A stretch of 64,000 nt of DNA from Parazoarcus communis SWub3 = DSM 12120 (GTDB taxonomy: Bacteria; Pseudomonadota; Gammaproteobacteria; Burkholderiales; Rhodocyclaceae): NCBI RefSeq assembly GCF_003226565.1, contig NZ_QKOE01000003.1, forward strand, positions 248,001-312,000, written 5' to 3'. Positions 1-64,000 of the stretch are shown in pieces. Below the pieces are notes generated by a model. The model was given only the letters and a program-made list of their open reading frames with translations, made no database searches and had not been told where the DNA came from. The position numbers and the translations under genes were made by a program. Position 1 is the first letter of the stretch; each line of letters opens with the position of its first letter.

Positions 1-408
1 CAGCGCATCCATGCGCACATCGTTGTTGGCCAGCACGAAGGCGATCGAACTGGCGAGGATCAGCGCCGCGAGCCGCCCTACCTCCGCCGTGTGCAGCAGA
101 CGCCCCAGCCGCCAGGTGGAGTACACCGCGAGCAGCGAGAACAGCAGCGACGGCAGCTTGTACGCAAAGGTCGTGACGCCGAACAGCTTGAACGAGGCTG
201 CAGCCAGCCAGAACAGCAGGTGCGGCTTGTCCAGGTAATCCTCACCCTGGGTGACCAGGCGCAACCAGTCGCCCGACAGGTGCATGTGCAGGGCAATGCC
301 GGCATGATGGGCCGAATCGTTGTTCATCAGCGGGACCCAGGCCCCGCCGGCGTAGGCGACCAGCAACAGCAGGCAGGCCGCCCAGGTACTGCGCGCGTCC
401 AGCCGCAC
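1..408 (-). CDS. ArnT/PMT-like glycosyltransferase family 39, N-terminal part (runs off the left edge)
   Basis: I translated the minus strand by hand. A GTG at 408 opens a frame that stays open to base 1 (136 codons). It begins with a hydrophobic segment (residues about 8-22), followed by a MNNDSAHHAG stretch and then GEDYLDKPHLLFWL. That pattern, an acidic periplasmic loop followed by D-x-x-KPPLLFW, is typical of GT39 enzymes that move a sugar from a polyprenyl-phosphate carrier onto lipid A, glycans or protein. More membrane helices follow (FKLFGVTTFAYKLPSLLFSLLAVY). The start lies 2 nt after the epimerase stop codon, so the two are probably co-transcribed. An ATG at residue 26 is less likely because it would remove the first helix. 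The acceptor cannot be told from this fragment. Confidence 0.8.
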   Translation of the reverse strand, partial: MRLDARSTWAACLLLLVAYAGGAWVPLMNNDSAHHAGIALHMHLSGDWLRLVTQGEDYLDKPHLLFWLAAASFKLFGVTTFAYKLPSLLFSLLAVYSTWRLGRLLHTAEVGRLAALILASSIAFVLANNDVRMDAL

Positions 409-410
409 GC

Positions 411-1418
411 TCAGACCTTGTAGTAACTGCGGTACCAGTCGACAAAGCGGGCCACACCATCAGCCACGCTGGTCGCCGGCGCGAAACCGGTCCAGGCGTT
501 GAGCTCGGCGGTGTCGGCGTAGGTGGCGGGCACATCGCCATCCTGAAGCGGCAGGAAGTTCTTCTCGGCCTGCTTGCCCAACGCACGCTCGATCGCCTCG
601 ACGAAAGCCATCAGCTCGACAGGATCGTGATTGCCGATATTGAACACCCGGAACGGCGCCTTGCTGCGACCCGGGTCGGGTCGATCGGCGTCGAAGTCCG
701 GGTCGGACTCGGCAGTATGATCCATGGTGCGGATCACGCCCTCGACGATATCGTCGATGAAGGTGAAATCGCGCTTCATCTTGCCGTGATTGAAAACGTC
801 GATCGGACGGCCTTCCAGGATGGCCTTGGTGAACAGGAACAGGGCCATGTCCGGCCGTCCCCAGGGCCCATATACGGTAAAGAAACGCAAGCCGGTGGTC
901 GGCAGGCCGTAAAGGTGGCTGTAGGTATGCGCCATCAGTTCGTTGGCCTTCTTTGTGGCGGCATAGATGCTGACCGGGTGATCGACGCTGTCATGCTCGG
1001 AGAACGGCATCTTGGTGTTGCCACCGTATACGCTGGAACTGGAGGCATAGACCAGATGCTGTACCTTGCTGTGGCGGCAGCCCTCCAGGATGTTCATGAA
1101 GCCCACCAGGTTGCTGTCGACGTAGGCATGCGGATTCTGCAGCGAGTAGCGTACGCCGGCCTGCGCCGCCAGATGGATGACCCGGTCGAACTTCTCTTCC
1201 GCGAACAGGCGTTCCATGCCAGCCCGGTCGGCGACGTCCATCTTCACGAAGCGGAAAGCTGCGTTCGGCGTCAGACGGGCCAGCCGGCTCTCCTTCAGGC
1301 TCGGGTCGTAGTAATCGTTCAGATTGTCCAGACCAAGGACTTGGTCGCCACGGGCGAGCAGACGCTCGGAGGCATGCATGCCGATGAATCCGGCCGCGCC
1401 GGTAACCAGGATCTTCAT
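411..1418 (-). CDS. NAD-dependent epimerase, UDP-glucuronate 4-epimerase type
   Basis: The 335-residue protein is a short-chain dehydrogenase/reductase of the extended class. The start at 1418 gives the canonical N-terminal Rossmann motif [20 protein letters not shown] (GxxGxxG). The catalytic pattern is present as SSSSVYGG followed by YAATKK (YxxxK), with [16 protein letters not shown] and [14 protein letters not shown] downstream. The N-terminal [17 protein letters not shown] signature is the one usually seen in bacterial enzymes that interconvert UDP-glucuronate and UDP-galacturonate for capsule or LPS sugars. UDP-glucose 4-epimerase activity cannot be excluded from sequence alone. It is transcribed together with the GT39 gene downstream, and a GATAATCCGCG motif lies 30 nt upstream of the start on the same strand. 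Confidence 0.88.
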
Positions 1419-1533
1419 GATGTAGAGGGCTATCGCAATTGAATTGACGCGGATTATCTCACGAGGAAGATGACGATAGCCCCGCAAGCATGTCACACCC
1501 TATACTTCGGCGATCGCGTTCCGACCGCTGCCG

Positions 1534-2817
1534 ATGCTGCACCGCCTGCCCTATACCCTGATCTGGCTGTTTGCCCTGCCCTTCGTGCTGCTGCGCCTGC
1601 TCTGGCGTGCCAGACTGCAACCTGCCTACCTCAAGCACCTGGGCGAGCGTTTCGGCAGCTACCGCATCCGAGCACCGGGCCCCACAATCTGGCTGCATGC
1701 GGTATCGGTTGGCGAAACCCGGGCGGCCGAGCCGCTGATCCGCGCCCTCCTTGCCCAGTGGCCGGAACACACCGTGGTCCTGACCCACATGACACCAACC
1801 GGCCGCGCCACCTCCAAGGCCCTGTTCGGCAACGAATCGCGCGTACTGCGGGTCTATCTGCCCTACGACATCGGCTGGCTGGCAAAGCGCTTCCTGCGCC
1901 ATTTCCATCCGGACTTCGGCGTGATCATGGAAACCGAACTGTGGCCCAATCTGCTGGCCAGCTGCCGCCGGCAGCAGATTCCGGTCCTGCTCGCCAACGC
2001 CCGGCTGTCGGGCCGCTCCGCCCGACGCTACGCCCGACTGCCCGCCCTGACCCGTCTGACCCTGGGCGCGCTGAGTGCAATCGCCGCCCAGACTGCAGCA
2101 GACGCGGCCCGCTTCAACAGCCTGGGGGCACGCCGGATCAGCATCACCGGCAACATCAAGTTCGATATCGAGCCGCCGGCCGACGCCCTGGCGCTGGCCA
2201 CGGTGTTCCGGGAGCGCATCGGCCCGCGCAAGGTGATACTCGCCGCCAGCACGCGCGAGGGCGAGGAAGCACTGCTGCTCGACGCCTTCGCCACCCGCGC
2301 ACCGGCCGACGTGCTGCTGTTGCTGGTCCCGCGCCACCCGCAACGTTTCGATGAAGTCGCCCAACTCGTTGCCGGTCATGGCCTGCGCCTGCAACGCCGC
2401 AGCGCCGCCGGCCCGGTTGCGGCGGAAACCCGGGTACTGCTTGGCGATTCGATGGGCGAGATGTTTGCCTACTATGCGAGCGCCGATATCGCCCTGATCG
2501 GCGGTAGCTGGCTGCCCTTCGGAGGCCAGAACCTGATCGAGGCTTGCGCGGTAGGCACCCCGGCACTTGTCGGCCCCCATACCTTCAACTTCCTGCAGGT
2601 CGCGGAGCAGGCCATCGCGACGGGCGCAGCCTTGCGGCAAGAATCGCTGGCACAGGCCATCGACACCGCGCTTGGGCTGCTCGAACAGCCCGACCGACAT
2701 CAGGCCATGGCTGCGGCCGGCCGTGACTTTGCCACCGATAACCGCGGCGCGACCGTACGCACCATCGACCTGTTGCGTGACATCGCACGCAAACGCCCGC
2801 AGACCGCCGGGCTTTGA
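1534..2817 (+). CDS. waaA: 3-deoxy-D-manno-octulosonic acid (Kdo) transferase
   Basis: WaaA (KdtA) transfers Kdo from CMP-Kdo to lipid IVA at the inner membrane, the first step in LPS core building. The 427-residue length matches the family (about 425). An N-terminal hydrophobic anchor (residues about 7-22) is followed by the GT30 hallmarks IWLHAVSVGETRAAEPLI (with the catalytic Glu of VGE), VLTHMTPTGR, METELWPNLL and, in the C-terminal Rossmann domain, ALIGGSWLPFGGQNLIEACAVGTP with the EAC motif that contacts the nucleotide sugar. It is divergent from the epimerase and ends 7 nt before the pilR stop codon, so the two genes converge. No good Shine-Dalgarno is visible, but the N-terminus aligns with typical family members from this ATG. 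Confidence 0.96.
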   Translation: MLHRLPYTLIWLFALPFVLLRLLWRARLQPAYLKHLGERFGSYRIRAPGPTIWLHAVSVGETRAAEPLIRALLAQWPEHTVVLTHMTPTGRATSKALFGNESRVLRVYLPYDIGWLAKRFLRHFHPDFGVIMETELWPNLLASCRRQQIPVLLANARLSGRSARRYARLPALTRLTLGALSAIAAQTAADAARFNSLGARRISITGNIKFDIEPPADALALATVFRERIGPRKVILAASTREGEEALLLDAFATRAPADVLLLLVPRHPQRFDEVAQLVAGHGLRLQRRSAAGPVAAETRVLLGDSMGEMFAYYASADIALIGGSWLPFGGQNLIEACAVGTPALVGPHTFNFLQVAEQAIATGAALRQESLAQAIDTALGLLEQPDRHQAMAAAGRDFATDNRGATVRTIDLLRDIARKRPQTAGL

Positions 2818-2824
2818 GCCGGGC

Positions 2825-4198
2825 TTAATCCATGCCCCATTTTTGCAGCCGGTAGCGCAGCTGGCGCAGCGTCATGCCCAGCTTGCGGGCGGCGGCCGAC
2901 CGGTTCCAGCGGGTCTCGTCGAGCGCACGCAACACCCGGATGCGTTCATCGTCGGAATCCGCTTCGGGATCGAACTCGGGCTCGCTGGCCGCATGAAAGC
3001 CCATCAGCGACTGGGTGATGCCCTCGCTGGGATAGAGATCCACATCCGCGGCGGTGATCTCGTCGCCGTCGCACAAGGCGCAAGCCCGCTCCAGCAGGTT
3101 TTCGAGCTCGCGGACATTGCCTGGAAACGCATACTGCTGCAACGCAGCCACTGCGGCAGAAGACAAACGCCTGCGCGGCCCACCTTCGCGATCGGCCAGC
3201 CTGGCCAGCACATGTTCGGCCAGCGCCGGAATATCTTCCGGCCGCTCGCGCAAGGGCGGCACCCTGAGCGTGATCACATTGATGCGGAAATAGAGATCCT
3301 GACGAAACCGGTTCTCGGCCACCAGCTTTCCCAGATCCTGGTGGGAGGCCGACAGGATGCGCACATCGACCGCCACTTCGGCATGGGCGCCAACCGGGCG
3401 CACCGCACGCTCCTGAATGGCACGCAGCAGCTTGACCTGCATCGCCAACGGCAGCTCGCCCACCTCGTCCAGAAACAGGGTCCCCCCGTTGGCAGCCTGG
3501 AACAAACCTTCCTTGTCCGTTGCAGCGCCGGTAAAACTGCCCTTGCGATGGCCAAAGAACTCGCTCTCCATCAGCTCCGGCGAGATCGCACCGCAGTTGA
3601 CCGGCACAAAGGGGCCGGCCGCCCGCGCACCCAGACCATGGATCATGCGCGCAATCACTTCCTTGCCCGTGCCCGACTCGCCATGGATGAACACCGGCGC
3701 CTGGTTGCGCGCCAGCTTCTCAACCTGTGCACGCAATTGCGCAAGCGCAGCGGAACTGCCGATCAGGGTCCGACCGCCACCATTGGCCTGTACAGGCGCG
3801 TCCGCGGTCTGCAACCTGAGCGCATGGGTGACCAGCTCACGCAGCGCCTGCAACTCCACCGGCTTGGTGACAAAATCAAACGCGCCGAGCTTGAGCGCAC
3901 GGATCGCAGTCTCGATGCTGCCGAACGCGGTGATGACGGCAACCGGCAAGCCTGGCAGCTGCGACTGGATATGCTCCACCAGTTCGAGGCCATCACCGTC
4001 GGGCAAGCGCATATCCGTCAGGCACAAACGATAGCGGCGGCTGTCCAGCAGGGCCCTGGCCTCAGCCACCGAGCCCGCGGTGTCGCAGCCCAGACCCATC
4101 CTCAGCAACGACAGCTCGAGCAACTCACGGATGTCCTCTTCATCATCAACCACCAGCACGTCCACGCTGGCACCGCGACTGCGGCGATCGTTCATCAT
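2825..4198 (-). CDS. pilR: PilR-type sigma-54-dependent response regulator
   Basis: NtrC-family regulator of 457 residues. The receiver domain (about 12-125) has the acidic pair in VVDDEED, the phospho-acceptor Asp in LTDMRLPDGDG and the Lys of VTKPVE. The AAA+ domain (about 145-380) carries Walker A GESGTGKEV and the sigma-54 contact loop as GSFTGA, the variant seen in PilR proteins. A Fis-type helix-turn-helix ends the protein (TRWNRSAAARKLGMTLRQLR). The gene overlaps pilS by 4 nt (ATGA), so the pair is translationally coupled. Known PilR proteins activate sigma-54 transcription of the pilin gene pilA; no pilA is in this window. Hydrogenase regulators HupR/HoxA share the architecture, but the PilS-like partner argues for pili. 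Confidence 0.92.
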   Translation of the reverse strand: MMNDRRSRGASVDVLVVDDEEDIRELLELSLLRMGLGCDTAGSVAEARALLDSRRYRLCLTDMRLPDGDGLELVEHIQSQLPGLPVAVITAFGSIETAIRALKLGAFDFVTKPVELQALRELVTHALRLQTADAPVQANGGGRTLIGSSAALAQLRAQVEKLARNQAPVFIHGESGTGKEVIARMIHGLGARAAGPFVPVNCGAISPELMESEFFGHRKGSFTGAATDKEGLFQAANGGTLFLDEVGELPLAMQVKLLRAIQERAVRPVGAHAEVAVDVRILSASHQDLGKLVAENRFRQDLYFRINVITLRVPPLRERPEDIPALAEHVLARLADREGGPRRRLSSAAVAALQQYAFPGNVRELENLLERACALCDGDEITAADVDLYPSEGITQSLMGFHAASEPEFDPEADSDDERIRVLRALDETRWNRSAAARKLGMTLRQLRYRLQKWGMD

Positions 4199-5751
4199 GG
4201 GCGACTCCGTCCGGTAAGCACAAAATGGGCGCCGGGCCCGTCGGGCAGCAGCTCGAGCGTGGCATCGTTGGCCTCGGCCAGCTCACGGGCAATGTACAGC
4301 CCCAGCCCGGTTCCCTTGGCATGGGTGGTGAAGAAAGGCTCGAACAGATGCGCACGCACTTTTTCGTCTATGCCCGGACCATCGTCCTGCACATGTACCC
4401 GAACCCGGTCATCGGCCCGCCGCTCCGCCCAGATATGCACTGAACCGGGCCGCCCGCTGCCATGGCGGCGGGCGTTGGCCAGCAAGTTGTCGAGAATCTG
4501 GTGCACATGCGCCCGGTCGATCGCCAGCGTCAATGCCGGCTCCACATCGAGCACGTAGATCGCACGCTCTGCATCACCACGCAAGCCCTGGGCATCCACC
4601 ACCTCCTGCAGGAAGGCGGCCAGCGGCAAGGCCTCCGGCACCGCCTGCTCACGCCGGCCCAGTGCAAGCACATCGCGAATCATGCGCTCGATGCGGTGGG
4701 CGTTGTCGTTGATGATGCGCGCCAGCCGCGCCTGCATGTCCGCACGCTTCTCGTCACGCAGCAGCTCAGCCGCCTGTGTCACCGCCGACAAGGGATTGCG
4801 GATCTCATGCGCCATGCTCGCCGTCAGCCGGCCAAGCGCCGCCAGCTTGAGCTGCTGCATCTGACGCTGGATGTCCTCGAAGTCGGTCAGGTAAATCAGC
4901 GCGTCGCCGCTGCCGGCATGATCGCCATCGGCCTCGACCACCCGGCAGCGCAGCAGACGGCGGGCCGGCCCCAGTCGCATCAGCCGGCCATCCGGGCCAC
5001 AACATTGCTCACGGCAGTCTGCAAAGGCCGCATCAATGCCATCCAGCGCCAACCCCTCCACCCCCTGCAGGCCAAGCAACGCACGCGCCTGCGGATTGGC
5101 CTGCCGCACCACACCGTCCGGCCCCAGCACGATCACGCCATCACGCATGTCGCGGATGATGCGCTCGTTGACCGCTTGCTGCTTGAGCAGCGCCTCGCCC
5201 CGCTCTTCAGCGAGCGAAGCGTTCGCCTTGGCGCGCAAGGCCAGCAGGCGCGCCACTAGGGCGATGCCGAAGAAGGCAATGCAGGTGATGCCAACCTGCA
5301 GAAAATCACCCGGCGTGCCATCGACGACATACCGCCAGCCGTTCTCGCCCAGCACCGCGACCGTTGCCGCAGCGGCGAGGAACAGCACCATCCGCCCCTC
5401 TGCCACCAAGCCGGCGCCGGCCAGCACGATCATCATCAGAACGGGCATGCCGCTGCGGAAACCGCCACTGGTCCACATGATCGCAGTCAGCAGCACGACA
5501 TCGATCAGGACCTGCAAGGTCACCAGTCGATCAAAGCCCAGACGCCTCACCGCATCTGGAAAGCCAAGCGCCAGCACCGCTGCCAGATAGGCGATGGAGG
5601 CCCCGAAAAACAGCCCGGGATGCTCGGTGCCGAGGTTGAGCTCGCGTCCGGTAACGACGAAAAGCCCCGCAACAACCAGACGGAAGAGATTGAAGTAACG
5701 CAGCGACTGCCGACGCGCCGGATCAACGGCGAGGGCCTCGGATGCGAACAT
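4195..5751 (-). CDS. pilS: PilS-type membrane sensor histidine kinase
   Basis: About 518 residues. The N-terminal third holds roughly six membrane helices (about residues 20-190: RLVVAGLFVVTG, LFFGASIAYLAAVLAL, VLIDVVLLTAIMW, MPVLMMIVLAGAGLV). A PAS-like segment (about 205-310), the H box MAHEIRNPLSAVT, the N box DNLLANARRHG and the G boxes DDGPGI and GTGLGLYIA follow. PilS phosphorylates PilR to control type IV pilin expression. I chose ATG 5751 because AAGGGG sits about 8 nt upstream on the coding strand. A TTG at 5757 would instead overlap the upstream gene by 4 nt. The trio PP0621-like, pilS, pilR forms one operon. Confidence 0.9.
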   Translation of the reverse strand: MFASEALAVDPARRQSLRYFNLFRLVVAGLFVVTGRELNLGTEHPGLFFGASIAYLAAVLALGFPDAVRRLGFDRLVTLQVLIDVVLLTAIMWTSGGFRSGMPVLMMIVLAGAGLVAEGRMVLFLAAAATVAVLGENGWRYVVDGTPGDFLQVGITCIAFFGIALVARLLALRAKANASLAEERGEALLKQQAVNERIIRDMRDGVIVLGPDGVVRQANPQARALLGLQGVEGLALDGIDAAFADCREQCCGPDGRLMRLGPARRLLRCRVVEADGDHAGSGDALIYLTDFEDIQRQMQQLKLAALGRLTASMAHEIRNPLSAVTQAAELLRDEKRADMQARLARIINDNAHRIERMIRDVLALGRREQAVPEALPLAAFLQEVVDAQGLRGDAERAIYVLDVEPALTLAIDRAHVHQILDNLLANARRHGSGRPGSVHIWAERRADDRVRVHVQDDGPGIDEKVRAHLFEPFFTTHAKGTGLGLYIARELAEANDATLELLPDGPGAHFVLTGRSRP

Positions 5752-5753
5752 GC

Positions 5754-6002
5754 TCAACGCCCCTTGCTGGCGGCACCCAGACGTCGATGGGCCTCACAGC
5801 AATAGAAGGCCTCTCCGTCGCGCACCCCCTCGGCCTCGGGAACATGCACGCCGCAATGGGCGCAGGCCAGGATGCGTTCGGGCAAGGTCTCGGCCGCTCG
5901 CTGGCGTTTGTCGTCGCGACGTGCGGCACGCGACCGGGTCACAGCCCTGCGCACCCACCAGATGGCGCCGAGCACCAGCAGAAAGATCAGCAGATTGCGC
6001 AC
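5754..6002 (-). CDS. PP0621-family small membrane protein with CxxC/CC motifs
   Basis: An 82-residue protein with one N-terminal membrane helix (LLIFLLVLGAIWWVRRAV), a basic linker and a C-terminal cysteine cluster: ILACAHCGVHVPEAEG then AFYCCEAHRR. The Cys pairs and the nearby His suggest a small zinc site. Proteins of this type are recurrently found immediately upstream of pilS in betaproteobacteria and are annotated PP0621 family. No biochemical role is established that I know of. The gene is the first of the pilSR transcript and is packed against pilS, consistent with co-regulation of pilus signalling. Confidence 0.85.
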   Translation of the reverse strand: MRNLLIFLLVLGAIWWVRRAVTRSRAARRDDKRQRAAETLPERILACAHCGVHVPEAEGVRDGEAFYCCEAHRRLGAASKGR

Positions 6003-6092
6003 GATTCAAAGGGATATGAAAAATGAGGGATGCGCCAGTTTATCACGCACCTTCCGGCGCACCGGCAGGCACGGCACGACCCTTAGCGAGCC

Positions 6093-6254
6093 AGGAGGCT
6101 GTCGGACTTGAGCGATCGTAGCGAGCCGAGGGGGAGAACGAGGACAGATTCGGCCGTTTTTGAGGCGCATAGTCATTCCATGCAACGAAAAAAGCGGATA
6201 TGGACCGCTTCTCCCACTGGCGCAGCAGATCGGCCTCAAGCCCGACAGCCTCCT
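6093..6254. repeat. 162-bp element bounded by 20-bp near-perfect inverted repeats (MITE-like)
   Basis: The left end AGGAGGCTGTCGGACTTGAG (6093-6112) is matched at 6235-6254 by its reverse complement, with one mismatch (A/G at the fourteenth base). The interior has no gene I can support. The right end includes the stop codon and last few codons of the aminotransferase gene (stop at 6236-6238), so that C-terminus lies within the repeat. Size, terminal repeats and lack of coding capacity fit a miniature inverted-repeat transposable element or another dispersed palindromic repeat. No second copy is visible in the window, and I could not identify clear target-site duplications. Confidence 0.55.
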
Positions 6255-7408
6255 AGACGGCGCAGCCGGTCACAGGCGGCATCCAGCGTCGCCTCGTTCT
6301 TGGCGAAGCAGAAACGGATCACCCCCTCGTCGCGACCATCGGCAAAGAAGGCCGATACCGGAATCGCCGCGACACCGACCTCGCGGGTCAGCCAGTCGCA
6401 GAATTGGGTGTCAGGCAGCGTCGACAGCTTGCCGTAGCGGACCAGCTGGAAGTACGTCCCCGCCGACGGCAGCAACTCGAAACCGGAACCCGCCAGGCCG
6501 GCGCGGAAGTGATCACGCTTGGCCTGATAGAACGCGGCCAGGCCGAGATGACGTTGCGCATCCGCCATGTAGTCAGCCAATGCCAGCTGCACCGGCGTAT
6601 TGACGGTGAAGACGTTGAACTGATGTACCTTGCGGAACTCCGCCATCAGCGCCCGGGGCGCCACCACATAGCCCACCTTCCAGCCAGTGATGTGGTAGGT
6701 CTTGCCAAAGCTCGACACGATCACGCTGCGCTCGGCCAGTCCCGGATGTGACGCGCAGCTGCGATGAGGCACACCATCGAACACGATGTGTTCGTACACC
6801 TCGTCGGAAACCACCACGATTCCCGTTCCCGCGGTGAGCACCGCCAGCTGGTCGAGGTCCTCCTCCGACCACAGCGTCGCGGTCGGGTTGTGCGGGGAGT
6901 TGATCATGATCATCCGCGTACGCGGGCCGATTGCCGCCGCCACCGCCGACCAGTCCGGCCGGTAGTCGGGTGCGGTCAGCCCCATCCGCACCACCTTGCC
7001 GCCGGCCAGTTCGATGGCCGGACCATACGAGTCATACACCGGCTCGAACACGATCACCTCATCGCCCGGGTGCACCAGCGCAGCCACCGCGGTAAACAAG
7101 GCCTGCGTCGCCCCCGCCGTGATGGTGACCTCGTGCTCGACGTCGTAAAGCGTGCCATACAGCGCGGCGACCTTGTCGGCGACGGCCGCCCGCAGCGGCA
7201 GACAGCCGGCCATTGGCGCGTATTGATTGGCACCGGACTTCATCCAGTGATGAACGCGATCAAACAATTCAGGCTCGGCATTGAAGTCGGGAAAGCCCTG
7301 CGAGAGGTTGATCGCATCACACTCCTGAGCCAGCCGCGACATGACGGTGAAGATGGTCGTCCCGACATTGGGCAGGCGGGACACGACAGGGGCAGGAAAG
7401 TGCGGCAT
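6236..7408 (-). CDS. PLP-dependent aminotransferase, methionine/kynurenine aminotransferase type
   Basis: A class I/II aminotransferase of 390 residues. Start 7408 gives MPHFPAPVVSRLPNVGTTIF, the usual family N-terminus. Visible landmarks are NLSQGFPDF, ITAGATQALFTAV, NSPHNPTAT, VVSDEVYEHI (PLP-binding Asp and Tyr) and SSFGKTYHITGWKVG with the Schiff-base lysine. The pattern matches YbdL-like methionine aminotransferases, which interconvert methionine and 4-methylthio-2-oxobutanoate, and kynurenine aminotransferases. It is divergent from mtnA, so a role in methionine salvage is plausible but inferred. The last residues (RLGGCRA) are encoded within the right arm of the 162-bp inverted-repeat element, so the C-terminus may have been altered by its insertion. 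Confidence 0.87.
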   Translation of the reverse strand: MPHFPAPVVSRLPNVGTTIFTVMSRLAQECDAINLSQGFPDFNAEPELFDRVHHWMKSGANQYAPMAGCLPLRAAVADKVAALYGTLYDVEHEVTITAGATQALFTAVAALVHPGDEVIVFEPVYDSYGPAIELAGGKVVRMGLTAPDYRPDWSAVAAAIGPRTRMIMINSPHNPTATLWSEEDLDQLAVLTAGTGIVVVSDEVYEHIVFDGVPHRSCASHPGLAERSVIVSSFGKTYHITGWKVGYVVAPRALMAEFRKVHQFNVFTVNTPVQLALADYMADAQRHLGLAAFYQAKRDHFRAGLAGSGFELLPSAGTYFQLVRYGKLSTLPDTQFCDWLTREVGVAAIPVSAFFADGRDEGVIRFCFAKNEATLDAACDRLRRLGGCRA

Positions 7409-7628
7409 GACGACCTGAAGCGGAAAGAGACCCGGCACATTGTCGCAGAGCGCGGAAACTTGGCAAGTCGGTGACCGGCGGCACGAATGCGACTGCATGA
7501 CACTTGCGGGCCAGGCCAAGGACTGGCACATTCCCGACCTCAACTTGCCCTAGAGAGCAGGAGTATGGGCCAGGCCGATACCGCCGGCATTGTTGCCGCG
7601 GACGGACCCGGACCCTGAATCCACACCG

Positions 7629-8699
7629 ATGTTTGTACAACCCGTTCCAACGCTGTGCCGCGATGGCGACAGCGTGCTGATTCTCGACCAGACTCAACTG
7701 CCCTGGCGGCAGGTCCAGCTCCGGCTGAACGACCTGACTGCGGTCGCACACGCCATCCGCTCGATGCAGGTGCGCGGCGCCCCCCTCATTGGAGGCACTG
7801 CGGCCTACGGGGTCGCCCTGGCAATGGCCCATGGCGGCACGGACGACGCTGCACTGGCACACGCCCTGAACATGCTTGGCGCCACCCGTCCGACCGCGGT
7901 CAATCTTCACTGGGCTCTCGCGCGGATGTCGGCCCGCCTGCACCCCCTTCCACCCGCGCAACGCAGCCAGGCAGCCTGGACCGAAGCTGCGGCGATCTGC
8001 GCCGAGGACGCCACGACCTGTGGATCGATCGGCCAGCACGGACTGGCCCTGCTGCGGGCCCTGCCGACACCAGCAGGACGGCCTCTTCGGCTCATGACCC
8101 ATTGCAATGCCGGCTGGCTGGCCACACTGGGCGCCGGCACCGCACTGGCACCCGTGTATGCGGCCCAGGCGGTCGGGCTCGAGATCGAAGTGGTGGTCAG
8201 CGAAACCCGGCCACGCAACCAGGGGCTGCTGACCGCCTGGGAACTGCGCGAAGCCGGCATTCCGTACCAACTGATCGCCGACAATGCAGCGGGCTTGCTG
8301 ATTGCGCGCGGCGAGATCGACATTGTCATCACCGGCGCCGACCGCATTGCGGCCAATGGCGACACTGCCAACAAGGTGGGCACCTATCTGAAAGCGCTGG
8401 CCGCCAAGGCCGCAGGCATTCCCTTCCACATCGCGGCCCCCCGCTCGACCCTGGATCTAGACTGCCCGAACGGCGATGCCATTCCGATCGAGGATCGCGG
8501 CGCGGATGAGGTGTGCTCGATCATCGGCGCCGACGCCTCGGACGCCCCCATGACGCTACGCCTGGCGCCGCAACAGACGCGGGCATTCAACCCCGCCTTC
8601 GACGTGACCCGGGCCGGGCTGATCGACAGCATCATCACCGAACACGGCGTCTTCACACCGCAGCATCTCGGCCGCTTCTATGCGGGGGCACCGGCATGA
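7629..8699 (+). CDS. mtnA: S-methyl-5-thioribose-1-phosphate isomerase
   Basis: MtnA converts methylthioribose-1-phosphate to methylthioribulose-1-phosphate in recycling of methylthioadenosine. From ATG 7629 the protein is 356 residues, the usual size. Characteristic segments are QVRGAPLIGGTAAYG near residue 50, THCNAGWLATLGAGTALAPV with the catalytic Cys around residue 160, VSETRPRNQG, ITGADRIAANGDTANKVGTY with the catalytic Asp, and NPAFDVTRAGLI near the end. A longer frame begins at 7590, but MFVQPVPTL matches known starts better. The stop codon overlaps the start of the aldolase gene (ATGA), so both are made together. Confidence 0.94.
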   Translation: MFVQPVPTLCRDGDSVLILDQTQLPWRQVQLRLNDLTAVAHAIRSMQVRGAPLIGGTAAYGVALAMAHGGTDDAALAHALNMLGATRPTAVNLHWALARMSARLHPLPPAQRSQAAWTEAAAICAEDATTCGSIGQHGLALLRALPTPAGRPLRLMTHCNAGWLATLGAGTALAPVYAAQAVGLEIEVVVSETRPRNQGLLTAWELREAGIPYQLIADNAAGLLIARGEIDIVITGADRIAANGDTANKVGTYLKALAAKAAGIPFHIAAPRSTLDLDCPNGDAIPIEDRGADEVCSIIGADASDAPMTLRLAPQQTRAFNPAFDVTRAGLIDSIITEHGVFTPQHLGRFYAGAPA

Positions 8700-9352
8700 G
8701 TGTCAGCGAAGCCAGCCTGCGGGCCGAACTCCTCGCCACCTCGCGTGCGATGGGGAGTGCCGGTCTCAATGTCGGCACCTCCGGCAACGCCAGCGTGCGC
8801 TGGCATGGCGGTTTCCTGGTCACGCCGAGCGGCCTGGCGGCCGACGCCTGTACAAGTGGCGATATGGCCTGGATCGATGCCAGCGACCGGGCCCATGGGC
8901 CATTGGCACCCTCGTCGGAATGGATGCTGCATCGCGACATCTATGCAGCCCGGCCAGACGCAGGCGCCATCCTGCATGCGCACTCACCGTTTGCCACGGC
9001 GCTTGCCTGCCAGCGTATCGACATCCCCCCGTTCCATTACATGATCGCGCGCTTTGGCGGCCACGACATCCGCTGCTCACGCTACGCGACCTTCGGCACC
9101 CAGGCGCTGTCGGACGCCGCTGTGGCTGCACTGGCCGGGCGCAGCGCCTGCCTGCTGGCCAATCATGGCATGCTGGTCTTCGGCCGCGACCTGGCCCATG
9201 CTCTGGCCCAGGCTGTCGAGTTTGAAACCCTGTGCGCGCAGTACTGGCACACCCGCCAACTGGGGGACCCGGTCCTGTTGTCGACGGCAGAGATGGACGA
9301 GGTCATCGACCGCTTCCGCGACTATGGCCGACCGCGCGAGCTCGCAGACTGA
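8696..9352 (+). CDS. Class II (FucA-like) aldolase, candidate 5-(methylthio)ribulose-1-phosphate aldolase
   Basis: A 218-residue zinc-dependent class II aldolase/adducin protein. Metal and catalytic features are visible: GTSGNASVR, TPSGLAAD, SSEWMLH with the catalytic Glu, HAHSPFATA with two zinc-binding His, HYMIARFGG and LLANHGMLVFG with the third His. The stretches SSEWMLH, HYM and YATFGT follow L-fuculose-1-phosphate aldolase closely. The dehydratase MtnB, the other class II family member expected beside mtnA, has a different motif set. Its 4-nt overlap with mtnA resembles the DHAP shunt known from Rhodospirillum rubrum and some E. coli, where the aldolase makes DHAP and methylthioacetaldehyde. 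The specificity is inferred from context. Confidence 0.85.
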   Translation: MSVSEASLRAELLATSRAMGSAGLNVGTSGNASVRWHGGFLVTPSGLAADACTSGDMAWIDASDRAHGPLAPSSEWMLHRDIYAARPDAGAILHAHSPFATALACQRIDIPPFHYMIARFGGHDIRCSRYATFGTQALSDAAVAALAGRSACLLANHGMLVFGRDLAHALAQAVEFETLCAQYWHTRQLGDPVLLSTAEMDEVIDRFRDYGRPRELAD

Positions 9353-9389
9353 TGCGGTCGCAGCCTCCGGCAGTGGCGCAGCTGCCGAC

Positions 9390-11771
9390 ATGAGACGTCC
9401 TCCCTTGTCCTCGCTTGCCAGCCTGGCATGGCAGGCCATCCTGCCGCTGCTCGTGTTCGTGACGCTGTGGGGCGGCATCGCGCGCTTCGAGCGTGCCGCC
9501 TTCGACGCCGAGCAGTCGCAGAGCATGGCGCGCTTTCAGCAGACCGCCTCGCTGCAGATCGAACGCATCCGCCACGCGCTGCAATCCGGCACGACAGCCA
9601 ACGCACAGGCCAGCGTCGCCCAGTTGCTCGGCGAGCGGCGCGACGCGCGCAACGTCAGCATCGAGATTCTCGACCTTGGCGGTGCCCAACCGCGTCCGGT
9701 GTTCCGCGACGAAACCCTGCGCCCTGCGGCCATCCTCTACACCGAACAGATCAAGCTTGAACACCTGCACTGGCTGGTCGAGATCTCACCACTCCCCGGG
9801 CATTACTCGCTACTGCCCGGCCCCACCGTGCAGGCCTTGCGTTGGGGGGGGCCAGTAGTCGGCCTGCTGGGCGCGCTGATCATTGCCTTGCTGCAGTCCC
9901 GCAACCGCAACATCCGCCGCCAGGTGCTGCGTCAGACCGCAGCACTGGAGCGCATGAACCATCAGCTCGAGGCGAGCAACGCCGCGCTGCAACGCGAAGT
10001 CGCCCGGCGCGCCGACTCCGAACGCGAACTTCGCGCGACCACGGCGCTGCAGAAAGCCATTCTCGACGGCTCCGACTACGCCATCATCTCGACCGACATC
10101 CACGGCATGATCGAGCTGTTCAACCCGGCTGCCGAGCGCATCTTCGGCTGGCGCGCGGACGAGTTGATCGGCAGATCCACGCCGACCTTGCTCTACGCCG
10201 AGGAGGAGCTCGTACATGGCGTCATTGACCATGCTTCGGGATTTCCCGGCATCGAGAACGGCGAACGTCAACATGAGGCGGTGCACCTGCAGGAACTGAA
10301 CCTGCGACGCAAGGATGGCGAGTCCTTTCCCGCCACCCTGTCGGTGTCGCCCTTGCGTGATGAAACCGGCGCGATCCGTGGCCACCTCGGCATTGCCAGC
10401 GACATCGGCCAGCAAAAAGCGGCCGAGTCCCGCATCCGCTTCCTTGCACATTACGATGCACTGACCGAGCTGCCCAACCGCAATCATTTTGGCCAACGTC
10501 TGAACGAGGCCCTGCTCCGGTGCAAGGCCCAGGACGAGCAACTGGCCGTCCTGTTCATCGATCTCGACCGCTTCAAGTACGTCAACGACTCGCTCGGCCA
10601 TCAGGCCGGGGATCAGTTGCTGCAGGTGCTGTCCAAGCGCTTCATGGCCTGCGTGCGCAACGGTGACCTGGTTGCGCGTGTCGGCGGCGACGAATTCATC
10701 ATCCTGTTGTCGCCGCTGCGCGACCGCGACGAAATCGGCGAAGTGGCGGACCGGGTACTGGCCGCGCTGCGCCAGCCGGTGGATCTGCGCGGCCATCAAC
10801 TCACCGTGACGCCCAGCATCGGGATTGCGCTATACCCGGAACATGGCAGCGACGGCGAAACCCTGGTCAAGCACGCCGATGTGGCGATGTACAAGGCGAA
10901 GGAGGATGGCCGCAATCTCTACCGCTTCTTCGACCGCCAGATGTCGCTGCACATGTCGGAACGGCTGGCACTGGAGAGCGAACTGCGGCGGGCACTGGAG
11001 CGTAACGAATTCATTGTTTACTACCAGCCCCAGCTCGACGTGCATAGCGGCGAGATCACCGGCATGGAGGCCCTGCTGCGCTGGAACCACCCGGAACATG
11101 GGTTGGTGCCACCCGATCGCTTCATCCCCATCGCCGAAGACAGCGGCCTGATCCTGCCAATCGGCGCCTGGGTGCTACGCGCCGCCTGTGCCCAGGCTCG
11201 CACCTGGCGGGATTCGGGCCTGCTCGACGTACAGATGGCGGTCAATCTTTCAGCACGTCAGTTCGATCAGCAGGACTTGCCCGAACTGGTCGCCAGCGTG
11301 ATCGACGGCACCGGCCTGCCGCCGGATCGACTCGAGCTTGAGCTGACCGAAAGCCTGGTCATGCGCGACCCCGAGCGCAGCTCGGAGACACTCAGCCGAT
11401 GCAAGGCGCTCGGCTTGAAGATTGCAGTGGATGACTTCGGCACCGGTTACTCCAGCCTGGCCTACCTGCGCCGCTTTCCGATCGACCGGCTGAAGATCGA
11501 CCGCTCCTTCATCAAGGATGTCGTGGACGAGCCCGATGACGCCGCGATCGCTCAGACCATCATCGCCATGGCCCACAGCCTGCGCCTGACCGTCGTCGCC
11601 GAGGGCGTGGAGGACGAAGCCCAGTTGCGCCTGCTGCAACGCTGGGACTGCGACATCTACCAGGGCTTCCTGTCCAGTCGTCCTCAGCCGGCCGATGCCA
11701 TCACCTCGCTGCTGCTGGGGATGAAGGCGGCCCGGGTCAGCAGCCTGTCACCTCCTGCCAGCGTGTTCTGA
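9390..11771 (+). CDS. Membrane PAS-GGDEF-EAL protein (c-di-GMP synthesis and/or breakdown)
   Basis: About 793 residues from ATG 9390. A helix at about 10-28, a periplasmic stretch and a second helix at about 150-168 precede a coiled coil and a PAS domain (about 220-340). The GGDEF domain keeps an intact VGGDEF active site and an inhibitory RxxD site (RNGD) five residues upstream. The EAL domain retains MEALLRWNHPEHG, ELTESLVM, DDFGTGYSSLAYL and the EGVE motif, so a working phosphodiesterase is expected. Such proteins often use one activity mainly, and sequence cannot say which. I preferred 9390 to upstream in-frame ATGs because these would overlap the aldolase gene and add no conserved sequence. 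The gene ends 5 nt before the convergent reductase gene. Confidence 0.9.
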   Translation: MRRPPLSSLASLAWQAILPLLVFVTLWGGIARFERAAFDAEQSQSMARFQQTASLQIERIRHALQSGTTANAQASVAQLLGERRDARNVSIEILDLGGAQPRPVFRDETLRPAAILYTEQIKLEHLHWLVEISPLPGHYSLLPGPTVQALRWGGPVVGLLGALIIALLQSRNRNIRRQVLRQTAALERMNHQLEASNAALQREVARRADSERELRATTALQKAILDGSDYAIISTDIHGMIELFNPAAERIFGWRADELIGRSTPTLLYAEEELVHGVIDHASGFPGIENGERQHEAVHLQELNLRRKDGESFPATLSVSPLRDETGAIRGHLGIASDIGQQKAAESRIRFLAHYDALTELPNRNHFGQRLNEALLRCKAQDEQLAVLFIDLDRFKYVNDSLGHQAGDQLLQVLSKRFMACVRNGDLVARVGGDEFIILLSPLRDRDEIGEVADRVLAALRQPVDLRGHQLTVTPSIGIALYPEHGSDGETLVKHADVAMYKAKEDGRNLYRFFDRQMSLHMSERLALESELRRALERNEFIVYYQPQLDVHSGEITGMEALLRWNHPEHGLVPPDRFIPIAEDSGLILPIGAWVLRAACAQARTWRDSGLLDVQMAVNLSARQFDQQDLPELVASVIDGTGLPPDRLELELTESLVMRDPERSSETLSRCKALGLKIAVDDFGTGYSSLAYLRRFPIDRLKIDRSFIKDVVDEPDDAAIAQTIIAMAHSLRLTVVAEGVEDEAQLRLLQRWDCDIYQGFLSSRPQPADAITSLLLGMKAARVSSLSPPASVF

Positions 11772-11776
11772 CCGTT

Positions 11777-12646
11777 TCAGGGCGACGTCCGCTCCAGCAC
11801 CCGCAACAGGCTGGCGGTATCGTCCTGCCCCCAGCCACAGGCCATCAAAGCATTGAGCTGCTGCCAGACCTGGGCGGCAATCGGCAAGGGCAGGCCACGC
11901 ACACAGGCCTCGTGCATCAGGATGGCAAAATCCTTGTGATGCAGACGGGCCTGGATACCTGCGGAAAAATCGCGTTCGACCATGCGCTGTCCCATGATGT
12001 CGAGGGCCTTCGAGGCCGCCGATCCACCCATCAGTGCGTGACGCACCGCGGCCAGATCCACCCCATGCGCCGCCGCCAGCCGCATCGCCTCGGCCACCGC
12101 CTGGATCGCCGCAACCAGCACCATCTGGTTGCAAGCCTTGGCCACCTGGCCGGCCCCTGCCGGACCGACATGGACCGTACGCTTGCCCAGCACATCGAAC
12201 AGCGGCTGAACCCGCGCCAGATCTGCGGCCTCACCGCCGACCATGATCGCCAGCGTGGCATCCCTGGCGCCCTGCTCTCCACCGGAAACCGGCGCATCCA
12301 GCCAACCCACACCCCGCTGCAGATAGTGCGCAGCGAGTTGGCGCGCGGTCTCCGGCGCAATCGTGCTCATGTCGACATGAATGCACCCGGACGCGAAACC
12401 TGCAGCCAGTCCGTCAGACCCCAGCACCAGCGCCTCGACATCCGCACTGGCCGTGACGATGCTGATCACCACCTCGCTACGGGCTGCCAGCGCGGCCGGT
12501 GTCGCGCACGGCATCGCACCAGCCTCGACCAGCGCCGCAGCCGCAGCCGGCCGCCGGGCCCACACCGCCACTTCGTGTCCGGCTGCCAGCAGATGCCCGG
12601 CCATCGGCGCACCCATCACGCCCAGGCCAATGAAGCCGACCTTCAT
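11777..12646 (-). CDS. 2-hydroxy-3-oxopropionate reductase/3-hydroxyisobutyrate dehydrogenase family protein (copy 2)
   Basis: A beta-hydroxyacid dehydrogenase of 289 residues. The N-terminal Rossmann motif GFIGLGVMGAPMAGHLL binds NAD(P). The substrate motif DAPVSGGEQGARDATLAIMVGG and the catalytic-lysine segment GAGQVAKACNQMVL are intact. This signature covers tartronate semialdehyde reductase (GarR/GlxR), 3-hydroxyisobutyrate dehydrogenase and glyoxylate reductases, and sequence alone does not separate them. Its start overlaps the stop of a close paralogue just upstream by 4 nt, so the pair is a tandem duplication within one transcript. No glyoxylate carboligase or hydroxypyruvate isomerase gene is nearby to fix the pathway. 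Confidence 0.85.
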   Translation of the reverse strand: MKVGFIGLGVMGAPMAGHLLAAGHEVAVWARRPAAAAALVEAGAMPCATPAALAARSEVVISIVTASADVEALVLGSDGLAAGFASGCIHVDMSTIAPETARQLAAHYLQRGVGWLDAPVSGGEQGARDATLAIMVGGEAADLARVQPLFDVLGKRTVHVGPAGAGQVAKACNQMVLVAAIQAVAEAMRLAAAHGVDLAAVRHALMGGSAASKALDIMGQRMVERDFSAGIQARLHHKDFAILMHEACVRGLPLPIAAQVWQQLNALMACGWGQDDTASLLRVLERTSP

Positions 12647-13524
12647 TCGCCTTCGCCCCCACTCATGCGCTCGAGCAGCTTCAGCATGGCAATCGAGTCG
12701 TCCTCGCCCAGGCCACTGCCCACCATGGCATTGAACATCTGTGCGGTCGCCGCAGCAGATGGCAGCGCCAGACCCAGTCGGTGCGCCTCTTCCATGACGA
12801 TGCGCATGTCCTTCTGATGCATCCAGGCCTTGAAGCCGGGGCGAAAGTTGCGGTCGAGCATGCGCTGCCCGTGGTTTTCCAGAATACGCGAATAGGCGAA
12901 ACCGCCCAGCAGCGCCTCGCGCACCTTGCCCGCGTCCACCCCGCTACGCGTGGCGAAGTTTAGCGCCTCGGCCACCGCCGCCACACCGACGCCCGTCAGG
13001 ATCTGGTTGCAGGCCTTGGCCACCTGCCCTGCCCCCGCATCGCCAATCCGCGTCACCGACTTGCCCATTGCCTGGAATGCCGGCAGCACGCGGTCAAACG
13101 CCGCTTGCTCGCCACCCACCATGATCGTCAGCGAGCCGGCAATCGCGCCCACCTCGCCACCGGACACCGGCGCATCCAGCATGCTGACCCCACGTCCTGC
13201 CAGCCGGGCGGCAATTGACTGCGCCGCGGCCGGCGCAATCGTGCTCATATCCACATGGACATGCCCCTGAGCCGCAGCTGCCGCCACACCTTGATCACCC
13301 AGCGTGACCTGCTCGACATCCGGCGCATCCGCCACCATGCTGATGGTGATCGCCGCCTTGCGCGCGACGTCGGCAGGGCTGCTGCAGTCTCCGGCACCCG
13401 CCTCGAGCAAGGGCTGCATCGACTCACGCCGACGGGCCCACACATGGACCGTATGACCGGCCTTGATCAGGTTCAAGGCCATGGGGCGGCCCATCAGGCC
13501 CAATCCGATGAATCCGACTTCCAT
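12643..13524 (-). CDS. 2-hydroxy-3-oxopropionate reductase/3-hydroxyisobutyrate dehydrogenase family protein (copy 1)
   Basis: First gene of the tandem pair, 293 residues from ATG 13524 (MEVGFIGLGLMGRPMALNLI). It holds the same elements as its neighbour: GxGxMG cofactor loop, DAPVSGGEVGAIAGSLTIMVGG, and GAGQVAKACNQILTGVGVAAVAEAL with the catalytic lysine. The C-terminal half (HQKDMRIVMEEAHRLGLALP) parallels the copy downstream (HHKDFAILMHEACVRGLPLP). The expected reaction is NAD(P)H-dependent reduction of tartronate semialdehyde to glycerate or a similar 2-methyl-3-oxo acid step. Clear divergence between copies suggests either different substrates or an old duplication. It is divergent from ybiB. 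Confidence 0.85.
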   Translation of the reverse strand: MEVGFIGLGLMGRPMALNLIKAGHTVHVWARRRESMQPLLEAGAGDCSSPADVARKAAITISMVADAPDVEQVTLGDQGVAAAAAQGHVHVDMSTIAPAAAQSIAARLAGRGVSMLDAPVSGGEVGAIAGSLTIMVGGEQAAFDRVLPAFQAMGKSVTRIGDAGAGQVAKACNQILTGVGVAAVAEALNFATRSGVDAGKVREALLGGFAYSRILENHGQRMLDRNFRPGFKAWMHQKDMRIVMEEAHRLGLALPSAAATAQMFNAMVGSGLGEDDSIAMLKLLERMSGGEGE

Positions 13525-13622
13525 TCGACTTCGACTCCGTATCCGATGATCACTGCGGCGAAAATCATGCACCGGCCACATCCGGCTACCGCAAAACCGC
13601 GGGCAGGCGGATAATCCCGGCC

Positions 13623-14540
13623 ATGAACTACGCCCCCATCATCAAGGAAATCGGTCGCGGCGCCAAGGGTTCGCGCGCGCTCGACCGCGACGCCGCTGCC
13701 TCGGTTTTTGGTGACATGCTCGACCAGACCGTGCCCGGTATCGAACTGGGCGCCATCCTGATCGCACTGCGGGTCAAGAGCGAGTCGCTCGACGAACTGC
13801 TGGGCTTCAAGCGGGCGATGGATGCACGCTGCGCGCAGGTTGCCGTGCCAGCCGGCCCACGGTGCGTGGTGCTGCCAAGCTACAACGGCGCGCGCCGGCA
13901 GGCCAACCTGATGCCGCTGGTGGCCATGCTGCTGGCGCGCGAAGGCATTCCGGTGCTGATCCAGGGCCGCCACGATTTCGAAACCCGGGTCAGCCCCCTC
14001 GAGTTGCTCGCCGCACTCGACATCCAGCCTGCGCGTGACGCTGCGGCTGCCGGCGAACAGCTGGCGGAGCGACGCCTGGCCTGTATCGGAGTCGATCAAC
14101 TGCTGCCGGGGCTGGATGCCCTGCTGGCCCTGCGCCTGCGCATGGGCGTGCGCAACAGTGCGCACACCATGGCCAAGCTGCTGGACCCTTGCCACGGCCG
14201 TAGCGTTCGCGTGGTCGCGGTCACCCACCCCGAATACCTCGAACGCATGGACGCCTTCCTGCGTGTCGACGGGGGGCATTCGATGCTGCTGCGCGGGACC
14301 GAAGGCGAGATCTACGCCAACCCCCGACGTTGCCCGGAGATGAAGACCTATGCCAACGGCGAAGGCCGAATCGCCGTTGCAGGCGAGGAAGGCGGGGCCC
14401 CGCCACTGGCCGGACTGCCCGACGCCCCTTCGGTCGCGGACAACGCTGCGTTGATCCGCGCCATGCTTGCCGGCGAGCAGGCCATACCCGCCCCCATCCT
14501 GGCCCAGGTCGCCACGCTGGCCGAACTGGCGCGTGGCTGA
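13623..14540 (+). CDS. ybiB: DNA-binding protein YbiB/TrpD2 family (anthranilate phosphoribosyltransferase fold)
   Basis: A 305-residue protein with the two-domain fold of nucleoside phosphorylase class III / TrpD enzymes: a helical N-domain (IGRGAKGSRALDRDAAASVFGDML) and the alpha/beta domain (VVLPSYNGARRQANLMPLVAML, GVRNSAHTMAKLLDP, VTHPEYLERMDAFL, LLRGTEGEIYANPRR). E. coli YbiB, called TrpD2, binds nucleic acids non-specifically and lacks phosphoribosyltransferase activity; the same is assumed here. The reading frame runs into hupU, overlapping or nearly touching it, so YbiB is the first gene of the hydrogen-sensor transcript. A GATAATCC motif lies only 7 nt before the ATG, so an upstream promoter or a very short leader is possible. 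Confidence 0.88.
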   Translation: MNYAPIIKEIGRGAKGSRALDRDAAASVFGDMLDQTVPGIELGAILIALRVKSESLDELLGFKRAMDARCAQVAVPAGPRCVVLPSYNGARRQANLMPLVAMLLAREGIPVLIQGRHDFETRVSPLELLAALDIQPARDAAAAGEQLAERRLACIGVDQLLPGLDALLALRLRMGVRNSAHTMAKLLDPCHGRSVRVVAVTHPEYLERMDAFLRVDGGHSMLLRGTEGEIYANPRRCPEMKTYANGEGRIAVAGEEGGAPPLAGLPDAPSVADNAALIRAMLAGEQAIPAPILAQVATLAELARG

Positions 14541-14562
14541 CCTTAATCCGGTGCCCGGCAAC

Positions 14563-15558
14563 ATGAATCTGGTCTGGCTCCAGTCCGGCGGCTGTGGTGG
14601 CTGCACGATGTCGATGCTGTGCTCAAGCTCGCGCGACCTTCTCGGCCTGCTGCGCAACGCCGGCATCCATGTGCTGTGGCATCCTTCGTTGTCGGAGCAG
14701 TCCGGCACCGAGGCCCTGGATGTCCTGCAAGCCTGCGCCGATGGCCGCATTCCGGTCGACCTGCTGTGCATCGAGGGTGCCATGCTGCGCGGCCCCAATG
14801 GCAGCGGCCGGTTCCACCTGCTTGCCGGCAGCGGCCGGCCGATGACCGAATGGGTTGCCGCGCTTGCGCGTCACGCCCGGCACACACTGGCAATCGGTTC
14901 ATGCGCCGCCTGGGGCGGTATCACTGCCGGCAGTTTCAACCCCACCGATGCCTGCGGCCTGCAGTACGAGGGCGACGTCCCCGGTGGCTTGCTGGGCGCA
15001 CACTATCGCTCGGCGTCCGGCATGCCGGTGATCAACGTCGCCGGCTGCCCCACCCATCCCGACTGGGTCACCGACACCCTGCTTGGACTGGCGCTCGACA
15101 GCCTGCACCACGCCGACCTGGATGCACTTGGCCGCCCACGCTTCTACGCTGACCAACTGGTGCATCACGGCTGCAGCCGCAATGAATTCTACGAGTTCAA
15201 GGCCAGCGCCGAGAAACCCTCCGACCTCGGCTGCATGATGGAACACATGGGTTGCAAGGGCACTCAGGCCCATGCCGACTGCAACACCCGGCCCTGGAAT
15301 GGCAGCGGCTCCTGTACCAGCGGCGGCTACGCCTGCATCTCCTGTACCGAACCGGGGTTCGAGGAGCCGGGTCACCCCTTTACCCAGACGCCCAAGCTGG
15401 CGGGCATTCCCATCGGTCTGCCCTCGGACATGCCCAAGGCCTGGTTCGTCGCGCTGGCCGCATTGTCCAAATCGGCGACGCCACAGCGTGTGCGTGACAA
15501 CGCGGTGGCCGACCATCCGGTCATCGCCCCGGCCATCCGCCGGACCGGACTCAAATGA
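14563..15558 (+). CDS. hupU: Regulatory (H2-sensing) [NiFe] hydrogenase small subunit
   Basis: Small subunit of a HupUV/HoxBC cytoplasmic hydrogen sensor, about 331 residues. It starts MNLVWLQSGGCGGCTMSML, with proximal cluster cysteines right at the N-terminus and no Tat signal peptide, the hallmark of sensor rather than energy-conserving hydrogenases. Further cluster ligands lie in AIGSCAAWGG, NVAGCPTHPDW, HHGCSRNEFYEF and the Cys-rich C-terminal half (GCMMEHMGCKG, CNTRPWNGSGSC, CISCTEPGF). I chose ATG 14563. A GTG at 14533 would overlap the ybiB stop by 8 nt and add ten residues, which is equally possible. It overlaps hupV by 4 nt (ATGA). Confidence 0.94.
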   Translation: MNLVWLQSGGCGGCTMSMLCSSSRDLLGLLRNAGIHVLWHPSLSEQSGTEALDVLQACADGRIPVDLLCIEGAMLRGPNGSGRFHLLAGSGRPMTEWVAALARHARHTLAIGSCAAWGGITAGSFNPTDACGLQYEGDVPGGLLGAHYRSASGMPVINVAGCPTHPDWVTDTLLGLALDSLHHADLDALGRPRFYADQLVHHGCSRNEFYEFKASAEKPSDLGCMMEHMGCKGTQAHADCNTRPWNGSGSCTSGGYACISCTEPGFEEPGHPFTQTPKLAGIPIGLPSDMPKAWFVALAALSKSATPQRVRDNAVADHPVIAPAIRRTGLK

Positions 15559-17009
15559 GCCGGCTGGTGCTCGGCCCCTTCAACCGGGTGGAAGGGGATC
15601 TGGAAGTCACCCTGGACATCGATGGCGGCCGGATCCGCTCGGCACGGGTCAACTCGCCGCTCTACCGCGGTTTCGAGCAGATTCTCGCGGGCAAGGATCC
15701 ACGCGACGCGCTGGTGTTCGTGCCACGTATCTGCGGCATCTGCTCGGTTTCGCAGTCCGCCGCCGCCGCCGCTGCGCTGCGCGACGCGATGGGCATCCGG
15801 CCACCGCCCAATGGCGAGCGCGCGGCCAGTCTGGTGCTGGCCACCGAGAACCTGGCCGATCATTTCACCCACTTCTACCTGTTCTTCATGGCAGACTTCG
15901 CCCGCGAAGCCTATGCCGGTCGTCGCTGGTTCGACGCGGCCCAGGCCCGCTTCAAGGCGGTCAAAGGCTCGGCTGCCGCCGACGCATTGCCGGCACGTGC
16001 CGCCTTCCTGCAGATAATGGGCCTGCTCGCCGGCAAATGGCCACATAGCCTGAGCCTGCAGCCGGGGGGCTCGGCACGCGCCATTTCGTCCGCCGACAAG
16101 ATTCGCCTGTTCGCCCTGCTCAGCGAGTTTCGCAGCTGGCTTGAACGCCGCTTGTTCGGCGACCGGCTGGAAGTCATCGCGGCACTCGATTCGGCGCAGG
16201 CGCTGGACAACTGGCAGGCTGCACGTGCCCCCGCCTCATCGGATTTCCGACTGTTTCTGGAGATCGCCGACGACCTGCGATTGCAGGACCTTGGCCGGGC
16301 AAGCGACCTGTTCATCAGCAATGGAGCCTACACCGTCGATCAGGCAGTCCTGTTCGTCCGTGGCCGCTGGCAGTTGGGCGAACAGCACGCCCGGCCCCTT
16401 GACCCGGCCAGCATTACCGAAGACGCGCACTCGGCGTGGATGGCAGACAGCCCGCCGCTGCACCCGCATCGCGGCCAGACCCTGCCCGACGCGGACAAGC
16501 CCGATGCCTACACCTGGTGTAAGGCCCCACGGCTGGACGGAGCCGTCGCCGAATGCGGCGCCCTGGCCCGCCAACTGGTTGATGGCCACCCCCTGATGCG
16601 CGACCTGGCCGTGGCAAGCGGCGGCAATGTCCGCAACCGCGTCATCGCCCGCCTGCTTGAGTTTGCCCGCGTGATACCGGCGATGGAGCAATGGATTCGC
16701 GAGATCCAGCCTGGAGAACCGTTCTGCACCCAGGGCACGATTCCGGACGAGGCCGAAAGCTGCGGCCTGGTGGAGGCCGCGCGAGGCGCCCTGGGGCACT
16801 GGCTGGTGATCCGCAAGGGTCGCATCGCCAATTACCAGATCATCGCGCCCACCACCTGGAACTTCTCGCCCCGCGACGCCGGCGGCACGCCGGGACCGCT
16901 GGAGCAAGCCCTGGCAGGCATCGCAATCGGCGAACACGAGCGCGTACCTCTGGCCGTGCAGCACGTGGTCAGATCCTTCGATCCGTGCATGGTATGTACG
17001 GTGCATTGA
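15555..17009 (+). CDS. hupV: Regulatory (H2-sensing) [NiFe] hydrogenase large subunit
   Basis: A 484-residue large subunit that carries the NiFe site. Nickel ligands are RICGICSVSQ (C60, C63) and DPCMVCTVH (C478, C481). The chain stops exactly at this terminal His, so it lacks the C-terminal extension that a maturation protease removes in other hydrogenases. That is diagnostic of HupV/HoxC sensors. The gas-channel positions are Ile62 (CGIC) and Phe110 (THFYLFF), the same residues and numbers as in Ralstonia eutropha HoxC, where the bulky pair narrows the channel and gives oxygen tolerance. HupUV reports H2 to the HupT kinase encoded two genes downstream. No structural hydrogenase genes lie in the window. 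Confidence 0.96.
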   Translation: MSRLVLGPFNRVEGDLEVTLDIDGGRIRSARVNSPLYRGFEQILAGKDPRDALVFVPRICGICSVSQSAAAAAALRDAMGIRPPPNGERAASLVLATENLADHFTHFYLFFMADFAREAYAGRRWFDAAQARFKAVKGSAAADALPARAAFLQIMGLLAGKWPHSLSLQPGGSARAISSADKIRLFALLSEFRSWLERRLFGDRLEVIAALDSAQALDNWQAARAPASSDFRLFLEIADDLRLQDLGRASDLFISNGAYTVDQAVLFVRGRWQLGEQHARPLDPASITEDAHSAWMADSPPLHPHRGQTLPDADKPDAYTWCKAPRLDGAVAECGALARQLVDGHPLMRDLAVASGGNVRNRVIARLLEFARVIPAMEQWIREIQPGEPFCTQGTIPDEAESCGLVEAARGALGHWLVIRKGRIANYQIIAPTTWNFSPRDAGGTPGPLEQALAGIAIGEHERVPLAVQHVVRSFDPCMVCTVH

Positions 17010-17147
17010 GCCATCCCGGCAGACCCCGTCGCAGCCTGTCACCAGGCTGGAAACCCGCATGAACGCTGGTCACACACCCAAGCTGCGTGTAGCCTTTCAG
17101 TATTCCATGACCACACGCGGGATTTGGCACCCGCCACCCTCTCGACC

Positions 17148-18671
17148 ATGAAGACAAGACGGTGGGCCATCATCGGCGCAGCGCTGCTACTGGTGACCGA
17201 TGTCATGCTGATCGATGTGCTGCGCAAGGACCGTGCTGCTGCGCTTGAGCACGGGCGGGAAACCGTGGATGGCATTGCGACCATCATCCTGCATCGTACC
17301 GACAGCCTGGTCGACATGCTCGACCGTACCCTGTCCGGCATCGGCGAGGCGGTCAGCGCCTACGGCAGGCCTCCCACCGACGATGATCGCTACCTGCACC
17401 GCCTGCTGATGCGCCGCCACGCGATCACGCCGGAACTCGCCTGGCTCGCCATGACCGATACCGAGGGCATGACGCGCAGCAGTTCGCGCTCTTTTCCGGC
17501 GCCCCGCATCGACACCTCGGACCGGGAGTATGTGATTCCGCAACTGCAGCACTGGGATCATGGCTTTCACATCGGCCAGCCCATCATCTCGCGCTCGGCC
17601 GGCGCCGAGTTCGTCATTCCGGTCAGTCGCAGACTCGTCAATGACGGCGGGGTGTTCTCGGGGGTCGTCATCGCCGGCCTACGCAGCGAGTTCCTGCAGA
17701 CCCTGGTCGACGACCCACGCCCCCCGGAGGGCATGACCATCGGGCTGTACCGCCGCGACGGCGCCGCGCTTGCCTGTCTGCCCACCCGGGCCGACTGCCC
17801 TGACGCGCCGGCAACCCTGATGCAGATCGTGGCGCCCAGCCAAGCCCAGGGGCCCGCACGCTTTGAGCGCGTCGCGGACCACCTGATACTCAGCACCGAG
17901 CATGGCGTCAGTGCAGTGCAGGCATCAGACCATCACCCGCTTTTTGTCGTGGTGGATTATCCCGAACGCCATCTGCTCGCCCAATGGAATGCCAACCTGC
18001 CGATATTCGTCCTGATCGCCCTCGGCGGCAATGTCGCCCTGGCGATACTGGGCGTTTTCGGGTTTCGCCAGCTCGCACGGCGCCGCGAAGCGATGGAAGC
18101 GCTGGCCGAATCGAACCGCCTGCTGGAAGCACGGGTGCGCGAACGTACCGAGGCGCTGGCAAAACTGGCCAACACCGACGTACTGACCGGTGCGCATAAT
18201 CGCCGCTGGCTCATGGAGGAAGGCGAGCGGCTGTTCGCGCTCGCTCGCCGCCACCACCATCCGCTGGCCTTGATGATTCTGGACGCAGACCACTTCAAAT
18301 CGATCAATGATCGCTACGGCCACGCAAGCGGTGATGCGGTACTGCGCACCCTGGCTGCCACACCGGCCACCGTGCTGCGTACCACCGACCTGTTCGCCCG
18401 CCTGGGTGGCGAAGAGTTCGGCGTGATCCTGCCTGCCACGGGCAGGGAGGGAGCCATCGGCCTGGGCGAGCGCCTGCTGAGCGCCATGCGCGACGCCGTG
18501 ACAGAGCACGACGGTCAGCGCCTGCGCTTCACCGTCTCGATTGGCATTGCCGTACTGCAAGCCGACGATCCCAGCCTGGAGGCCCTGCTGCATCGCGCCG
18601 ACCTCGCGCTCTACCAGGCCAAGGCCAGTGGCCGCGATCGACTGGCACTGACCGACTCGACTCCCTCATGA
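17148..18671 (+). CDS. Membrane diguanylate cyclase with periplasmic sensor domain, inside the hydrogen-sensor operon
   Basis: A 507-residue protein from ATG 17148 (MKTRRWAIIGAALLLVTDVM). One membrane helix (about 6-24), a periplasmic region of about 250 residues that looks like a double Cache/PDC domain (SREYVIPQLQHW-like region, VIPVSRRLVNDGGVFSGVVIAGL) and a second helix (about 286-306) lead through a coiled coil into a GGDEF domain. The active site is intact (RLGGEEF), and an RxxD inhibitory site (RTTD) sits five residues upstream, so c-di-GMP synthesis with product inhibition is expected. It follows hupV by 138 nt and overlaps hupT by 4 nt (ATGA). Its coupling to hydrogen sensing is inferred from that position only. 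Confidence 0.9.
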   Translation: MKTRRWAIIGAALLLVTDVMLIDVLRKDRAAALEHGRETVDGIATIILHRTDSLVDMLDRTLSGIGEAVSAYGRPPTDDDRYLHRLLMRRHAITPELAWLAMTDTEGMTRSSSRSFPAPRIDTSDREYVIPQLQHWDHGFHIGQPIISRSAGAEFVIPVSRRLVNDGGVFSGVVIAGLRSEFLQTLVDDPRPPEGMTIGLYRRDGAALACLPTRADCPDAPATLMQIVAPSQAQGPARFERVADHLILSTEHGVSAVQASDHHPLFVVVDYPERHLLAQWNANLPIFVLIALGGNVALAILGVFGFRQLARRREAMEALAESNRLLEARVRERTEALAKLANTDVLTGAHNRRWLMEEGERLFALARRHHHPLALMILDADHFKSINDRYGHASGDAVLRTLAATPATVLRTTDLFARLGGEEFGVILPATGREGAIGLGERLLSAMRDAVTEHDGQRLRFTVSIGIAVLQADDPSLEALLHRADLALYQAKASGRDRLALTDSTPS

Positions 18672-20023
18672 CAGCCTCCGACAAGAACCGAGCGACGCTG
18701 CAGCAAACCGGCCACCCCGGAGAGCTGTTCGGCGTCGGAGAGGAAATGTGGATGGATGTCATCCACAAGATGGATGAGGTCTATTCCGACCTGCTGCAGT
18801 ACGAAGTCGCGCTGGAGGAGAAGAACGCCAAGCTGGAGGAATCCCAGCAATTCATCCTGTCGGTTCTCACCTCGATGTCCGACATCCTGGTGGTTTGCGG
18901 CCGCAACGGCATGATCGAAGAGGTCAACCGCTCACTGGAAGACTTTACCGGTCGCAATCTCGCCAGCCTGCGCGGCACCCTGGTGTTCGACCTGTTTGCC
19001 GACGAAGCGTCGCGCGCCCAGGCCCGCCAACTGTTTGCCCGCTTCGGCGATCAGGGCGTCCATGACTGCGAGCTGCCGCTACTGGCCAAGGATGGCAGGG
19101 CGGTACCGGTGTCGATCAACTGCACGCCCCGCTTCAATGCGGTGGGCAAATCCATGGGCATGGTCGTGACCGGCCGGCCGGTGGGGGAATTGCGCCGAGC
19201 CTATCAGGCCCTGCGTCAGGCGCACGACGACCTCAAACGCACCCAGCAGCAGTTGCTGCACGCCGAAAAGATGGCTTCGCTCGGTCGCCTGGTCGCCGGC
19301 GTTGCCCACGAACTGAACAACCCCATCAGCTTCATCCTGGGCAATGTGCATGCCTTGAAGCGCTACGCCGAACGACTGGGCCGCTATCTGAATGCCATTC
19401 ATGCCGGCGTACCGCAAAGCCGGATCGAGGCGCTTCGCGCCGAATTGCGCATCGACCGCCTGCTGGGCGACCTGCCGCCCCTGATCGAAGGCACCATCGA
19501 AGGCGCGGAACGCACGCGCGACATCGTCGATGGCCTGAAACGCTTTTCTGCCATCGATCGCGACGAACAGCAACGCTTCAACCTGACCGAAGTCATTGAA
19601 CGTGCGGTACGCTGGGTCAGCAAGGGCACACGCGACAACTTCCGCATCCGACTCGAGCTGCCACCGCAGATCCCCATCGTTGGCTCACCCGGACAGATGC
19701 AGCAAGTGATGATGAATCTGGTGCAGAACGCCTGGGATGCGGTCGCGCAATGCGCCGCCCCCACACTCGACATCGTCGCCAACATCCGCAATGACCATGC
19801 GCAAGTGCGGTTTCACGACAACGGCCCGGGTGTGGATGACAAACATCTGGCCCACGTTTTCGACCCCTTCTTCACCACCAAGGCAGTGGGCCAGGGCACC
19901 GGACTGGGGCTGGCGATCAGCTACGGCATCATCGAGCGCCACCACGGGCGCATCACCGTCAGCAACCACCCCGACGGTGGTGCGGTGTTCGTCATTGACC
20001 TGCCCTTGGCCACCGGAACCTGA
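18668..20023 (+). CDS. hupT: PAS sensor histidine kinase of the hydrogen sensor (HupT/HoxJ type)
   Basis: A soluble kinase of 451 residues. The N-terminal segment MDVIHKMDEVYSDLLQYEV and the helix EEKNAKLEESQQFI resemble HupT/HoxJ proteins, which bind HupUV. A PAS domain (about 65-175), the H box VAHELNNPISFILGN, the N box NLVQNAWDAV and G boxes HDNGPGVDD and GTGLGLAISYGI follow. No membrane helix is present, consistent with sensing through the cytoplasmic hydrogenase. In known systems HupT phosphorylates HupR/HoxA and hydrogen relieves this. No obvious HupR/HoxA gene lies in the window. The stop is directly against the convergent flavin reductase gene, with no spacer. Confidence 0.92.
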   Translation: MTASDKNRATLQQTGHPGELFGVGEEMWMDVIHKMDEVYSDLLQYEVALEEKNAKLEESQQFILSVLTSMSDILVVCGRNGMIEEVNRSLEDFTGRNLASLRGTLVFDLFADEASRAQARQLFARFGDQGVHDCELPLLAKDGRAVPVSINCTPRFNAVGKSMGMVVTGRPVGELRRAYQALRQAHDDLKRTQQQLLHAEKMASLGRLVAGVAHELNNPISFILGNVHALKRYAERLGRYLNAIHAGVPQSRIEALRAELRIDRLLGDLPPLIEGTIEGAERTRDIVDGLKRFSAIDRDEQQRFNLTEVIERAVRWVSKGTRDNFRIRLELPPQIPIVGSPGQMQQVMMNLVQNAWDAVAQCAAPTLDIVANIRNDHAQVRFHDNGPGVDDKHLAHVFDPFFTTKAVGQGTGLGLAISYGIIERHHGRITVSNHPDGGAVFVIDLPLATGT

Positions 20024-20521
20024 TCAGGGCGTCAGGTGGCGATATGCGCCGCCGAAGTAGATCAGCGGATCCCCCGGATTGCGGTCGAAGCGCTCGACCT
20101 CACCAATGAACAGAACATGGTCGCCGCCGGGGTGACGCACCTTGTTGCGACACTCGAAACGGGCCACGCAACCATCCAGCAAGGGGGCACCGCCGAGACC
20201 GTGATCGAAGCCCAGTCCGGCGAAACGATCCCCCTGGCGGCTGGCAAAACGTTGCGATACGGCCTCCTGATCGGCAGCAAGCACGTTGATCGCGTAGTAT
20301 TCGCTCGCCTCGAACAGCGCCCGGCTGGGTAGATCGTTTGACAGGCTCCAGACGATCAACGGCGGGTCGAGCGAAACCGAGTTGAACGAATTGACTGTCA
20401 ACCCGATCGGATCGCCCGCGGGCGTACGCATGGTCACCACGGTAATACCAGTGGCGAACATGCCGAGGGCGTTACGGAAATTGCGCGGAAAATCCTCTGC
20501 GGCAGGGGTTTGCTGGGACAT
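20024..20521 (-). CDS. Flavin reductase family protein (FMN-binding split barrel)
   Basis: From ATG 20521 the product is 165 residues and has the flavin-reductase-like domain: NFRNALGMFATGITVVTMRT, GLTVNSFNSVSLDPPLIVWSL, YYAINVLAADQEAVSQRFAS and HVLFIGEVERF. Members supply reduced flavin to two-component monooxygenases or reduce FMN/FAD with NAD(P)H. No oxygenase component is encoded alongside, so the partner is unknown. The N-terminal extension of the longer open frame (to 20656) lacks conserved features and would cross the divergent mutY promoter region. A GATAATCCGCC motif is centred about 55 nt upstream of the start on the coding strand. Confidence 0.87.
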   Translation of the reverse strand: MSQQTPAAEDFPRNFRNALGMFATGITVVTMRTPAGDPIGLTVNSFNSVSLDPPLIVWSLSNDLPSRALFEASEYYAINVLAADQEAVSQRFASRQGDRFAGLGFDHGLGGAPLLDGCVARFECRNKVRHPGGDHVLFIGEVERFDRNPGDPLIYFGGAYRHLTP

Positions 20522-20664
20522 GGGGCGACTCGGACACGGCACGACGGGGTACCGTAAGAATTTGATCAGGCGGCGGATTATCGCCGCCAACGAGGCATGC
20601 GTCGAGTCTGGCGAGCACGACGCACGGGTAATGGTTGGCGAGAATACCGGAAACAAGCGAACAG

Positions 20665-21717
20665 ATGAGTGATTTTGCCCGAAGACTGATCGACTGGCAT
20701 CGAGACCACGGCCGCCACGACCTGCCCTGGCAGGGCAGCAGGGATCCCTACCGGATCTGGCTGTCGGAAATCATGCTGCAACAGACCCAGGTCAGCAGCG
20801 TCATTCCGTACTACACCCGCTTTCTCGAGCGCTTCCCCGACGTCGCCACGCTGGCCGCCTCTCCGGTGGAAGACGTGATGGCGCTCTGGAGCGGCCTGGG
20901 CTATTACGCCCGTGCGCGCAACCTGCACCGCGCCGCACAGCAAGTCATGCAGGCGCATGACGGTCGCTTTCCCGACTGCAGCGCAAGCCTGATCACCCTG
21001 CCCGGTATCGGCCGCTCGACGGCCGCCGCCATCGCGGCCTTTTCCAGCGGTGAGCGTGTCGCCATCCTGGACGGCAATGTCAAGCGGGTACTGTGCAGAG
21101 TGTTCGGCATCGAGGGTTTTCCCGGTGAAAAGGCTGTCGAAAACCGGCTCTGGACGCTGGCCGAATCACTGCTGCCCGACACCGAGCTGGGCACCTACAC
21201 TCAGGCCCAGATGGATCTGGGCGCCACCGTGTGCACCCGCGGCAAGCCCGCCTGCATGCGCTGCCCGATGGCCGAAGCCTGCGTGGCCGCACGTAGCGGA
21301 CGCACCCGCGAGCTGCCCGCTGCCCGGCCCAGAAAAACCATTCCCCGGCGCAGTACCCAGTTGGCGGTGGTCGTCTGCAACGGCAGGGTGTTGGTCGAGC
21401 GCCGCCCGCCGTCAGGCATCTGGGGCGGCCTGCTTGCGCTGCCCGAACTGCCGGGCACCGGCACGACACTGCCGGCCTGGGCCATCGGTGAGTGGAGTGC
21501 CGGCCAGACGCCGGTCGCCCTTCCACCGCTGACCCACACCTTCACCCACTTCGTCCTTGACATCCAGCCCTGGCGAATCGATCTGACGCATCCGCCGGCC
21601 CAACTTGCCGAACCCGCCCACCAGTGGCTGGCCCTGGATCAGCTCGCCGACGCCGCCCTGCCGACACCAATCAGGCAGATCCTGACCCGCCTGCAGCATC
21701 CGGATCTGTTCGACTGA
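20665..21717 (+). CDS. mutY: Adenine DNA glycosylase
   Basis: MutY removes adenine mispaired with 8-oxoguanine. The protein has 350 residues from ATG 20665 (MSDFARRLIDWHRDHGRHDLPWQ). The catalytic helix-hairpin-helix region LPGIGRSTAAAIAAF and the Asp of VAILDGNVKRVL are present. The [4Fe-4S] loop has the exact spacing C-x6-C-x2-C-x5-C (CTRGKPACMRCPMAEAC). A C-terminal NUDIX-like domain (VERRPPSGIWGGLLALPEL) recognises the 8-oxoguanine. Length matches the family. It is divergent from the flavin reductase and precedes trxC by about 100 nt. Confidence 0.96.
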   Translation: MSDFARRLIDWHRDHGRHDLPWQGSRDPYRIWLSEIMLQQTQVSSVIPYYTRFLERFPDVATLAASPVEDVMALWSGLGYYARARNLHRAAQQVMQAHDGRFPDCSASLITLPGIGRSTAAAIAAFSSGERVAILDGNVKRVLCRVFGIEGFPGEKAVENRLWTLAESLLPDTELGTYTQAQMDLGATVCTRGKPACMRCPMAEACVAARSGRTRELPAARPRKTIPRRSTQLAVVVCNGRVLVERRPPSGIWGGLLALPELPGTGTTLPAWAIGEWSAGQTPVALPPLTHTFTHFVLDIQPWRIDLTHPPAQLAEPAHQWLALDQLADAALPTPIRQILTRLQHPDLFD

Positions 21718-21815
21718 AGACGCAGACCTGAACAGGCCGCTCGCCCGCGGTCGTGCTTGAAAGTGCAGCCTGTCGTCGCCACCTGATGGGCATCGCCTTT
21801 TCGACCGAGACTGCC

Positions 21816-22256
21816 ATGACCAACGCCGTGCATATCGTCTGCCCCCACTGCGACGCCATCAACCGCCTGCCAGAGACACGCCTGAGTGACACGCCGCAAT
21901 GCGGCAAATGCCATCAGCCCTTGTTTGCCGCGCAGCCCCTTGAGCTCGACACCCGACGTTTCGACCGTCACATCGAACGCAGCGATCTTCCCGTGCTAGT
22001 GGATTTCTGGGCGCCCTGGTGCGGTCCCTGCCGGATGATGGCACCCGCTTTTGCCCAGGCAGCGGGAGTGCTCGAGCCTCAACTCAGACTGGTCAAGGTC
22101 AACACCGAGGCAGAGCCCGCGCTGGGCAGTCGCTTCGGCATCCGCAGCATTCCCACGCTGGCACTGTTCCACCACGGTCGTGAGATCGCCAGACAGGCTG
22201 GCGCGATGGGCACGGCGGACATCGTACGCTGGGCGCGGCAGCACGTGGGGGGATGA
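21816..22256 (+). CDS. trxC: Thioredoxin 2 (TrxC)
   Basis: A 146-residue thioredoxin with the extra N-terminal zinc finger of the TrxC type: CPHC ... CGKC within residues 8-35. The thioredoxin fold carries the active-site motif WAPWCGPCRMMAP and the cis-Pro segment IRSIPTLALFHHG. TrxC reduces protein disulfides in the cytoplasm and is typically part of oxidative stress defence. ATG 21816 places the zinc finger at the expected distance from the start. It sits downstream of mutY, which also handles oxidative damage, and converges with the Lon-domain gene. Confidence 0.95.
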   Translation: MTNAVHIVCPHCDAINRLPETRLSDTPQCGKCHQPLFAAQPLELDTRRFDRHIERSDLPVLVDFWAPWCGPCRMMAPAFAQAAGVLEPQLRLVKVNTEAEPALGSRFGIRSIPTLALFHHGREIARQAGAMGTADIVRWARQHVGG

Positions 22257-22280
22257 ACCCTGAGCGTGCGTGACACCCGC

Positions 22281-22877
22281 TCAGTGGCCGGCAAGCAGCC
22301 CGTGCTGGCGCAAGTACTGCTGCATGATCTCGAGCCGGCTGACGACATCGTCGAGCTCCAGCAAGCGCTGACGTGCAAGCATGGGAATGGGCAATAGTTC
22401 GGCGTAACGTGCGCCCACCCAGGCGGCATTGTCAAAACGGTGCGGCAGCGGCATGCGGTCTCCGACTTCCAGTGCAATCTGCTGCAACAAGGGCAGGATG
22501 TCGGACTGCGCATCGGGCACGGCGCACACATCCGGTTCGGCCAGCCACTGCACCTCCGCGTTGAGCAATCCATCGCGCTCCACCTCGTGGTCGAGGATGC
22601 GGAACCGCCGCACACCGCGGACCACGATGGACAGCACCCCGGGCTCGTCCATATCCCAATGCTCGATCCTGGCCTCGGTCCCTACCGGATGCGGTACCGC
22701 AGCCTCACCCACCTCCTGGCCAGCAGCAATCAGGCACACCCCGAAACCGCTCTGCTCGCGCATGCAGCGTGTGACCATGTCCATATAGCGTGCCTCGAAC
22801 ACCCGCAGCGGCAACAAACCATCGGGAAACAGCACGGTATTGAGCGGAAACAGCGGCAGACGTGCGGTGTCGTTCAT
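22281..22877 (-). CDS. Lon N-terminal (LON substrate-binding) domain protein
   Basis: A stand-alone LON domain of 198 residues: LPLFPLNTVLFPDGLLPLRVFEARYMDMV at the start, then GFGVCLIAAGQEVG and EARIEHWDMDEPGVLSIVVRGVRRFRI. It lacks ATPase and protease domains. In Lon proteases this domain recognises substrates; single-domain homologues (YcbI/PUA-like peptidase S16 family) have no settled function. The start codon overlaps the ubiX stop by one base (TGATG), so the two are coupled. Confidence 0.9.
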   Translation of the reverse strand: MNDTARLPLFPLNTVLFPDGLLPLRVFEARYMDMVTRCMREQSGFGVCLIAAGQEVGEAAVPHPVGTEARIEHWDMDEPGVLSIVVRGVRRFRILDHEVERDGLLNAEVQWLAEPDVCAVPDAQSDILPLLQQIALEVGDRMPLPHRFDNAAWVGARYAELLPIPMLARQRLLELDDVVSRLEIMQQYLRQHGLLAGH

Positions 22878-23497
22878 CAGGCCTCTCCTTGGTCGCCCCA
22901 GCGCGCCATCAGGGCGTGCGGCACCCCCAACTGATCCAGCACCCGGGCAACGACGAAATCGACCAGATCCTGAACCGTTTGCGGGTGATGATAAAAACCG
23001 GGGTTGGGCGGCAGGATGCAGACTCCCAGGCGGGCGAGCTTGAGCATGTTCTCCAGGTGGATCGCGGAATACGGAGTTTCACGCGGTACCAGCACCAGCT
23101 TGCGCTGCTCCTTGATCACCACATCGGCCGCACGTTCGATCAGGTTCTGCGACAGGCCGGCCGCAATCGCCGCCAGGGTCGCCATGGTGCATGGACACAC
23201 CACCATGGCATCCGGCGGGTTGGAACCGGACGCTGGCGGTGCGAACCACTCCTCCCGGCCAAACACCCGCAGCTGGCCCGGCTCAGCCAGGAAACGGGCA
23301 CTCAACTCGGCTTCAACCTCGGCCGGGCGCCCGGGCAGGTTCCAGTCCATCTCCTGACGGGCAACAATCTGTGCGACCTGCGAGTACAGCAACCACACCC
23401 GACAGCCCGCCTGCAGCAGGCACTCGACCAGACGCAGGCCGTACGGCATGCCGGATGCCCCGGTAAAGGCGACGGTGATGGTACGGGGCGGGGTCAT
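22877..23497 (-). CDS. ubiX: Flavin prenyltransferase UbiX
   Basis: UbiX attaches dimethylallyl to FMN to make the prenylated flavin used by UbiD decarboxylases, including the one in ubiquinone synthesis. ATG 23497 gives a 206-residue protein starting MTPPRTITVAFTGASGMPYGLRL with the FMN-binding GASG loop. PCTMATLAAIAAGLSQNLIERAADV and LVLVPRETPYSAIHLENMLKLARLGV are the characteristic motifs. UbiD itself is not in the window. The gene is followed, with a 1-nt overlap, by the LON-domain protein gene. Confidence 0.95.
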   Translation of the reverse strand: MTPPRTITVAFTGASGMPYGLRLVECLLQAGCRVWLLYSQVAQIVARQEMDWNLPGRPAEVEAELSARFLAEPGQLRVFGREEWFAPPASGSNPPDAMVVCPCTMATLAAIAAGLSQNLIERAADVVIKEQRKLVLVPRETPYSAIHLENMLKLARLGVCILPPNPGFYHHPQTVQDLVDFVVARVLDQLGVPHALMARWGDQGEA

Positions 23498-23570
23498 CGG
23501 ACAGGCGCTCCAGGCAGTACGGGCTGAGCCCGGGTCACAGGAAAACACAGCAAGGTCGGGCAGTCTGGCG

Positions 23571-24731
23571 TCACTTGAGGTAGTCGCTCAGGATCTCCCA
23601 GCGTCCGCCGCGGATCTGTGCCAGCCGGCCATGGCGGTTGCCCAGATGGTCATCCGCGCTGAAGCGGTACGCCGGACTCCCGAAAAAGTCCCGTGTCGTT
23701 TCGAGCTGCTCGAGAGCAGAGACGAAGGCAGCGGTAGAGAGTTCCCGGCCGGCCGCATCCGCCGCACGAATGAAGAGGTCGGCAATGCTGTAGCCCATTG
23801 CGCTCCAGACATTGGGTTCTGCCCCGTAACGGCTGCGATAGCGCCGGACCCAGTCCGCCAGCGCGCTATTGGCCCCATCGGCATAGGGGTGCGGCAACAC
23901 GCTGATGCCGAACAGCCCCTCGACCGCTGCGCCCCCCAGCTCATGCGTCTGTGCCGAGTAGCCCGACGCTGTCACCAGCATGTCTACCGGCCAGCCGACC
24001 TTGCGCGCCTCGCTCATAACCGCCACCGTCTCGCGCACCACAGTGGCCAGTATCACCAGATCGCAGCCAGCAGTGCGCAGGCGTGCCACCTGTGCGGAAA
24101 AATCGGTGGCCCCCCGCTTGTAGCTGGTCTTCTCCACCAATGCCAGACCCAAGCGCCCCAAGCCGGCATCCACCCCCTTCATCACCTCGAGCCCATAGTC
24201 GTCATCCTGGTAAAGCAGGCAGCTGCGCTTGTAACCACGGGTCTGCACCATGTGGCGGACAGCCGCCTCCATGTAGTCCTGGTAGGGCGCAAAAATCTGG
24301 AACTTGAGCGGATGCAGCGGGGTATAGGTGGACTCGTGCGGTGAGAACGGGAACAGGTGCAGACGTCCGGCATCGACAATCATCGGCATCGTCGCCATCA
24401 CCACTGGCGTACCAAAATTGGCCAGAAAGGCAAAAGCCTGGTCCCGTTGCAGCAACTTGCGTGTCGCCAGCACCGCGCGCTTGGGGTCGTAGGCACTGTC
24501 TTCGACCACCAGACGCAGGCGTCGCCCCTGCACGCCGCCCGCCGCATTGGCCTCATCGATACGCATCAGCATGCCATCGCGTACGGGCACGCCCAGCATC
24601 GCCGCCGGACCAGACAGATCCTGCACACTGCCAAGCACAATCTCCCGGTCGCTGACCCCAGGCGCCGCGCCTTGGGCGAACAGGGTGGTCAGGAACAGAC
24701 ACAGTCCGGCAAGCAATCTGGGGAGCGGCAT
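23571..24731 (-). CDS. ABC transporter substrate-binding protein, branched-chain amino acid (Leu/Ile/Val-binding) type
   Basis: A periplasmic binding protein of 386 residues with a signal peptide at the ATG 24731 start (MPLPRLLAGLCLFLTTLFAQGAA, cleavage after AQG-A or nearby). The mature part has the type I periplasmic-binding fold: EIVLGSVQDLSGPAAMLGVPVRDG, the hinge and ligand segments NFGTPVVMATMPM, and CLLYQDDDYGLEVM. This receptor class binds amino acids, amides, urea or aromatic acids, so the ligand is not fixed. Two permease genes lie directly upstream on the same strand, 116 nt away. ATPase genes are missing locally. A GATAATCCGCC motif lies 43 nt before the start, so it may have its own promoter. 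Confidence 0.88.
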   Translation of the reverse strand: MPLPRLLAGLCLFLTTLFAQGAAPGVSDREIVLGSVQDLSGPAAMLGVPVRDGMLMRIDEANAAGGVQGRRLRLVVEDSAYDPKRAVLATRKLLQRDQAFAFLANFGTPVVMATMPMIVDAGRLHLFPFSPHESTYTPLHPLKFQIFAPYQDYMEAAVRHMVQTRGYKRSCLLYQDDDYGLEVMKGVDAGLGRLGLALVEKTSYKRGATDFSAQVARLRTAGCDLVILATVVRETVAVMSEARKVGWPVDMLVTASGYSAQTHELGGAAVEGLFGISVLPHPYADGANSALADWVRRYRSRYGAEPNVWSAMGYSIADLFIRAADAAGRELSTAAFVSALEQLETTRDFFGSPAYRFSADDHLGNRHGRLAQIRGGRWEILSDYLK

Positions 24732-24847
24732 GGCGATTCGATCCAGCAGAGCGATAAAAGGGGGCATCAGGGGGGCGGATTATCCGCCATGGCAACGAAC
24801 TCGGACAGCCCGCGCCGCCCGACGGTGTCAGCGTCGATACCAGCGGC

Positions 24848-25792
24848 TCAGCCGGCTCGCCCCTTGGCTGCGATGCCCTGCGGACGCAGCAGCACGACCA
24901 GTACGATGACCAGGCCGAACAGCACACTTTCCACGCCGGCACTTCGCCCCCAATCTCCCGGCAGGACGTCGCGCAACAACGTAATGAATTGCGGCAGACT
25001 GACGATCACCAAGGCCCCGAGCACAGCACCCCTCAGATGACGGGCGCCGCCGATAAAGACCAGCATCAGCAATTCGAAGGAAAAAAACAGTCCAAACTGC
25101 TCCGGGCTGATGAAACCGATCCAGTGCGCGTACAGCGCCCCTGCAAGCCCCGCCAGTGCCCCACCCACGGCAAAGGCAGCAAGCTTGGCGCGCACCAGAT
25201 CTATGCCGCAGGCCTCGGCTGCGGCCACCTCGTCTTCCCGCACCGCGCGCCAGGCACGGCCAATCCGCCCGGCACACAGACGCCGGCACAGCACCAGCGC
25301 CAGTACCAGCGCCGCAGCACTGATCAGGAACTGGGCCAGCGGCGTCACCGCCTCCATGCCAGCCCAGCCCAATGCCGGCACACTCAAGCCGGCGCCACCG
25401 CGTGTCAGCGACTCCCAGCGGGTCAGCACTTCCTCGACAATCATCGCAAAGGCCAACGTGCTCATGCCGAAATACAGGCCACCGAGACGCCTGGCCGGCA
25501 GGCTGGCACAGGCGCCGGCCAGGCAGCCCGCCATCATCGCAAGCACGATGGAGATGAAAGGCGGCACCCCACGCTGAGCGAGCAAGGCTTCAACATACGC
25601 ACCCACCGCCACCAGCGCACCTTGCCCGAGCACGATCTGCCCGGCCTGACCGACGATCACCGCCAGGCCCAGGCCCGCAATTGCATAGGTCGCCACCAGC
25701 GTTGCCTGACCCAGCGCGTGATCGGCACCAAAGGCCAGCATGGCACCCAGCAGCACCAAGGTCGCCACGACCACCCCACGCAGGCGCATCAT
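24848..25792 (-). CDS. livM: Branched-chain amino acid-type ABC transporter permease (LivM)
   Basis: An integral membrane protein of 314 residues with about nine hydrophobic segments. The family signature is clear: YAIAGLGLAVIVGQAGQIVLGQGALVAVGAYVEALL at the N-terminus, and in the C-half WRAVREDEVAAAEACGIDLVRAKLAAFAVGGALAGLAGALY, the EAA-like loop that docks onto the ATPase. It overlaps the livH-type gene by 4 nt and is followed by the binding protein gene. Substrate assignment rests on the family only. Confidence 0.9.
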   Translation of the reverse strand: MMRLRGVVVATLVLLGAMLAFGADHALGQATLVATYAIAGLGLAVIVGQAGQIVLGQGALVAVGAYVEALLAQRGVPPFISIVLAMMAGCLAGACASLPARRLGGLYFGMSTLAFAMIVEEVLTRWESLTRGGAGLSVPALGWAGMEAVTPLAQFLISAAALVLALVLCRRLCAGRIGRAWRAVREDEVAAAEACGIDLVRAKLAAFAVGGALAGLAGALYAHWIGFISPEQFGLFFSFELLMLVFIGGARHLRGAVLGALVIVSLPQFITLLRDVLPGDWGRSAGVESVLFGLVIVLVVLLRPQGIAAKGRAG

Positions 25793-26658
25793 CGCCGTAC
25801 CTGCGCCCGACCCGACATCCCTGCCGGAAACAGCAACAAGGCCAGCATCAGCAGCGCATAGGGCACCACATCCTTGAAGCCTTCCGGCAGCAGATACCCT
25901 GCCAGCGCCTCTGCCACCCCCAGAAAGATGCCGGCCAGCAAGGCACCAGGCAGACTGCTCATGCCGCCGAGCACCGCCGCAGGGAAAGCCTTCAGCGCGA
26001 TCAAGCCCATGTTCAGATGAACGAAGGTGATGGGTGCGAGCAGCATGCCGGCAAACGCCGCCAGCGCGGCGCCCAGCGCCCAGGCCAGGGTGTGCATCGA
26101 GGCCACCGGCACCCCCATCAGCGCAGCCATGCGCGCATCTTCCGAGCAGGCACGCAACGCCAATCCGGCACGGGTCAGACGAAAGAAAGCGGTCAGCAGC
26201 ACCGCCAGCAACACGGTCGCGGCGATCACCTGCAGATGACTCAGGCTCAGGGCCAGCGCGCCGATCTCGAGCACACGGTCGGCAAATGGCAGGCGATACA
26301 TGTCATGGCTGGCGGCCGGTACCGACGTGACCGCACCCCGCATCATCAATCCGAGGCCGAAAGTCAGCAGCACCGCCACCAGATGCGGCTGCCCGATTGC
26401 CCGCCGCAACACCAGGCGTTCCAGCCCCGCGCCCAGCAAGCCCAGCAGACCAACCGCGCTCAGTGCCGCCAGCCACAGCGGCCAGTCCAGACCAAAAGAC
26501 AAGGCCACGGCAGCAAAAGCCCCCAGCATCAGCAGTTCGCCCTGCATGAAGCTGACCGCCTCGGTGGCTTTGTAGATCAGCACGAAGGACAGCGCCACCA
26601 GCCCATAGACACAGCCGATGGCAACGCCGCTGGAGAGCACCTGAATCAGGGAAGACAT
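25789..26658 (-). CDS. livH: Branched-chain amino acid-type ABC transporter permease (LivH)
   Basis: A 289-residue membrane protein starting at ATG 26658 (MSSLIQVLSSGVAIGCVYGLVALSF). Typical LivH features include LIYKATEAVSFMQGELLMLGAF, the coupling-loop region ALRACSEDARMAALMGVPVASMHTLAWALGAALAAFAG, and GMSSLPGALLAGIFLG near the end. The longer frame up to 26865 was rejected since it runs through a palindromic non-coding repeat. It heads a three-gene set (livH, livM, binding protein) that lacks the two ATPase genes normally present in this transporter class. Confidence 0.9.
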   Translation of the reverse strand: MSSLIQVLSSGVAIGCVYGLVALSFVLIYKATEAVSFMQGELLMLGAFAAVALSFGLDWPLWLAALSAVGLLGLLGAGLERLVLRRAIGQPHLVAVLLTFGLGLMMRGAVTSVPAASHDMYRLPFADRVLEIGALALSLSHLQVIAATVLLAVLLTAFFRLTRAGLALRACSEDARMAALMGVPVASMHTLAWALGAALAAFAGMLLAPITFVHLNMGLIALKAFPAAVLGGMSSLPGALLAGIFLGVAEALAGYLLPEGFKDVVPYALLMLALLLFPAGMSGRAQVRR

Positions 26659-26718
26659 GGGCGGCAAGGATAGTGCATTGGCAGCCTCGGATGAACTGCA
26701 GCCGCCTCCTCCCACCCG

Positions 26719-26911
26719 ACCGGTTGCCAGGATGAGGGGCTGCGGGGACAGACGTTCGCGGCCTTCGGCTTCCCGTTGAACAGGCATCGATTGGGGCGGC
26801 GATGCAAACTCGCCCTTCGGGCTCAAACATGCATCGCCTCCTTTCCCCAATCGATGCCTGTTCAACGGCGCTCTCGACAGCCCCCGCAGCCCCTCACCCC
26901 GACAACCTGGA
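26719..26911. repeat. Nested palindromic element (about 190 bp) with 24-bp perfect arms
   Basis: This fills most of the 308-bp gap between livH and the nitronate monooxygenase gene. The inner arms are perfect over 24 bp: CCGTTGAACAGGCATCGA onward at 26773-26796 and its complement at 26845-26868. Inside these, GGCGATGCA (26798-26806) pairs with TGCATCGCC (26830-26838) and a small GCCC-TTC-GGGC hairpin fills the loop. Outside, TGAGGGGCTGCGGGG (26733-26747) pairs with its complement at 26882-26896, and a weaker match extends to about 26719/26911. The whole could fold as a single long cruciform. It may be a MITE-like repeat or a very strong transcription barrier. No coding region is seen in it. 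Confidence 0.6.
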
Positions 26912-26966
26912 CCTGTGCTTCACGGGAATACCCTCCCCTCCAATCCACGGCAAGTCCGGCAACCAT

Positions 26967-27941
26967 TTAGCCGTGCTTCACCGCCCCACTCACCGGCAGC
27001 GCGCAGGCCTGCAGATACTCTGCCTCCAGACGATCCACCAGTTCGGCCACCGTCGGCACGTCATGAATGTTTGCCACCCCGTGCCCGGCACTCCAGACGT
27101 CGCGCCAGGCCCGCGCCTCATCGGCCATGTCGTGCAGGTGGGCCTTGCCATGCCCCTGCACCAACTCAGCACGCTCGAAACCGGCACGCGCCAGACTCGG
27201 CCACAGGAAGTTGGCATTGGTGCCCGATATCGCGTCGGTATAGACGATGTCCGACGGCCCGCAGTCGACCACCATCTGCTTGTAATCCGGCTGCGCCATG
27301 GCCTCCTGGGTCGCAATGAAGCGGGTGCCCATGTACGCGAAATCGGCCCCCAGCACCTCGACCGCGCGGATCGAAGCCCCATCCGAAATGCTGCCGGCGG
27401 CAATCAGCACGCCATCCCAGAACTCGCGAATCTCGCGGATCAGACTGATCGTACTCTGCGTACCCGCGTGACCACCCGCGCCGGAGGCCACCGCGATGAT
27501 GCCGTCGACACCCGCCGCCGCGGCCTTGCGTGCATGATAGGCATGCACGATGTCAGAAAACACCAGCCCGCCATAAGCATGCACCGCCTTCACCACCTCG
27601 CCCGGATGCCCCAGACTGGTGATCACGAAAGGCACCCGATGGCGGACGATGGTCGCCAGATCTTCCTCCAGCCGGTTGTTCGAGGCATGCAGGATCAGAT
27701 TCACCCCATATGGCGCACACGGCAGCGCCGGATGTTCCCTGCGCTGCATCGACAAGGCCACATCAATCTGCGTCAGCCAGTCGTCCAGCTGGCTGGCCGG
27801 ACGGGCATTGAGCGCGGGAAATGTCCCCGCCACACCAGCACGACAACTGGCAATCACCAGCTCGGGGCCGGAAACAAGGAACATCGGTGCGGCAATCGCC
27901 GGGATGCGCATTGCACCCTGAAAGGAAGTGGGAATCGGCAT
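26967..27941 (-). CDS. Nitronate monooxygenase family protein (FMN-dependent TIM barrel)
   Basis: A 324-residue NMO/2-nitropropane dioxygenase family enzyme. The motifs AAPMFLVSGPELVIASCRAG and FPALNARP near the start, VITSLGHPGEVVKAVHAYG, GVDGIIAVASGAGGHAG and VLIAAGSISDGASIRAVEVLGADFAYMGTRFIAT for FMN-phosphate binding are present. The His of GGHAG is the proposed catalytic base. Such enzymes oxidise alkyl nitronates (for example propionate 3-nitronate), but many homologues have unknown substrates. The start at 27941 has a strong GGAGA ribosome-binding site. A 34-bp perfect palindrome lies about 105 nt upstream and suggests control by a TetR-type repressor. Confidence 0.87.
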   Translation of the reverse strand: MPIPTSFQGAMRIPAIAAPMFLVSGPELVIASCRAGVAGTFPALNARPASQLDDWLTQIDVALSMQRREHPALPCAPYGVNLILHASNNRLEEDLATIVRHRVPFVITSLGHPGEVVKAVHAYGGLVFSDIVHAYHARKAAAAGVDGIIAVASGAGGHAGTQSTISLIREIREFWDGVLIAAGSISDGASIRAVEVLGADFAYMGTRFIATQEAMAQPDYKQMVVDCGPSDIVYTDAISGTNANFLWPSLARAGFERAELVQGHGKAHLHDMADEARAWRDVWSAGHGVANIHDVPTVAELVDRLEAEYLQACALPVSGAVKHG

Positions 27942-28044
27942 GCTGTCTCCTGATCGGAAGTGGAATGGGCCGGTCTATCGGGCAGACACCAGCGCGCACA
28001 CTGATGCCGCCACCGCCGACCTCATATCGACTCTATCATGGAGA

Positions 28045-28078
28045 CAGATGAATTCAAACGATCGTTTGAATTCATCTG
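28045..28078. promoter_or_regulatory. 34-bp perfect palindrome, putative TetR-family (PsrA/FadR-like) operator
   Basis: The sequence reads CAGATGAATTCAAACGATC and then its exact reverse complement, a two-fold symmetric 34-mer centred on CGATCG. The core CAAACGATCGTTTG fits the known PsrA consensus (C/G)AAAC-N2-4-GTTTG(C/G), used by TetR-type repressors of fatty-acid oxidation genes. It lies about 105 nt upstream of the nitronate monooxygenase start and just after the stop of the EF-hand protein gene. It lacks a following T-run, so an intrinsic terminator is unlikely. No regulator gene is encoded next to it. Confidence 0.65.
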
Positions 28079-28103
28079 ACCAACAAGCCTCTGCCCTTCC
28101 CGA

Positions 28104-30242
28104 TCAGAACACGCCCTGGCGCCACAGCACGATGCCCACGATGAGCACAATGGCGAGGAACAGCCAGGTTCCCCACGGCGACTGCTTCTCCGCGTAGGGA
28201 TCGGACAGCGATGTCGAGGCCCCCTCAGGCAACATGGCCACGCCCGTCAAGGCGGCCCCAAAGGGAATATTGATGCGGGCCCGGGTGTTGACTGCCCAGC
28301 CATTGGCATCCAGCAAGGGGCCGAGATTGCGCTGACGCAACTTGAGCCAGGCAAGCAACATCGACGGCCCGGAGATCAGCAGCATGATGCCGCCGATCAC
28401 CAGCGGCATCTGCCACGCCGGCAAGGACAGGAAACCGGTCACGACTGCAGCCAGTGCCGTACCCAGCGCGCCCAGCGCCAGGCCGATGGCCGCGAAGATA
28501 CCGGCAAACTTTGCGATGTCGAAAGCCGGTGCGGCCGCTGGCGCAGGCGCGTCGGCCTTGGCACCCGCATCGGCGACACCCGCAGCAGCTTTGGCCTCCA
28601 CCGCCTTGTCCCGCGACGCGGCGAACTTGTGGATCTGCTCGCCTATCATTCGCGCCACACGCTTGTACGGCGACCAGAATGCCTGACGAACGCTGATCGG
28701 GTTTTCCACGACCTTGACCACGCTGGCGTTCCAGTCACGCCCCTGGCGATCGTAGAACACCCCATTACGGCCGGGCACCATCATCTCGTCCGCATCGCCG
28801 CCGGTCATGGCTGCAACGATGGTCATCGGGGCTTCACCCTGACGCTCGCAATTGCAATACACCAGATAGGCACCGGACAGGGGCGCAAGGGCCGCGTGAC
28901 GCCCCATGTCGGCAACCTTCAGACAAAGCTCGCAGCTGCGCTGGTCAAGATAGAGGGTGCCGGCCTGGAAGATGGCCTTCCGCCCGCCCTGATAGAAGTC
29001 GCTGAGCGACACATAATTGCGCAACAGCGTGACCAGATCGCGGTTGTAGCGCACCAGACGCTCGACCGCTTCAATCTGCGCCGCCGCCGTCTCCGCAGCC
29101 AGATCCGCCTCGATCAGCGTGGCCAGCGACGCCGGCGCCGGGCCATCGAGCAAGGCGCGCAGCTCGTCGGCTGCCAGCGCAGTAAGGGACGATGCAGGTT
29201 TGGCCGCCTGCCAGTCACGGTAGGCGGTGAATCGGCCGGAGAGATCCCGCCACTGCACCTCGGACAGCATGTCGACGTCACCAAACACCGGCTTGACCAC
29301 CCCATCCCGCAGCGCCGCGACCGCCGCCGCCCACGCCGGGTTCAGGCCGTTCGTCAGCGGCAGCATGGCGTCTGCAGCCACGCGCGCGAGCGGCAACGCA
29401 CCGATGCCAGCACTGCCGGCGTCAAGCATCTCGCCGGTCAGGCTGGCGTATGCGGAATCGGCGGGATTGAGCGCGTCTGCCGCGCGTTCATCGAACGCCG
29501 CCAGCTTGCAACGGGTGAAGTAATCATCCACCTTTTCACGCACCGCCTCGAACAGCGCTGCCGCGGCCGCAGTGTCGTCACCCAGCGGCAACACCCGGTC
29601 GCCTGCAGCCGCGGCCTGCCAGTCGGCAACCGCCTGGGCCTGGGCCAGAAAGGCGGCAAGTCCATCGGCATCGACACCGGGCTTGCCACTACGATCGTCC
29701 TTGCCGCCCAGATGCTCGATGATCAGCGCGATCAGGCCTGCCGTATCCGCAGCGGCGGCCAGTTCCACCGGTACGATGCCATCGCCGTTGTAATGATCGG
29801 GCGCATACAGCCGGGTCGTATCGGCAACATCATCCATCGCGATGGCCTCGGCATCGGCCTTGTCTAGATAGGCCAGCATGCGCCGCGCCGTCGCCAGCAA
29901 GCGGCCGCCCTCGTCGTCATCCGCCGCAATGGCGGACAAGGGCAAGGCGCTCGCCCCCGCGAACAGGCAGCCAGGATCCTTGAGGACCTTGCACACCCAG
30001 CGCACCGCGGCAATCACCTCTGGCGCGCGGATGCGACCATCCCCGTCGCCATCGAGCAGCTGCAAGGTGCGGGAGTCGAATTCCAGCCCCGAGGTCGGGC
30101 AGGCCAGCACCGACCATAGTTTCTGATCGAGCTCGGCAAGGTGGCGCAGATCGTCTGCGGTCTCGATCCGGACCTGGTCAAAGCCGCCAGAGCGGAAGAA
30201 ACGCCATGGATACACGCTCTTCGTATCGACCGAAGCGTTCAT
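28104..30242 (-). CDS. Large EF-hand-containing membrane protein of unknown function
   Basis: A 712-residue protein from ATG 30242, which has a strong GGGAGAG ribosome-binding site (an upstream ATG at 30284 has none). Near residue 65 it carries an exact calcium-binding EF-hand loop, DGDGDGRIRAPE (Asp at 1, 3, 5, Gly 6, Ile 8, Glu 12). A second, degenerate NGDGI loop occurs near 155, and a DADG stretch near 190. The middle is soluble and alpha-helical, with CELCLKVADMG and YLVYCNCERQGEAP segments. The C-terminal quarter has an Ala/Pro-rich linker, two hydrophobic segments (about 595-650) and a last helix (GTWLFLAIVLIVGIVLW). I do not recognise a functional family; calcium-dependent signalling or assembly is speculation. 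Confidence 0.8.
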   Translation of the reverse strand: MNASVDTKSVYPWRFFRSGGFDQVRIETADDLRHLAELDQKLWSVLACPTSGLEFDSRTLQLLDGDGDGRIRAPEVIAAVRWVCKVLKDPGCLFAGASALPLSAIAADDDEGGRLLATARRMLAYLDKADAEAIAMDDVADTTRLYAPDHYNGDGIVPVELAAAADTAGLIALIIEHLGGKDDRSGKPGVDADGLAAFLAQAQAVADWQAAAAGDRVLPLGDDTAAAAALFEAVREKVDDYFTRCKLAAFDERAADALNPADSAYASLTGEMLDAGSAGIGALPLARVAADAMLPLTNGLNPAWAAAVAALRDGVVKPVFGDVDMLSEVQWRDLSGRFTAYRDWQAAKPASSLTALAADELRALLDGPAPASLATLIEADLAAETAAAQIEAVERLVRYNRDLVTLLRNYVSLSDFYQGGRKAIFQAGTLYLDQRSCELCLKVADMGRHAALAPLSGAYLVYCNCERQGEAPMTIVAAMTGGDADEMMVPGRNGVFYDRQGRDWNASVVKVVENPISVRQAFWSPYKRVARMIGEQIHKFAASRDKAVEAKAAAGVADAGAKADAPAPAAAPAFDIAKFAGIFAAIGLALGALGTALAAVVTGFLSLPAWQMPLVIGGIMLLISGPSMLLAWLKLRQRNLGPLLDANGWAVNTRARINIPFGAALTGVAMLPEGASTSLSDPYAEKQSPWGTWLFLAIVLIVGIVLWRQGVF

Positions 30243-30356
30243 TGTTCTCTCCCTGAAAGGTAGGCGCCGGCAATCGTCCGGCATCGATTCCGGATACTGC
30301 TATGAAAAAGGCAATACGACAACGCTGGTCGCGCGGGTCGACGGCAGCTTGGGGTA

Positions 30357-30998
30357 TCAGCCGTAGGCGCCGACAAAGGGATTGCTGTCGCGCTCTTCAC
30401 CAAAGGTCGAGGTCGGGCCATGCCCGGGGATGAAGGTGACGTCATCACCCAGCGGGAACAGCTTGTTGCGGATCGAGGAAATGAGGGTCTGATGATCGCC
30501 ACGCGGAAAATCCGTCCGCCCGATCGAGCCCGCAAAAAGCACATCGCCCACAATGGCCAGGCGCGCACCGGGGTGGAAGAACACCACATGACCCGGGGTG
30601 TGACCTGGCGTGTGGATGACCTGCAAGGTCTCGTCACCGACCGTCACGGTGTCGCCATCATGCAGCCAGCGATCGGGGGTAAAGGTCTCGACATCCGGAA
30701 AGCCGAACATCTTGCTCTGCTGCGGCATGCCCTCGATCCAGAAGCGGTCTTCCTCCTGCGGGCCCTCGACCGGCACACCCAGTTCGCGCGCCAGCCTGGC
30801 CGTTCCGCCAGCATGATCGATATGGCCATGCGTGATCAGGATCTTCTCGATCGTGACACCAAGCTTGTCGGCTGCCGCATGAATGCGGTCGAGGTCGCCA
30901 CCCGGGTCAACCACCGCAGCCTTGCGGGTCTTGTCGCACCAGATGATGCTGCAGTTCTGTTCGAAGGGCGTCACGGGGACAATGCGGGCGTCGATCAT
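30357..30998 (-). CDS. MBL-fold metallo-hydrolase (glyoxalase II-like, YcbL type)
   Basis: A 213-residue single-domain metallo-beta-lactamase protein from ATG 30998. It has [27 protein letters not shown] at the start, the metal motif [10 protein letters not shown] (HxHxDH), [27 protein letters not shown] and VIPGHGP-like [10 protein letters not shown]. This matches YcbL-like hydrolases, small glyoxalase II homologues that cleave S-lactoylglutathione-type thioesters, but persulfide dioxygenases and others share the fold. It is a single-gene unit; the longer frame upstream lacks conservation. Confidence 0.9.
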
Positions 30999-31157
30999 GA
31001 TGGCAAAAGGCGTCTGAGTCAGCGGATCGTCATGATACCGCGGTGCCTGCAAGCGGTGACGAGACCTCGTCACCGGGGTGGCTGTGCTCACACCTCGCCG
31101 GCGCCGATCAACGCCACAGGCGAGCCCCCAAGCCATACAACGACGGCTGGAGGTGTA

Positions 31158-31499
31158 TCACGCGCCCAGCAGCCGGCGGGCAAGCACGGACTGCATGTCC
31201 CGGCGCCCATCGACAATCAGATAGATGAGCACCTGCCGCCCCAGAACCCGATAAATCACGCGATAAGGCTTGAAGGCCGTCTGCCTGTAATCCTTGATGC
31301 CCAAGCTGACCAGCTCTCTGGGGTAACACCCCCGCTCCGGAAACTGCGCCAGGCTGTCGACGATCACCATTAACTGATCGAGGACATAATTGGCATTCTC
31401 AACACAATCGAACTCGGAGATGTAGTCGTAAATCGACTCCAGATCCTGCTCCGCACCTTGTGTGAGCAGCACCTCGTAACGATCCGGCTTGACAACCAT
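31158..31499 (-). CDS. RelE/ParE-family toxin of a type II toxin-antitoxin module
   Basis: A 113-residue toxin starting at ATG 31499 (MVVKPDRYEVLLTQGAEQDL). The RelE/ParE fold is recognisable from LTQGAEQDLESIYDYISEFDCVENANYVLDQL, the basic core KDYRQTAFKPYRVIYRVLGRQVLIYLIVDGRRDMQSVLARRLL and the conserved Arg-Tyr pair RVIYR. These toxins act either as ribosome-dependent mRNA endonucleases (RelE) or gyrase poisons (ParE), and sequence does not decide. The start overlaps the antitoxin stop by one nucleotide (TGATG). Confidence 0.9.
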   Translation of the reverse strand: MVVKPDRYEVLLTQGAEQDLESIYDYISEFDCVENANYVLDQLMVIVDSLAQFPERGCYPRELVSLGIKDYRQTAFKPYRVIYRVLGRQVLIYLIVDGRRDMQSVLARRLLGA

Positions 31500-31774
31500 C
31501 AAGCCATGGACCGCTTTGCGCGCAGACGCGCCACCACCTCCGCCACGGGCCTGATGCAACCAGCTTCGACATCCTGATTGCCGAGCGCCAGTATTTTCAG
31601 CAAGGCCAGCGTCTCCTGCGTTTCCTCATACGACGCGACATCCTGCAAGACGGCCTTGGCCTCCCCATTCTGGGTGATGACCAAGGGCTCGCGCTGCTCG
31701 GACAACTGCGTCAGAACCTCCGCCGCATGCGCCTTGAGATAGCTGATGGGCTTGACCTGAGATGAGTAGCGCAC
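31499..31774 (-). CDS. Phd/YefM-family antitoxin
   Basis: The antitoxin of the module, about 91 residues, with the conserved N-terminus RYSSQVKPISYLKAHAAEVL and EQREPLVITQNGEAKAVLQDVASYEET, the Phd/YefM DNA-binding domain. The C-terminal tail binds the toxin. I chose a GTG start at 31774 because AGGAAG lies 8 nt upstream and the protein then begins MRYSSQVKPIS as in relatives. A GTG at 31798 would add eight residues but has no ribosome-binding site. The module probably represses itself through the palindrome just upstream. Confidence 0.88.
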   Translation of the reverse strand: MRYSSQVKPISYLKAHAAEVLTQLSEQREPLVITQNGEAKAVLQDVASYEETQETLALLKILALGNQDVEAGCIRPVAEVVARLRAKRSMA

Positions 31775-31801
31775 GGCATTTGCTTCCTGAATCGACACAG
31801 A

Positions 31802-31813
31802 ACTAAATATAGT
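31802..31813 (-). promoter_or_regulatory. Candidate autoregulatory operator/-10 region of the toxin-antitoxin module
   Basis: ACTAAATATAGT has inverted half-sites ACTA-N4-TAGT and lies 28 nt upstream of the proposed antitoxin start. Its AT-rich centre reads TATATT on the coding strand, so it could double as the -10 box. Phd/YefM proteins commonly repress their own operon by binding such short palindromes over the promoter. This is a positional inference. Confidence 0.4.
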
Positions 31814-31872
31814 CCTTTTTCAGACCATTCGCCACGATCCTGCCACACGCCACTCCATCCGGAAATCACACC

Positions 31873-32697
31873 TTATCGGTCCGCGTTCGGGAAGAACAAC
31901 TGCTCGCCGCCAATCTTGTAACTCGCGATCGTCTGCTGACCAGCGGGCGACACCACCCAGTCGACGAAGCGCTGCGCCTCGGCGGACTTCACATGCGGAT
32001 GCTTCGCCGGATTCACGACAATCACACCGTACTGATTGAACAGGCGCTGATCGCCTTCGACCAGGATCTGGAGATCCGCACGATTCTTGAAGTTCAGCCA
32101 GGTGCCACGGTCAGCCAGGATGTAAGCACCCGACGACGCAGCGATGTTCAGCGCAGGCCCCATCCCGCAGCCGCACTCCTTGTAGCCGCTTCCCTTGCTT
32201 TCCTCCGCGCCTGCCGCCTTCCAGTAACGCAGCTCGGCAGCATGCGTGCCGCTCTTGTCTCCGCGGGAAACAAAGCTCGCGTTCTGGGTCGCGAGCTGCC
32301 TGAGGGCATCGACCACCTCCTTGCCCTTGACACCGGCAGGGTCGGCGGCCGGACCAATCAGCACGAAATCGTTGTACATCACCGGCAGGCGCTTCACCCC
32401 ATAGCCTTCTGCGACGAATTTCTCCTCGGCAACGGTGTCATGCACGAAAAGCACGTCGGCATCGCCACGGCGCCCGGTATCCAGCGCCTGACCCGTCCCC
32501 AGGGCAACCACCTTCACGTCGATGCCACTTGCTGCCTTGAACGCTGGCAGCAGATGCGCAAACAGGCCTGACTGCTCGGTAGAAGTGGTGGACGCCATCA
32601 CGATGGACTGAGCCCAGGCGCTTGACGAGAGCGCGAGCACGGCAAACGAAAAAGAGGCCTTGCGCAGCAGGGCGGAGAGCATCGGGGATGGCTTCAT
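31873..32697 (-). CDS. tupA: Tungstate/molybdate-type ABC substrate-binding protein (TupA-like)
   Basis: A 274-residue periplasmic binding protein from ATG 32697 with a signal peptide (KASFSFAVLALSSSAWAQ, cleavage after AWA). The mature start SIVMASTTSTEQSGLFAHLLPAF carries the TTSTxxSGL oxyanion loop of TupA/WtpA-type proteins. It also has GQALDTGRRGDADVLFVHD, FVSRGDKSGTHAAE and YILADRGTWLNFKNR. Tungstate is the usual ligand; molybdate is possible. No permease (tupB) or ATPase (tupC) gene follows; the next gene is a toxin-antitoxin module. It is divergent from a ModE-HTH regulator with its own binding-protein domain. Confidence 0.88.
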   Translation of the reverse strand: MKPSPMLSALLRKASFSFAVLALSSSAWAQSIVMASTTSTEQSGLFAHLLPAFKAASGIDVKVVALGTGQALDTGRRGDADVLFVHDTVAEEKFVAEGYGVKRLPVMYNDFVLIGPAADPAGVKGKEVVDALRQLATQNASFVSRGDKSGTHAAELRYWKAAGAEESKGSGYKECGCGMGPALNIAASSGAYILADRGTWLNFKNRADLQILVEGDQRLFNQYGVIVVNPAKHPHVKSAEAQRFVDWVVSPAGQQTIASYKIGGEQLFFPNADR

Positions 32698-32793
32698 GGA
32701 TCGTCCTTGGTGTGGAAACACCGGCAATCTGCCGGCGGTGGAGAATTTCGGGTAACGTAAGTCCCCGCAAGACTTCCATCAATATGAAGCATC
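32698..32793. promoter_or_regulatory. Divergent tupA/regulator intergenic region with a hairpin in the tupA leader
   Basis: Only 96 nt separate the two starts. On the tupA side a compact stem CCGGCA-ATC-TGCCGG (32721-32735), extendable through flanking CACC/GGTG bases, would lie in the 5-prime leader. GTGTGGAAACAC beside it could form a small competing hairpin. I looked for the molybdenum cofactor riboswitch consensus and for a ModE box and did not find a convincing match to either. Regulation by the divergent protein is likely from the layout. Confidence 0.4.
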
Positions 32794-33909
32794 GTGCATA
32801 GGATCCACTTCCACTACACCCTGGCCGGCGATGCCAGCCCGGCCCGCATCCGCAACCCATTGATCGAGCTGTTGCAGGCCGTGGCTGACTCCGGCTCGAT
32901 CTCGGCGGCTGCAAAAACGCTGAAACTGTCGTACCGCCATGTATGGGGAGAGCTCAAGCGCTGGGAAGAAACCCTGGGCCACAGCCTGATCGTGTGGGAC
33001 AAGGGCCAACCCGCCCGATTGACGGAGTTCGGCACCAAGCTGATGTGGGCAGAACGCCAGGCACAGGCCAGACTGCTGCCGCAGATCGAGGCCCTGCGCG
33101 CCGATCTCGAGCGCGCCTATGCGGTAGCCTTCGACGACGACGCCCATGTACTGACCCTGTACGCCAGCCACGACGAAGGGCTGGCTGCGCTGCAGGAGCA
33201 CGCGCGCCAGCCCGCACACCGCCTGCATCTGGACATCCGTTACGGCGGCAGCGTCGACGCGATTCGCGCGCTCAACGAGGGGCGCTGCCTGCTTGCCGGC
33301 TTTCACACCCTGCATGGCACGGCCAGCGGCAGCCTGACCCAGCGCAACTACAAACCGCTATTGCAGCCGGGCAAGCACAAACTGATCGGTTTTGCCCGCC
33401 GCAGTCAGGGCTTGATGGTGGCCCGCGGCAATCCGCTGGGGCTGAAGCGGCTGGACGACCTGCAGCGCGGACATGTCCGCTTCGCCAATCGGGCACTCGG
33501 CACCGGCACCCGGGTACTGCTGGATGAACTGATGGATCAAGCCGGCATCCCCACTACCGCGATTCACGGCTACGACCGCACCGAACCCTCGCATGCGGCA
33601 GTCGCTCAGGCGATCGCCTCAGGCCAGGCCGATGCCGGGCTTGGCATCAAGGCCACCGCACTGTCCCGGGGCCTGGATTTCGTACCCCTGGTGGAGGAAC
33701 ACTATCACCTGGCCTGCCTGAAATCTGCACTCGACCTTCCTGCCATACAGGCACTGCTCGCCCTGCTGCACACACCCAGGTGGCAGCGCCAACTCGGCAC
33801 GCTACCCGGCTATCAACCCTCGCAATCTGGCGAAGTGCTGGCCATGAGCAAGGTGCTGCCGTGGTGGAGCTATCGAAAACCGAAGGCCGCAGGCACGCCG
33901 GCCGACTGA
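32794..33909 (+). CDS. ModE-type HTH regulator fused to a periplasmic-binding-protein-like domain
   Basis: A 371-residue one-component regulator with GTG start. Residues 1-110 form a winged helix of ModE/LysR type (IRNPLIELLQAVADSGSISAAAKTLKLSYRHVWGELKRWEETLG, TEFGTKLMWAE). The remainder resembles the binding-protein-like domain used by oxyanion regulators and MoeA-linked proteins (YASHDEGLAALQEHARQ, YGGSVDAIRALNEGRCLLAGFHTL, FANRALGTGTRVLLDELM, GQADAGLGIKATA). There is no MOP domain. It is divergent from tupA, so it probably senses tungstate or molybdate (or a loaded carrier) and controls uptake. The specificity is inference. Confidence 0.87.
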   Translation: MHRIHFHYTLAGDASPARIRNPLIELLQAVADSGSISAAAKTLKLSYRHVWGELKRWEETLGHSLIVWDKGQPARLTEFGTKLMWAERQAQARLLPQIEALRADLERAYAVAFDDDAHVLTLYASHDEGLAALQEHARQPAHRLHLDIRYGGSVDAIRALNEGRCLLAGFHTLHGTASGSLTQRNYKPLLQPGKHKLIGFARRSQGLMVARGNPLGLKRLDDLQRGHVRFANRALGTGTRVLLDELMDQAGIPTTAIHGYDRTEPSHAAVAQAIASGQADAGLGIKATALSRGLDFVPLVEEHYHLACLKSALDLPAIQALLALLHTPRWQRQLGTLPGYQPSQSGEVLAMSKVLPWWSYRKPKAAGTPAD

Positions 33910-33910
33910 A

Positions 33911-33943
33911 GCTTGCGACGCGGACGGGACCCCGTCCGCAAGC
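33911..33943. terminator. Candidate hairpin between convergent genes
   Basis: GCTTG (33911-33915) pairs with CAAGC (33939-33943), and inside it CGGACGG pairs with CCGTCCG around a GACC loop, with a short bulge on the left arm. It starts right after the regulator stop codon and lies before the stop of the convergent TauE-type gene. No U-tract follows, so it is at best a weak or bidirectional terminator. Confidence 0.4.
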
Positions 33944-33956
33944 AGCAGCCCCCCTG

Positions 33957-34763
33957 CTACGCAAAGATGTTGTACAACATCTTCACACACAACAACACCA
34001 GCACACCGGCAAAGATTTTCTTCAACGTGGCCACGGGCAACCGGTGGGCGAGGCTGGCGCCGTAAGGCGCAACGAACACGCTCACCACGCCGACCAGCAC
34101 CAGGGCCGGCAGATAGATGAACCCCAGGGTCAGCGGCGGTGTCCCTGACGCATTCCAGCCGTTGACCAGATAACCCACCGTACCGGCCACCGCGATCGGC
34201 AAGCCGATCGCAGCCGAAGTCCCGATCGCGTGCTGGACCTTGACGTTACACCAGGTCATGAACGGAACCGACAGGGACCCGCCACCGATCGCCACCAGCG
34301 CGGACACCCCGCCGATGCCAAGCCCGGTGGCGCTCATCCCGACGGGGCCGGGCAACTCTCGCGACGGTCTGGGTTTGACGTTGAGCAGCATCTGCGCCGA
34401 CACATAGGCCATGAAGATGGCAAAGAAGATTGCCAGCGGCACGGTATCGACGCGCGCCGCGATGAAGCTGCCGCCAAAGGTCCCCAGCAGCACGCCCGGC
34501 GTGATCGCCCGGACGATGTCCCAGCGTACCGCCCCCTTCGCGTGATGCGCCCGCAAACTGGACACCGAAGTCAGCATGATGGTCGCCATCGACGTCCCCA
34601 GCGCCATATGCACCACCTGCTCCAGACCGAAACCCTGCGCAAGGAACAAGGTGGTCAGCATCGGCACCATGATGCCTCCACCGCCAACACCGAGCAGCCC
34701 GGCAAAGAAGCCGACCACCAATCCCAGGAGGGGGTAGGTCAGCCACCAGATATCAAATTCCAT
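33957..34763 (-). CDS. TauE/SafE-family membrane permease (sulfite/organosulfur exporter type)
   Basis: From ATG 34763 (AAGGA upstream) the protein has 268 residues and about eight membrane helices. It has the TauE/SafE motifs LLGLVVGFFAGLLGVGGGGIMVPML in the first repeat and GLGIGGVSALVAIGGGSLSVPFMTWC in the second, the internal GxGGG duplication typical of the family. Members move sulfite, sulfonates or other organic anions; the substrate here is unknown. It is transcribed as a single gene between the oxyanion regulator and the potassium-related kinase. Confidence 0.9.
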   Translation of the reverse strand: MEFDIWWLTYPLLGLVVGFFAGLLGVGGGGIMVPMLTTLFLAQGFGLEQVVHMALGTSMATIMLTSVSSLRAHHAKGAVRWDIVRAITPGVLLGTFGGSFIAARVDTVPLAIFFAIFMAYVSAQMLLNVKPRPSRELPGPVGMSATGLGIGGVSALVAIGGGSLSVPFMTWCNVKVQHAIGTSAAIGLPIAVAGTVGYLVNGWNASGTPPLTLGFIYLPALVLVGVVSVFVAPYGASLAHRLPVATLKKIFAGVLVLLCVKMLYNIFA

Positions 34764-34945
34764 GTATGGCACATTCCTTTCGAGTCCGCCGGCATCCGGC
34801 GCGGCAAGGGCCGCATGGTGGCCAGTTCCCTCCCATAGTGCAAGCGCCGGGACACTGCCGGAGGCAGCCTCATCCTCCATCGAAGCGGACATGCCTCAAC
34901 ACAATCGCTTCGCCATGCGAGCCCTCCAGCGTTAGAGTTCGCCCC

Positions 34946-36196
34946 ATGAACCCGACAATGCCTCTCTCGCCCCCCCGGCTGCGCGACTACCTGCTGGCAT
35001 CTACGGGCGTCGGTGCGATTGCGGCCATCGGCGCACCGCTGCTTGGCGCGTTCGACCTGGCAAACATCGCCATGCTGTTTCCACTGGTGGTGATGTTCAA
35101 TGCCGTACGCTTCGGCCGGGGCCCGGCGGTGCTGTCGGCCTTTCTCTCGGTTGCGCTGTTCGATTTCTTCTTCGTGCATCCGCACTTCACTTTCGCGGTC
35201 AGTGACCTCCAGTATCTGCTGACCTTCTCCGTGCTGCTTGCGGTCGCACTCACGACCGCCGAACTGGCGGCCCGCCTGCGCCACCAGCGCGATGTGGCGG
35301 CGCACGGCGAACATCAGGCGCAGAGGCTATACCAAACCGCCCGGGCTCTTTCGGCTGCCGCCAGCACTCAGCAGATCGACGAAATACGTCGGCGCACGCT
35401 GGCCACACTGATGGACGAAGCTGATGACGCCCGCCCGGACACCTTGCGTGATACGTACTTCACCCTGTTCGCCACCGCAAACGAACGGGTCCGCTATCTT
35501 GCAGACGCAGAGCGCAGCAGGGTGGAAGCCGAAGCCGAACGCCTGCGTAGTGCCGTGCTCGCCACCCTGTCGCACGACCTGCGAACACCGCTGACGGCCC
35601 TGGCGGGGCTGGCCGAGTCATTACCGCTGGCCGGCCCCCCCTTGCCTGCCAGACAAGCGGAGATCGCAGACGCAATCCGGACCGAAGCCCTTCGTACCCA
35701 TGCGCTCGCACGTGACCTGCTGGATCTCGCCCGCCTGCAGTCAGGCAGCATCACCCTGCGTCGGGCATGGCTACCTGTCGAGGAGGTCGTTGGCGCGGCC
35801 TTGCAGGCAAGCGCCGGCCAACTGAGCGGACACCGGCTCGATGTCGGACTGCCTGAGGATCTTCCCATGGTCGAGCTGGATCCAGTACTGATGGAGCGGG
35901 TCCTGTGCAACCTTCTTGACAACGCCGCCCGCCATACCCCCGCTGGCGGGCTGATCGCGCTGAGCGCCTCGGCAACATCGACCGAACTCAAGCTCGTCAT
36001 CAGCGATAGCGGCCCGGGGCTGCCACCAGAAGGCCGCTCACCTTCAGGCGCAGGGCTGGGGCTTTCCCTGGTCAGATCGATCCTTGCCGCACATGGCGGA
36101 ACCCTGAGTGCAGATAGCCCGGCAGATGGCGGTGCGCGTTTCACCGTACACCTGCCGCTCACACCAGCCCCCACCTTGCCTGAGGACTGTTCATGA
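34946..36196 (+). CDS. Short KdpD-like sensor histidine kinase (DUF4118 membrane domain, no KdpD N-domain)
   Basis: A 416-residue kinase starting at ATG 34946. It begins directly with the four-helix DUF4118 domain found in KdpD (DYLLASTGVGAIAAIGAPLLG, MLFPLVVMFNAVRFGRGPAVLSAFLSVALFDFFFVHPHFTF, LLTFSVLLAVALTTAELAARL). The H box (LATLSHDLRTPLTALAGL), N box (LLDNAARHTP) and G boxes (ISDSGPGLPP, GAGLGLSLVRSI) follow. The universal-stress/KdpD N-terminal domain of full-length KdpD (about 900 residues) is absent, yet the start is complete. It overlaps the response regulator gene by 4 nt. No kdpFABC genes are nearby; trkH lies downstream in the opposite direction. Confidence 0.9.
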   Translation: MNPTMPLSPPRLRDYLLASTGVGAIAAIGAPLLGAFDLANIAMLFPLVVMFNAVRFGRGPAVLSAFLSVALFDFFFVHPHFTFAVSDLQYLLTFSVLLAVALTTAELAARLRHQRDVAAHGEHQAQRLYQTARALSAAASTQQIDEIRRRTLATLMDEADDARPDTLRDTYFTLFATANERVRYLADAERSRVEAEAERLRSAVLATLSHDLRTPLTALAGLAESLPLAGPPLPARQAEIADAIRTEALRTHALARDLLDLARLQSGSITLRRAWLPVEEVVGAALQASAGQLSGHRLDVGLPEDLPMVELDPVLMERVLCNLLDNAARHTPAGGLIALSASATSTELKLVISDSGPGLPPEGRSPSGAGLGLSLVRSILAAHGGTLSADSPADGGARFTVHLPLTPAPTLPEDCS

Positions 36197-36933
36197 ACGA
36201 GACCCGTGGCCCCGCCCCGATGATTCTGGTCATTGACGACGAGCCGGGTATCCGACACTTCGTGCGTACAGCACTCGAGTCGTCAGGCTGCATGGTGGCC
36301 GAGGCCGCCACCGCTGAGCGCGCCCGCATTGAGATGGCATCACGCAAACCGGATCTGCTGATACTCGACCTCGGCTTGCCGGACGATGACGGACTGAACA
36401 TCCTGCAAGCCTTACGCGTCTGGTCCGGCACCCCGGTACTGGTGCTATCCGCTCGCGCCGACGAGCAGGACAAGGTTGCCGCGCTGGATGCCGGCGCCGA
36501 CGACTACCTGACCAAGCCCTTCGGCATCCCTGAACTGCTCGCACGCGTACGCGCCCTGCTGCGCCGGGCCATTCGCCCGACCGATGGTCCGGCCATCATT
36601 CGTTTTGGCGACATTGAGGTTGACCTTGCCGAACGCTGCGTGACCCGTGCCGGCGAGCCGGTGCACCTCACCCCGATCGAGTTCAAACTGCTGACCCACC
36701 TGATCGCCCATATCGGCAAAGTCGTGACCCATCGCCAGTTGCTGACCGCCGTCTGGGGGCCGAATCATGTCGAGCACCATCACTACCTGCGCGTCTATAT
36801 GGGTGGCTTGCGACGCAAGCTCGAGCACAATCCGGGCTATCCCGTCCACATCCTGACCGAGTCCGGTGTCGGCTACCGACTCGTCAGCCAATCGCCGCAC
36901 ACCGGACTCAGCGACGCCAGAACGCCGGAGTGA
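36193..36933 (+). CDS. KdpE-like OmpR-family response regulator
   Basis: A 246-residue regulator. The receiver domain has VIDDEPGIRHF, the phospho-acceptor LILDLGLPDDDG and LTKPFGIPEL. The C-terminal winged helix contains HLTPIEFKLLTHLIAHIGKVVTHRQLLTAVWGPNHVEHHHYLRVYMGGLRRKLE and ends in the usual GVGYRL. The long HTH sequence follows KdpE closely. Since no Kdp ATPase is encoded here and trkH converges on this gene (the 3-prime ends overlap by 26 nt), its likely target is potassium uptake through Trk, which is inferred from location. Confidence 0.9.
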   Translation: MNETRGPAPMILVIDDEPGIRHFVRTALESSGCMVAEAATAERARIEMASRKPDLLILDLGLPDDDGLNILQALRVWSGTPVLVLSARADEQDKVAALDAGADDYLTKPFGIPELLARVRALLRRAIRPTDGPAIIRFGDIEVDLAERCVTRAGEPVHLTPIEFKLLTHLIAHIGKVVTHRQLLTAVWGPNHVEHHHYLRVYMGGLRRKLEHNPGYPVHILTESGVGYRLVSQSPHTGLSDARTPE

Positions 36934-38365
36934 GCACGACCAGCAGCGTGAAGATTTCCAGCCGACCGAGAATCATGCCAAAGCTGAGCACCCAGGTCTG
37001 AAAGTCGCTCAAGCCCTGGTAGTTGCCCGCAGGGCCTACTGCACCCAGCCCCGGCCCGGTGTTGTTTACGCAGGCAACGACTGCGGAGAACGCGGTGATC
37101 AAGTCGAGCCCACTGGCTGACAACACCAGCGTCAGCGACACCAGACAAACCATGTACATGAAACTGAACGCCAATACTGCATGCAGCACCCCCTCGGACA
37201 CCGCCTGCTTCCCCAGGCGCAAGGGCAATACCGCGTTCGGGTGCAAGGAGCGTGCGACTTCGCGATAAACCTGCTTGTACAGGATGATCGCCCGCATCAT
37301 CTTGATGCCACCTCCGGTCGACCCGGAACACGCCGCAAAGCTGCCGAGAAACAGGATCGTGATCTGGGCAAACATCGGCCACGCCGTGTAGTCGTACGTC
37401 GCCAGACCAAGCGAGGTCGCCAGCGACACCGCATGAAAAGCCACGTAACGCAGAGTCGTCAACGCATCCTCGTGCGCGGAGAAACGCATCAGGTAAAGCG
37501 TGAGGAACAGGATGGTGACAACGAGCACGAGGAAGAACCACGGAATCTCCGGGTCATTCACATAGGCTCGCCAACTACGCCGCACCAGAGCAAGGTAATG
37601 GGTTGCATAGTTCAAGCCCGCCAACAATGCGAACCCCATCGTCACCATCTCGATCGGCACGCTATTGAAGTACCCGAGACTGGCATCCTTGGTGGAGAAG
37701 CCGCCAAGCCCCATCACACTGAACGCATGGATCACGGCCTCCCAGGGCGGCATCCCCGCCCACCAGAGGGCACCACCACAGGCAACGGTGAGTGCGACAT
37801 AGACAGTCCACAAGCCCTTCGCCGTTTCGGCAATGCGGGGCGTCAGGCTCGACTCCTTCATCGGCCCCGGCGTCTCGGCCCTGAATACCTGGCGTCCGCC
37901 GATACCCAGCAAAGGCAGGACCGCGACCATCAATACGATGACCCCCATGCCGCCAACCCAATGCATGAAGGTACGCCACAGGTTGATCGACACCGGCAAC
38001 GCATCCAGGCCGGTCAGCACCGTCGCCCCGGTGGTGGTCAGCCCCGAAGCGGCCTCAAAGTAGGCATCAGTGAAGGAGAGTTCGGGCAGGTAGAGCATCA
38101 TCGGCAAGGCGCCGAACACCGGCACGACAACCCAGGTCGCGGCCACCAGCAGAAAGCCGTCATGGATACGCAGATCACGTCTATGCCCGCGCGTCATCCC
38201 CCAGGCGAACAGCCCGCAAGCAAAAGTCGCGATAATCGCAAGGTCATAGGCTTCGGTCGCGCCATCCTCAAGAAAGAACGACACCCCGAGCGGAAACACC
38301 ATGACCAAGCCAAACAACATCAATACCAGGCCGAGGGCACCGACCACCGGAAAATAGCTGCGCAT
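36908..38365 (-). CDS. trkH: Trk-type potassium uptake channel subunit
   Basis: An integral membrane protein of 485 residues with four selectivity-filter repeats: TTTGATVLTG, VMGLGGFSTKDAS, CSGSTGGGIKMM and NNTGPGLGAVG, the conserved Gly positions for K+ binding. TrkH works with the NAD-binding TrkA, whose gene is not in the window. I chose ATG 38365 rather than the GTG two codons before it. The gene converges with the KdpE-like gene, and their ends overlap by 26 nt, which could allow antisense effects between them. Confidence 0.95.
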   Translation of the reverse strand: MRSYFPVVGALGLVLMLFGLVMVFPLGVSFFLEDGATEAYDLAIIATFACGLFAWGMTRGHRRDLRIHDGFLLVAATWVVVPVFGALPMMLYLPELSFTDAYFEAASGLTTTGATVLTGLDALPVSINLWRTFMHWVGGMGVIVLMVAVLPLLGIGGRQVFRAETPGPMKESSLTPRIAETAKGLWTVYVALTVACGGALWWAGMPPWEAVIHAFSVMGLGGFSTKDASLGYFNSVPIEMVTMGFALLAGLNYATHYLALVRRSWRAYVNDPEIPWFFLVLVVTILFLTLYLMRFSAHEDALTTLRYVAFHAVSLATSLGLATYDYTAWPMFAQITILFLGSFAACSGSTGGGIKMMRAIILYKQVYREVARSLHPNAVLPLRLGKQAVSEGVLHAVLAFSFMYMVCLVSLTLVLSASGLDLITAFSAVVACVNNTGPGLGAVGPAGNYQGLSDFQTWVLSFGMILGRLEIFTLLVVLTPAFWRR

Positions 38366-38504
38366 TCGCACCCGCCGGCTACGGATCGTGGCCGGCGTCA
38401 GTTACCAGGGAAGCGGCATGCTAAGGATCCGCACATAAAGATGGTGTAAAGATCTTGCAGCGCAGCAAACAAATGACTGCGGCCATGGACAGGCTGCATA
38501 TAGC

Positions 38505-38534
38505 AAAAAAGCGCAGCCGAAGCTGCGCTTTTTT
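38505..38534. terminator. Strong bidirectional intrinsic terminator
   Basis: A perfect seven-base-pair GC stem (GCGCAGC-CGAA-GCTGCGC) is flanked by A6 on the left and T6 on the right, so it terminates transcripts from either strand. On the minus strand it lies 6 nt after the proposed 3-prime end of the 6S RNA. It is the natural end of the zapA-6S transcript. Confidence 0.9.
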
Positions 38535-38540
38535 GTTTGG

Positions 38541-38718
38541 CCCCCCGCCTGTGCCGTTTCCGCCGGGCATCCTGAACCTAGGGTTCAGGGAGGTCACTTT
38601 CCTTCCGCTTCAGGCTCACCCGGCAAGGGGCGTGCACACCAGCGGCATATTGGGTCAGCAACCGAGTCTCTCGACTATTGGTTCAAGGAATCTACGACTT
38701 CAACGAACACTGCAGGGG
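38541..38718 (-). ncRNA. ssrS: 6S RNA (RNA polymerase-binding regulatory RNA)
   Basis: About 178 nt on the minus strand right after zapA. The 5-prime end CCCCUGCAGUG can pair with the 3-prime end CACAGGCGGGG to form the closing stem. Near the 3-prime end the hairpin CCTGAACC-CTA-GGTTCAGG followed by TGCCCGGCGG closely parallels the CCTTGAACCAAGGGTTCAAGG...GGCGGC region of E. coli 6S RNA. A large interior bubble and arm fit between them. The size (E. coli 184 nt) and zapA-ssrS gene order match the known arrangement in gamma- and betaproteobacteria. A TAAGAT -10-like box lies just upstream, overlapping the end of zapA. 6S RNA mimics an open promoter and sequesters sigma-70 polymerase in stationary phase. 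Exact ends are estimates. Confidence 0.87.
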
Positions 38719-38745
38719 ATTGATCTTAAACGTCTTTTCAAGATT

Positions 38746-39042
38746 TCAGAACAGCTTGTCCTGCTGTGCCAGAACCCCGTCGAGACGTGCTTGCATGAGT
38801 CCGATTCTACGCTTCACGGCGGGCATGTCAAACCCGTTTCCACGTTGATGCTGCAAAAATTCGTGGGCAATATTGAGCGCGGTCATGACAGCCAGCTTTT
38901 CGCCCGATGACTGCGTCTTGCTCGCAAGCTCGTTGAGCTTGGCATCCACCAGCGCCACGGCGGCCAGCAGGCCTTCCTTGTTTTCCGGGGTGCAGGAGAC
39001 GCGGTACTCCTTGCCCAGCAACATGATGTCCAGGGATTCCAT
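38746..39042 (-). CDS. zapA: Cell division protein ZapA
   Basis: A 98-residue ZapA from ATG 39042: MESLDIMLLGKEYRVSCTPENKEGLLAAVALVDAKLNEL, then SGEKLAVMTALNIAHEFLQHQRG and a C-terminal coiled coil. ZapA tetramers crosslink FtsZ filaments at the division ring. The gene lies 10 nt after a small coiled-coil protein gene of the TIGR02449/ZapB-like type and directly upstream of 6S RNA, the standard genomic order. A longer in-frame opening reading into the upstream gene was rejected. Confidence 0.94.
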   Translation of the reverse strand: MESLDIMLLGKEYRVSCTPENKEGLLAAVALVDAKLNELASKTQSSGEKLAVMTALNIAHEFLQHQRGNGFDMPAVKRRIGLMQARLDGVLAQQDKLF

Positions 39043-39052
39043 TTGTGGCTCC

Positions 39053-39247
39053 TCAGGCTTCGGGCAACTTGGCCAGCAGGGCTTCGAGCTTGCCTGTGGC
39101 AAGCTCGACCTTGGCCGACAACTGATGGCGCTCGGCATCGAGCCGGGCCACGCGGGTACGCAACTCGCGGTTCTCGCCCTTGAGCCGGTCGTACTGGCTG
39201 ATCAGCTGCTCGAGCTGTGCTTCGAGGTGGGTCAGTTCTGCGTCCAT
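39053..39247 (-). CDS. Small ZapB-like coiled-coil cell division protein (TIGR02449 family)
   Basis: A 64-residue protein that is almost entirely heptad repeat: MDAELTHLEAQLEQLISQYDRLKGEN then LRTRVARLDAERHQLSAKVELATGKLEALLAKL. It belongs to the short coiled-coil family found just upstream of zapA in beta- and gammaproteobacteria. By analogy with ZapB, which binds ZapA and stacks at mid-cell, it probably helps organise the Z ring. Direct evidence of function for this family is thin. It is co-transcribed with zapA. Confidence 0.88.
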   Translation of the reverse strand: MDAELTHLEAQLEQLISQYDRLKGENRELRTRVARLDAERHQLSAKVELATGKLEALLAKLPEA

Positions 39248-39339
39248 GGCGTCGATGGTAGCGGTGGGTGAATGAGGGGGTCAATCAATCCGGGTAAGCT
39301 GCGGCGAGGGTCGCGACAGGCGCACCTCGCCGCCCGGTC

Positions 39340-41190
39340 TCAGCGTTGCACCTGGGTGACGTCGCGCACTGCGCCAGTGTCAGCCGAGGTGGTCAGTGCC
39401 GCATAGGCCTGCAGCGCCGCCGACACCACGCGTTCGCGCGCCACCGGCTTCCATGCCGCGGCACCTCGAGCCTCCATCGCGGCACGTCGGCGGGCCAGTT
39501 CGTCATCGCTAACCGCCAGCCGGATGCTGCGGTTAGGGATGTCGATCTCGATCGTGTCCCCCTCCTCGACCAGTGCAATCGCGCCACCGCAGGCCGCCTC
39601 GGGCGAAGCGTGACCGATCGACAGCCCGGACGTACCGCCGGAGAAACGGCCATCGGTGAGCAGCGCACAATCCTTGCCCAGGCCACGGCTCTTCAGGTAG
39701 GAGGTGGGGTAGAGCATCTCCTGCATGCCAGGACCGCCCTTGGGGCCTTCGTAACGGATGATGACCACATCGCCGGCCTGCACCTTTTCGCCAAGGATGC
39801 CGTCGACCGCGTCCTCCTGGCTTTCGAACACCCGGGCCTTGCCGGTGAACTGCCAGATCGACTCATCCACCCCGGCCGTCTTGACGATGCAGCCCTTCTC
39901 GGCGATGTTGCCGTAAAGCACTGCCAGCCCGCCGTCCTGACTGAAGGCATTGGCCTTGTTGCGGATCACACCCTTGGCACGGTCCATGTCGAGCTCGTTC
40001 CAGCGCCGGTTCTGGCTGAACGCCACCTGGGTGGGCACGCCTCCTGGCGCAGCGAGGAAAAAGTCGAACACCGCCTTGTCATGCGCCTGCATGATGTCCC
40101 AGCGCGACAGCGCCTCGCCCAGGGTCTTGCTATGCACGGTCGGCAAGTCACGATGAAGCAGACCGGCGCGATCGAGCTCACCAAGGATGCCCATGATGCC
40201 ACCAGCACGATGCACGTCTTCGATGTGCACATCGGCCACCGCCGGCGCCACCTTGCACAGGCAGGGCACGCGACGGCTGATGCGGTCGATGTCCTTCATG
40301 GTGAAATCGACCCCGGCTTCCTTGGCGGCGGCCAGCAGGTGCAGCACGGTGTTGGTCGAGCCGCCCATGGCGACGTCGAGACTGATCGCATTCTCGAAGG
40401 CCTGGAAACTGGCGATCGAGCGCGGCAGCACCGAGGCATCGTCCTTTTCGTAGTAACGCCGGGCCAGCTCGACGATGCGGTGACCCGCCTCCTTGAACAG
40501 GCGCTCGCGATCCGCGTGCGTCGCCAGCGTGGTGCCATTGCCGGGCAGCGACAGACCAAGCGCTTCGGTCAGGCAGTTCATCGAGTTTGCAGTAAACATG
40601 CCGGAACAGGAGCCGCAGGTCGGGCAGGCGGAACGCTCGATGGCGTCGACTTCCTCGTCCGAGCAGTTCTTGTCTGCCGCCTTGACCATGGCATCGACCA
40701 GGTCGAGCGAGATCACCTTGGCTTCCCACTTGACCTTGCCCGCCTCCATCGGCCCGCCGGACACGAAGATGGCGGGGATGTTGAGGCGCAGCGCGGCCAT
40801 CAGCATGCCCGGGGTGATCTTGTCGCAGTTCGAGATGCACACCAGCGCATCGGCCGTGTGCGCATTGCACATGTACTCGACGCTGTCGGCGATCAGGTCG
40901 CGCGACGGCAGCGAGTACAACATGCCACCGTGGCCCATGGCGATGCCATCGTCCACCGCAATGGTGTTGAACTCCTTGGCCACGCCGCCGGCCGCTTCGA
41001 TTTCGCGCGCAACGAGCTGCCCCAGATCCTTCAGATGCACATGACCCGGCACAAACTGGGTGAAGCTGTTGGCAATCGCAATGATCGGCTTTTCGAAGTC
41101 GCCGTCCTTCATGCCGGTGGCACGCCACAGGGCGCGGGCACCTGCCATGTTGCGACCGGCAGTGGAAGTACGGGAACGATACTGGGGCAT
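39340..41190 (-). CDS. ilvD: Dihydroxy-acid dehydratase
   Basis: IlvD dehydrates 2,3-dihydroxy-3-methyl(butan/pentan)oates in valine and isoleucine synthesis. The 616-residue length is standard for the longer (E. coli) type. Iron-sulfur ligands are visible in [14 protein letters not shown] and [15 protein letters not shown]. The magnesium site has [13 protein letters not shown], and the C-terminal part contains [22 protein letters not shown] with the catalytic Ser. It starts [21 protein letters not shown], as in relatives. It is divergent from olsB with a 199-nt gap. Confidence 0.97.
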
Positions 41191-41308
41191 GGCTGCGCTC
41201 CGGGAAAATCTGCAGGAAAGCCTGTGATTGTAATCCCCCGCGGGCCGATTGGTAGACGCCGATGTACATTCGCCACGTCGGGAAAAGCCATGCCCGCACA
41301 GGGGTTTG

Positions 41309-41376
41309 TGACGTCATCGCTTCGTAACGCGCACGTCACCGTGCGGAAACGCGCGTTTTCCAGAATGACGTCATCG
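41309..41376. promoter_or_regulatory. Two direct copies of TGACGTCATCG plus small palindromes upstream of olsB
   Basis: TGACGTCATCG occurs at 41309-41319 and again at 41366-41376, 57 bp apart and in the same orientation. Each contains the palindrome TGACGTCA. Between them lie a CGCACG/CGTGCG stem and the palindrome AAACGCGCGTTT (41348-41359). All sit 14 to 80 nt before the olsB start, in the divergent ilvD-olsB gap. Paired operator sites for a dimeric regulator are a reasonable reading, but no known regulator is recognised. Confidence 0.4.
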
Positions 41377-41389
41377 AACAAGGACAAGG

Positions 41390-42157
41390 ATGCACGTCAT
41401 GCTCCAGACCGGCCAGCAGACCGCCGCCCGCCCCGGGCGCAATCTCCACGTCGGCCTCGCCACCTGCGAGACCGAAATCCTCGAAGCACAGAAGCTGCGC
41501 TATCGCGTGTTTGCCGAAGAGATGGGCGCCCGCCTCTCCACTCGTGTGCCCGGCGTCGATCGCGACATCTACGACCCCTACTGCGAACACCTGATCGTCC
41601 GCGACGAGGATGCCGGCCGTATCGTCGGCACCTACCGCATCCTGTCGCCTTCAGCCGCACGAAAGGTGGGCGGCTATTACTCGGAAAACGAGTTCGACCT
41701 CACCCGCCTTCATCACCTGCGCAACCAGATCGTCGAGATCGGCCGTTCCTGCATCGATGCCGAGTACCGCAGCGGGGCAGTCATCGCCCTGCTGTGGTCA
41801 GGCCTGGCCCGCTACATGATGGAGAACGGCTACGACTACCTGATCGGCTGCGCCTCGATCAGCATGGGCGACGGCGGCCACACTGCAGCCAGCTTGTATA
41901 ATCAGCTCAAGGACTCGCATCTGGCGCCGCTGGAATACCATATGTTCCCGCGCTGCCCGCTACCGCTGGACAACCTGCGCCAGGATCTGGCCGCCGAAAC
42001 CCCGCCGCTGATCAAGGGTTATCTGCGCGCAGGTGCCTGGATCTGCGGCGAACCGGCGTGGGATCCCGATTTCAACACCGCCGATCTGCCCATCCTGCTG
42101 CCGATGAGCAAGGTTTCGGACAAATACGCCAAACATTTTCTGGGACGCAAGGACTGA
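41390..42157 (+). CDS. olsB: L-ornithine N-alpha-acyltransferase (ornithine lipid synthesis)
   Basis: OlsB transfers a 3-hydroxyacyl chain from acyl carrier protein to ornithine, making lyso-ornithine lipid. The 255-residue GNAT-like enzyme shows EILEAQKLRYRVFAEEMGARL, DPYCEHLIVRDEDAGRIVGTYRIL, VEIGRSCIDAEYRSGAVIALLWSGLARYM and GCASISMGDGG, the OlsB/hemolysin acyltransferase signature. AAGGA precedes ATG 41390 at a good distance. An ATG three codons on is an alternative. The next gene encodes the second step, OlsA, so the pair makes phosphorus-free ornithine lipids, which many bacteria raise under phosphate limitation. Confidence 0.92.
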   Translation: MHVMLQTGQQTAARPGRNLHVGLATCETEILEAQKLRYRVFAEEMGARLSTRVPGVDRDIYDPYCEHLIVRDEDAGRIVGTYRILSPSAARKVGGYYSENEFDLTRLHHLRNQIVEIGRSCIDAEYRSGAVIALLWSGLARYMMENGYDYLIGCASISMGDGGHTAASLYNQLKDSHLAPLEYHMFPRCPLPLDNLRQDLAAETPPLIKGYLRAGAWICGEPAWDPDFNTADLPILLPMSKVSDKYAKHFLGRKD

Positions 42158-42216
42158 ATACCATCATCACTTCCGCGCCGCGCAGCCCCGCGGCCTCCGA
42201 CGCCAGCCCCGCCCTG

Positions 42217-42996
42217 TTGCGCGGCTGGCGTTTCTTGCGCGTCGCCGTCCACATCCTGCAGGGCGTGCTGACGGTGATCCTGCTCTACCCCTTCGTCGCA
42301 CCGGCACGCCGCCTGAGTCTGCGCCAGCGCTGGTCTCGCCAACTGCTCGCCATCGTCGGCATGCAGATCGAGGCCGGGGGGCACGCAGTCTCACCTGGCT
42401 GCCTTCTGGTCGCGAACCATGTCTCCTGGCTGGATATCTTCGTGATCAACGCACTCGCGCCCACCGCCTTCATCTCCAAGGCCGAAGTCCGGCAATGGCC
42501 GGTCATAGGCTGGCTGGCGGCAAAGAACGAAACCGTGTTCCTGCGCCGCGGCAGCCGGGGGCACGCCCGCATCGTCAATGCCGAGATTGCCGGCCTGCTC
42601 GACGCCGGACGCAACGTCGGCGTGTTTCCGGAAGGCACCACCACTGACGGCAGCCATGTACTGGCCTTTCATGCTGCCCTGCTGCAACCCGCGATCGAGG
42701 CAGCCCACCCGCTGCAGGCGCTTGCCATCAGCTATCACCAGACCGACGGCTCACCCAGCCGCGCCCCGGCCTACGATGGCGACATCAGCCTGGGAGAATG
42801 CCTGTCCAACGTCATCGCTCACCGCCGCCTGATCGCCCGGGTCAGTGCAGCTGCGCCGCTGGCCACCACCGACGGCGTGCATCGACGCGAACTCGCCCGC
42901 CAACTGCACGAATCCATCGTGCACCGCATCGGCTGCGCATCAGCACATCCGGCACCTCAGCCCGAGCCCATGCGCGAGGCGGAACCGAGCTACTGA
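42217..42996 (+). CDS. olsA: 1-acyl-glycerol-3-phosphate/lyso-ornithine lipid acyltransferase
   Basis: A PlsC-family acyltransferase of about 259 residues. The catalytic HxxxxD is in ANHVSWLDIFV, and the phosphate or headgroup-binding motif in FPEGTTTDGSHVLAFHAAL. A hydrophobic segment near the N-terminus (AVHILQGVLTVILLYPFV) anchors it to the membrane. OlsA acylates lyso-ornithine lipid; many homologues also acylate lysophosphatidate. The start is uncertain: no ATG lies between an unlikely one at 42058, deep inside olsB, and the conserved region. I give TTG 42217, and a CTG at 42154 overlapping the olsB stop is another choice. Confidence 0.87.
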   Translation: MRGWRFLRVAVHILQGVLTVILLYPFVAPARRLSLRQRWSRQLLAIVGMQIEAGGHAVSPGCLLVANHVSWLDIFVINALAPTAFISKAEVRQWPVIGWLAAKNETVFLRRGSRGHARIVNAEIAGLLDAGRNVGVFPEGTTTDGSHVLAFHAALLQPAIEAAHPLQALAISYHQTDGSPSRAPAYDGDISLGECLSNVIAHRRLIARVSAAAPLATTDGVHRRELARQLHESIVHRIGCASAHPAPQPEPMREAEPSY

Positions 42997-43005
42997 AGAG
43001 GCCGT

Positions 43006-43803
43006 TCAGCCCTCCACCTGGAAGACCTCGCCGTCATCAAGGCGGACCGCAGTCAGCTTACCGCCCCAGACGCAGCCCGAATCCAGCGCGATCAAACCCT
43101 CGCTGCGATAGAAGCCCAGTGCCGACCAGTGCCCACAGACAATGGTGTGCGTGCGATTGAAACGATCCGGTACCGCAAACCACGGCAACATACCGCGCGG
43201 CGCCTTGTGTGGCGGCCCTTTTGCGCGCATCGCCATGCGCCCGTCACGCGTGCAGAAGCGCATCCGGGTCAATGCATTGACGATCACACGCAAGCGGTCC
43301 CAGCCCTGCAGGTCTTCACGCCACTGATCCGGATGATCACCGGCCAGATGCAGAAGGAACTTGCGCGCATCCGGCCCGACCAGCGCCGCACTGACCTCAG
43401 CGGCCAGTTCGACCGCCTTGCTCACCGTCCAGCCTGGCAGCAGGCCGGCATGCACCAGCACATGATCGCCCTCGACATGAATGAGCGGGCGCCGCGCCAG
43501 CCAGCCGAGCAACTCCTCGCGATCGGGCGCCTCCAGCACCTGGAACAGGGTGTCGTCCTTGTCCCGGCGCTTGAACCCGGCCGCCACCATCAACAGGTAG
43601 AGATCGTGATTACCCAGTACCACGGTCGCCGAATTGCCGAGCGCGCGCAAGGCACGCAGCACCTTCAGCGACTCAGGTCCACGATTGACCAGGTCACCTA
43701 CGACCGACAGGCGGTCTTGCGCGGGATCGAAGGCAATTTTCTCGAGCAGACGCTGCAATGCGTCGTAGCAACCTTGAATATCACCTATTGCATAGTGGGC
43801 CAT
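43006..43803 (-). CDS. apaH: Symmetrical diadenosine tetraphosphatase
   Basis: ApaH hydrolyses Ap4A to two ADP and also removes nucleoside-tetraphosphate caps from RNA. The 265-residue protein has the calcineurin-type metal motifs GDIQGCYDALQRLL, VGDLVNRGPESLKVL and VLGNHDLYLL, then HAGLLPGWT and IVCGHWSALG. It is a single gene, convergent with olsA. A perfect AACTCGCGAGTT palindrome at 43830-43841 lies about 27 nt before the start and could be part of its promoter or an operator. Confidence 0.96.
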   Translation of the reverse strand: MAHYAIGDIQGCYDALQRLLEKIAFDPAQDRLSVVGDLVNRGPESLKVLRALRALGNSATVVLGNHDLYLLMVAAGFKRRDKDDTLFQVLEAPDREELLGWLARRPLIHVEGDHVLVHAGLLPGWTVSKAVELAAEVSAALVGPDARKFLLHLAGDHPDQWREDLQGWDRLRVIVNALTRMRFCTRDGRMAMRAKGPPHKAPRGMLPWFAVPDRFNRTHTIVCGHWSALGFYRSEGLIALDSGCVWGGKLTAVRLDDGEVFQVEG

Positions 43804-43910
43804 TGACCGGCATTTGCAAAATTTAGATTAACTCGCGAGTTTAGCCGAGACGGATGACAGAAATGAGACAAGATCTACACGCACCCTGCCCCGGCCGAGC
43901 CGGATCACAC

Positions 43911-44672
43911 TCATGCGCCGCAGTACGGCCTCGCCAGCAACGGTCGCCGGGGCTGGTTCTTGACATGCAGCCGCCACCAGAAACCCAGCAGATTATCGCC
44001 CTGGGAGATCGCCTTGCGCGGCAGCGCCAGCAGATCCTGCCCAGGCCTTGCCGGCGCTCGCATGCAGGTCGTGGCAGTGGCATAGCCAGCCTGGGCAACC
44101 GCATCGATGGTACGCAGATCATGGCTGCCATAGGGATAGCAAAAATGGCGCACCTCAGTCCCCAGGACATCCTCCAGCATGCGCCGCGATCCGCCGACCT
44201 CCGCACGCAAGGTGGCGTCGTCCTGATGGGCGAGCTTCAGATGGCTGAGTGAATGCGAACCGAAGTCGATGCCTTCGCGCTGCAACCCCCTCACCTCAGC
44301 AGCGCTCAACAGCATCGGAGTCTCCCGTCCGTCACGTGCAAACCACTCCGCCCTGCGCCCCAGCAACCCGGCGATCAGATACACCATCGCAGGAAAGCCA
44401 TGACGCTGCAGCACCGGCAAGACATAGCGGCAGAAGCTCTCGTAACCATCATCGAAAGTCAGCACCACGTCACGCGACGAGATCGGCGCCTCGCCACGCA
44501 GACAGGCCAGTGCCTGATCCATCGACAACACCCGGTATCCGCCACTTGCCAACAACGCCATCTGGGTCGCAAAGCGGCGATGGTCGCAATAGGTCGAGCG
44601 ATGGTTTGCAACCCGTGCAAACTCGCCGACCTGGTGATACATCAGGATGTTGATGCCGCCGACCGTCCTCAT
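43911..44672 (-). CDS. Polysaccharide deacetylase family protein
   Basis: A 253-residue NodB-homology enzyme from ATG 44672, which overlaps the upstream glycosyltransferase stop by 4 nt. The metal-binding motifs are VLTFDDGYESF (catalytic and metal Asp) and FGSHSLSHLKL (two His), plus FCYPYGSHD. Such enzymes remove N- or O-acetyl groups from sugars. As the last gene of the surface-glycan operon it probably trims a sugar of the LPS core or O-antigen intermediate. No signal peptide is evident, so action on a cytoplasmic lipid-linked intermediate is plausible. Confidence 0.88.
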   Translation of the reverse strand: MRTVGGINILMYHQVGEFARVANHRSTYCDHRRFATQMALLASGGYRVLSMDQALACLRGEAPISSRDVVLTFDDGYESFCRYVLPVLQRHGFPAMVYLIAGLLGRRAEWFARDGRETPMLLSAAEVRGLQREGIDFGSHSLSHLKLAHQDDATLRAEVGGSRRMLEDVLGTEVRHFCYPYGSHDLRTIDAVAQAGYATATTCMRAPARPGQDLLALPRKAISQGDNLLGFWWRLHVKNQPRRPLLARPYCGA

Positions 44673-45739
44673 CCGCCTCCAGCCAGCCCCGCATACAGAC
44701 TGCAATATCGCTCGATGACGACCGCTTCGGCAAACTCCTCGTCTATCCGCTTGCGCCCCTTGTCGCTTAGGTTGGCCTGCAAGGACGAGTCGCTCAACAC
44801 TGCCTCAATACCGCGCGCCAGTGCCTGTGCGTCGTCACAAGGCACCACCCAGGCATCCTCACCATGACGCGCAATCTCTCGAGCACCGCGGAACGCGGTG
44901 GTTACCAGTGGACGGCCATGACTCCAGGCCTCGAGGATGACGTTACCCAGCGTCTCTTCATCACGCGACGGAAACACCACCACGTCAGCGGCATCGAACC
45001 AACCCGCCGGCTCGTGCTGCCAGCCTGCCCACACAATGCGTTGATCAACGCCAAGCTGACGCGCCTGCGCTTGCAACTGTGGCAGCAGCTCGCCATCACC
45101 CAGCATCACCAGACGGAGACGACGCCCCGCAAACGTCTCCGGCAGACGCGAGAACGCGTCCACCAGATGGCACTGGCCCTTGACCTCGGTCATCCTGCCC
45201 GCAGTCATCAGCATGCATTCGTCGTCGGCGATACCCGCACTGCGGCGCAAGGCCCGCCTTGCCTCATCGCTCAAGGCTTGCACTGGCTCGGCGAAATTGG
45301 TGATGTGAAACACCCTTGACGCAGGCAAGCCCCCCTTCACCATCCAGTCGCACAGACCAAGGGTATTGCCGATCCAGGCATGGGCGTGACGCAAGGGTTC
45401 GAGCCGGTAATAGCCTCCCAGGCGAGCGACATGCACCTTGCCCCGCCCCGGGCGAACGTGAGTCAGACGAGTGGCCCGCCCCATGTAAGTCTGCACCACC
45501 TCTGCATCGCTGCGCGCGATGACGCTCGCGACCTCGACCCGCGACAACGGATCCCATACCGTCCGCAAGGGCAGCTCATAGAATGGAATGCCCGCAAGAT
45601 GACGTCTGGCCAGTGCGGAGTCACGACGGACCACCGCCTCCACCCGTTGCGAGCGCCGCTGCATCGCATTGAGGAAACGGACGAACCAGCGCTCGGCGCC
45701 GCCCATCTCCTTGCTGCCGATCAGGTGCAGGGTCTTCAT
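44669..45739 (-). CDS. Glycosyltransferase family 4
   Basis: A GT-B fold protein of 356 residues. The N-domain begins KTLHLIGSKEMGGAERWFVRFL, with the GGAE motif that contacts the nucleotide sugar. The C-domain has LMTAGRMTEVKGQCHLVDAF and the retaining-enzyme motif EETLGNVILEAWSHGRPLV (E-x7-E). Cytoplasmic, retaining sugar transfer from an NDP-sugar to the LPS core or O-chain precursor is expected, but the sugar is unknown. It overlaps both neighbours by 1 to 4 nt. Confidence 0.9.
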   Translation of the reverse strand: MKTLHLIGSKEMGGAERWFVRFLNAMQRRSQRVEAVVRRDSALARRHLAGIPFYELPLRTVWDPLSRVEVASVIARSDAEVVQTYMGRATRLTHVRPGRGKVHVARLGGYYRLEPLRHAHAWIGNTLGLCDWMVKGGLPASRVFHITNFAEPVQALSDEARRALRRSAGIADDECMLMTAGRMTEVKGQCHLVDAFSRLPETFAGRRLRLVMLGDGELLPQLQAQARQLGVDQRIVWAGWQHEPAGWFDAADVVVFPSRDEETLGNVILEAWSHGRPLVTTAFRGAREIARHGEDAWVVPCDDAQALARGIEAVLSDSSLQANLSDKGRKRIDEEFAEAVVIERYCSLYAGLAGGG

Positions 45740-46857
45740 CAGGCCGGCAGGCTGACAGGCAGGGCAAGACCATCCGGCGTCAGCAACTGGCGATACACCG
45801 CAAGATTGCCCTCACACATGGCCTCGATGGAAAACTCCCGCACCATCAGCTCACGCCCGGCGCGCCCCAGTCGCTCGCGCAGCCCGGCATCACCAAGCAG
45901 GCGGATCAACCCCGCCGACAAGGCCGAAACATCCCCCGCGTCGACCAGCAGGCCATTGTGCTCATGACGCACCACCTCGGGAATACCACCTGAACGACAC
46001 GCCAGCAAGGGCACACCGGCAGCTGCGGCCTGCAGCAGCGAAACCCCCAACCCCTCCATGTCCGCCGGGTGCACCACCACATCCAGACAACCCAGACGTG
46101 CGGGCAAATCGTCAACGAAACCCATCAAGTGCACATTATTCGTAAGTCCATGCGCCTCAATCCACTGTCTGATCTCTGCTTCGAGTGGGCCGCGACCAAA
46201 TATCTGCACCTGCAGCCGGGGAAGCGCTGCCAGCACCGTATTCAAAGCACCAATCAGATGCCGATGCCCCTTGCGCCGGATCAGCTGTGCCACCATCCCC
46301 ACCATCGGCGTATCCGCGGCCAGACCATGCGCGGCACGATAGGCCGCCTTGTCGTATTCGCGCAGGAAAGGACTGGCATCAACCGCACTGCGCACACAGC
46401 TGAGTTGGGCAGGGCGCAGGCCAGCCTCGATCAATACAGCGCGGATGCCCTCCGAGATCGCAATCACGTGGTCGTAAAGCGGATACTTGATTCCAGCCAG
46501 CCAGCGTGGCTCGCGATTGTCCACCCGACGCGACAACACGACCGGCACCCGCGCCAGTCTCGCACCGATACCACCCCACAGGTCGGCACCGCGTCGACTA
46601 TGCACATGCACGATGTCGGGCCGATGCTGCGCCACCAGCCTGAGCACCCGCAACGCCAGGCCCGCATCGGCATCACCCGCCATGCGCATCTCGACCACCT
46701 CGCCATGCTGTCGAGCCGGAGCCGCGATCTCTGCCCCGCGCGGACAGGCCAGCAAGTTGTCCACGCCCCGGCGCGACAAGCCCTCCATGATGTGCAACAC
46801 CTGCTTCGCCCCACCGTACAGATGACGACCGGATTCGATATGCAGCACCTTCATCAT
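45739..46857 (-). CDS. Glycosyltransferase family 4
   Basis: A second GT4 protein, 372 residues. It starts MMKVLHIESGRHLYGGAKQVLHIM (GGAKQ motif) and has VGMVAQLIRRKGHRHLIGAL, then VVHPADMEGLGVSLLQAAAAGVPLLACRSGGIPEVV with the EGLGVSLLQA E-x7-type pattern (the second acidic residue is Gln here). N-terminal segments HVHSRRGADLWGG and IAISEGIRAVL are typical of LPS transferases. The Glu-to-Gln change at the second acidic position is unusual but seen in some active members. ATG 46857 overlaps the GT9 stop by 4 nt; ATG 46854 is as good. Confidence 0.89.
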   Translation of the reverse strand: MMKVLHIESGRHLYGGAKQVLHIMEGLSRRGVDNLLACPRGAEIAAPARQHGEVVEMRMAGDADAGLALRVLRLVAQHRPDIVHVHSRRGADLWGGIGARLARVPVVLSRRVDNREPRWLAGIKYPLYDHVIAISEGIRAVLIEAGLRPAQLSCVRSAVDASPFLREYDKAAYRAAHGLAADTPMVGMVAQLIRRKGHRHLIGALNTVLAALPRLQVQIFGRGPLEAEIRQWIEAHGLTNNVHLMGFVDDLPARLGCLDVVVHPADMEGLGVSLLQAAAAGVPLLACRSGGIPEVVRHEHNGLLVDAGDVSALSAGLIRLLGDAGLRERLGRAGRELMVREFSIEAMCEGNLAVYRQLLTPDGLALPVSLPA

Positions 46858-47939
46858 GCACGCTCCCATTGCAGTACCCGCTTCGCCTCATCGACCACCC
46901 GCTCCGGCTCGATCCCGGAGAGGCAAGCAAACACCCCATCGCACGTCGGCTGCCGCCGGCAAGGCGAACACGCCACCCCCAACCAGATCACGCTCGCATT
47001 CGCCCGCCCCACATCCAGATAAGGGCGGGTCGAACCGAACAACGCGACCGTCGGCCGCGCAAAGGCGACGCCCATATGGGTCAGCCCGGTATCGACCCCA
47101 ATCACCAGTCCAGCGTCGGCAACCAGCGCCGCGGCCTCCACCAGCCCGGTTTCTCCAGCAAGACTGAAAGCCACCCCGCTTTCAGCGAGGCGCTCCCCCG
47201 CAGCGCGCTCGGCCGCGCCGCCGAGAATCACCGGCACCAGACGCAACTCATGCCTGACTGCAAGCGCCAGACGCTGCCACGACGCCTCCGGCCAGTGCTT
47301 CTGCGGCCGGGTGGTAAAGGGCGCGAACACCGCATATCCACCTGGCCGCAAGCCCATCCTGTGCAGGCGGTCGCGCACTCGCGCGCGGACATCCGCCTCC
47401 AGGCTCAGACGCGGCAGGAAATCCACATCACTCAAGCCCAGACGCAAGGCCAGATGCCGGTATTCCGAGCTGATCTGCCCAGGCTGGCCACCGGCTGGCA
47501 CGACCTCGGTCATCAGCCAGCGGCTACCCTCACGCGAGGCCAGGCCAATGCGCCGACGCGCACCCGACAGCCAGGTCAACACCCCGCTTTTGAGCAGACT
47601 CTGCAGATCGATCGCGGTGTCGAAGCGATAGGCCTTCAGCTCGCGTGAAAATGCACGCACCCGACCCAGCAATTCTCGGTAGCGTCGCGCCCGCAGCAGG
47701 CCCAGCCACTCCTGCTTAGGCCAGACGATCAAGGCATCGACTGCGGCGCTTCCCCGTAACAAGCCCTCGATACCGGGCTCCACCAGCCAGGCGATGAAGG
47801 CACCGGGGTAGCGGTGACGCAGGGCCTCAGCAAATGGCGATGCGAACACCACATCACCGATCGCTGACGTCCGCACCAGCAGGATGCGTGACATGCCGCC
47901 CGCTGCAGCATCCGTTACCGAGGCCTCAGGCGCATTCAT
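46854..47939 (-). CDS. Glycosyltransferase family 9 (LPS heptosyltransferase type)
   Basis: A 361-residue GT9 protein. The conserved start of the family, SRILLVRTSAIGDVVFASPFAEAL, comes at residue 17, so an alternative start at ATG 47894 is likely as good as 47939. The C-domain has GGYAVFAPFTTRPQKHWPEASWQRLA, VILGGAAERAAGERLAESG and VADAGLVIGVDTGLTHMGVAFARPTVALFGSTRP, with the conserved donor-binding DTGLTH. WaaC/WaaF-type enzymes add L-glycero-D-manno-heptose to the inner core. Which heptose this adds, or whether it moves another sugar, is not clear. The start overlaps the upstream gene end. Confidence 0.92.
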   Translation of the reverse strand: MNAPEASVTDAAAGGMSRILLVRTSAIGDVVFASPFAEALRHRYPGAFIAWLVEPGIEGLLRGSAAVDALIVWPKQEWLGLLRARRYRELLGRVRAFSRELKAYRFDTAIDLQSLLKSGVLTWLSGARRRIGLASREGSRWLMTEVVPAGGQPGQISSEYRHLALRLGLSDVDFLPRLSLEADVRARVRDRLHRMGLRPGGYAVFAPFTTRPQKHWPEASWQRLALAVRHELRLVPVILGGAAERAAGERLAESGVAFSLAGETGLVEAAALVADAGLVIGVDTGLTHMGVAFARPTVALFGSTRPYLDVGRANASVIWLGVACSPCRRQPTCDGVFACLSGIEPERVVDEAKRVLQWERA

Positions 47940-48933
47940 CCAGGTGCTTTCGTATCCGATCGAACATGCGGTGCATGCTCACATCGGCCGATTGCAGGAA
48001 CATGGCCAGCGCGTTGCGCTCAGATGGCAGCCAGTCGTAGTCCTGCGCGTCCGCCACCTGCTCGATGTCGTCGAGGGTCAGCACACGGCGGGAGCTTCCG
48101 AACACATCCTCCAGCAAGCCCGAGATCTTCGGCGTGTTCGACTCCACCGCGACAAAGGGCGTGGCAGTAGCCAGTGCCAGGGTGACCGCATGAAAGCGGC
48201 CGGTACACAGCAGCGCGTGGCCGCCCAGGAAGGGAACGAAATGGCGTCGATGGCGGGTATTGCGCCCGGTCAACAACGCATGCAGCCACTTTCCGTGCCG
48301 ACGCAGATACTCGCGACCTGGCCCATACTCTGCAAGGCGAGGCCGGGCAGCATGGGTCAGCCGGCAATGATGCCAGCCACGCCGCCGCGCCAGACGACGC
48401 AGGCGGTCAGCAAGCGCAGCATTGACCGAATCGGTACACAACACGCCCTGGCGGAACTCAACGTGCGGAACCGCTATCCCGAGGGTCAGATCAGGTACCC
48501 GCTCGGCGGCAAGACCACTCCCCTCGAGCACCACCATCGAGCGGCTCTCGCGCAGATAGATGCCCTGATAGGCCGCCAGTTTGTCGATCACCGCCTGATC
48601 GATCGCATGCAGCGAGGTATTGATCAGGAACGACGGAATACCGGCGACCTGTCGTGCGTGAGCGGCGATTTCGGCCAGATAGTGAGCGCGTGGCCGGCGA
48701 TCACTGTGATGGATCGAGCCCTCGCCATTGACCACCACCCCATCAACGCTACGCAGCACCGCATCAACGCCGGACTGCCCGCGCCAGTCAACACCCATCG
48801 GCCAGAAGAACACCGGCTCGATCGCCCGCTGCCGCAACTGCGCGATCAGGCGCTCCATGACGATCTCGCAACCGTAATGGGACGTGCGGCGGGTGTCGTT
48901 GAATACCGCAACGCGGCGCAGGGGCAAGCTCAT
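47926..48933 (-). CDS. Polysaccharide pyruvyl transferase family protein
   Basis: A 335-residue protein with the PS_pyruv_trans fold: VAVFNDTRRTSHYGCEIVMERLI at the start, VVVNGEGSIHHSDRRPR in the first half, and the family His/Arg segment CTGRFHAVTLALATATPFVAVESNTPKISGLLED. Enzymes of this family (CsaB, WcaK, AmsJ and others) add ketal-linked pyruvate from phosphoenolpyruvate to a sugar, giving the glycan a negative charge. Some members have other activities. It abuts the GT29-type gene with no gap. Confidence 0.88.
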   Translation of the reverse strand: MSLPLRRVAVFNDTRRTSHYGCEIVMERLIAQLRQRAIEPVFFWPMGVDWRGQSGVDAVLRSVDGVVVNGEGSIHHSDRRPRAHYLAEIAAHARQVAGIPSFLINTSLHAIDQAVIDKLAAYQGIYLRESRSMVVLEGSGLAAERVPDLTLGIAVPHVEFRQGVLCTDSVNAALADRLRRLARRRGWHHCRLTHAARPRLAEYGPGREYLRRHGKWLHALLTGRNTRHRRHFVPFLGGHALLCTGRFHAVTLALATATPFVAVESNTPKISGLLEDVFGSSRRVLTLDDIEQVADAQDYDWLPSERNALAMFLQSADVSMHRMFDRIRKHLDECA

Positions 48934-49539
48934 TCAGCGTTCTTCGGCAAGGTTGCGCAGACCGCCTGCGGCGATCATGCGTGCTACGACCGCCTGCTCG
49001 CGCGCGCCATCATGCGCAGTCGAGGACAGGCGCCTGGGTTTAAGCAGTCCCAACAGGCGGCGGTGATAGAAGGTGCCGCTGGCAAAGAAGTCAAAACCGG
49101 CAAACGCCAGATCCGCACAACGACAATGGCGATACAGGAAGCTGAGTGTGATCAGCCCGGTGGACGGACGTGCCGGCGCGCAGGCCCGGCTCAGCTCGTC
49201 CCAGATCGACACCGGATGCAACAGCAGGCGATCGCCCAAGGCGGTCAGATCCGGCATCTGCTCGCGCTTGGGCGTCGCCCACACCACCCACTCAGGGGCA
49301 AAAGCGGTTTCGATCTGCCGTGCATCCAGCTTATCCGTCGAGGTGAACAGCACCGTGCACCGCTGCCCCTGGTGCAGGGGGTCGCGCACACGTCCCAGAT
49401 TCATCCGCACCACCACATCGAAGGCGTCGATACGTGCCCCCAAGCGCTGCCGGAGCAAAGCATCGCTGTTGCCCACCACCACCACCTTGCACCCTGCGAC
49501 CCGCGCCTGCAGCGCGGACATATCCTCACGCCCCACCAT
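48934..49539 (-). CDS. GT29-like (sialyltransferase-fold) glycosyltransferase
   Basis: A 201-residue protein from ATG 49539. The N-terminal part CKVVVVGNSDALLRQRLGARIDAFDVVVRMNLG is a close match to the eukaryotic sialylmotif L (VVGNSxxL ... G-x-x-I-D-x-x-D-x-V-x-R-x-N). The later PSTGLITLSFLYRHCRCADLAFAGFDFFASGTFYHRR follows sialylmotif S, including PSTG and the downstream His. GT29 is mainly a eukaryotic family, though bacterial relatives exist. These may transfer sialic acid or Kdo-like acids. No CMP-sialate synthesis genes are in the window, so the donor is uncertain. It is 10 or so nt into the O-antigen ligase frame (14-nt overlap). Confidence 0.82.
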   Translation of the reverse strand: MVGREDMSALQARVAGCKVVVVGNSDALLRQRLGARIDAFDVVVRMNLGRVRDPLHQGQRCTVLFTSTDKLDARQIETAFAPEWVVWATPKREQMPDLTALGDRLLLHPVSIWDELSRACAPARPSTGLITLSFLYRHCRCADLAFAGFDFFASGTFYHRRLLGLLKPRRLSSTAHDGAREQAVVARMIAAGGLRNLAEER

Positions 49540-50842
49540 CGACCGCCTCCTGGGCCGTCCTGCGCGCGCGCTGGCGCCACCGCATGCCCCCCGCGGGCAC
49601 CGCAAGGCTCAGCACCAGGACATGGGTACCGACAATGGCAGGAAAGAACACATTGGTCAGCGCAAACAGCAGGGCGCCCACCGTCGCCATCAAGCCACAC
49701 AGCGCGAAGTAACGCATCTGCGGATCATCTGCCGCCTGCCTCACTCCCCGAGCGAAATGCGCTCCCAGCCCCCACAGCAACAGCCCGAGGGCAATCAGCC
49801 CCAGCAGCCCACCGCGCGCCAGCATGTCCAGCGGGGCCGAGTGCAGATGGGTGAATTCGGTGACCGCGGGATTGATCCAGCCGGCCTCCACCCCCGCCTG
49901 GAGATAGGTCGGCAGCCCAGCCAGACCGATCCCCAACACCGGCTGACTGGCAAAGGCCTCCAGCGCGACCCGGTACAGATGCAGACGGACCCCGGTCGAG
50001 CTCAAGACCATCCCCGCCTGATCCTCCAACCCGAGCCCGAGCAGCGCAAGCACACCATCGATCTCTTCGCGCGAACGCGGATGCAAGCCCACCACCACCA
50101 GCGCGACCAGGGAACAAAGGCCCGCCACGCGAAAGATCTCCCGGGCGGGCAAGCCTCCAGCCCATGCCAGCAGGCCAAGCAACACCGGTGCAGCCAACCA
50201 GACGCCCCGGGTGCCAGACAGTACGGCCGCCGTCAAACCGGCAAGGATGGCAACGAGGGTTCCGACCGCCATCGCCGCGGTGCGTGCCCCTGGCAGACAA
50301 ACCCAGCCAGCTGCGGCGAAACTTGCAAGCAGCAAAGCGAAACTGCCAAACGGAATGGCGTTCATCACCCCATCGGCGCGTCCAATGCCAAGTATCCAGA
50401 CCTGATGAGCAGCCAGCGCGGCCGCTGTCACCGCACCGCACACCACCCCTAGCACCAGCCAGACACTCGATAGTCCCCAGCGGCTGATCAGATACACCAC
50501 CGGTATCGCAAGCAACATGCGTAGTGGCTTGTCGAGCTGAGTGCTGTCCCAGCCGGTCACCATCAGGTTGAACAGGTAGTAGACCGGCAGGACCGCAAAG
50601 GACAACATCAACACGGCTTCGTCCCTGTCCAGATCCCGGCACCGCAAGAACAGTCCGAAGCCAATCAAGGCCATCACCGCCAGCAAGGTACCGGGCCCCA
50701 CCCAGCCGCGCTGGGTCAGCAAGCCTGCATAGGCGACAAACACCAGCACACCACAGCACCACGCCTGCATGCGGGCTTGCCCCACCGCGCCAGCATCCGG
50801 CAATGCCATCGCCGGACGGCGCAACACATGCATGATCCTCAT
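49526..50842 (-). CDS. O-antigen ligase/polymerase family membrane protein (WaaL/Wzy type)
   Basis: A polytopic protein of 438 residues with about 11 to 12 helices. The wide periplasmic loop typical of Wzy_C/WaaL proteins contains SSTGVRLHLYRVALEAFASQPVLGIGLAGLPTYLQAG followed by TEFTHLHSAPLDMLARGGLLGLIALGLLL, with the conserved Arg and the catalytic His (HLHS). WaaL joins O-antigen from undecaprenyl carrier to the lipid A core; Wzy polymerises repeats. Position inside a core-assembly operon favours the ligase. It overlaps the next upstream gene by 4 nt. Confidence 0.9.
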   Translation of the reverse strand: MRIMHVLRRPAMALPDAGAVGQARMQAWCCGVLVFVAYAGLLTQRGWVGPGTLLAVMALIGFGLFLRCRDLDRDEAVLMLSFAVLPVYYLFNLMVTGWDSTQLDKPLRMLLAIPVVYLISRWGLSSVWLVLGVVCGAVTAAALAAHQVWILGIGRADGVMNAIPFGSFALLLASFAAAGWVCLPGARTAAMAVGTLVAILAGLTAAVLSGTRGVWLAAPVLLGLLAWAGGLPAREIFRVAGLCSLVALVVVGLHPRSREEIDGVLALLGLGLEDQAGMVLSSTGVRLHLYRVALEAFASQPVLGIGLAGLPTYLQAGVEAGWINPAVTEFTHLHSAPLDMLARGGLLGLIALGLLLWGLGAHFARGVRQAADDPQMRYFALCGLMATVGALLFALTNVFFPAIVGTHVLVLSLAVPAGGMRWRQRARRTAQEAVDGGA

Positions 50843-51864
50843 GGATGCAGCACCACGCCGGCGTCGCGGAAAGTCTGCTCGAAGCCCTGCCGCTCGGCCT
50901 CGGACTTGAAGCGGATCCGCGACCAGCCAAAGGCCTCCACCCGCGTGTCGGGCGAACAGATCTGACGGGCCAGCAACAAGGCGGACGAGCGCACACCGAC
51001 GATCAAGGCATAGGCCTCGGTCGCCAGATGACTTTCAAGCGCCTGGGCCGGCGCAATCTGCCGATAGTCGGCATGGGCCAGCTCCTGCAGGCGATCCTTG
51101 GGGTGCGGCTTGTAGTCGATGTGCTCAAAACCGGCCGCAACAAGGGCAGCATGCACCTCCATCGTCACCGCCTGCACGTCGGCCGCACTCATCAGCGCGA
51201 AACCACTGAGCGGCTGGCCGATCACCAGCGCACGGCGAGGTGCCGCTGCTGCAGGTGCGGAAGCCCGGGCCAATCCGGGCAACACCTGCACCTTGTGTGC
51301 CGGATACGCATACGGCAGTCCCGACAGTACATAGATGCGGTCGCAGAAATCGGCATCCGAGCCGATGCGGTCGCCGCCGAAACACCAGTAATCCAGCTCT
51401 GGCGCCACCAGCCGACGCAATTTGCGCGGATACTGCAGCACACGCCGCAGCCGCGACAACGGGTAACGTCGGGTGCTGATCAGGCCATCGGGCAGGATGC
51501 GCGCCCTCATCGTGTGCGCCCCCACGCGAGGTGGCAACGCACGCAGGAAGTAGTTGATTGCTTCGGTGTCATACACCGCGCTATGCAGATGCAAGCGTTC
51601 GCATGGGCCCACCAACGCGGCTACCGCATCAATGTTCGCACGCAGCCGGCGCAATCGCCCCCAGACCCCGGGCAGTGGCTCCCAGCGCGGCCACGGCATA
51701 TAGGCTGCGATATCCCAGTCCTGGGTCTGCACCAAGGCGCCGACGCTGCGCTTGTACCAGACCAGCACCTGGCGGCTGCCACGCTCGAATTCGGCCGCAA
51801 CCGCCCGCGCGGCAAGGTATTGAAGCGGCGAGGCGACGAAGTACACTGCCACCGTCCGACTCAT
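50839..51864 (-). CDS. Polysialyltransferase/GT52-like glycosyltransferase
   Basis: A 341-residue protein beginning MSRTVAVYFVASPLQYLAARAV, the SPLQ N-terminal motif found in the alpha-2,8-polysialyltransferase family (IPR010866 type) and in related GT52 LPS sialyltransferases. The C-half has HIDYKPHPKDRLQELAHADY, where KPHPKD provides the conserved Lys-His donor-binding residues, and ALIVGVRSSALLLARQIC. The assignment is by motif pattern, not by close homology, so it could also be a TagF-like or Kdo transferase. It overlaps msbA (4 nt) and waaL (4 nt). Confidence 0.78.
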   Translation of the reverse strand: MSRTVAVYFVASPLQYLAARAVAAEFERGSRQVLVWYKRSVGALVQTQDWDIAAYMPWPRWEPLPGVWGRLRRLRANIDAVAALVGPCERLHLHSAVYDTEAINYFLRALPPRVGAHTMRARILPDGLISTRRYPLSRLRRVLQYPRKLRRLVAPELDYWCFGGDRIGSDADFCDRIYVLSGLPYAYPAHKVQVLPGLARASAPAAAAPRRALVIGQPLSGFALMSAADVQAVTMEVHAALVAAGFEHIDYKPHPKDRLQELAHADYRQIAPAQALESHLATEAYALIVGVRSSALLLARQICSPDTRVEAFGWSRIRFKSEAERQGFEQTFRDAGVVLHP

Positions 51865-53663
51865 GCCGCCCCCTCGACAACCATCTGCGGCCGAACGCCC
51901 TCACTACCCTCTTCCGCGCAAACCGAGGGCGCCGCCAACAACGCCGCATACGGCCCTGGCACCCCCGCCAGTACCGCATGCCGACCACTCTGCACGACGC
52001 GTCCGGCCGCCATCACCACGATGCGATCAGCATCGCGAATACTGGTCAGGCGATGCGCCACCATCACCACCGTACGGTTGCGACACAAGGTCCGCAACGC
52101 GGAACCAATCGCCTGCTCCGACACCGCATCGAGGGCCGAGGTCGCCTCGTCGAGCAGCAGGATGGGCGCGTCCTTCAGAAAGGCCCGGGCAATCGCTATG
52201 CGCTGGCGCTGCCCGCCCGAAAGCAGGCTGCCATCCGGTCCAATCACGGTTTCCAACCCGTGCGGCAACGTCAGGATGAAGTCCCAGGCCTGCGCGGCGC
52301 GCGCGGCACGCTCGATGTCTTCGAGGCTTGCCTCCGGACGACCCAAGGCGATGTTCGCTGCCACCGTATCGTCGAACAGCACCACCGGCTGCCCGACCCA
52401 CGCGACCTGGCTGCGCAGCCAGTCGAGCGGCACGCTGTCCAGCGGCGCACCATCGAGCAGGATGCGTCCACCCTGTACCGTCTGGAAGCCCGCGATCAGA
52501 CTGAGCAGGGTACTCTTTCCACTGCCCGAAGCGCCAAGCACCGCCACGGTCTCGCCCGCTTCGACATGCAGATCCACCTGCCGTAGCGCGGCCTCCTGCT
52601 GCCCCGGATAGGCGAACTCGACGCGCTCGAACACCAGCTCGCCACGCGCTCGCTGCTGGCGGAACGCAGAACCCTCCGGCACGCCCGTCGCCGCCGGCTC
52701 CAGTTGCATGTCCAGTAGCTCGAAAACACTCTGCGCACCCGCCAACCCGCGCTGGATCACCGCATTGACGTTGCTCAGCCGCCGAATCGGCTCGAACAAC
52801 ATCGCCATTGCTGCCACGAAGGCGACAAACTCGCCCGGCGTCAGCCGATTGTCTGCCGACAGCAGGGTCGCCACCCAGATCACCCCGCACACTGCCGTCG
52901 CTGCGACCACCTGAACCAGCGGCGCATTGGCGGCCGACACCCGCACCGTGCGCATGGTCTGACGACGCTGTCGCTCGGCAAGCGCCCCCAGCCCTGCCTC
53001 TGCAGCATCTTGCGCAGCATAGAGCTTGATCTCGCGCAGCCCGTTGAGCACCGAGCCGAGCAAGCCGGTAAAGCGCGCCGTGGTCTCCTGCAGCGCACGA
53101 TGGGTACCACGCAGCTTGCGTCCGGCCACTCGCAACAACCAGGCAACCACCGGCGCCACCGTCATCATCAGCAAGGCCAGCTCCCAGGCCACATAGAACA
53201 GATAAGCCAGCAGACCCAGCACCATCAGACTATCGCGCACCAGTACAACCCACGCGGTGGACAAGGCCGCGCCCACCTGCGGCACGTCGTACAACACCCG
53301 TGACAGCATCCGCCCACCCGGCGCAGCCTGATGCGCAGCCAGCGGTAGATGTAACTGATGGTGGATGAGCCGGCAGCGCAAGTCGGTGACGGCCTTGTGC
53401 GCAATCCACTGACTCGAGACCGTCGACAGATAGTCGGCGATTCCCTTGAACACAAAGGCTGTCAGCAACAACAACGGTACTTGCCACTGTGCCGTACGGT
53501 CGCCGGCAATCATGCTCTCGTCCACCAAGGGCTTGAGCAGGGCGGGCAAAGCCGGCTCGAGCGCAGCCGCCGCCAGCATGGCCAGCACCGACAGGCCGAC
53601 CATGGCACGGTACGGCCTCAGCGTCGCCAGCAAGCGCAAATAGAGCGTGAGAGACGCCTTCAT
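51861..53663 (-). CDS. msbA: Lipid A export ABC transporter (permease-ATPase)
   Basis: A half-transporter of 600 residues: six membrane helices (about 15-310), then one ATPase domain with Walker A VAVLGASGSGKSTLLSLIAGF, signature LLSGGQRQRIAIARAFLKDAPILLLDEATSALD and the switch His in VVMVAHRL. MsbA flips lipid A-core from the inner to the outer leaflet of the inner membrane. Its presence with core transferases indicates that this operon makes core or O-chain structures. Other LPS flippase-type half-transporters share the architecture, but the N-terminal segment fits MsbA. Confidence 0.93.
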   Translation of the reverse strand: MKASLTLYLRLLATLRPYRAMVGLSVLAMLAAAALEPALPALLKPLVDESMIAGDRTAQWQVPLLLLTAFVFKGIADYLSTVSSQWIAHKAVTDLRCRLIHHQLHLPLAAHQAAPGGRMLSRVLYDVPQVGAALSTAWVVLVRDSLMVLGLLAYLFYVAWELALLMMTVAPVVAWLLRVAGRKLRGTHRALQETTARFTGLLGSVLNGLREIKLYAAQDAAEAGLGALAERQRRQTMRTVRVSAANAPLVQVVAATAVCGVIWVATLLSADNRLTPGEFVAFVAAMAMLFEPIRRLSNVNAVIQRGLAGAQSVFELLDMQLEPAATGVPEGSAFRQQRARGELVFERVEFAYPGQQEAALRQVDLHVEAGETVAVLGASGSGKSTLLSLIAGFQTVQGGRILLDGAPLDSVPLDWLRSQVAWVGQPVVLFDDTVAANIALGRPEASLEDIERAARAAQAWDFILTLPHGLETVIGPDGSLLSGGQRQRIAIARAFLKDAPILLLDEATSALDAVSEQAIGSALRTLCRNRTVVMVAHRLTSIRDADRIVVMAAGRVVQSGRHAVLAGVPGPYAALLAAPSVCAEEGSEGVRPQMVVEGAA

Positions 53664-54325
53664 TCGCGCGCCAGGATGCGGTCGATCAGCATGTTATGCC
53701 AGCGCCCGGCACGAAACTCGGCCTTCAGCGCGTCCTCGTCGTAAACGGTGCGGACCCAGTCCAGGAAAGCAATCGGGGTACGTGCATTGGCCGTCAGGTA
53801 GCTGTCGAAGAAACAATCCAGCACCCCGGTACGGGCATGGCGTGAGTGTCCGTACCGCCAGTCCAGTTCGCGTCTCGCCTCGGCAACCGGATGCCCCAGA
53901 CGCAGCACCCGGTACAACACTGCGGCCAGGCCCGCACGATCCGCACCCGACTTGCAATGCAGCAAAGCCGGATAAGCGATGCTTGAGAACAGTGCATCCA
54001 TGCGCAGGATCTCCTCCACCGACGGCGGCGTACGCGAGTACAGCTTCACGCTGTGCAAGGTGACGCCCAGGCGTGCGCAGGCCTCCTCTTCGAAGAAGTA
54101 GGAGCCATAGTCATGTACCCCGCGCAGGTTGATGATGCTGCGTACGCCATGGCGGCGGTGGTAGCGCTCGATCTGCGCCGGGCTCGGCTGACTGCTGCGA
54201 TACATGCCGCCGCCCAGGTCATGAAAGTTGCTGTACAACGCACGCACGCACCCGTGATCCACCAGATGCATGTCCAGCCAGGCGCGCAGACGACGCCCCG
54301 GGGTCGCAAGTGCATCACTCACCAT
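53660..54325 (-). CDS. Dual-specificity/tyrosine phosphatase-like protein (CX5R) in the LPS operon
   Basis: A 221-residue protein from ATG 54325. It has SQPSPAQIERYHRRHGVRSIINLRG and the phosphatase loop LLHCKSGADRAGLAAVLY, i.e. C-x5-R with HCKSGADRA. This matches the COG2365/DSP-like phosphatases, which may act on phosphotyrosine or on small phosphorylated molecules, including lipid or sugar phosphates. No signal peptide or membrane segment is evident. Being locked between msbA (4-nt overlap) and the GT39 gene (11-nt overlap), its substrate is likely a phosphorylated glycolipid or a kinase controlling synthesis. This is an inference. Confidence 0.85.
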   Translation of the reverse strand: MVSDALATPGRRLRAWLDMHLVDHGCVRALYSNFHDLGGGMYRSSQPSPAQIERYHRRHGVRSIINLRGVHDYGSYFFEEEACARLGVTLHSVKLYSRTPPSVEEILRMDALFSSIAYPALLHCKSGADRAGLAAVLYRVLRLGHPVAEARRELDWRYGHSRHARTGVLDCFFDSYLTANARTPIAFLDWVRTVYDEDALKAEFRAGRWHNMLIDRILARE

Positions 54326-55820
54326 CTGCCGGATACCCCAGGAAGCCGTCGAGCCGCCATGCGTGGAGACGGCGGTGGAAGTTGCGGTGCACCGCAACCG
54401 AGATCTCGCCCAGGTCAGTCACCTGGGCAAAGCGGTCCAGCACGCGTTCAGGGTCGTGCCGTTGCGACAGATACAACACCGCACCGCTGATATGCCCCCC
54501 ATAGGGCACCGTCAGACCGTAGTGATCAACGACATGTCCGTCGGCCTGCCAGCGCGCATGACGTTCGGGACGCAGCGCATAAACCAGTTGCGCCAGAACC
54601 TCGCGATCGTCACTCAGCAGCGTCAGGCCGGGATACGCAGTCAGTTTCGGCGCCACGGCCTCCGCCAGGGCCGACCAGCCGCGTGCACGCTTGTAGGGGT
54701 CATTGCCGGCGTGCAACTCGACACCAAGGGACTGCACCAGTATTGGCCAACTGTAGAGCAGCGTGGCGATCGCCACATTGCAGCCCACCGCCCACACCAG
54801 CACCCGCCGACGCTGCAGACCCAGCAGGACCGCCACGGCCAGTACGCTCAGCCCCAGCACCGCCGGTGCAGCCCAGTTGCCGTTCGCCCGTCCAGTCAAC
54901 GCCTGCAGCGCCACCAGGATCAGCAAGGGCAGGGAGAAGCACAGCAGGAAGGCGTGCCGGGGGTCCGCCAGGTGGCGACGCACGCTGAACAACACCATCA
55001 GCACCGACACTGCCAGTACCGGTCCCAAGGCCGCCAACTGAGCAAGCAGGAACTCCCATAGCTCGTCCGGCGCCCACCCACGTGCCGACATCCGGGTGAT
55101 CTCGGCGGTATGGACCAGGGTCGGGAAGCCATGCTGAGCGTTCCACCACAGATTGGGCGCCAGCACGGCCAAGGCGACACCCAGCGCCAGCCACGGCCCG
55201 CTACGACGCAGACGATCCAGGCCACCTTCCATGGAGAGCAGCCACAACACCCCGCAGCCCCAAAAGGCCGCCATCGTGTACTTGGCCATCAGCCCCAGGC
55301 CGATGACGCCCCCAAGTATTGCCCATTGTGGCCAGCCCCCCCCTTCGCGCAAACGCCACGCCAGCAACATTGCAAGCGCCCACAGCAGCAGCAAGGGCGC
55401 GTCGGTGCTGACGAACAATCCCAGACCCGATACCAACGGCAAGGTGATGAAGGCCAGCGCAGCCCACCAGCCGACCCTGCTGTCGAACAGCTCGGCCCCC
55501 AATTGACGCAACACCAGCGCCGTCACTGGATAAAGCAACAAGGCAGGCAACTTGAGTGCGAGCAAGCCATCGCCAAACGCGGCCTGTGACGCGGCGATCA
55601 GCACCGGCAACAAGGGTGGCTTGGAGTAGTAACCCCAGTCCAGCGCCTGCGCCCAACCCCAGTAATAAGCCTCGTCCACATAGGGATCGAGGCCCAGATG
55701 CACTACGGTCGCCGCCCGCAGCAGTGTCAGCACACCCAGCAGCACGACAAGGCTGCTGACACCGTAGGCATCGCGCGGCACGGCAGGAGATCGAGTCGGA
55801 CACGTAGACAGCACGGACAC
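54315..55820 (-). CDS. ArnT/PMT-type glycosyltransferase family 39
   Basis: A membrane glycosyltransferase of about 500 residues with some 11 helices. The catalytic N-terminal loop has GLDPYVDEAYYWGWAQALDWGYYSKPPLLPVLIA, in which DE and KPPL are the family hallmarks. It uses a polyprenyl-phosphate sugar in the periplasm. It is the first gene of the eleven-gene operon, and its product resembles the partial GT39 at the window start. The start is uncertain: GTG codons lie at 55865, 55820 and 55814; I used 55820. Confidence 0.88.
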   Translation of the reverse strand: MSVLSTCPTRSPAVPRDAYGVSSLVVLLGVLTLLRAATVVHLGLDPYVDEAYYWGWAQALDWGYYSKPPLLPVLIAASQAAFGDGLLALKLPALLLYPVTALVLRQLGAELFDSRVGWWAALAFITLPLVSGLGLFVSTDAPLLLLWALAMLLAWRLREGGGWPQWAILGGVIGLGLMAKYTMAAFWGCGVLWLLSMEGGLDRLRRSGPWLALGVALAVLAPNLWWNAQHGFPTLVHTAEITRMSARGWAPDELWEFLLAQLAALGPVLAVSVLMVLFSVRRHLADPRHAFLLCFSLPLLILVALQALTGRANGNWAAPAVLGLSVLAVAVLLGLQRRRVLVWAVGCNVAIATLLYSWPILVQSLGVELHAGNDPYKRARGWSALAEAVAPKLTAYPGLTLLSDDREVLAQLVYALRPERHARWQADGHVVDHYGLTVPYGGHISGAVLYLSQRHDPERVLDRFAQVTDLGEISVAVHRNFHRRLHAWRLDGFLGYPADGE

Positions 55821-55969
55821 CTGCAACGCAGCATCACCAACCAGCCAGCATGTGCCGCCGGCCACCCGGACGCCCAGGCTGGGACGACCGCAATGGCGTT
55901 ATAGCGACGCTGTGTTGCCCGGGTGTGTCAGCCCGGTGGCACGCCGATGATCAACGACGCCCCCGCCCC

Positions 55970-56064
55970 TCGGACTCCGCGCCCTGAGCGGAGTCCTGCC
56001 GCGCCCTGAGCGGAGTCGAAGGGCCTGGGAGTCGAAGGGCCTGTCCTGAGCGGAGTCGAAGGGC
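55970..56064. repeat. Cluster of short repeats (GCCCTGAGCGGAGTCGAAGGGC type)
   Basis: The unit GCCCTGAGCGGAGTCGAAG with a GGC end occurs in full at 56003-56024, again with a changed 5-prime end at 56043-56064, and in partial form at 55970-55995 and 56029-56040. The unit ends form a GCCCT/AGGGC inverted pair, so each copy is a small hairpin. Such CTGAGC...GTCGAAGGG repeats are common dispersed elements in high-GC genomes, often between convergent or unrelated genes. The rest of the 340-bp gap between the GT39 start and the murB stop holds nothing else I can identify. Confidence 0.6.
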
Positions 56065-56160
56065 TGTTCAGGTCCGGATCAAACAGGGACACGGTATTCA
56101 GGGACCGCGTGAGTGGATTGAGCGCAAGAACTTGGCACAGGCGGCGGATGCTCAGTCGGC

Positions 56161-57207
56161 TCAGTCCGGCGTGCCGATGAACACCGGCTCGGGCTCGAGC
56201 ACCACGCCGAAGCGCGCCCGGACATCGTCGCAGATCCGCCCGGCCATGCGGCAGACGTCCTCACCACGCGCGCCGCCACGGTTGACCAGCACCAGGGCCT
56301 GGCGCTCGTAGCAGCCCACCGCGCCAAGGTCGCGGCCTTTCCAGCCCGCGTGTTCGATCAACCAGCCCGCCGCCAGTTTGACCCGGCCATCCGCCTGCGG
56401 ATATTGCGGCAAGGCCGGATGGGCCGCCCGCAACTGCCCGGCAAGCCCCGCATCGACCAGCGGATTCTTGAAGAAACTGCCAGCATTGCCAATCTCGGCT
56501 GGGTCGGGCAGCTTGCGCCGACGGATCGCAATCACCGCATCCGACACCTGCAGGGCGGTCGGCGATTCGATGCCGCGGGCAGCCAGTTCAGCGCCAACTT
56601 CGCCATAGCGCACATCCGGCGCCCAGGCGCGCGGCAGCAGAAAGCGCACCCGCGTGACCAGCCAGCGTCCCGCCTCGTGCTTGAACACGCTGTCACGATA
56701 GCCGAAGCGGCAATCCTCCGCCGAAAACACCCGCCGCTCACCGGTTTCGAGGTCAACCGCATCCAGACCGGCAAAACGATCGGCCATCTCCACGCCATAG
56801 GCACCGATATTCTGGATCGGCGCGGCGCCGACCGTACCGGGAATCAACGACAGGTTCTCCAGACCTGGCCAGCCCTGTGCCACAGTCCATCGCACAAAGT
56901 CGTGCCAAGCCTCGCCGGCGCCGGCCTCCACCAGCCAGCCAGCCTCACCTTCCGTCACCAGGCGACGCCCATCGATCTCGACCTTCAGTACGATGCCGTC
57001 GAAATCGCCTGCCAACACCAGATTGCTGCCCCCTCCGAGCACAAAATGCGGCCGTCCTTTGAGATGCCCCACCGCGATCAGGCGGAGCAGTTCATCCTCG
57101 CTACGGATGCGCAACAGGATCGACGCACGCGCCGGCAGGCGAAAGGTGTTCAGCGCCGACAGGTCGGCATCAGGAACGCATTCGGGCAACGCTTCGGCAG
57201 AACTCAT
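56161..57207 (-). CDS. murB: UDP-N-acetylenolpyruvoylglucosamine reductase
   Basis: MurB reduces the enolpyruvyl ether of UDP-GlcNAc to make UDP-MurNAc for peptidoglycan. The 348-residue E. coli-like (type I) protein starts at ATG 57207. FAD-binding segments [20 protein letters not shown] and [24 protein letters not shown] are present. The catalytic Ser is in [12 protein letters not shown], and the final Glu region [11 protein letters not shown] completes the site. The start overlaps the PACE gene stop by 4 nt (ATGA). The rest of the mur genes lie elsewhere. Confidence 0.96.
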
Positions 57208-57671
57208 CGGCTGGGCTCGTGGGCGGGCGCAGGTGCTTCGATCGGAAACATGCGGTCGTATGCCAGATTGAACAGGAAGGCATAAAGGGTATAAGTCAGC
57301 GCCAACGCAATATCGGCAACGATCGCCTCCATCCAGCCCATGCCGGTCCACAAGACGATGACCGGCAGCGTCAACGTGAACAAACCGCTCTCGAACAACA
57401 CCGCATGCACGCAGCGCAGCCGGTATGGCCGGCGGTCCGCAGTGCGGCCAGTCAGGCGCCCCTCGATCCAGTCAAAACCCGTGTTGAAACAACCATTCCA
57501 GATCGCGGCAATGAGCGCGAGCAAGGCGAGCAGCCCGATCGACTCGGTCAGCGGCACACCGCTGGCCCAGGCGAAGGGTGGCGTAATCAGCACCAGACCA
57601 CCGATCTCGAACAACACGATCTGGCGCAGGCGGTCGCGCAGGGAACGAAGCTTGGGTGAATGGGTGGACAC
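57204..57671 (-). CDS. PACE-family (AceI-like) efflux transporter
   Basis: A 155-residue protein with four helices arranged as two tandem bacterial-transmembrane-pair units. Motifs [27 protein letters not shown] (with the essential Glu in helix 1), [16 protein letters not shown], and the second repeat [25 protein letters not shown] match the chlorhexidine and polyamine exporters of the PACE family. GTG 57671 gives the standard size; an upstream extension has no conserved content. It is translationally coupled to murB, which it precedes. Confidence 0.88.
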
Positions 57672-57854
57672 GGAAACGGCAATGACAAAGGAAGGCGGGG
57701 AAGATAGGCCGCCGGCTGCGACATTGCAACCGGCAGTCGTTACGGGATGCGAACGCCGCCACACCGGGCGCTGCCGTAAAGTCCGTCAACGCGAACTCAG
57801 CGCAACGCACTGGACTGTGCAGGCCTTTGGCATCCACGAGGCAACATCATCGAC

Positions 57855-58169
57855 TCATGCGAACAGTTTCAAGCCCAGGATGCCTGCAACAATCAAGCCC
57901 ACGCAGGCCAGCCGGATGGCCGTTGCCGGCTCGCCGAACAGCACGATGCCAAGCGCCACCGTACCCACCGCACCAATGCCGGACCAGACAGCATAGGCGG
58001 TACCCAGCGGCAACTCACGCGCCGCCAGACCCAACAGGGCAATGCTGGCGGCGATGGATGCCAGCGTGAAGGCCGACGGCCAGAAACGGGTGAAACCTTC
58101 GGTGTATTTGAGGCCCACCGCCCAGCCGATTTCGAGCAGGCCAGCCAGCAACAGATAAATCCACGACAT
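57855..58169 (-). CDS. gdx: SMR-family guanidinium exporter (SugE/Gdx type)
   Basis: A small multidrug resistance protein of 104 residues with four helices. It starts [26 protein letters not shown]; the essential Glu13 is in helix 1. [20 protein letters not shown] in helix 3 is a family signature. Proteins of this SugE subclass that are governed by guanidine riboswitches export guanidinium in exchange for protons (Gdx). Here a guanidine-II riboswitch lies directly upstream, which supports that role rather than quaternary-amine resistance. ATG 58169 lies downstream of GGAGT. Confidence 0.93.
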
Positions 58170-58184
58170 GATGCACTCCGGGCA

Positions 58185-58245
58185 AACACCGGGTCGTCCC
58201 GGCACACACCGATTGCACGAAGCACACGGGGCCGTCCCCGCATCG
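58185..58245 (-). promoter_or_regulatory. Guanidine-II (mini-ykkC) riboswitch upstream of the gdx gene
   Basis: On the coding strand two short hairpins with the diagnostic ACGR tetraloops occur in tandem. The first is CGGGG-ACGG-CCCCG (58240-58227) and the second CCGGG-ACGA-CCCGG (58202-58189), joined by about 24 nt. This is the guanidine-II architecture: two GC stems with ACGG/ACGA loops that dock in the presence of guanidinium. The ribosome-binding sequence GGAGT (58179-58175) and the start at 58169 follow at once, so translation control by freeing the ribosome-binding site is expected. The target gene product fits the aptamer. Confidence 0.9.
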
Positions 58246-58336
58246 GATGGAATCGGTCCAATCATGGCAAATTCCGCGAGACCGGGCAAGCCATCCACAT
58301 ACCCGGACACAACAGGGGCCGCCGCCCCGGGCACAC

Positions 58337-61267
58337 TCACACCGTCCTGGTCTGCAGACAAGCCGCGACATCCACCTGATCGATCTGTTCCGGGCGCATG
58401 AAACGCTGGGCATAACGCAGATACACCCCGCTATTCAGGAACAGTGCAAACAGGTCCGGATCGACATGCCCCTCGTCGCGCATCCGCACCATGATCGCGA
58501 TCGCCTCGGACAGCGTCTTGCCCGGCTTGTACGGCCGGTCTACCGCAGTCAGTGCCTCGAAAATATCGGCGATCGCCATCATCCGTGCCAGCGGGCTCAT
58601 CTGCGCCTGCGTCAGCCGACGCGGATAACCGGTACCGTCCATCTTCTCGTGATGCCCGCCGGCGATCTCCGGCACTTCGCGCAGATGACGCGGGAACGGC
58701 AGCGCAGACAACATGACCAGGGTCTGCACGATGTGCTCGTTGATCTTGTACCGCTCCTCCGCCGAGAGCGTGCCCCGCGCCACCGACAGGTTGTACAGCT
58801 CGCCGCGGTTGTACAACAGGGTCGGCACCTCCATGCGGAAACCGAGTGGATGATCCGGACGGATCCGGTCGTTCTCGCCGCGTGGAATACAGTGCTCGGG
58901 CCGGTCGGCCAGCAGCGGCTCGCGCACTGGCAGCACGGCCGGGGCTCGCGTATCCATGCGCTCGAGTTCGTCGCGCGACAAGCCCAGACGATCATCCAGC
59001 GTACGCAACCAGGTACGGGCGGCAATCGCACGCAAACGTTCGAGATCCAGCTGCGCCATGAACTCCCCGCCTTCATTGCAGCGGGCAACAAATGCAAAAT
59101 CGGCATCCAGTTCTGCCCACGCCTGTGCCAGTCGGGCTCGCGCCTGCACACGGGGCGTCCCCGCTGCTTCGGCCTCCAGGCAGGCAATCTCGGCATCGCG
59201 TTTGAGCACTTCGAACCGCATTCTCACTTCATGGATGCGGTTGTACAGGGTCTCCAGCTTGGTCGCCTTGTCCACCACGTATTCCGGCGTCGTCACCTTG
59301 CCGCAGTCATGCAACCATGACGCCACATGCACCGCCTCCCAGGCGTCATCGTCCAGCCGGAAATCCCGGTAGGGGCCATCCTGCGTGTCGCAGGCGGCAC
59401 GGGCCAGCATCTTGGTCAGCTCGGGGACGCGCGCGCAATGCCCGCCGGTATAGGGGCTCTTGGCGTCGATTGCAGCCGCGATCAACTGGATGAAAGCCTC
59501 GAACAGTACCTTTTGCGCCTGGATCAGGGACTTGTTCTCCAGCGACACCGCGGTCGAACCCGACAAGGCGGCAATGAACGACAGCCGTGCAGCGTCGCTG
59601 GGCTCACGCCGCAACAGCAGCATTGCCCCCACCGGCTGCGCCTGGCGGTTGAGCAGCGGTACCGCAATCGCATGCCTTGCCTCGTTTGCGCCGACCGCCT
59701 CGCTCAAACCCAGCCGGGCAAACGTCGCCGCATCGCAGGACTGCGCAAGCGGCCTGCCCTCGTGCAGCGCCCTGGCCGGCAGATCGTGTTCATCGTCTGC
59801 GGACAGCGACCTCGGCGTGCCCGGCAAGGCCTGACCGTCGGCCGACAGCGCCGCCGCCGGCACCAGTTGCTCATCCTCGTACAGGTAGAGCACACCGCCG
59901 GTGGCGTCGGCGGCAGAGATGGTTTCACCGAGCAGGCGTGGCAACAGATCCTCGAATCGCCGCTCGCCGGCCACCGCCAGGCTGATGTCGAGAAAGCGGC
60001 GGATACTGCGCTTCATGCCATCCATGGTCACGGCCAGCGCATTGACCTCGCTCACCATCGAATTGACCTGCAGCGGGCTGGAAAAATCGAAGCGGCGGAT
60101 CGCCTCCGCCTCGGTCGCCAAGGTCTGCAGCGGACGGGCGATGCCACGCGCCATCGACCAGGTGATGGGCACCGCAACCAGGATGACCATCAGCGTCATC
60201 CATACCGCCTGATCGCGCAAGCGCAGGGCATCGGCGAACAACTCGTCCTCCGGTATCGCCACCACCAGAAACAAGGGGTTGGCACCCGACAGCGTCAGCG
60301 GCTCGATGCTGACCCGCCATTGCCGATCCGCCGCTTGCAGGACAAGACTGCCGCCCGCGTCAGCGACAGGCAGGTACCCGGCAAGTTGCTGCAACACCGG
60401 TACGCCGAGCTCCATGAGCCTGTTCAGCTTCACCACCTGCAGCGGGTCATCCACGCTGCGAACCAGCCGCCCCATGCGGTCGTAAGCCACAACACCCCCC
60501 TCGGCATCGATCAGCACCAGTTCTGTACCGGGGGTGACCTTCTGTCGTGCAAGCGAGGCATCGAGCGAAGCCAGCAGGATATCCGCCCCGATCACACCAC
60601 CGCCACTTGCCGCCTGGACGGCAATGGTGGTGCCGACCTGACGGTTGGAGAAGAACACATATGGCGAGGTGATGACACGGCCCGTCGCGCCAAGGGCAGC
60701 ACGAAACCAGGCCCGCTCGCGCGGGTCGTAGGCTGCGGGATAGTCGGGGCGCTCATCGCTGCGCAGCACCACCAACCCGGCATCCAGATGCACGAACCGG
60801 CCGCGACTTCCACCCGCGTCATGATCGATGCTTTGAACCAGATAGCGACTTCCCGGTGGTGCATCGAACAAGGCAGCCTCGTCCGCCGTGCCCTGCAGAC
60901 GGCGGACGAAAAAGAAGTCGCCGTCCGCAAAGCCCATATAGATTGATGACAACAATCCCGACCCGGCAAGGGCCTCGACCAGCACGGGCAGCGCACGCAT
61001 GCGCTCATCGTGGGAGACCGTCTGCGCCAGCGGTGCATGGCGCAACAGGCTGGCAGCCGCCTCGGCCGGTGCAGTCGCAAGCCTCAACTCGATCAGGGTT
61101 TCGCGGGCAATACGTTCAGTCAGGGCAACGGCCTGCGTCTCGAGCTGATCACGGCTGAAACTGTAGCCAAGCCAGCCGATCAGCAAGCCAACGGCCAGCA
61201 CCAGCAGGACAAACAGGGACGAGATATGGACCCGCAAGGGAAACGGATGAAGGGACTGTCGCGTCAT
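58337..61267 (-). CDS. Membrane HD-GYP c-di-GMP phosphodiesterase with Cache, HAMP and GAF domains
   Basis: A 976-residue protein. Helix 1 (about 14-33), a periplasmic double Cache domain (about 40-335) and helix 2 (about 348-368) lead into HAMP (about 370-425), a GAF domain (about 430-585) and the HD-GYP domain (about 595-950). Catalytic motifs are SWLHDCGKV (HD), the GYP box [15 protein letters not shown], and [15 protein letters not shown]. The long insertion (about 660-800) between the HD and GYP parts is unusually large. Predicted role is c-di-GMP hydrolysis in response to a periplasmic ligand. It follows the REC-TPR regulator gene by 123 nt. Confidence 0.9.
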
Positions 61268-61390
61268 GACGGCTCACACTCCGGGATTGCGGATGGACAT
61301 CACCACGCCCCGAGACGGCTGCGGCCAAGTCCGCTGACATGCTGACACGCGCACCCTGCAAGTACAAGCACGCCGGGCAGCAAGCCCTCG

Positions 61391-62785
61391 TCAAACGCCC
61401 TGCAGCGGCGCCTCCGGCGGCACATCGTCACCATGACTGATCTTCTGCAGTGCAGCCCGGCGCTGCAGCTCGCGAAACACCGGGCTCATGCCCTGCGCCT
61501 CGAACAGGTCACGCACGACCTTGAACACCCGACGGATCTCGTCGCTGGCGAACAAGGCATGCGTCATCGCTGTTGCCAGTTCCCGGTCGCCCAGGGCCAT
61601 CGCGGCCCTGACAATGTCCAGCCGGGTCTGGGCGTCAAACGGAGTCGCCATCCACGCATTGCGCAAACCCGCCACCCGTGCGCGCTCGGCATCGGGCTTC
61701 ATCAGCGCTCGCAAGGCTTGCCAGGACGCGCGCTCGTCCAGCCCCGCCGTCTCCAGCCGCTGCGGGGTGATCTCGTCGAGCGCGCGCTCCGCCTCCACCA
61801 GGGTGCCGGCCTCGACCAGACTACGCACCAGCATCAGTCGGTCAGCAACCGTCACTGCACCAGGGGTGGAGTCGTTACGCACCACATCGGCCATGGCCTC
61901 GATCGCCGTCTCCGTATCGCCATTAAGCAGTGCAGCGTCAGCCAGCAGACGCTTGCGCACGTAGTTGCGCTCGGTCTTGCGCGAGGCCTCCTCTACCGTG
62001 CGCTGCGCCTCGGCATGGTCACCCATATCCATGCAGATCTGTGTTTTCAGGTCATGTCCGCCAAAGTACATCGGCGCATCGATCACCACCTGATCCATGA
62101 TCTCCCGCGCCTCCTGCAAACGATTCTGCCCGACCAGCGCGCGGGCCTTGCCCGCCCGCGCCCAGGGGAAGGCATGCGCAGCCAGGATTTCGTCAAACAC
62201 GCGCTCGGCCGCCTCGGCATCACCCTTCAGGATCTGCACCTCGGCCTGCTGACGCATCAGTTCGAAGCGGTGCAACTGGCCCTCGTCGGTGTCACGCGAC
62301 TCATCCAGAAAACGCTCTGCCGCCGGAAAGTCCGCCGCGCGTTTGGCGACGTACAAGGGTTGAAAGAAGCGCTTGCGCCGCAACACCCGGTCCAGCCGCA
62401 GCTTGAGGCGTTCGGGTGAAAACGGTTTGATGATGTAGTCGTCCGGCGCCAACTCCACCACGGCAACCACCTGCTCATAAGCCTGCTCGGCGGTCACCAT
62501 GATGAACACCGCCTCGTCGGCCAGCATGTCGAAACGACGCAATTCTTCAAGCAATTGCTGCCCCGAGCGCTCGCCGCCCAGCTGGTAGTCGCACAGGATG
62601 ACGTCGGGTGGCGCCCGGCGGATGCGCGCAATCGCATCCTGATAGCCGGCCGAGAACTCGACCAGGAAGGCCCCCATGGTCTGCGCGCAGATCCGCAACC
62701 CCTGGCGGGCAGCCGGCTGGTCGTCGACGACAAGGAAGCGCAACGCGCGATAGAAGTCCGGCCCCAGTTCAGTCAGGGCAGCCAT
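61391..62785 (-). CDS. Response regulator with C-terminal TPR-like repeats
   Basis: A 464-residue protein. The receiver domain (about 15-135) has FLVVDDQPAA, the phospho-acceptor in DVILCDYQLGGERSG and the conserved Lys of YIIKPFSPERL. The remainder is helical repeats consistent with TPRs (RADFPAAERFLDESRD, GDAEAAERVFDEILA, GDHAEAQRTVEEASRK, GDTETAIEAMADVV). No DNA-binding or enzymatic output is seen, so the output is probably protein-protein interaction. The gene overlaps the kinase-like gene by 13 nt. Confidence 0.88.
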   Translation of the reverse strand: MAALTELGPDFYRALRFLVVDDQPAARQGLRICAQTMGAFLVEFSAGYQDAIARIRRAPPDVILCDYQLGGERSGQQLLEELRRFDMLADEAVFIMVTAEQAYEQVVAVVELAPDDYIIKPFSPERLKLRLDRVLRRKRFFQPLYVAKRAADFPAAERFLDESRDTDEGQLHRFELMRQQAEVQILKGDAEAAERVFDEILAAHAFPWARAGKARALVGQNRLQEAREIMDQVVIDAPMYFGGHDLKTQICMDMGDHAEAQRTVEEASRKTERNYVRKRLLADAALLNGDTETAIEAMADVVRNDSTPGAVTVADRLMLVRSLVEAGTLVEAERALDEITPQRLETAGLDERASWQALRALMKPDAERARVAGLRNAWMATPFDAQTRLDIVRAAMALGDRELATAMTHALFASDEIRRVFKVVRDLFEAQGMSPVFRELQRRAALQKISHGDDVPPEAPLQGV

Positions 62786-63393
62786 AGCTCGAATACCGCG
62801 CCGCCCAGCGCGCCGCCGTTGGACAAGCTCAAACGCCCTTGCCGCCCCCCACGCTGATGCTGTGCAGCGATTTCGCGCGCAACGAACAGGCCAACGCCCA
62901 GCCGCGGCGCGGCCGTGTGCGGTGGCGGATCGAAGCCGGCGCCATCATCTTCGACGGCCAGCCGCAGGAAACCCTCGCGCTCTTCTGCACTCAGCACGAT
63001 GCGGCTGCGGGCAAAACGACTGGCGTTCTGCAGTGCGTTGGACAGGATGTCGAGACTCAGCTCCCGGTCCAGCGGCCACAGCACTGGCCGCTGATGCGCC
63101 ACCGTCAGGGACAGGCCCAGGCGCTCGCAATGCTTGCGGTTGATCAGCACCGCCTCTTCGAGCAACTCACCCACCGGCTGCATGCTGATCGACAAGGTCT
63201 CCAAGCCACGCTGCAGCTTGTACGCCGTCAGCACCCGGCTGAGCCGCAGCGCGGCCAGTTCGATGGCGAAGCGCGCCTCGTCCAGAGAAATGCCGTGCTC
63301 GGCCTCGGCCTGCACCAGCAGGGTTTCGGCGAGAAAGAGCTGATTCTTGGCGTCATGGACGCCCGAGCTCAGGATGTCGAGTACACCTTGCAT
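62773..63393 (-). CDS. Soluble histidine kinase-like protein (HATPase_c)
   Basis: A short protein (206 residues) without membrane segments or a sensory domain. A H-box-like GVHDAKNQLFLAETLL near the N-terminus, N box NALQNASRFARSR and G boxes VEDDGAGFDPP and LGVGLFVAREIAAQHQRGG suggest a working HATPase domain. The H-box variant HDAKN differs from the common HExxN/HDLR form. It probably phosphorylates, or is controlled through, the REC-TPR protein whose gene overlaps its end. Confidence 0.85.
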   Translation of the reverse strand: MQGVLDILSSGVHDAKNQLFLAETLLVQAEAEHGISLDEARFAIELAALRLSRVLTAYKLQRGLETLSISMQPVGELLEEAVLINRKHCERLGLSLTVAHQRPVLWPLDRELSLDILSNALQNASRFARSRIVLSAEEREGFLRLAVEDDGAGFDPPPHTAAPRLGVGLFVAREIAAQHQRGGRQGRLSLSNGGALGGAVFELWLP

Positions 63394-63426
63394 GCTGCGC
63401 TCCGCGAAGGGCTACGCGAAAACGTA

Positions 63427-64000
63427 TCACTCGGCAGCAAAAGCCGCCAGTGCCTCACCCAGTTGCGCGATGTCGACGCCTTCGCCCAACTCGGCCAGGC
63501 CTTCGATCGTCTCTCCCTGCTTGATCCTGGCAACAGATTGCCCCGCCTCCTTCGGCGAGTCGAAGCCACGGCTCTGCAACAGCAGGCGACCCTCGCCATC
63601 CACCAGCTTGAAGTAGAACCGGCCGTCGGCCTCGCGGTACTGCTTGAACTGCGGCAGGGCCTGGGACTTGGGCCGTGCCTGGACGGTCGGCGTGACCAGG
63701 GCGTCGAGTCGGCGCAGCCCGACTGCGTGACGCAGATCAGCCAGGAAAGGCGTCGCGATCGCCCGCGCCTTCTCCGCGCCTTCGAGCAACTTCTGTTCGA
63801 TCTGGGCTGGCTGTGCGATCAGGGCCTCGTAACGTTCGCGCATCGGCGCCACCGCGCGCTCGATATACTCGAACACGGCCTGCTTGGCCTCACCCCAGGC
63901 GATGCCTTCGGCAAAGGCCGTACGCATGGCTTCGGTTTCATCGGCGGATGCAAAAGCCTGATACAGCTGGAACAGCGCGGAGCCTTCGGTTTCCTTCGGC
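63427..64000 (-). CDS. trpS: Tryptophan--tRNA ligase, C-terminal part (runs off the right edge)
   Basis: The minus-strand frame remains open to the window edge; only about 190 residues of the C-terminus are seen. KETEGSALFQLYQAFASADETEAMR and GIAWGEAKQAVFEYIERAVAPMRERY match the end of the catalytic and anticodon-binding region of TrpS. A C-terminal extension (FKQYREADGRFYFKLVDGEGRLLLQSRGFDSPKEAGQSV) resembles the YegP/DUF1508 fold, as seen in many betaproteobacterial TrpS proteins but absent from E. coli TrpS. The start and the active site lie outside. Confidence 0.9.
   Translation of the reverse strand, partial: PKETEGSALFQLYQAFASADETEAMRTAFAEGIAWGEAKQAVFEYIERAVAPMRERYEALIAQPAQIEQKLLEGAEKARAIATPFLADLRHAVGLRRLDALVTPTVQARPKSQALPQFKQYREADGRFYFKLVDGEGRLLLQSRGFDSPKEAGQSVARIKQGETIEGLAELGEGVDIAQLGEALAAFAAE

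Follow-up and report, generated by a model that had tools for sequence, protein, structure and literature searches.

Known hydrogen sensors and a proposed link to c-di-GMP

The HupTUV/HupR system of Rhodobacter capsulatus and the HoxBC-HoxJ-HoxA system of Cupriavidus necator are assigned to HydDB group 2b, "Histidine kinase-linked." As described in the literature, HupT phosphorylates HupR when H2 is absent, and unphosphorylated HupR activates the hydrogenase genes when H2 is present (PMC5133592, PMC10073562). HydDB group 2c is designated "Diguanylate cyclase-linked (putative)," signaling from H2 to c-di-GMP having already been proposed for such hydrogenases (PMC5037454, PMC4853749), and the L2 motif of this group is printed as SFDxCLVCTVH (PMC4853749). 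A GGDEF gene within a hydrogenase region has also been recorded in Dechloromonas aromatica RCB, where VIMSS581372 (523 aa) sits after hypF and an ABC gene in a region that carries hoxA-hupU-hupV-hupT; the section on this region draws no regulatory conclusion from the GGDEF gene (PMC2907700). Our searches of the open-access literature found no paper describing a diguanylate cyclase (DGC) gene in a hupUV operon.

Organization of the hupUV-DGC-hupT unit

Within the window (the whole 64-kb stretch of DNA that was analyzed), hupU, hupV, a DGC gene and hupT follow one another on the plus strand at positions 14563-20023, in the following context:

13623..14540, plus strand: ybiB (NCBIfam NF006005, above cut-off), 22 nt upstream of hupU in the window genome
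14563..15558, plus strand: hupU, small subunit of the H2-sensing [NiFe] hydrogenase (Pfam Oxidored_q6 and NiFe_hyd_SSU_C)
15555..17009, plus strand: hupV, large subunit (Pfam NiFeSe_Hases; motifs; orthologues)
17124..18671, plus strand: DGC, membrane dCache-GGDEF diguanylate cyclase (Pfam GGDEF, 149.8 bits; 3lif_A match; invariant residues; structure model)
18668..20023, plus strand: hupT, PAS histidine kinase (Pfam PAS_4, HisKA and HATPase_c)
20024-20656, minus strand: flavin reductase (Pfam Flavin_Reduct)
20635-21717, plus strand: mutY (Pfam HhH-GPD and NUDIX_4)

The earlier note had placed a DGC between hupV and hupT with a 4-nt overlap into the latter, and the coordinates, the Pfam assignments and the ATGA shared by the DGC stop and the hupT start (18668-18671) all agree with this. 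Counted from its first possible start codon, a TTG at 17124, the DGC lies 114 nt from hupV; an alternative in-frame ATG is found at 17148, and the DNA just upstream of the gene is poorly conserved. HupU starts at the ATG at 14563, and no export signal was seen when its N terminus was inspected by eye. Orthologues in the family loci reach 61-85% for HupU (those beside hupV) and 53-77% for HupV. Judging by its spacing, ybiB is a possible source of read-through transcription into hupU. The flavin reductase/mutY pair borders the hup cluster site on its downstream side and is conserved, being also present in L039, L040, L041, L042, L140, L141, L250, L251, and L162.

Properties of the diguanylate cyclase

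The DGC harbors GGEEF at residues 428-432 together with the surrounding catalytic residues, and an RxxD I-site (RTTD) at residues 419-422; R419, D422, and G428 to F432 are invariant across 14 aligned sequences. The cyclase is intact and predicted to be active, with an inhibitory site, as had been proposed before. The sensor part matches 3lif_A (E value of 6.3e-12), which we take to be a sensor domain from Rhodopseudomonas, and dCache_1 scores 24.7 bits on the window protein, below the cut-off of 45, and 54.3 bits on the L039 DGC, above it. The structure model has a mean pLDDT of 83.9 and a pTM of 0.55; its Foldseek search returned 1338 matches, of which the 50 listed are all GGDEF-containing structures and thus uninformative with regard to the sensor domain. 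Pfam identified no receiver domain in the DGC, and BLASTP detected no similarity to HupT for this protein or for the L038 DGC. Given these two results and the DGC's own predicted sensor, we see no direct route to it from either HupUV or HupT, and co-expression is the only link between the DGC and the H2 sensor for which the sequence gives support.

Genes for classical hydrogenase control elsewhere in the genome

Neither a structural hydrogenase gene nor hupR is located within the 64-kb window, in keeping with the earlier note's remark that a HupR/HoxA regulator and a structural hydrogenase were missing from it; both are encoded elsewhere in the genome. Two NtrC-type matches in the window were rejected as HupR: that at 2828-4081 is 36% identical to HupR and adjoins a PilS-type kinase (L109), and that at 62393-62737 is short. 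Contig C111 carries genes for a HupR-type regulator, HypF, HypD, a [NiFe]-hydrogenase large subunit, and a cytochrome b, and the regulator (REC-sigma54-HTH_8) is 86-88% identical to that encoded upstream of hupU in L040 and L039. The suggestion that H2 sensing might act on c-di-GMP instead of classical hydrogenase control is contradicted by this gene content, and is also at odds with the presence of hupR-hupUV-DGC-hupT in a single cluster in two relatives.

Recurrence of the arrangement in relatives

A GGDEF gene beside hupUV in this strain only, which the earlier note listed as counting against its idea, is not what the survey of gene order around hupUV shows: the hupUV-DGC-hupT order is present in the window and in all four examined genomes of another genus, g27 (L038, L039, L040, and L142), two of which are Azoarcus. 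Recurrence in four further genomes rules out a chance open reading frame or an assembly join as the source of the arrangement. A DGC inside an otherwise normal H2-sensor operon is real and conserved in a few Azoarcus-like bacteria. Across the family, 4 of 69 hupV loci were observed to have it in the position between hupV and hupT. For this survey, loci were reannotated by tblastn against reference proteins, greedy gene calling having been dropped on account of long shadow open reading frames in GC-rich DNA; HupT was not found in 25 of the 69 loci, some of which run into contig ends, and the threshold for identity was strict. At the same threshold, hupT was found in 31 of the best 80 loci of a wider search, among which two of the four g27 genomes do not appear. 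Searches for the DGC scored at most five to eight candidates per genome, and two of the four g27 proteins pass a threshold of E <= 1e-90; the failing ones, of G130 and G161, are divergent and possess an extra PAS domain.

The surroundings of the unit vary. In L039 and L040 the cluster reads hypF-hypD-hupR-hupUV-DGC-hupT, the next recognized gene upstream of hupU being hupR, and in the window, G130, and G161 the unit is kept together without hupR or a hyp gene in the fetched stretch. In two congeners, G067 and G150, the DGC adjoins hypF at the corresponding site, from which hupUV and hupT are missing, hupUV being located elsewhere in the genome. The site in G115 and G180 lacks the DGC along with hupUV and hupT. 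HupK, HypE, and a transposase in L102, as well as proteases in L261-L276, were named by eye (the L265 protease, at 22.1 bits, falls short of the cut-off of 23).

Phylogeny and selection

Seven DGCs encoded at hup or hypF sites are separated from eight homologues whose fetched surroundings contain none of the hydrogenase genes tested, with support of 94/91 (95/92 when an additional row, L153, which is mis-framed with six stops and was excluded from the former tree, is included). Both DGC trees include L142, which alignment A2 lacks. The HupU proteins of the five hupUV-DGC-hupT loci form one group (87/88); both this and the 94/91 support bear on a single recruitment and lie below the tool's starred level. 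The DGC is under purifying selection in G067 and G150 (dN/dS of 0.157 for this pair and 0.259 for G130 versus G161). The window falls beside G130 in the HupV tree (98/95), outside the clade of its congeners' HupV, beside G067/G150 in the DGC tree (97/96), and is unplaced in the HupT tree. Given these placements, genes within the unit may have been exchanged. The HupV tree, the L2 motif comparison, and the GGDEF count made use of 67 family loci, i.e., the 69 without L103 and L104.

Interpretation

The reading that we favor, with a probability of roughly 0.55, is that of a classical HupUV/HupT/HupR system into which a DGC was recruited, probably once, and then kept, being co-expressed with the H2 sensor and gated by its own signal. 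In a common ancestor of the window unit and the Azoarcus-type genomes, one membrane DGC gene would have been inserted between hupV and hupT. The DGC and HupT would be translated from one message, such that the amount of DGC would follow the H2-sensor operon, its activity presumably being set by the extracytoplasmic dCache-type domain, and HupUV-HupT would act on HupR in the usual way. Any link from H2 to c-di-GMP would then run via co-expression rather than a direct signal. The background number of GGDEF genes around hupUV also fits this reading, whereas the two support values below the starred level, the divergence of the G130 and G161 DGCs, the differing positions of the window in the trees, and its HupV lying outside the clade of its congeners speak against it.

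It is possible, if doubtful, that chance brought the DGC into the operon, where it would be expressed without a functional tie to H2. GGDEF genes are dense in the window genome, with 64 matches in 5.0 Mb (approximately one per 78 kb), and around hupUV they occur at the background rate: 12 were observed versus 13.6 expected over 1.066 Mb in the 67 family loci, the expectation deriving from the density of the window genome alone and the two values from different GGDEF profiles. GGDEF proteins with other architectures occur in or at the hup clusters of G143, G053, and two gammaproteobacterial metagenome-assembled genomes, and the hydrogenase region of D. aromatica contains a GGDEF gene as well (PMC2907700). 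The GGDEF proteins encoded at hup loci in L041 (PAS-GGDEF), L094 (REC-PAS-GGDEF-EAL), L196 (sensor-PAS-GGDEF), and, judged by eye, L202 differ from the window DGC and were not counted with it; a motif match in L102 was discarded, since neither inspection of the locus nor the profile search revealed a GGDEF gene. The persistence of the DGC at its site in G067 and G150 without hupUV and hupT would also suit a chance arrival. Against this stand the five genomes in which the unit is intact, three of them lacking hupR or a hyp gene in the fetched stretch, and the disappearance of the DGC together with hupUV and hupT from the site in G115 and G180.

We consider it unlikely that H2 sensed by HupUV is relayed to c-di-GMP by direct contact of the DGC with HupUV or HupT at the membrane. 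That the DGC separates sensor from kinase in five genomes, belonging to two genera, and overlaps hupT by 4 nt is consistent with such coupling, as is the proposal made for group 2c hydrogenases (PMC5037454, PMC4853749). In L265 (G037, same family) the input module of a kinase next to a HupUV-like pair carries a GGDEF output, and for this PAS-GGDEF protein the common input module raises the likelihood of direct control by H2. However, the DGC has its own sensor domain and neither a HupT-like part nor a receiver domain, it is under purifying selection in G067 and G150 where hupUV and hupT are not adjacent (though hupUV is present elsewhere), and the L2 motif of the window HupV is of the kinase-linked type rather than that of group 2c. 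Quite improbable is a two-output sensor, in which HupUV would control the hydrogenase genes via HupT/HupR and, in this lineage, the adjacent membrane DGC as well, thereby merging H2 and an extracytoplasmic cue into one c-di-GMP decision (e.g., to attach where H2 is available), even if the kinase-to-GGDEF swap in G037 indicates that the family is capable of evolving wiring of this kind.

Should the DGC respond to H2, or be made only with the H2 sensor, decisions about biofilm or motility in Azoarcus-type bacteria would be tied to H2 availability, and culturable strains, Azoarcus indigens among them, would allow the unproven idea of H2-to-c-di-GMP signaling to be tested. Should it not, the locus would serve as a caution that operon neighborhood alone is weak evidence of a signaling link where a GGDEF gene occurs about every 78 kb.

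Comparison with known systems

As a protein, the window DGC resembles other dCache-GGDEF cyclases in being a membrane protein with an extracytoplasmic Cache-type domain and a GGDEF output, and is unusual solely in its location in the genome: homologues in the same bacterial family sit away from the tested hydrogenase genes, those read by Pfam (L144) possessing an extra PAS domain. VIMSS581372 of D. aromatica, compared here by place and length, is similar in length and lies in a hydrogenase region, but not between hupV and hupT (PMC2907700).

With group 2c the locus shares hydrogenase-like sensor genes adjoining a DGC gene. It differs in that a kinase is present and in that HupV ends in SFDPCMVCTVH rather than the group 2c L2 consensus; this motif is identical in 66 of 67 family orthologues (SFDPCMACTVH in the remaining one), whereas CLVC is found in 16 of 16 members of a second HupUV-like group.

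The locus has the sequence features of group 2b. The sensor subunit pair possesses the active-site cysteine motifs (RICGIC, DPCMVC, and CGGC, with Pfam support), and HupV, with RICGICSVSQ and HFYLF, lacks a C-terminal extension and carries Ile and Phe (in RICGIC and HFYLF) at what we take to be the gas-channel positions. A PAS histidine kinase with H-box and ATPase adjoins the pair, the DGC gene lying between it and hupV, and a cognate NtrC-type regulator, a hydrogenase target, and hyp genes are encoded in the genome (C111). From the R. capsulatus and C. necator systems the window differs in the DGC gene between sensor and kinase and in the separation of the unit from hupR and the hyp genes of its genome.

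Organization of the hupUV-DGC-hupT unit

The hydrogen-sensor genes of the window form a compact unit, in which Pfam domains agree with each assignment:

14563-15558, + strand: hupU, small subunit of the H2-sensing hydrogenase
15555-17009, + strand: hupV, large subunit
17124-18671, + strand: membrane dCache-GGDEF diguanylate cyclase (DGC) gene
18668-20023, + strand: hupT, kinase

The earlier note had described a DGC with GGEEF and RxxD motifs between hupUV and hupT, overlapping the latter by 4 nt, and this arrangement is borne out: the DGC ends and hupT begins within one ATGA at 18668-18671, and GGEEF (residues 428-432) and RTTD (residues 419-422) are invariant across 14 aligned sequences. The first DGC start codon is the TTG at 17124, and an ATG is also present at 17148. 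HupU carries CGGC at its N-terminus, HupV the motifs RICGIC and HFYLF and the C-terminal end DPCMVCTVH, and HupT the HELNNP box and ATPase motifs. Farther upstream, a PAS-GGDEF-EAL type protein is encoded at 9054-11771 (+ strand). The gene ybiB (13623 onward) ends 22 nt before the hupU start, a spacing from which we infer that hupU may be co-transcribed with ybiB; here an unrelated promoter may thus drive the sensor operon.

The DGC was modeled by AlphaFold with a mean pLDDT of 83.9 and a pTM of 0.55. Its extracytoplasmic part is similar to 3lif_A, a sensor domain of solved structure (E 6.3e-12), with Pfam dCache_1 scoring below the cut-off in the window protein (24.7 vs 45 bits) and above it in its L039 relative (54.3 bits). 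The predicted extracytoplasmic domain contains two cysteines, Cys 218 and Cys 225 (window 17775-17798), which all 14 aligned sequences share and which represent a possible disulfide or cofactor site. No receiver domain was found in the DGC by Pfam, and BLASTP detected no similarity between the DGC and HupT, nor between the PAS-bearing DGC of locus L038 and HupT, though Pfam finds PAS in both of the latter. At E <= 1e-30, the N-terminal part of the DGC is matched in 1 of 369 genomes of the class (the window's own) and in 3 of 399 of the order, every one belonging to the Rhodocyclaceae.

Distribution of the gene order

HupV was detected at E <= 1e-60 in 71/150 Rhodocyclaceae genomes. The gene-order survey covered 69 family loci with HupV above 50% identity, several of those without the DGC order ending at contig ends. 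Within these, hupT lies less than 120 nt after hupV in 18, at 120-900 nt in 6 and farther away in 20, with no hupT found in 25; this DGC separates hupV and hupT in four, namely, the window, L038, L039, and L040. A fifth genome, G161 (L142), shares this order, and the survey around hupUV called for in the earlier note thus established that the placement recurs outside the window's strain, in four further genomes. These four represent every genome examined of a second genus, g27, and all carry HupV (4/4); only two pass a whole-DGC search at E <= 1e-90, because the DGCs of G130 and G161 are more divergent and bear an extra PAS. Among the best 80 named HupV loci listed, the order occurs only in Azoarcus indigens DSM 12121 and Azoarcus sp. 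TTM-91 (both g27), while hupV and hupT are adjacent in Aromatoleum evansii, an Azoarcus MAG, and Pseudothauera rhizosphaerae (HupV identity to the window, 71-74%). The hupUV-DGC-hupT order is real and recurrent, a variant of the HupUV/HupT operon limited to one lineage; searches of the open literature found no operon with this DGC between hupV and hupT.

In L039:7343-7982 (G086), a 147-bp unit is repeated 4.4 times between hupU and hupV (98% matches). In L102 (G015; 9450-11926, oriented with hupV on +), the hupT frame stops prematurely and a transposase-like ORF comes next, as judged by eye.

GGDEF genes are not generally attracted to hupUV, since 12 GGDEF domains were observed across 67 family loci (1.066 Mb) against 13.6 expected, as counted with a profile built for the analysis and an expectation taken from the density of one genome, that of the window (64 matches at E <= 1e-10, approximately 1 per 78 kb). 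The 12 are spread over 11/67 loci and 7/37 genera. GGDEF genes of other architectures occur in or at the hup clusters of L041:4469-5449 (G143) and L094:11448-13892 (G053), and downstream of hupV in L196 and L202. The conserved DGC-in-hup case looks like a single lineage-specific event, subsequently retained.

History of the locus

The recognized genes of L039 and L040 are ordered hypF-hypD-hupR-hupU-hupV-DGC-hupT, followed by flavR (flavin reductase) and mutY. The window retains hupUV-DGC-hupT-flavR-mutY, with hupR and the hyp genes on a separate contig. Across the five genomes examined of the window's genus, the DGC is present in 3, HupV in 4, and flavR in 5. At the same site, congeners G067 and G150 harbor hypF-DGC-flavR-mutY, their hyp genes, hupR, and a DGC-free hupUV-hupT being located elsewhere (L253, L254; L252), while G115 (hypF-flavR-mutY) and G180 (hypB-hypF-hypD, flavR, mutY) possess no DGC there.

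The seven DGCs of hup/hypF sites separate from eight homologues (94/91), whose fetched stretches contained none of the tested hydrogenase genes, and the window DGC is sister to those of G067 and G150 (97/96). The HupU tree clusters the five hupUV-DGC-hupT loci (87/88), and the HupT tree leaves the window unplaced. The HupV tree conflicts with the DGC tree in placing the window next to G130 (98/95); it puts HupV of the congeners G067 and G115 in a different clade. Between G067 and G150, dN/dS is 0.157 for the DGC, 0.094 for hypF, and 0.199 for mutY; between G130 and G161, it is 0.259 for the DGC.

A second HupUV-like group

HydDB describes group 2b sensory [NiFe] hydrogenases as histidine kinase-linked and group 2c as "Diguanylate cyclase-linked (putative)", which "may sense H2 and regulate processes through cyclic di-GMP production" (PMC5037454), a description of 2c also given in PMC4853749. 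All 16 weaker HupV matches of the family search (15 genomes) were fetched, each having a second HupUV-like pair with 33-42% identity to the window HupV. The large subunits of these pairs terminate in CLVC[TA]VH, with SFDxCLVCTVH, the printed group 2c consensus (PMC4853749), in 7/16; the window HupV reads SFDPCMVCTVH, and its 67-locus orthologue set SFDPCMVCTVH in 66 and SFDPCMACTVH in 1. A protease-like gene often lies 3' of these pairs (by eye). Five loci were examined with Pfam, revealing a PAS kinase after the pair in four and a PAS-GGDEF protein in L265:

L265:10290-11435 (G037): PAS-GGDEF protein adjoining the second HupUV-like pair (Pfam)
L269:6795-8267 (G025): PAS histidine kinase in the equivalent position

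Residues 14-200 of the former share 46% identity with the latter (187 columns, E 1e-48); a coil-PAS input is common to both, kinase output having been naturally exchanged for cyclase output. Searched against 297 family genomes, this input module best matches G037 itself and then G025 (E 6e-44, residues 13-196); 68 genomes match at E <= 1e-15, the next after G025 at 7e-26 and starting at residue 53, and a few weak matches start at residue 17-34. The L265 large subunit carries the printed group 2c L2 motif. A genuine H2-to-c-di-GMP device would be expected to have this architecture, which the window DGC lacks.

Regulatory context and proposed mechanism

The 5.0-Mb genome of the window (231 contigs) encodes a single HupV at E <= 1e-60. 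Contig C111 harbors a hydrogenase large subunit and a cytochrome b gene and, farther along, a HycI-type protease, HypF, HypD, a REC-sigma54-HTH_8 regulator, and HypB; contig C11 carries another NiFe-hydrogenase-like gene. The C111 regulator is taken to be HupR because it shares 88% and 86% identity with those upstream of hupU in L039 and L040, respectively. The absence of HupR reported in the earlier note thus holds within the window, where the longer NtrC-type match (2828-4081) is 36% identical to HupR and adjoins a PilS-type kinase, but reflects the window's borders and does not extend to the genome. As the parts of classical H2 regulation are present there, the suggestion that c-di-GMP signaling acts instead of classical hydrogenase control is not sustained.

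The sensor domain of the DGC suggests a ligand other than H2. Together with the lack of a receiver domain and of similarity to HupT, it argues for a link to the H2 sensor through shared expression with separate gating: the DGC would be co-expressed with the H2-sensor genes and gated through its own sensor domain. An effect of H2 on c-di-GMP is hypothetical, and no direct route for one is visible.

In Dechloromonas aromatica, whose hydrogenase region terminates in hoxA-hupU-hupV-hupT, a 523-aa GGDEF gene follows hypF and is listed without comment (PMC2907700). In Rhodobacter capsulatus, HupT phosphorylates HupR in the absence of H2, while in its presence unphosphorylated HupR activates the hydrogenase genes (PMC5133592), and HoxJ/HoxA follow the same logic (PMC10073562); the parts of this HupT/HupR system are present in the window's genome.
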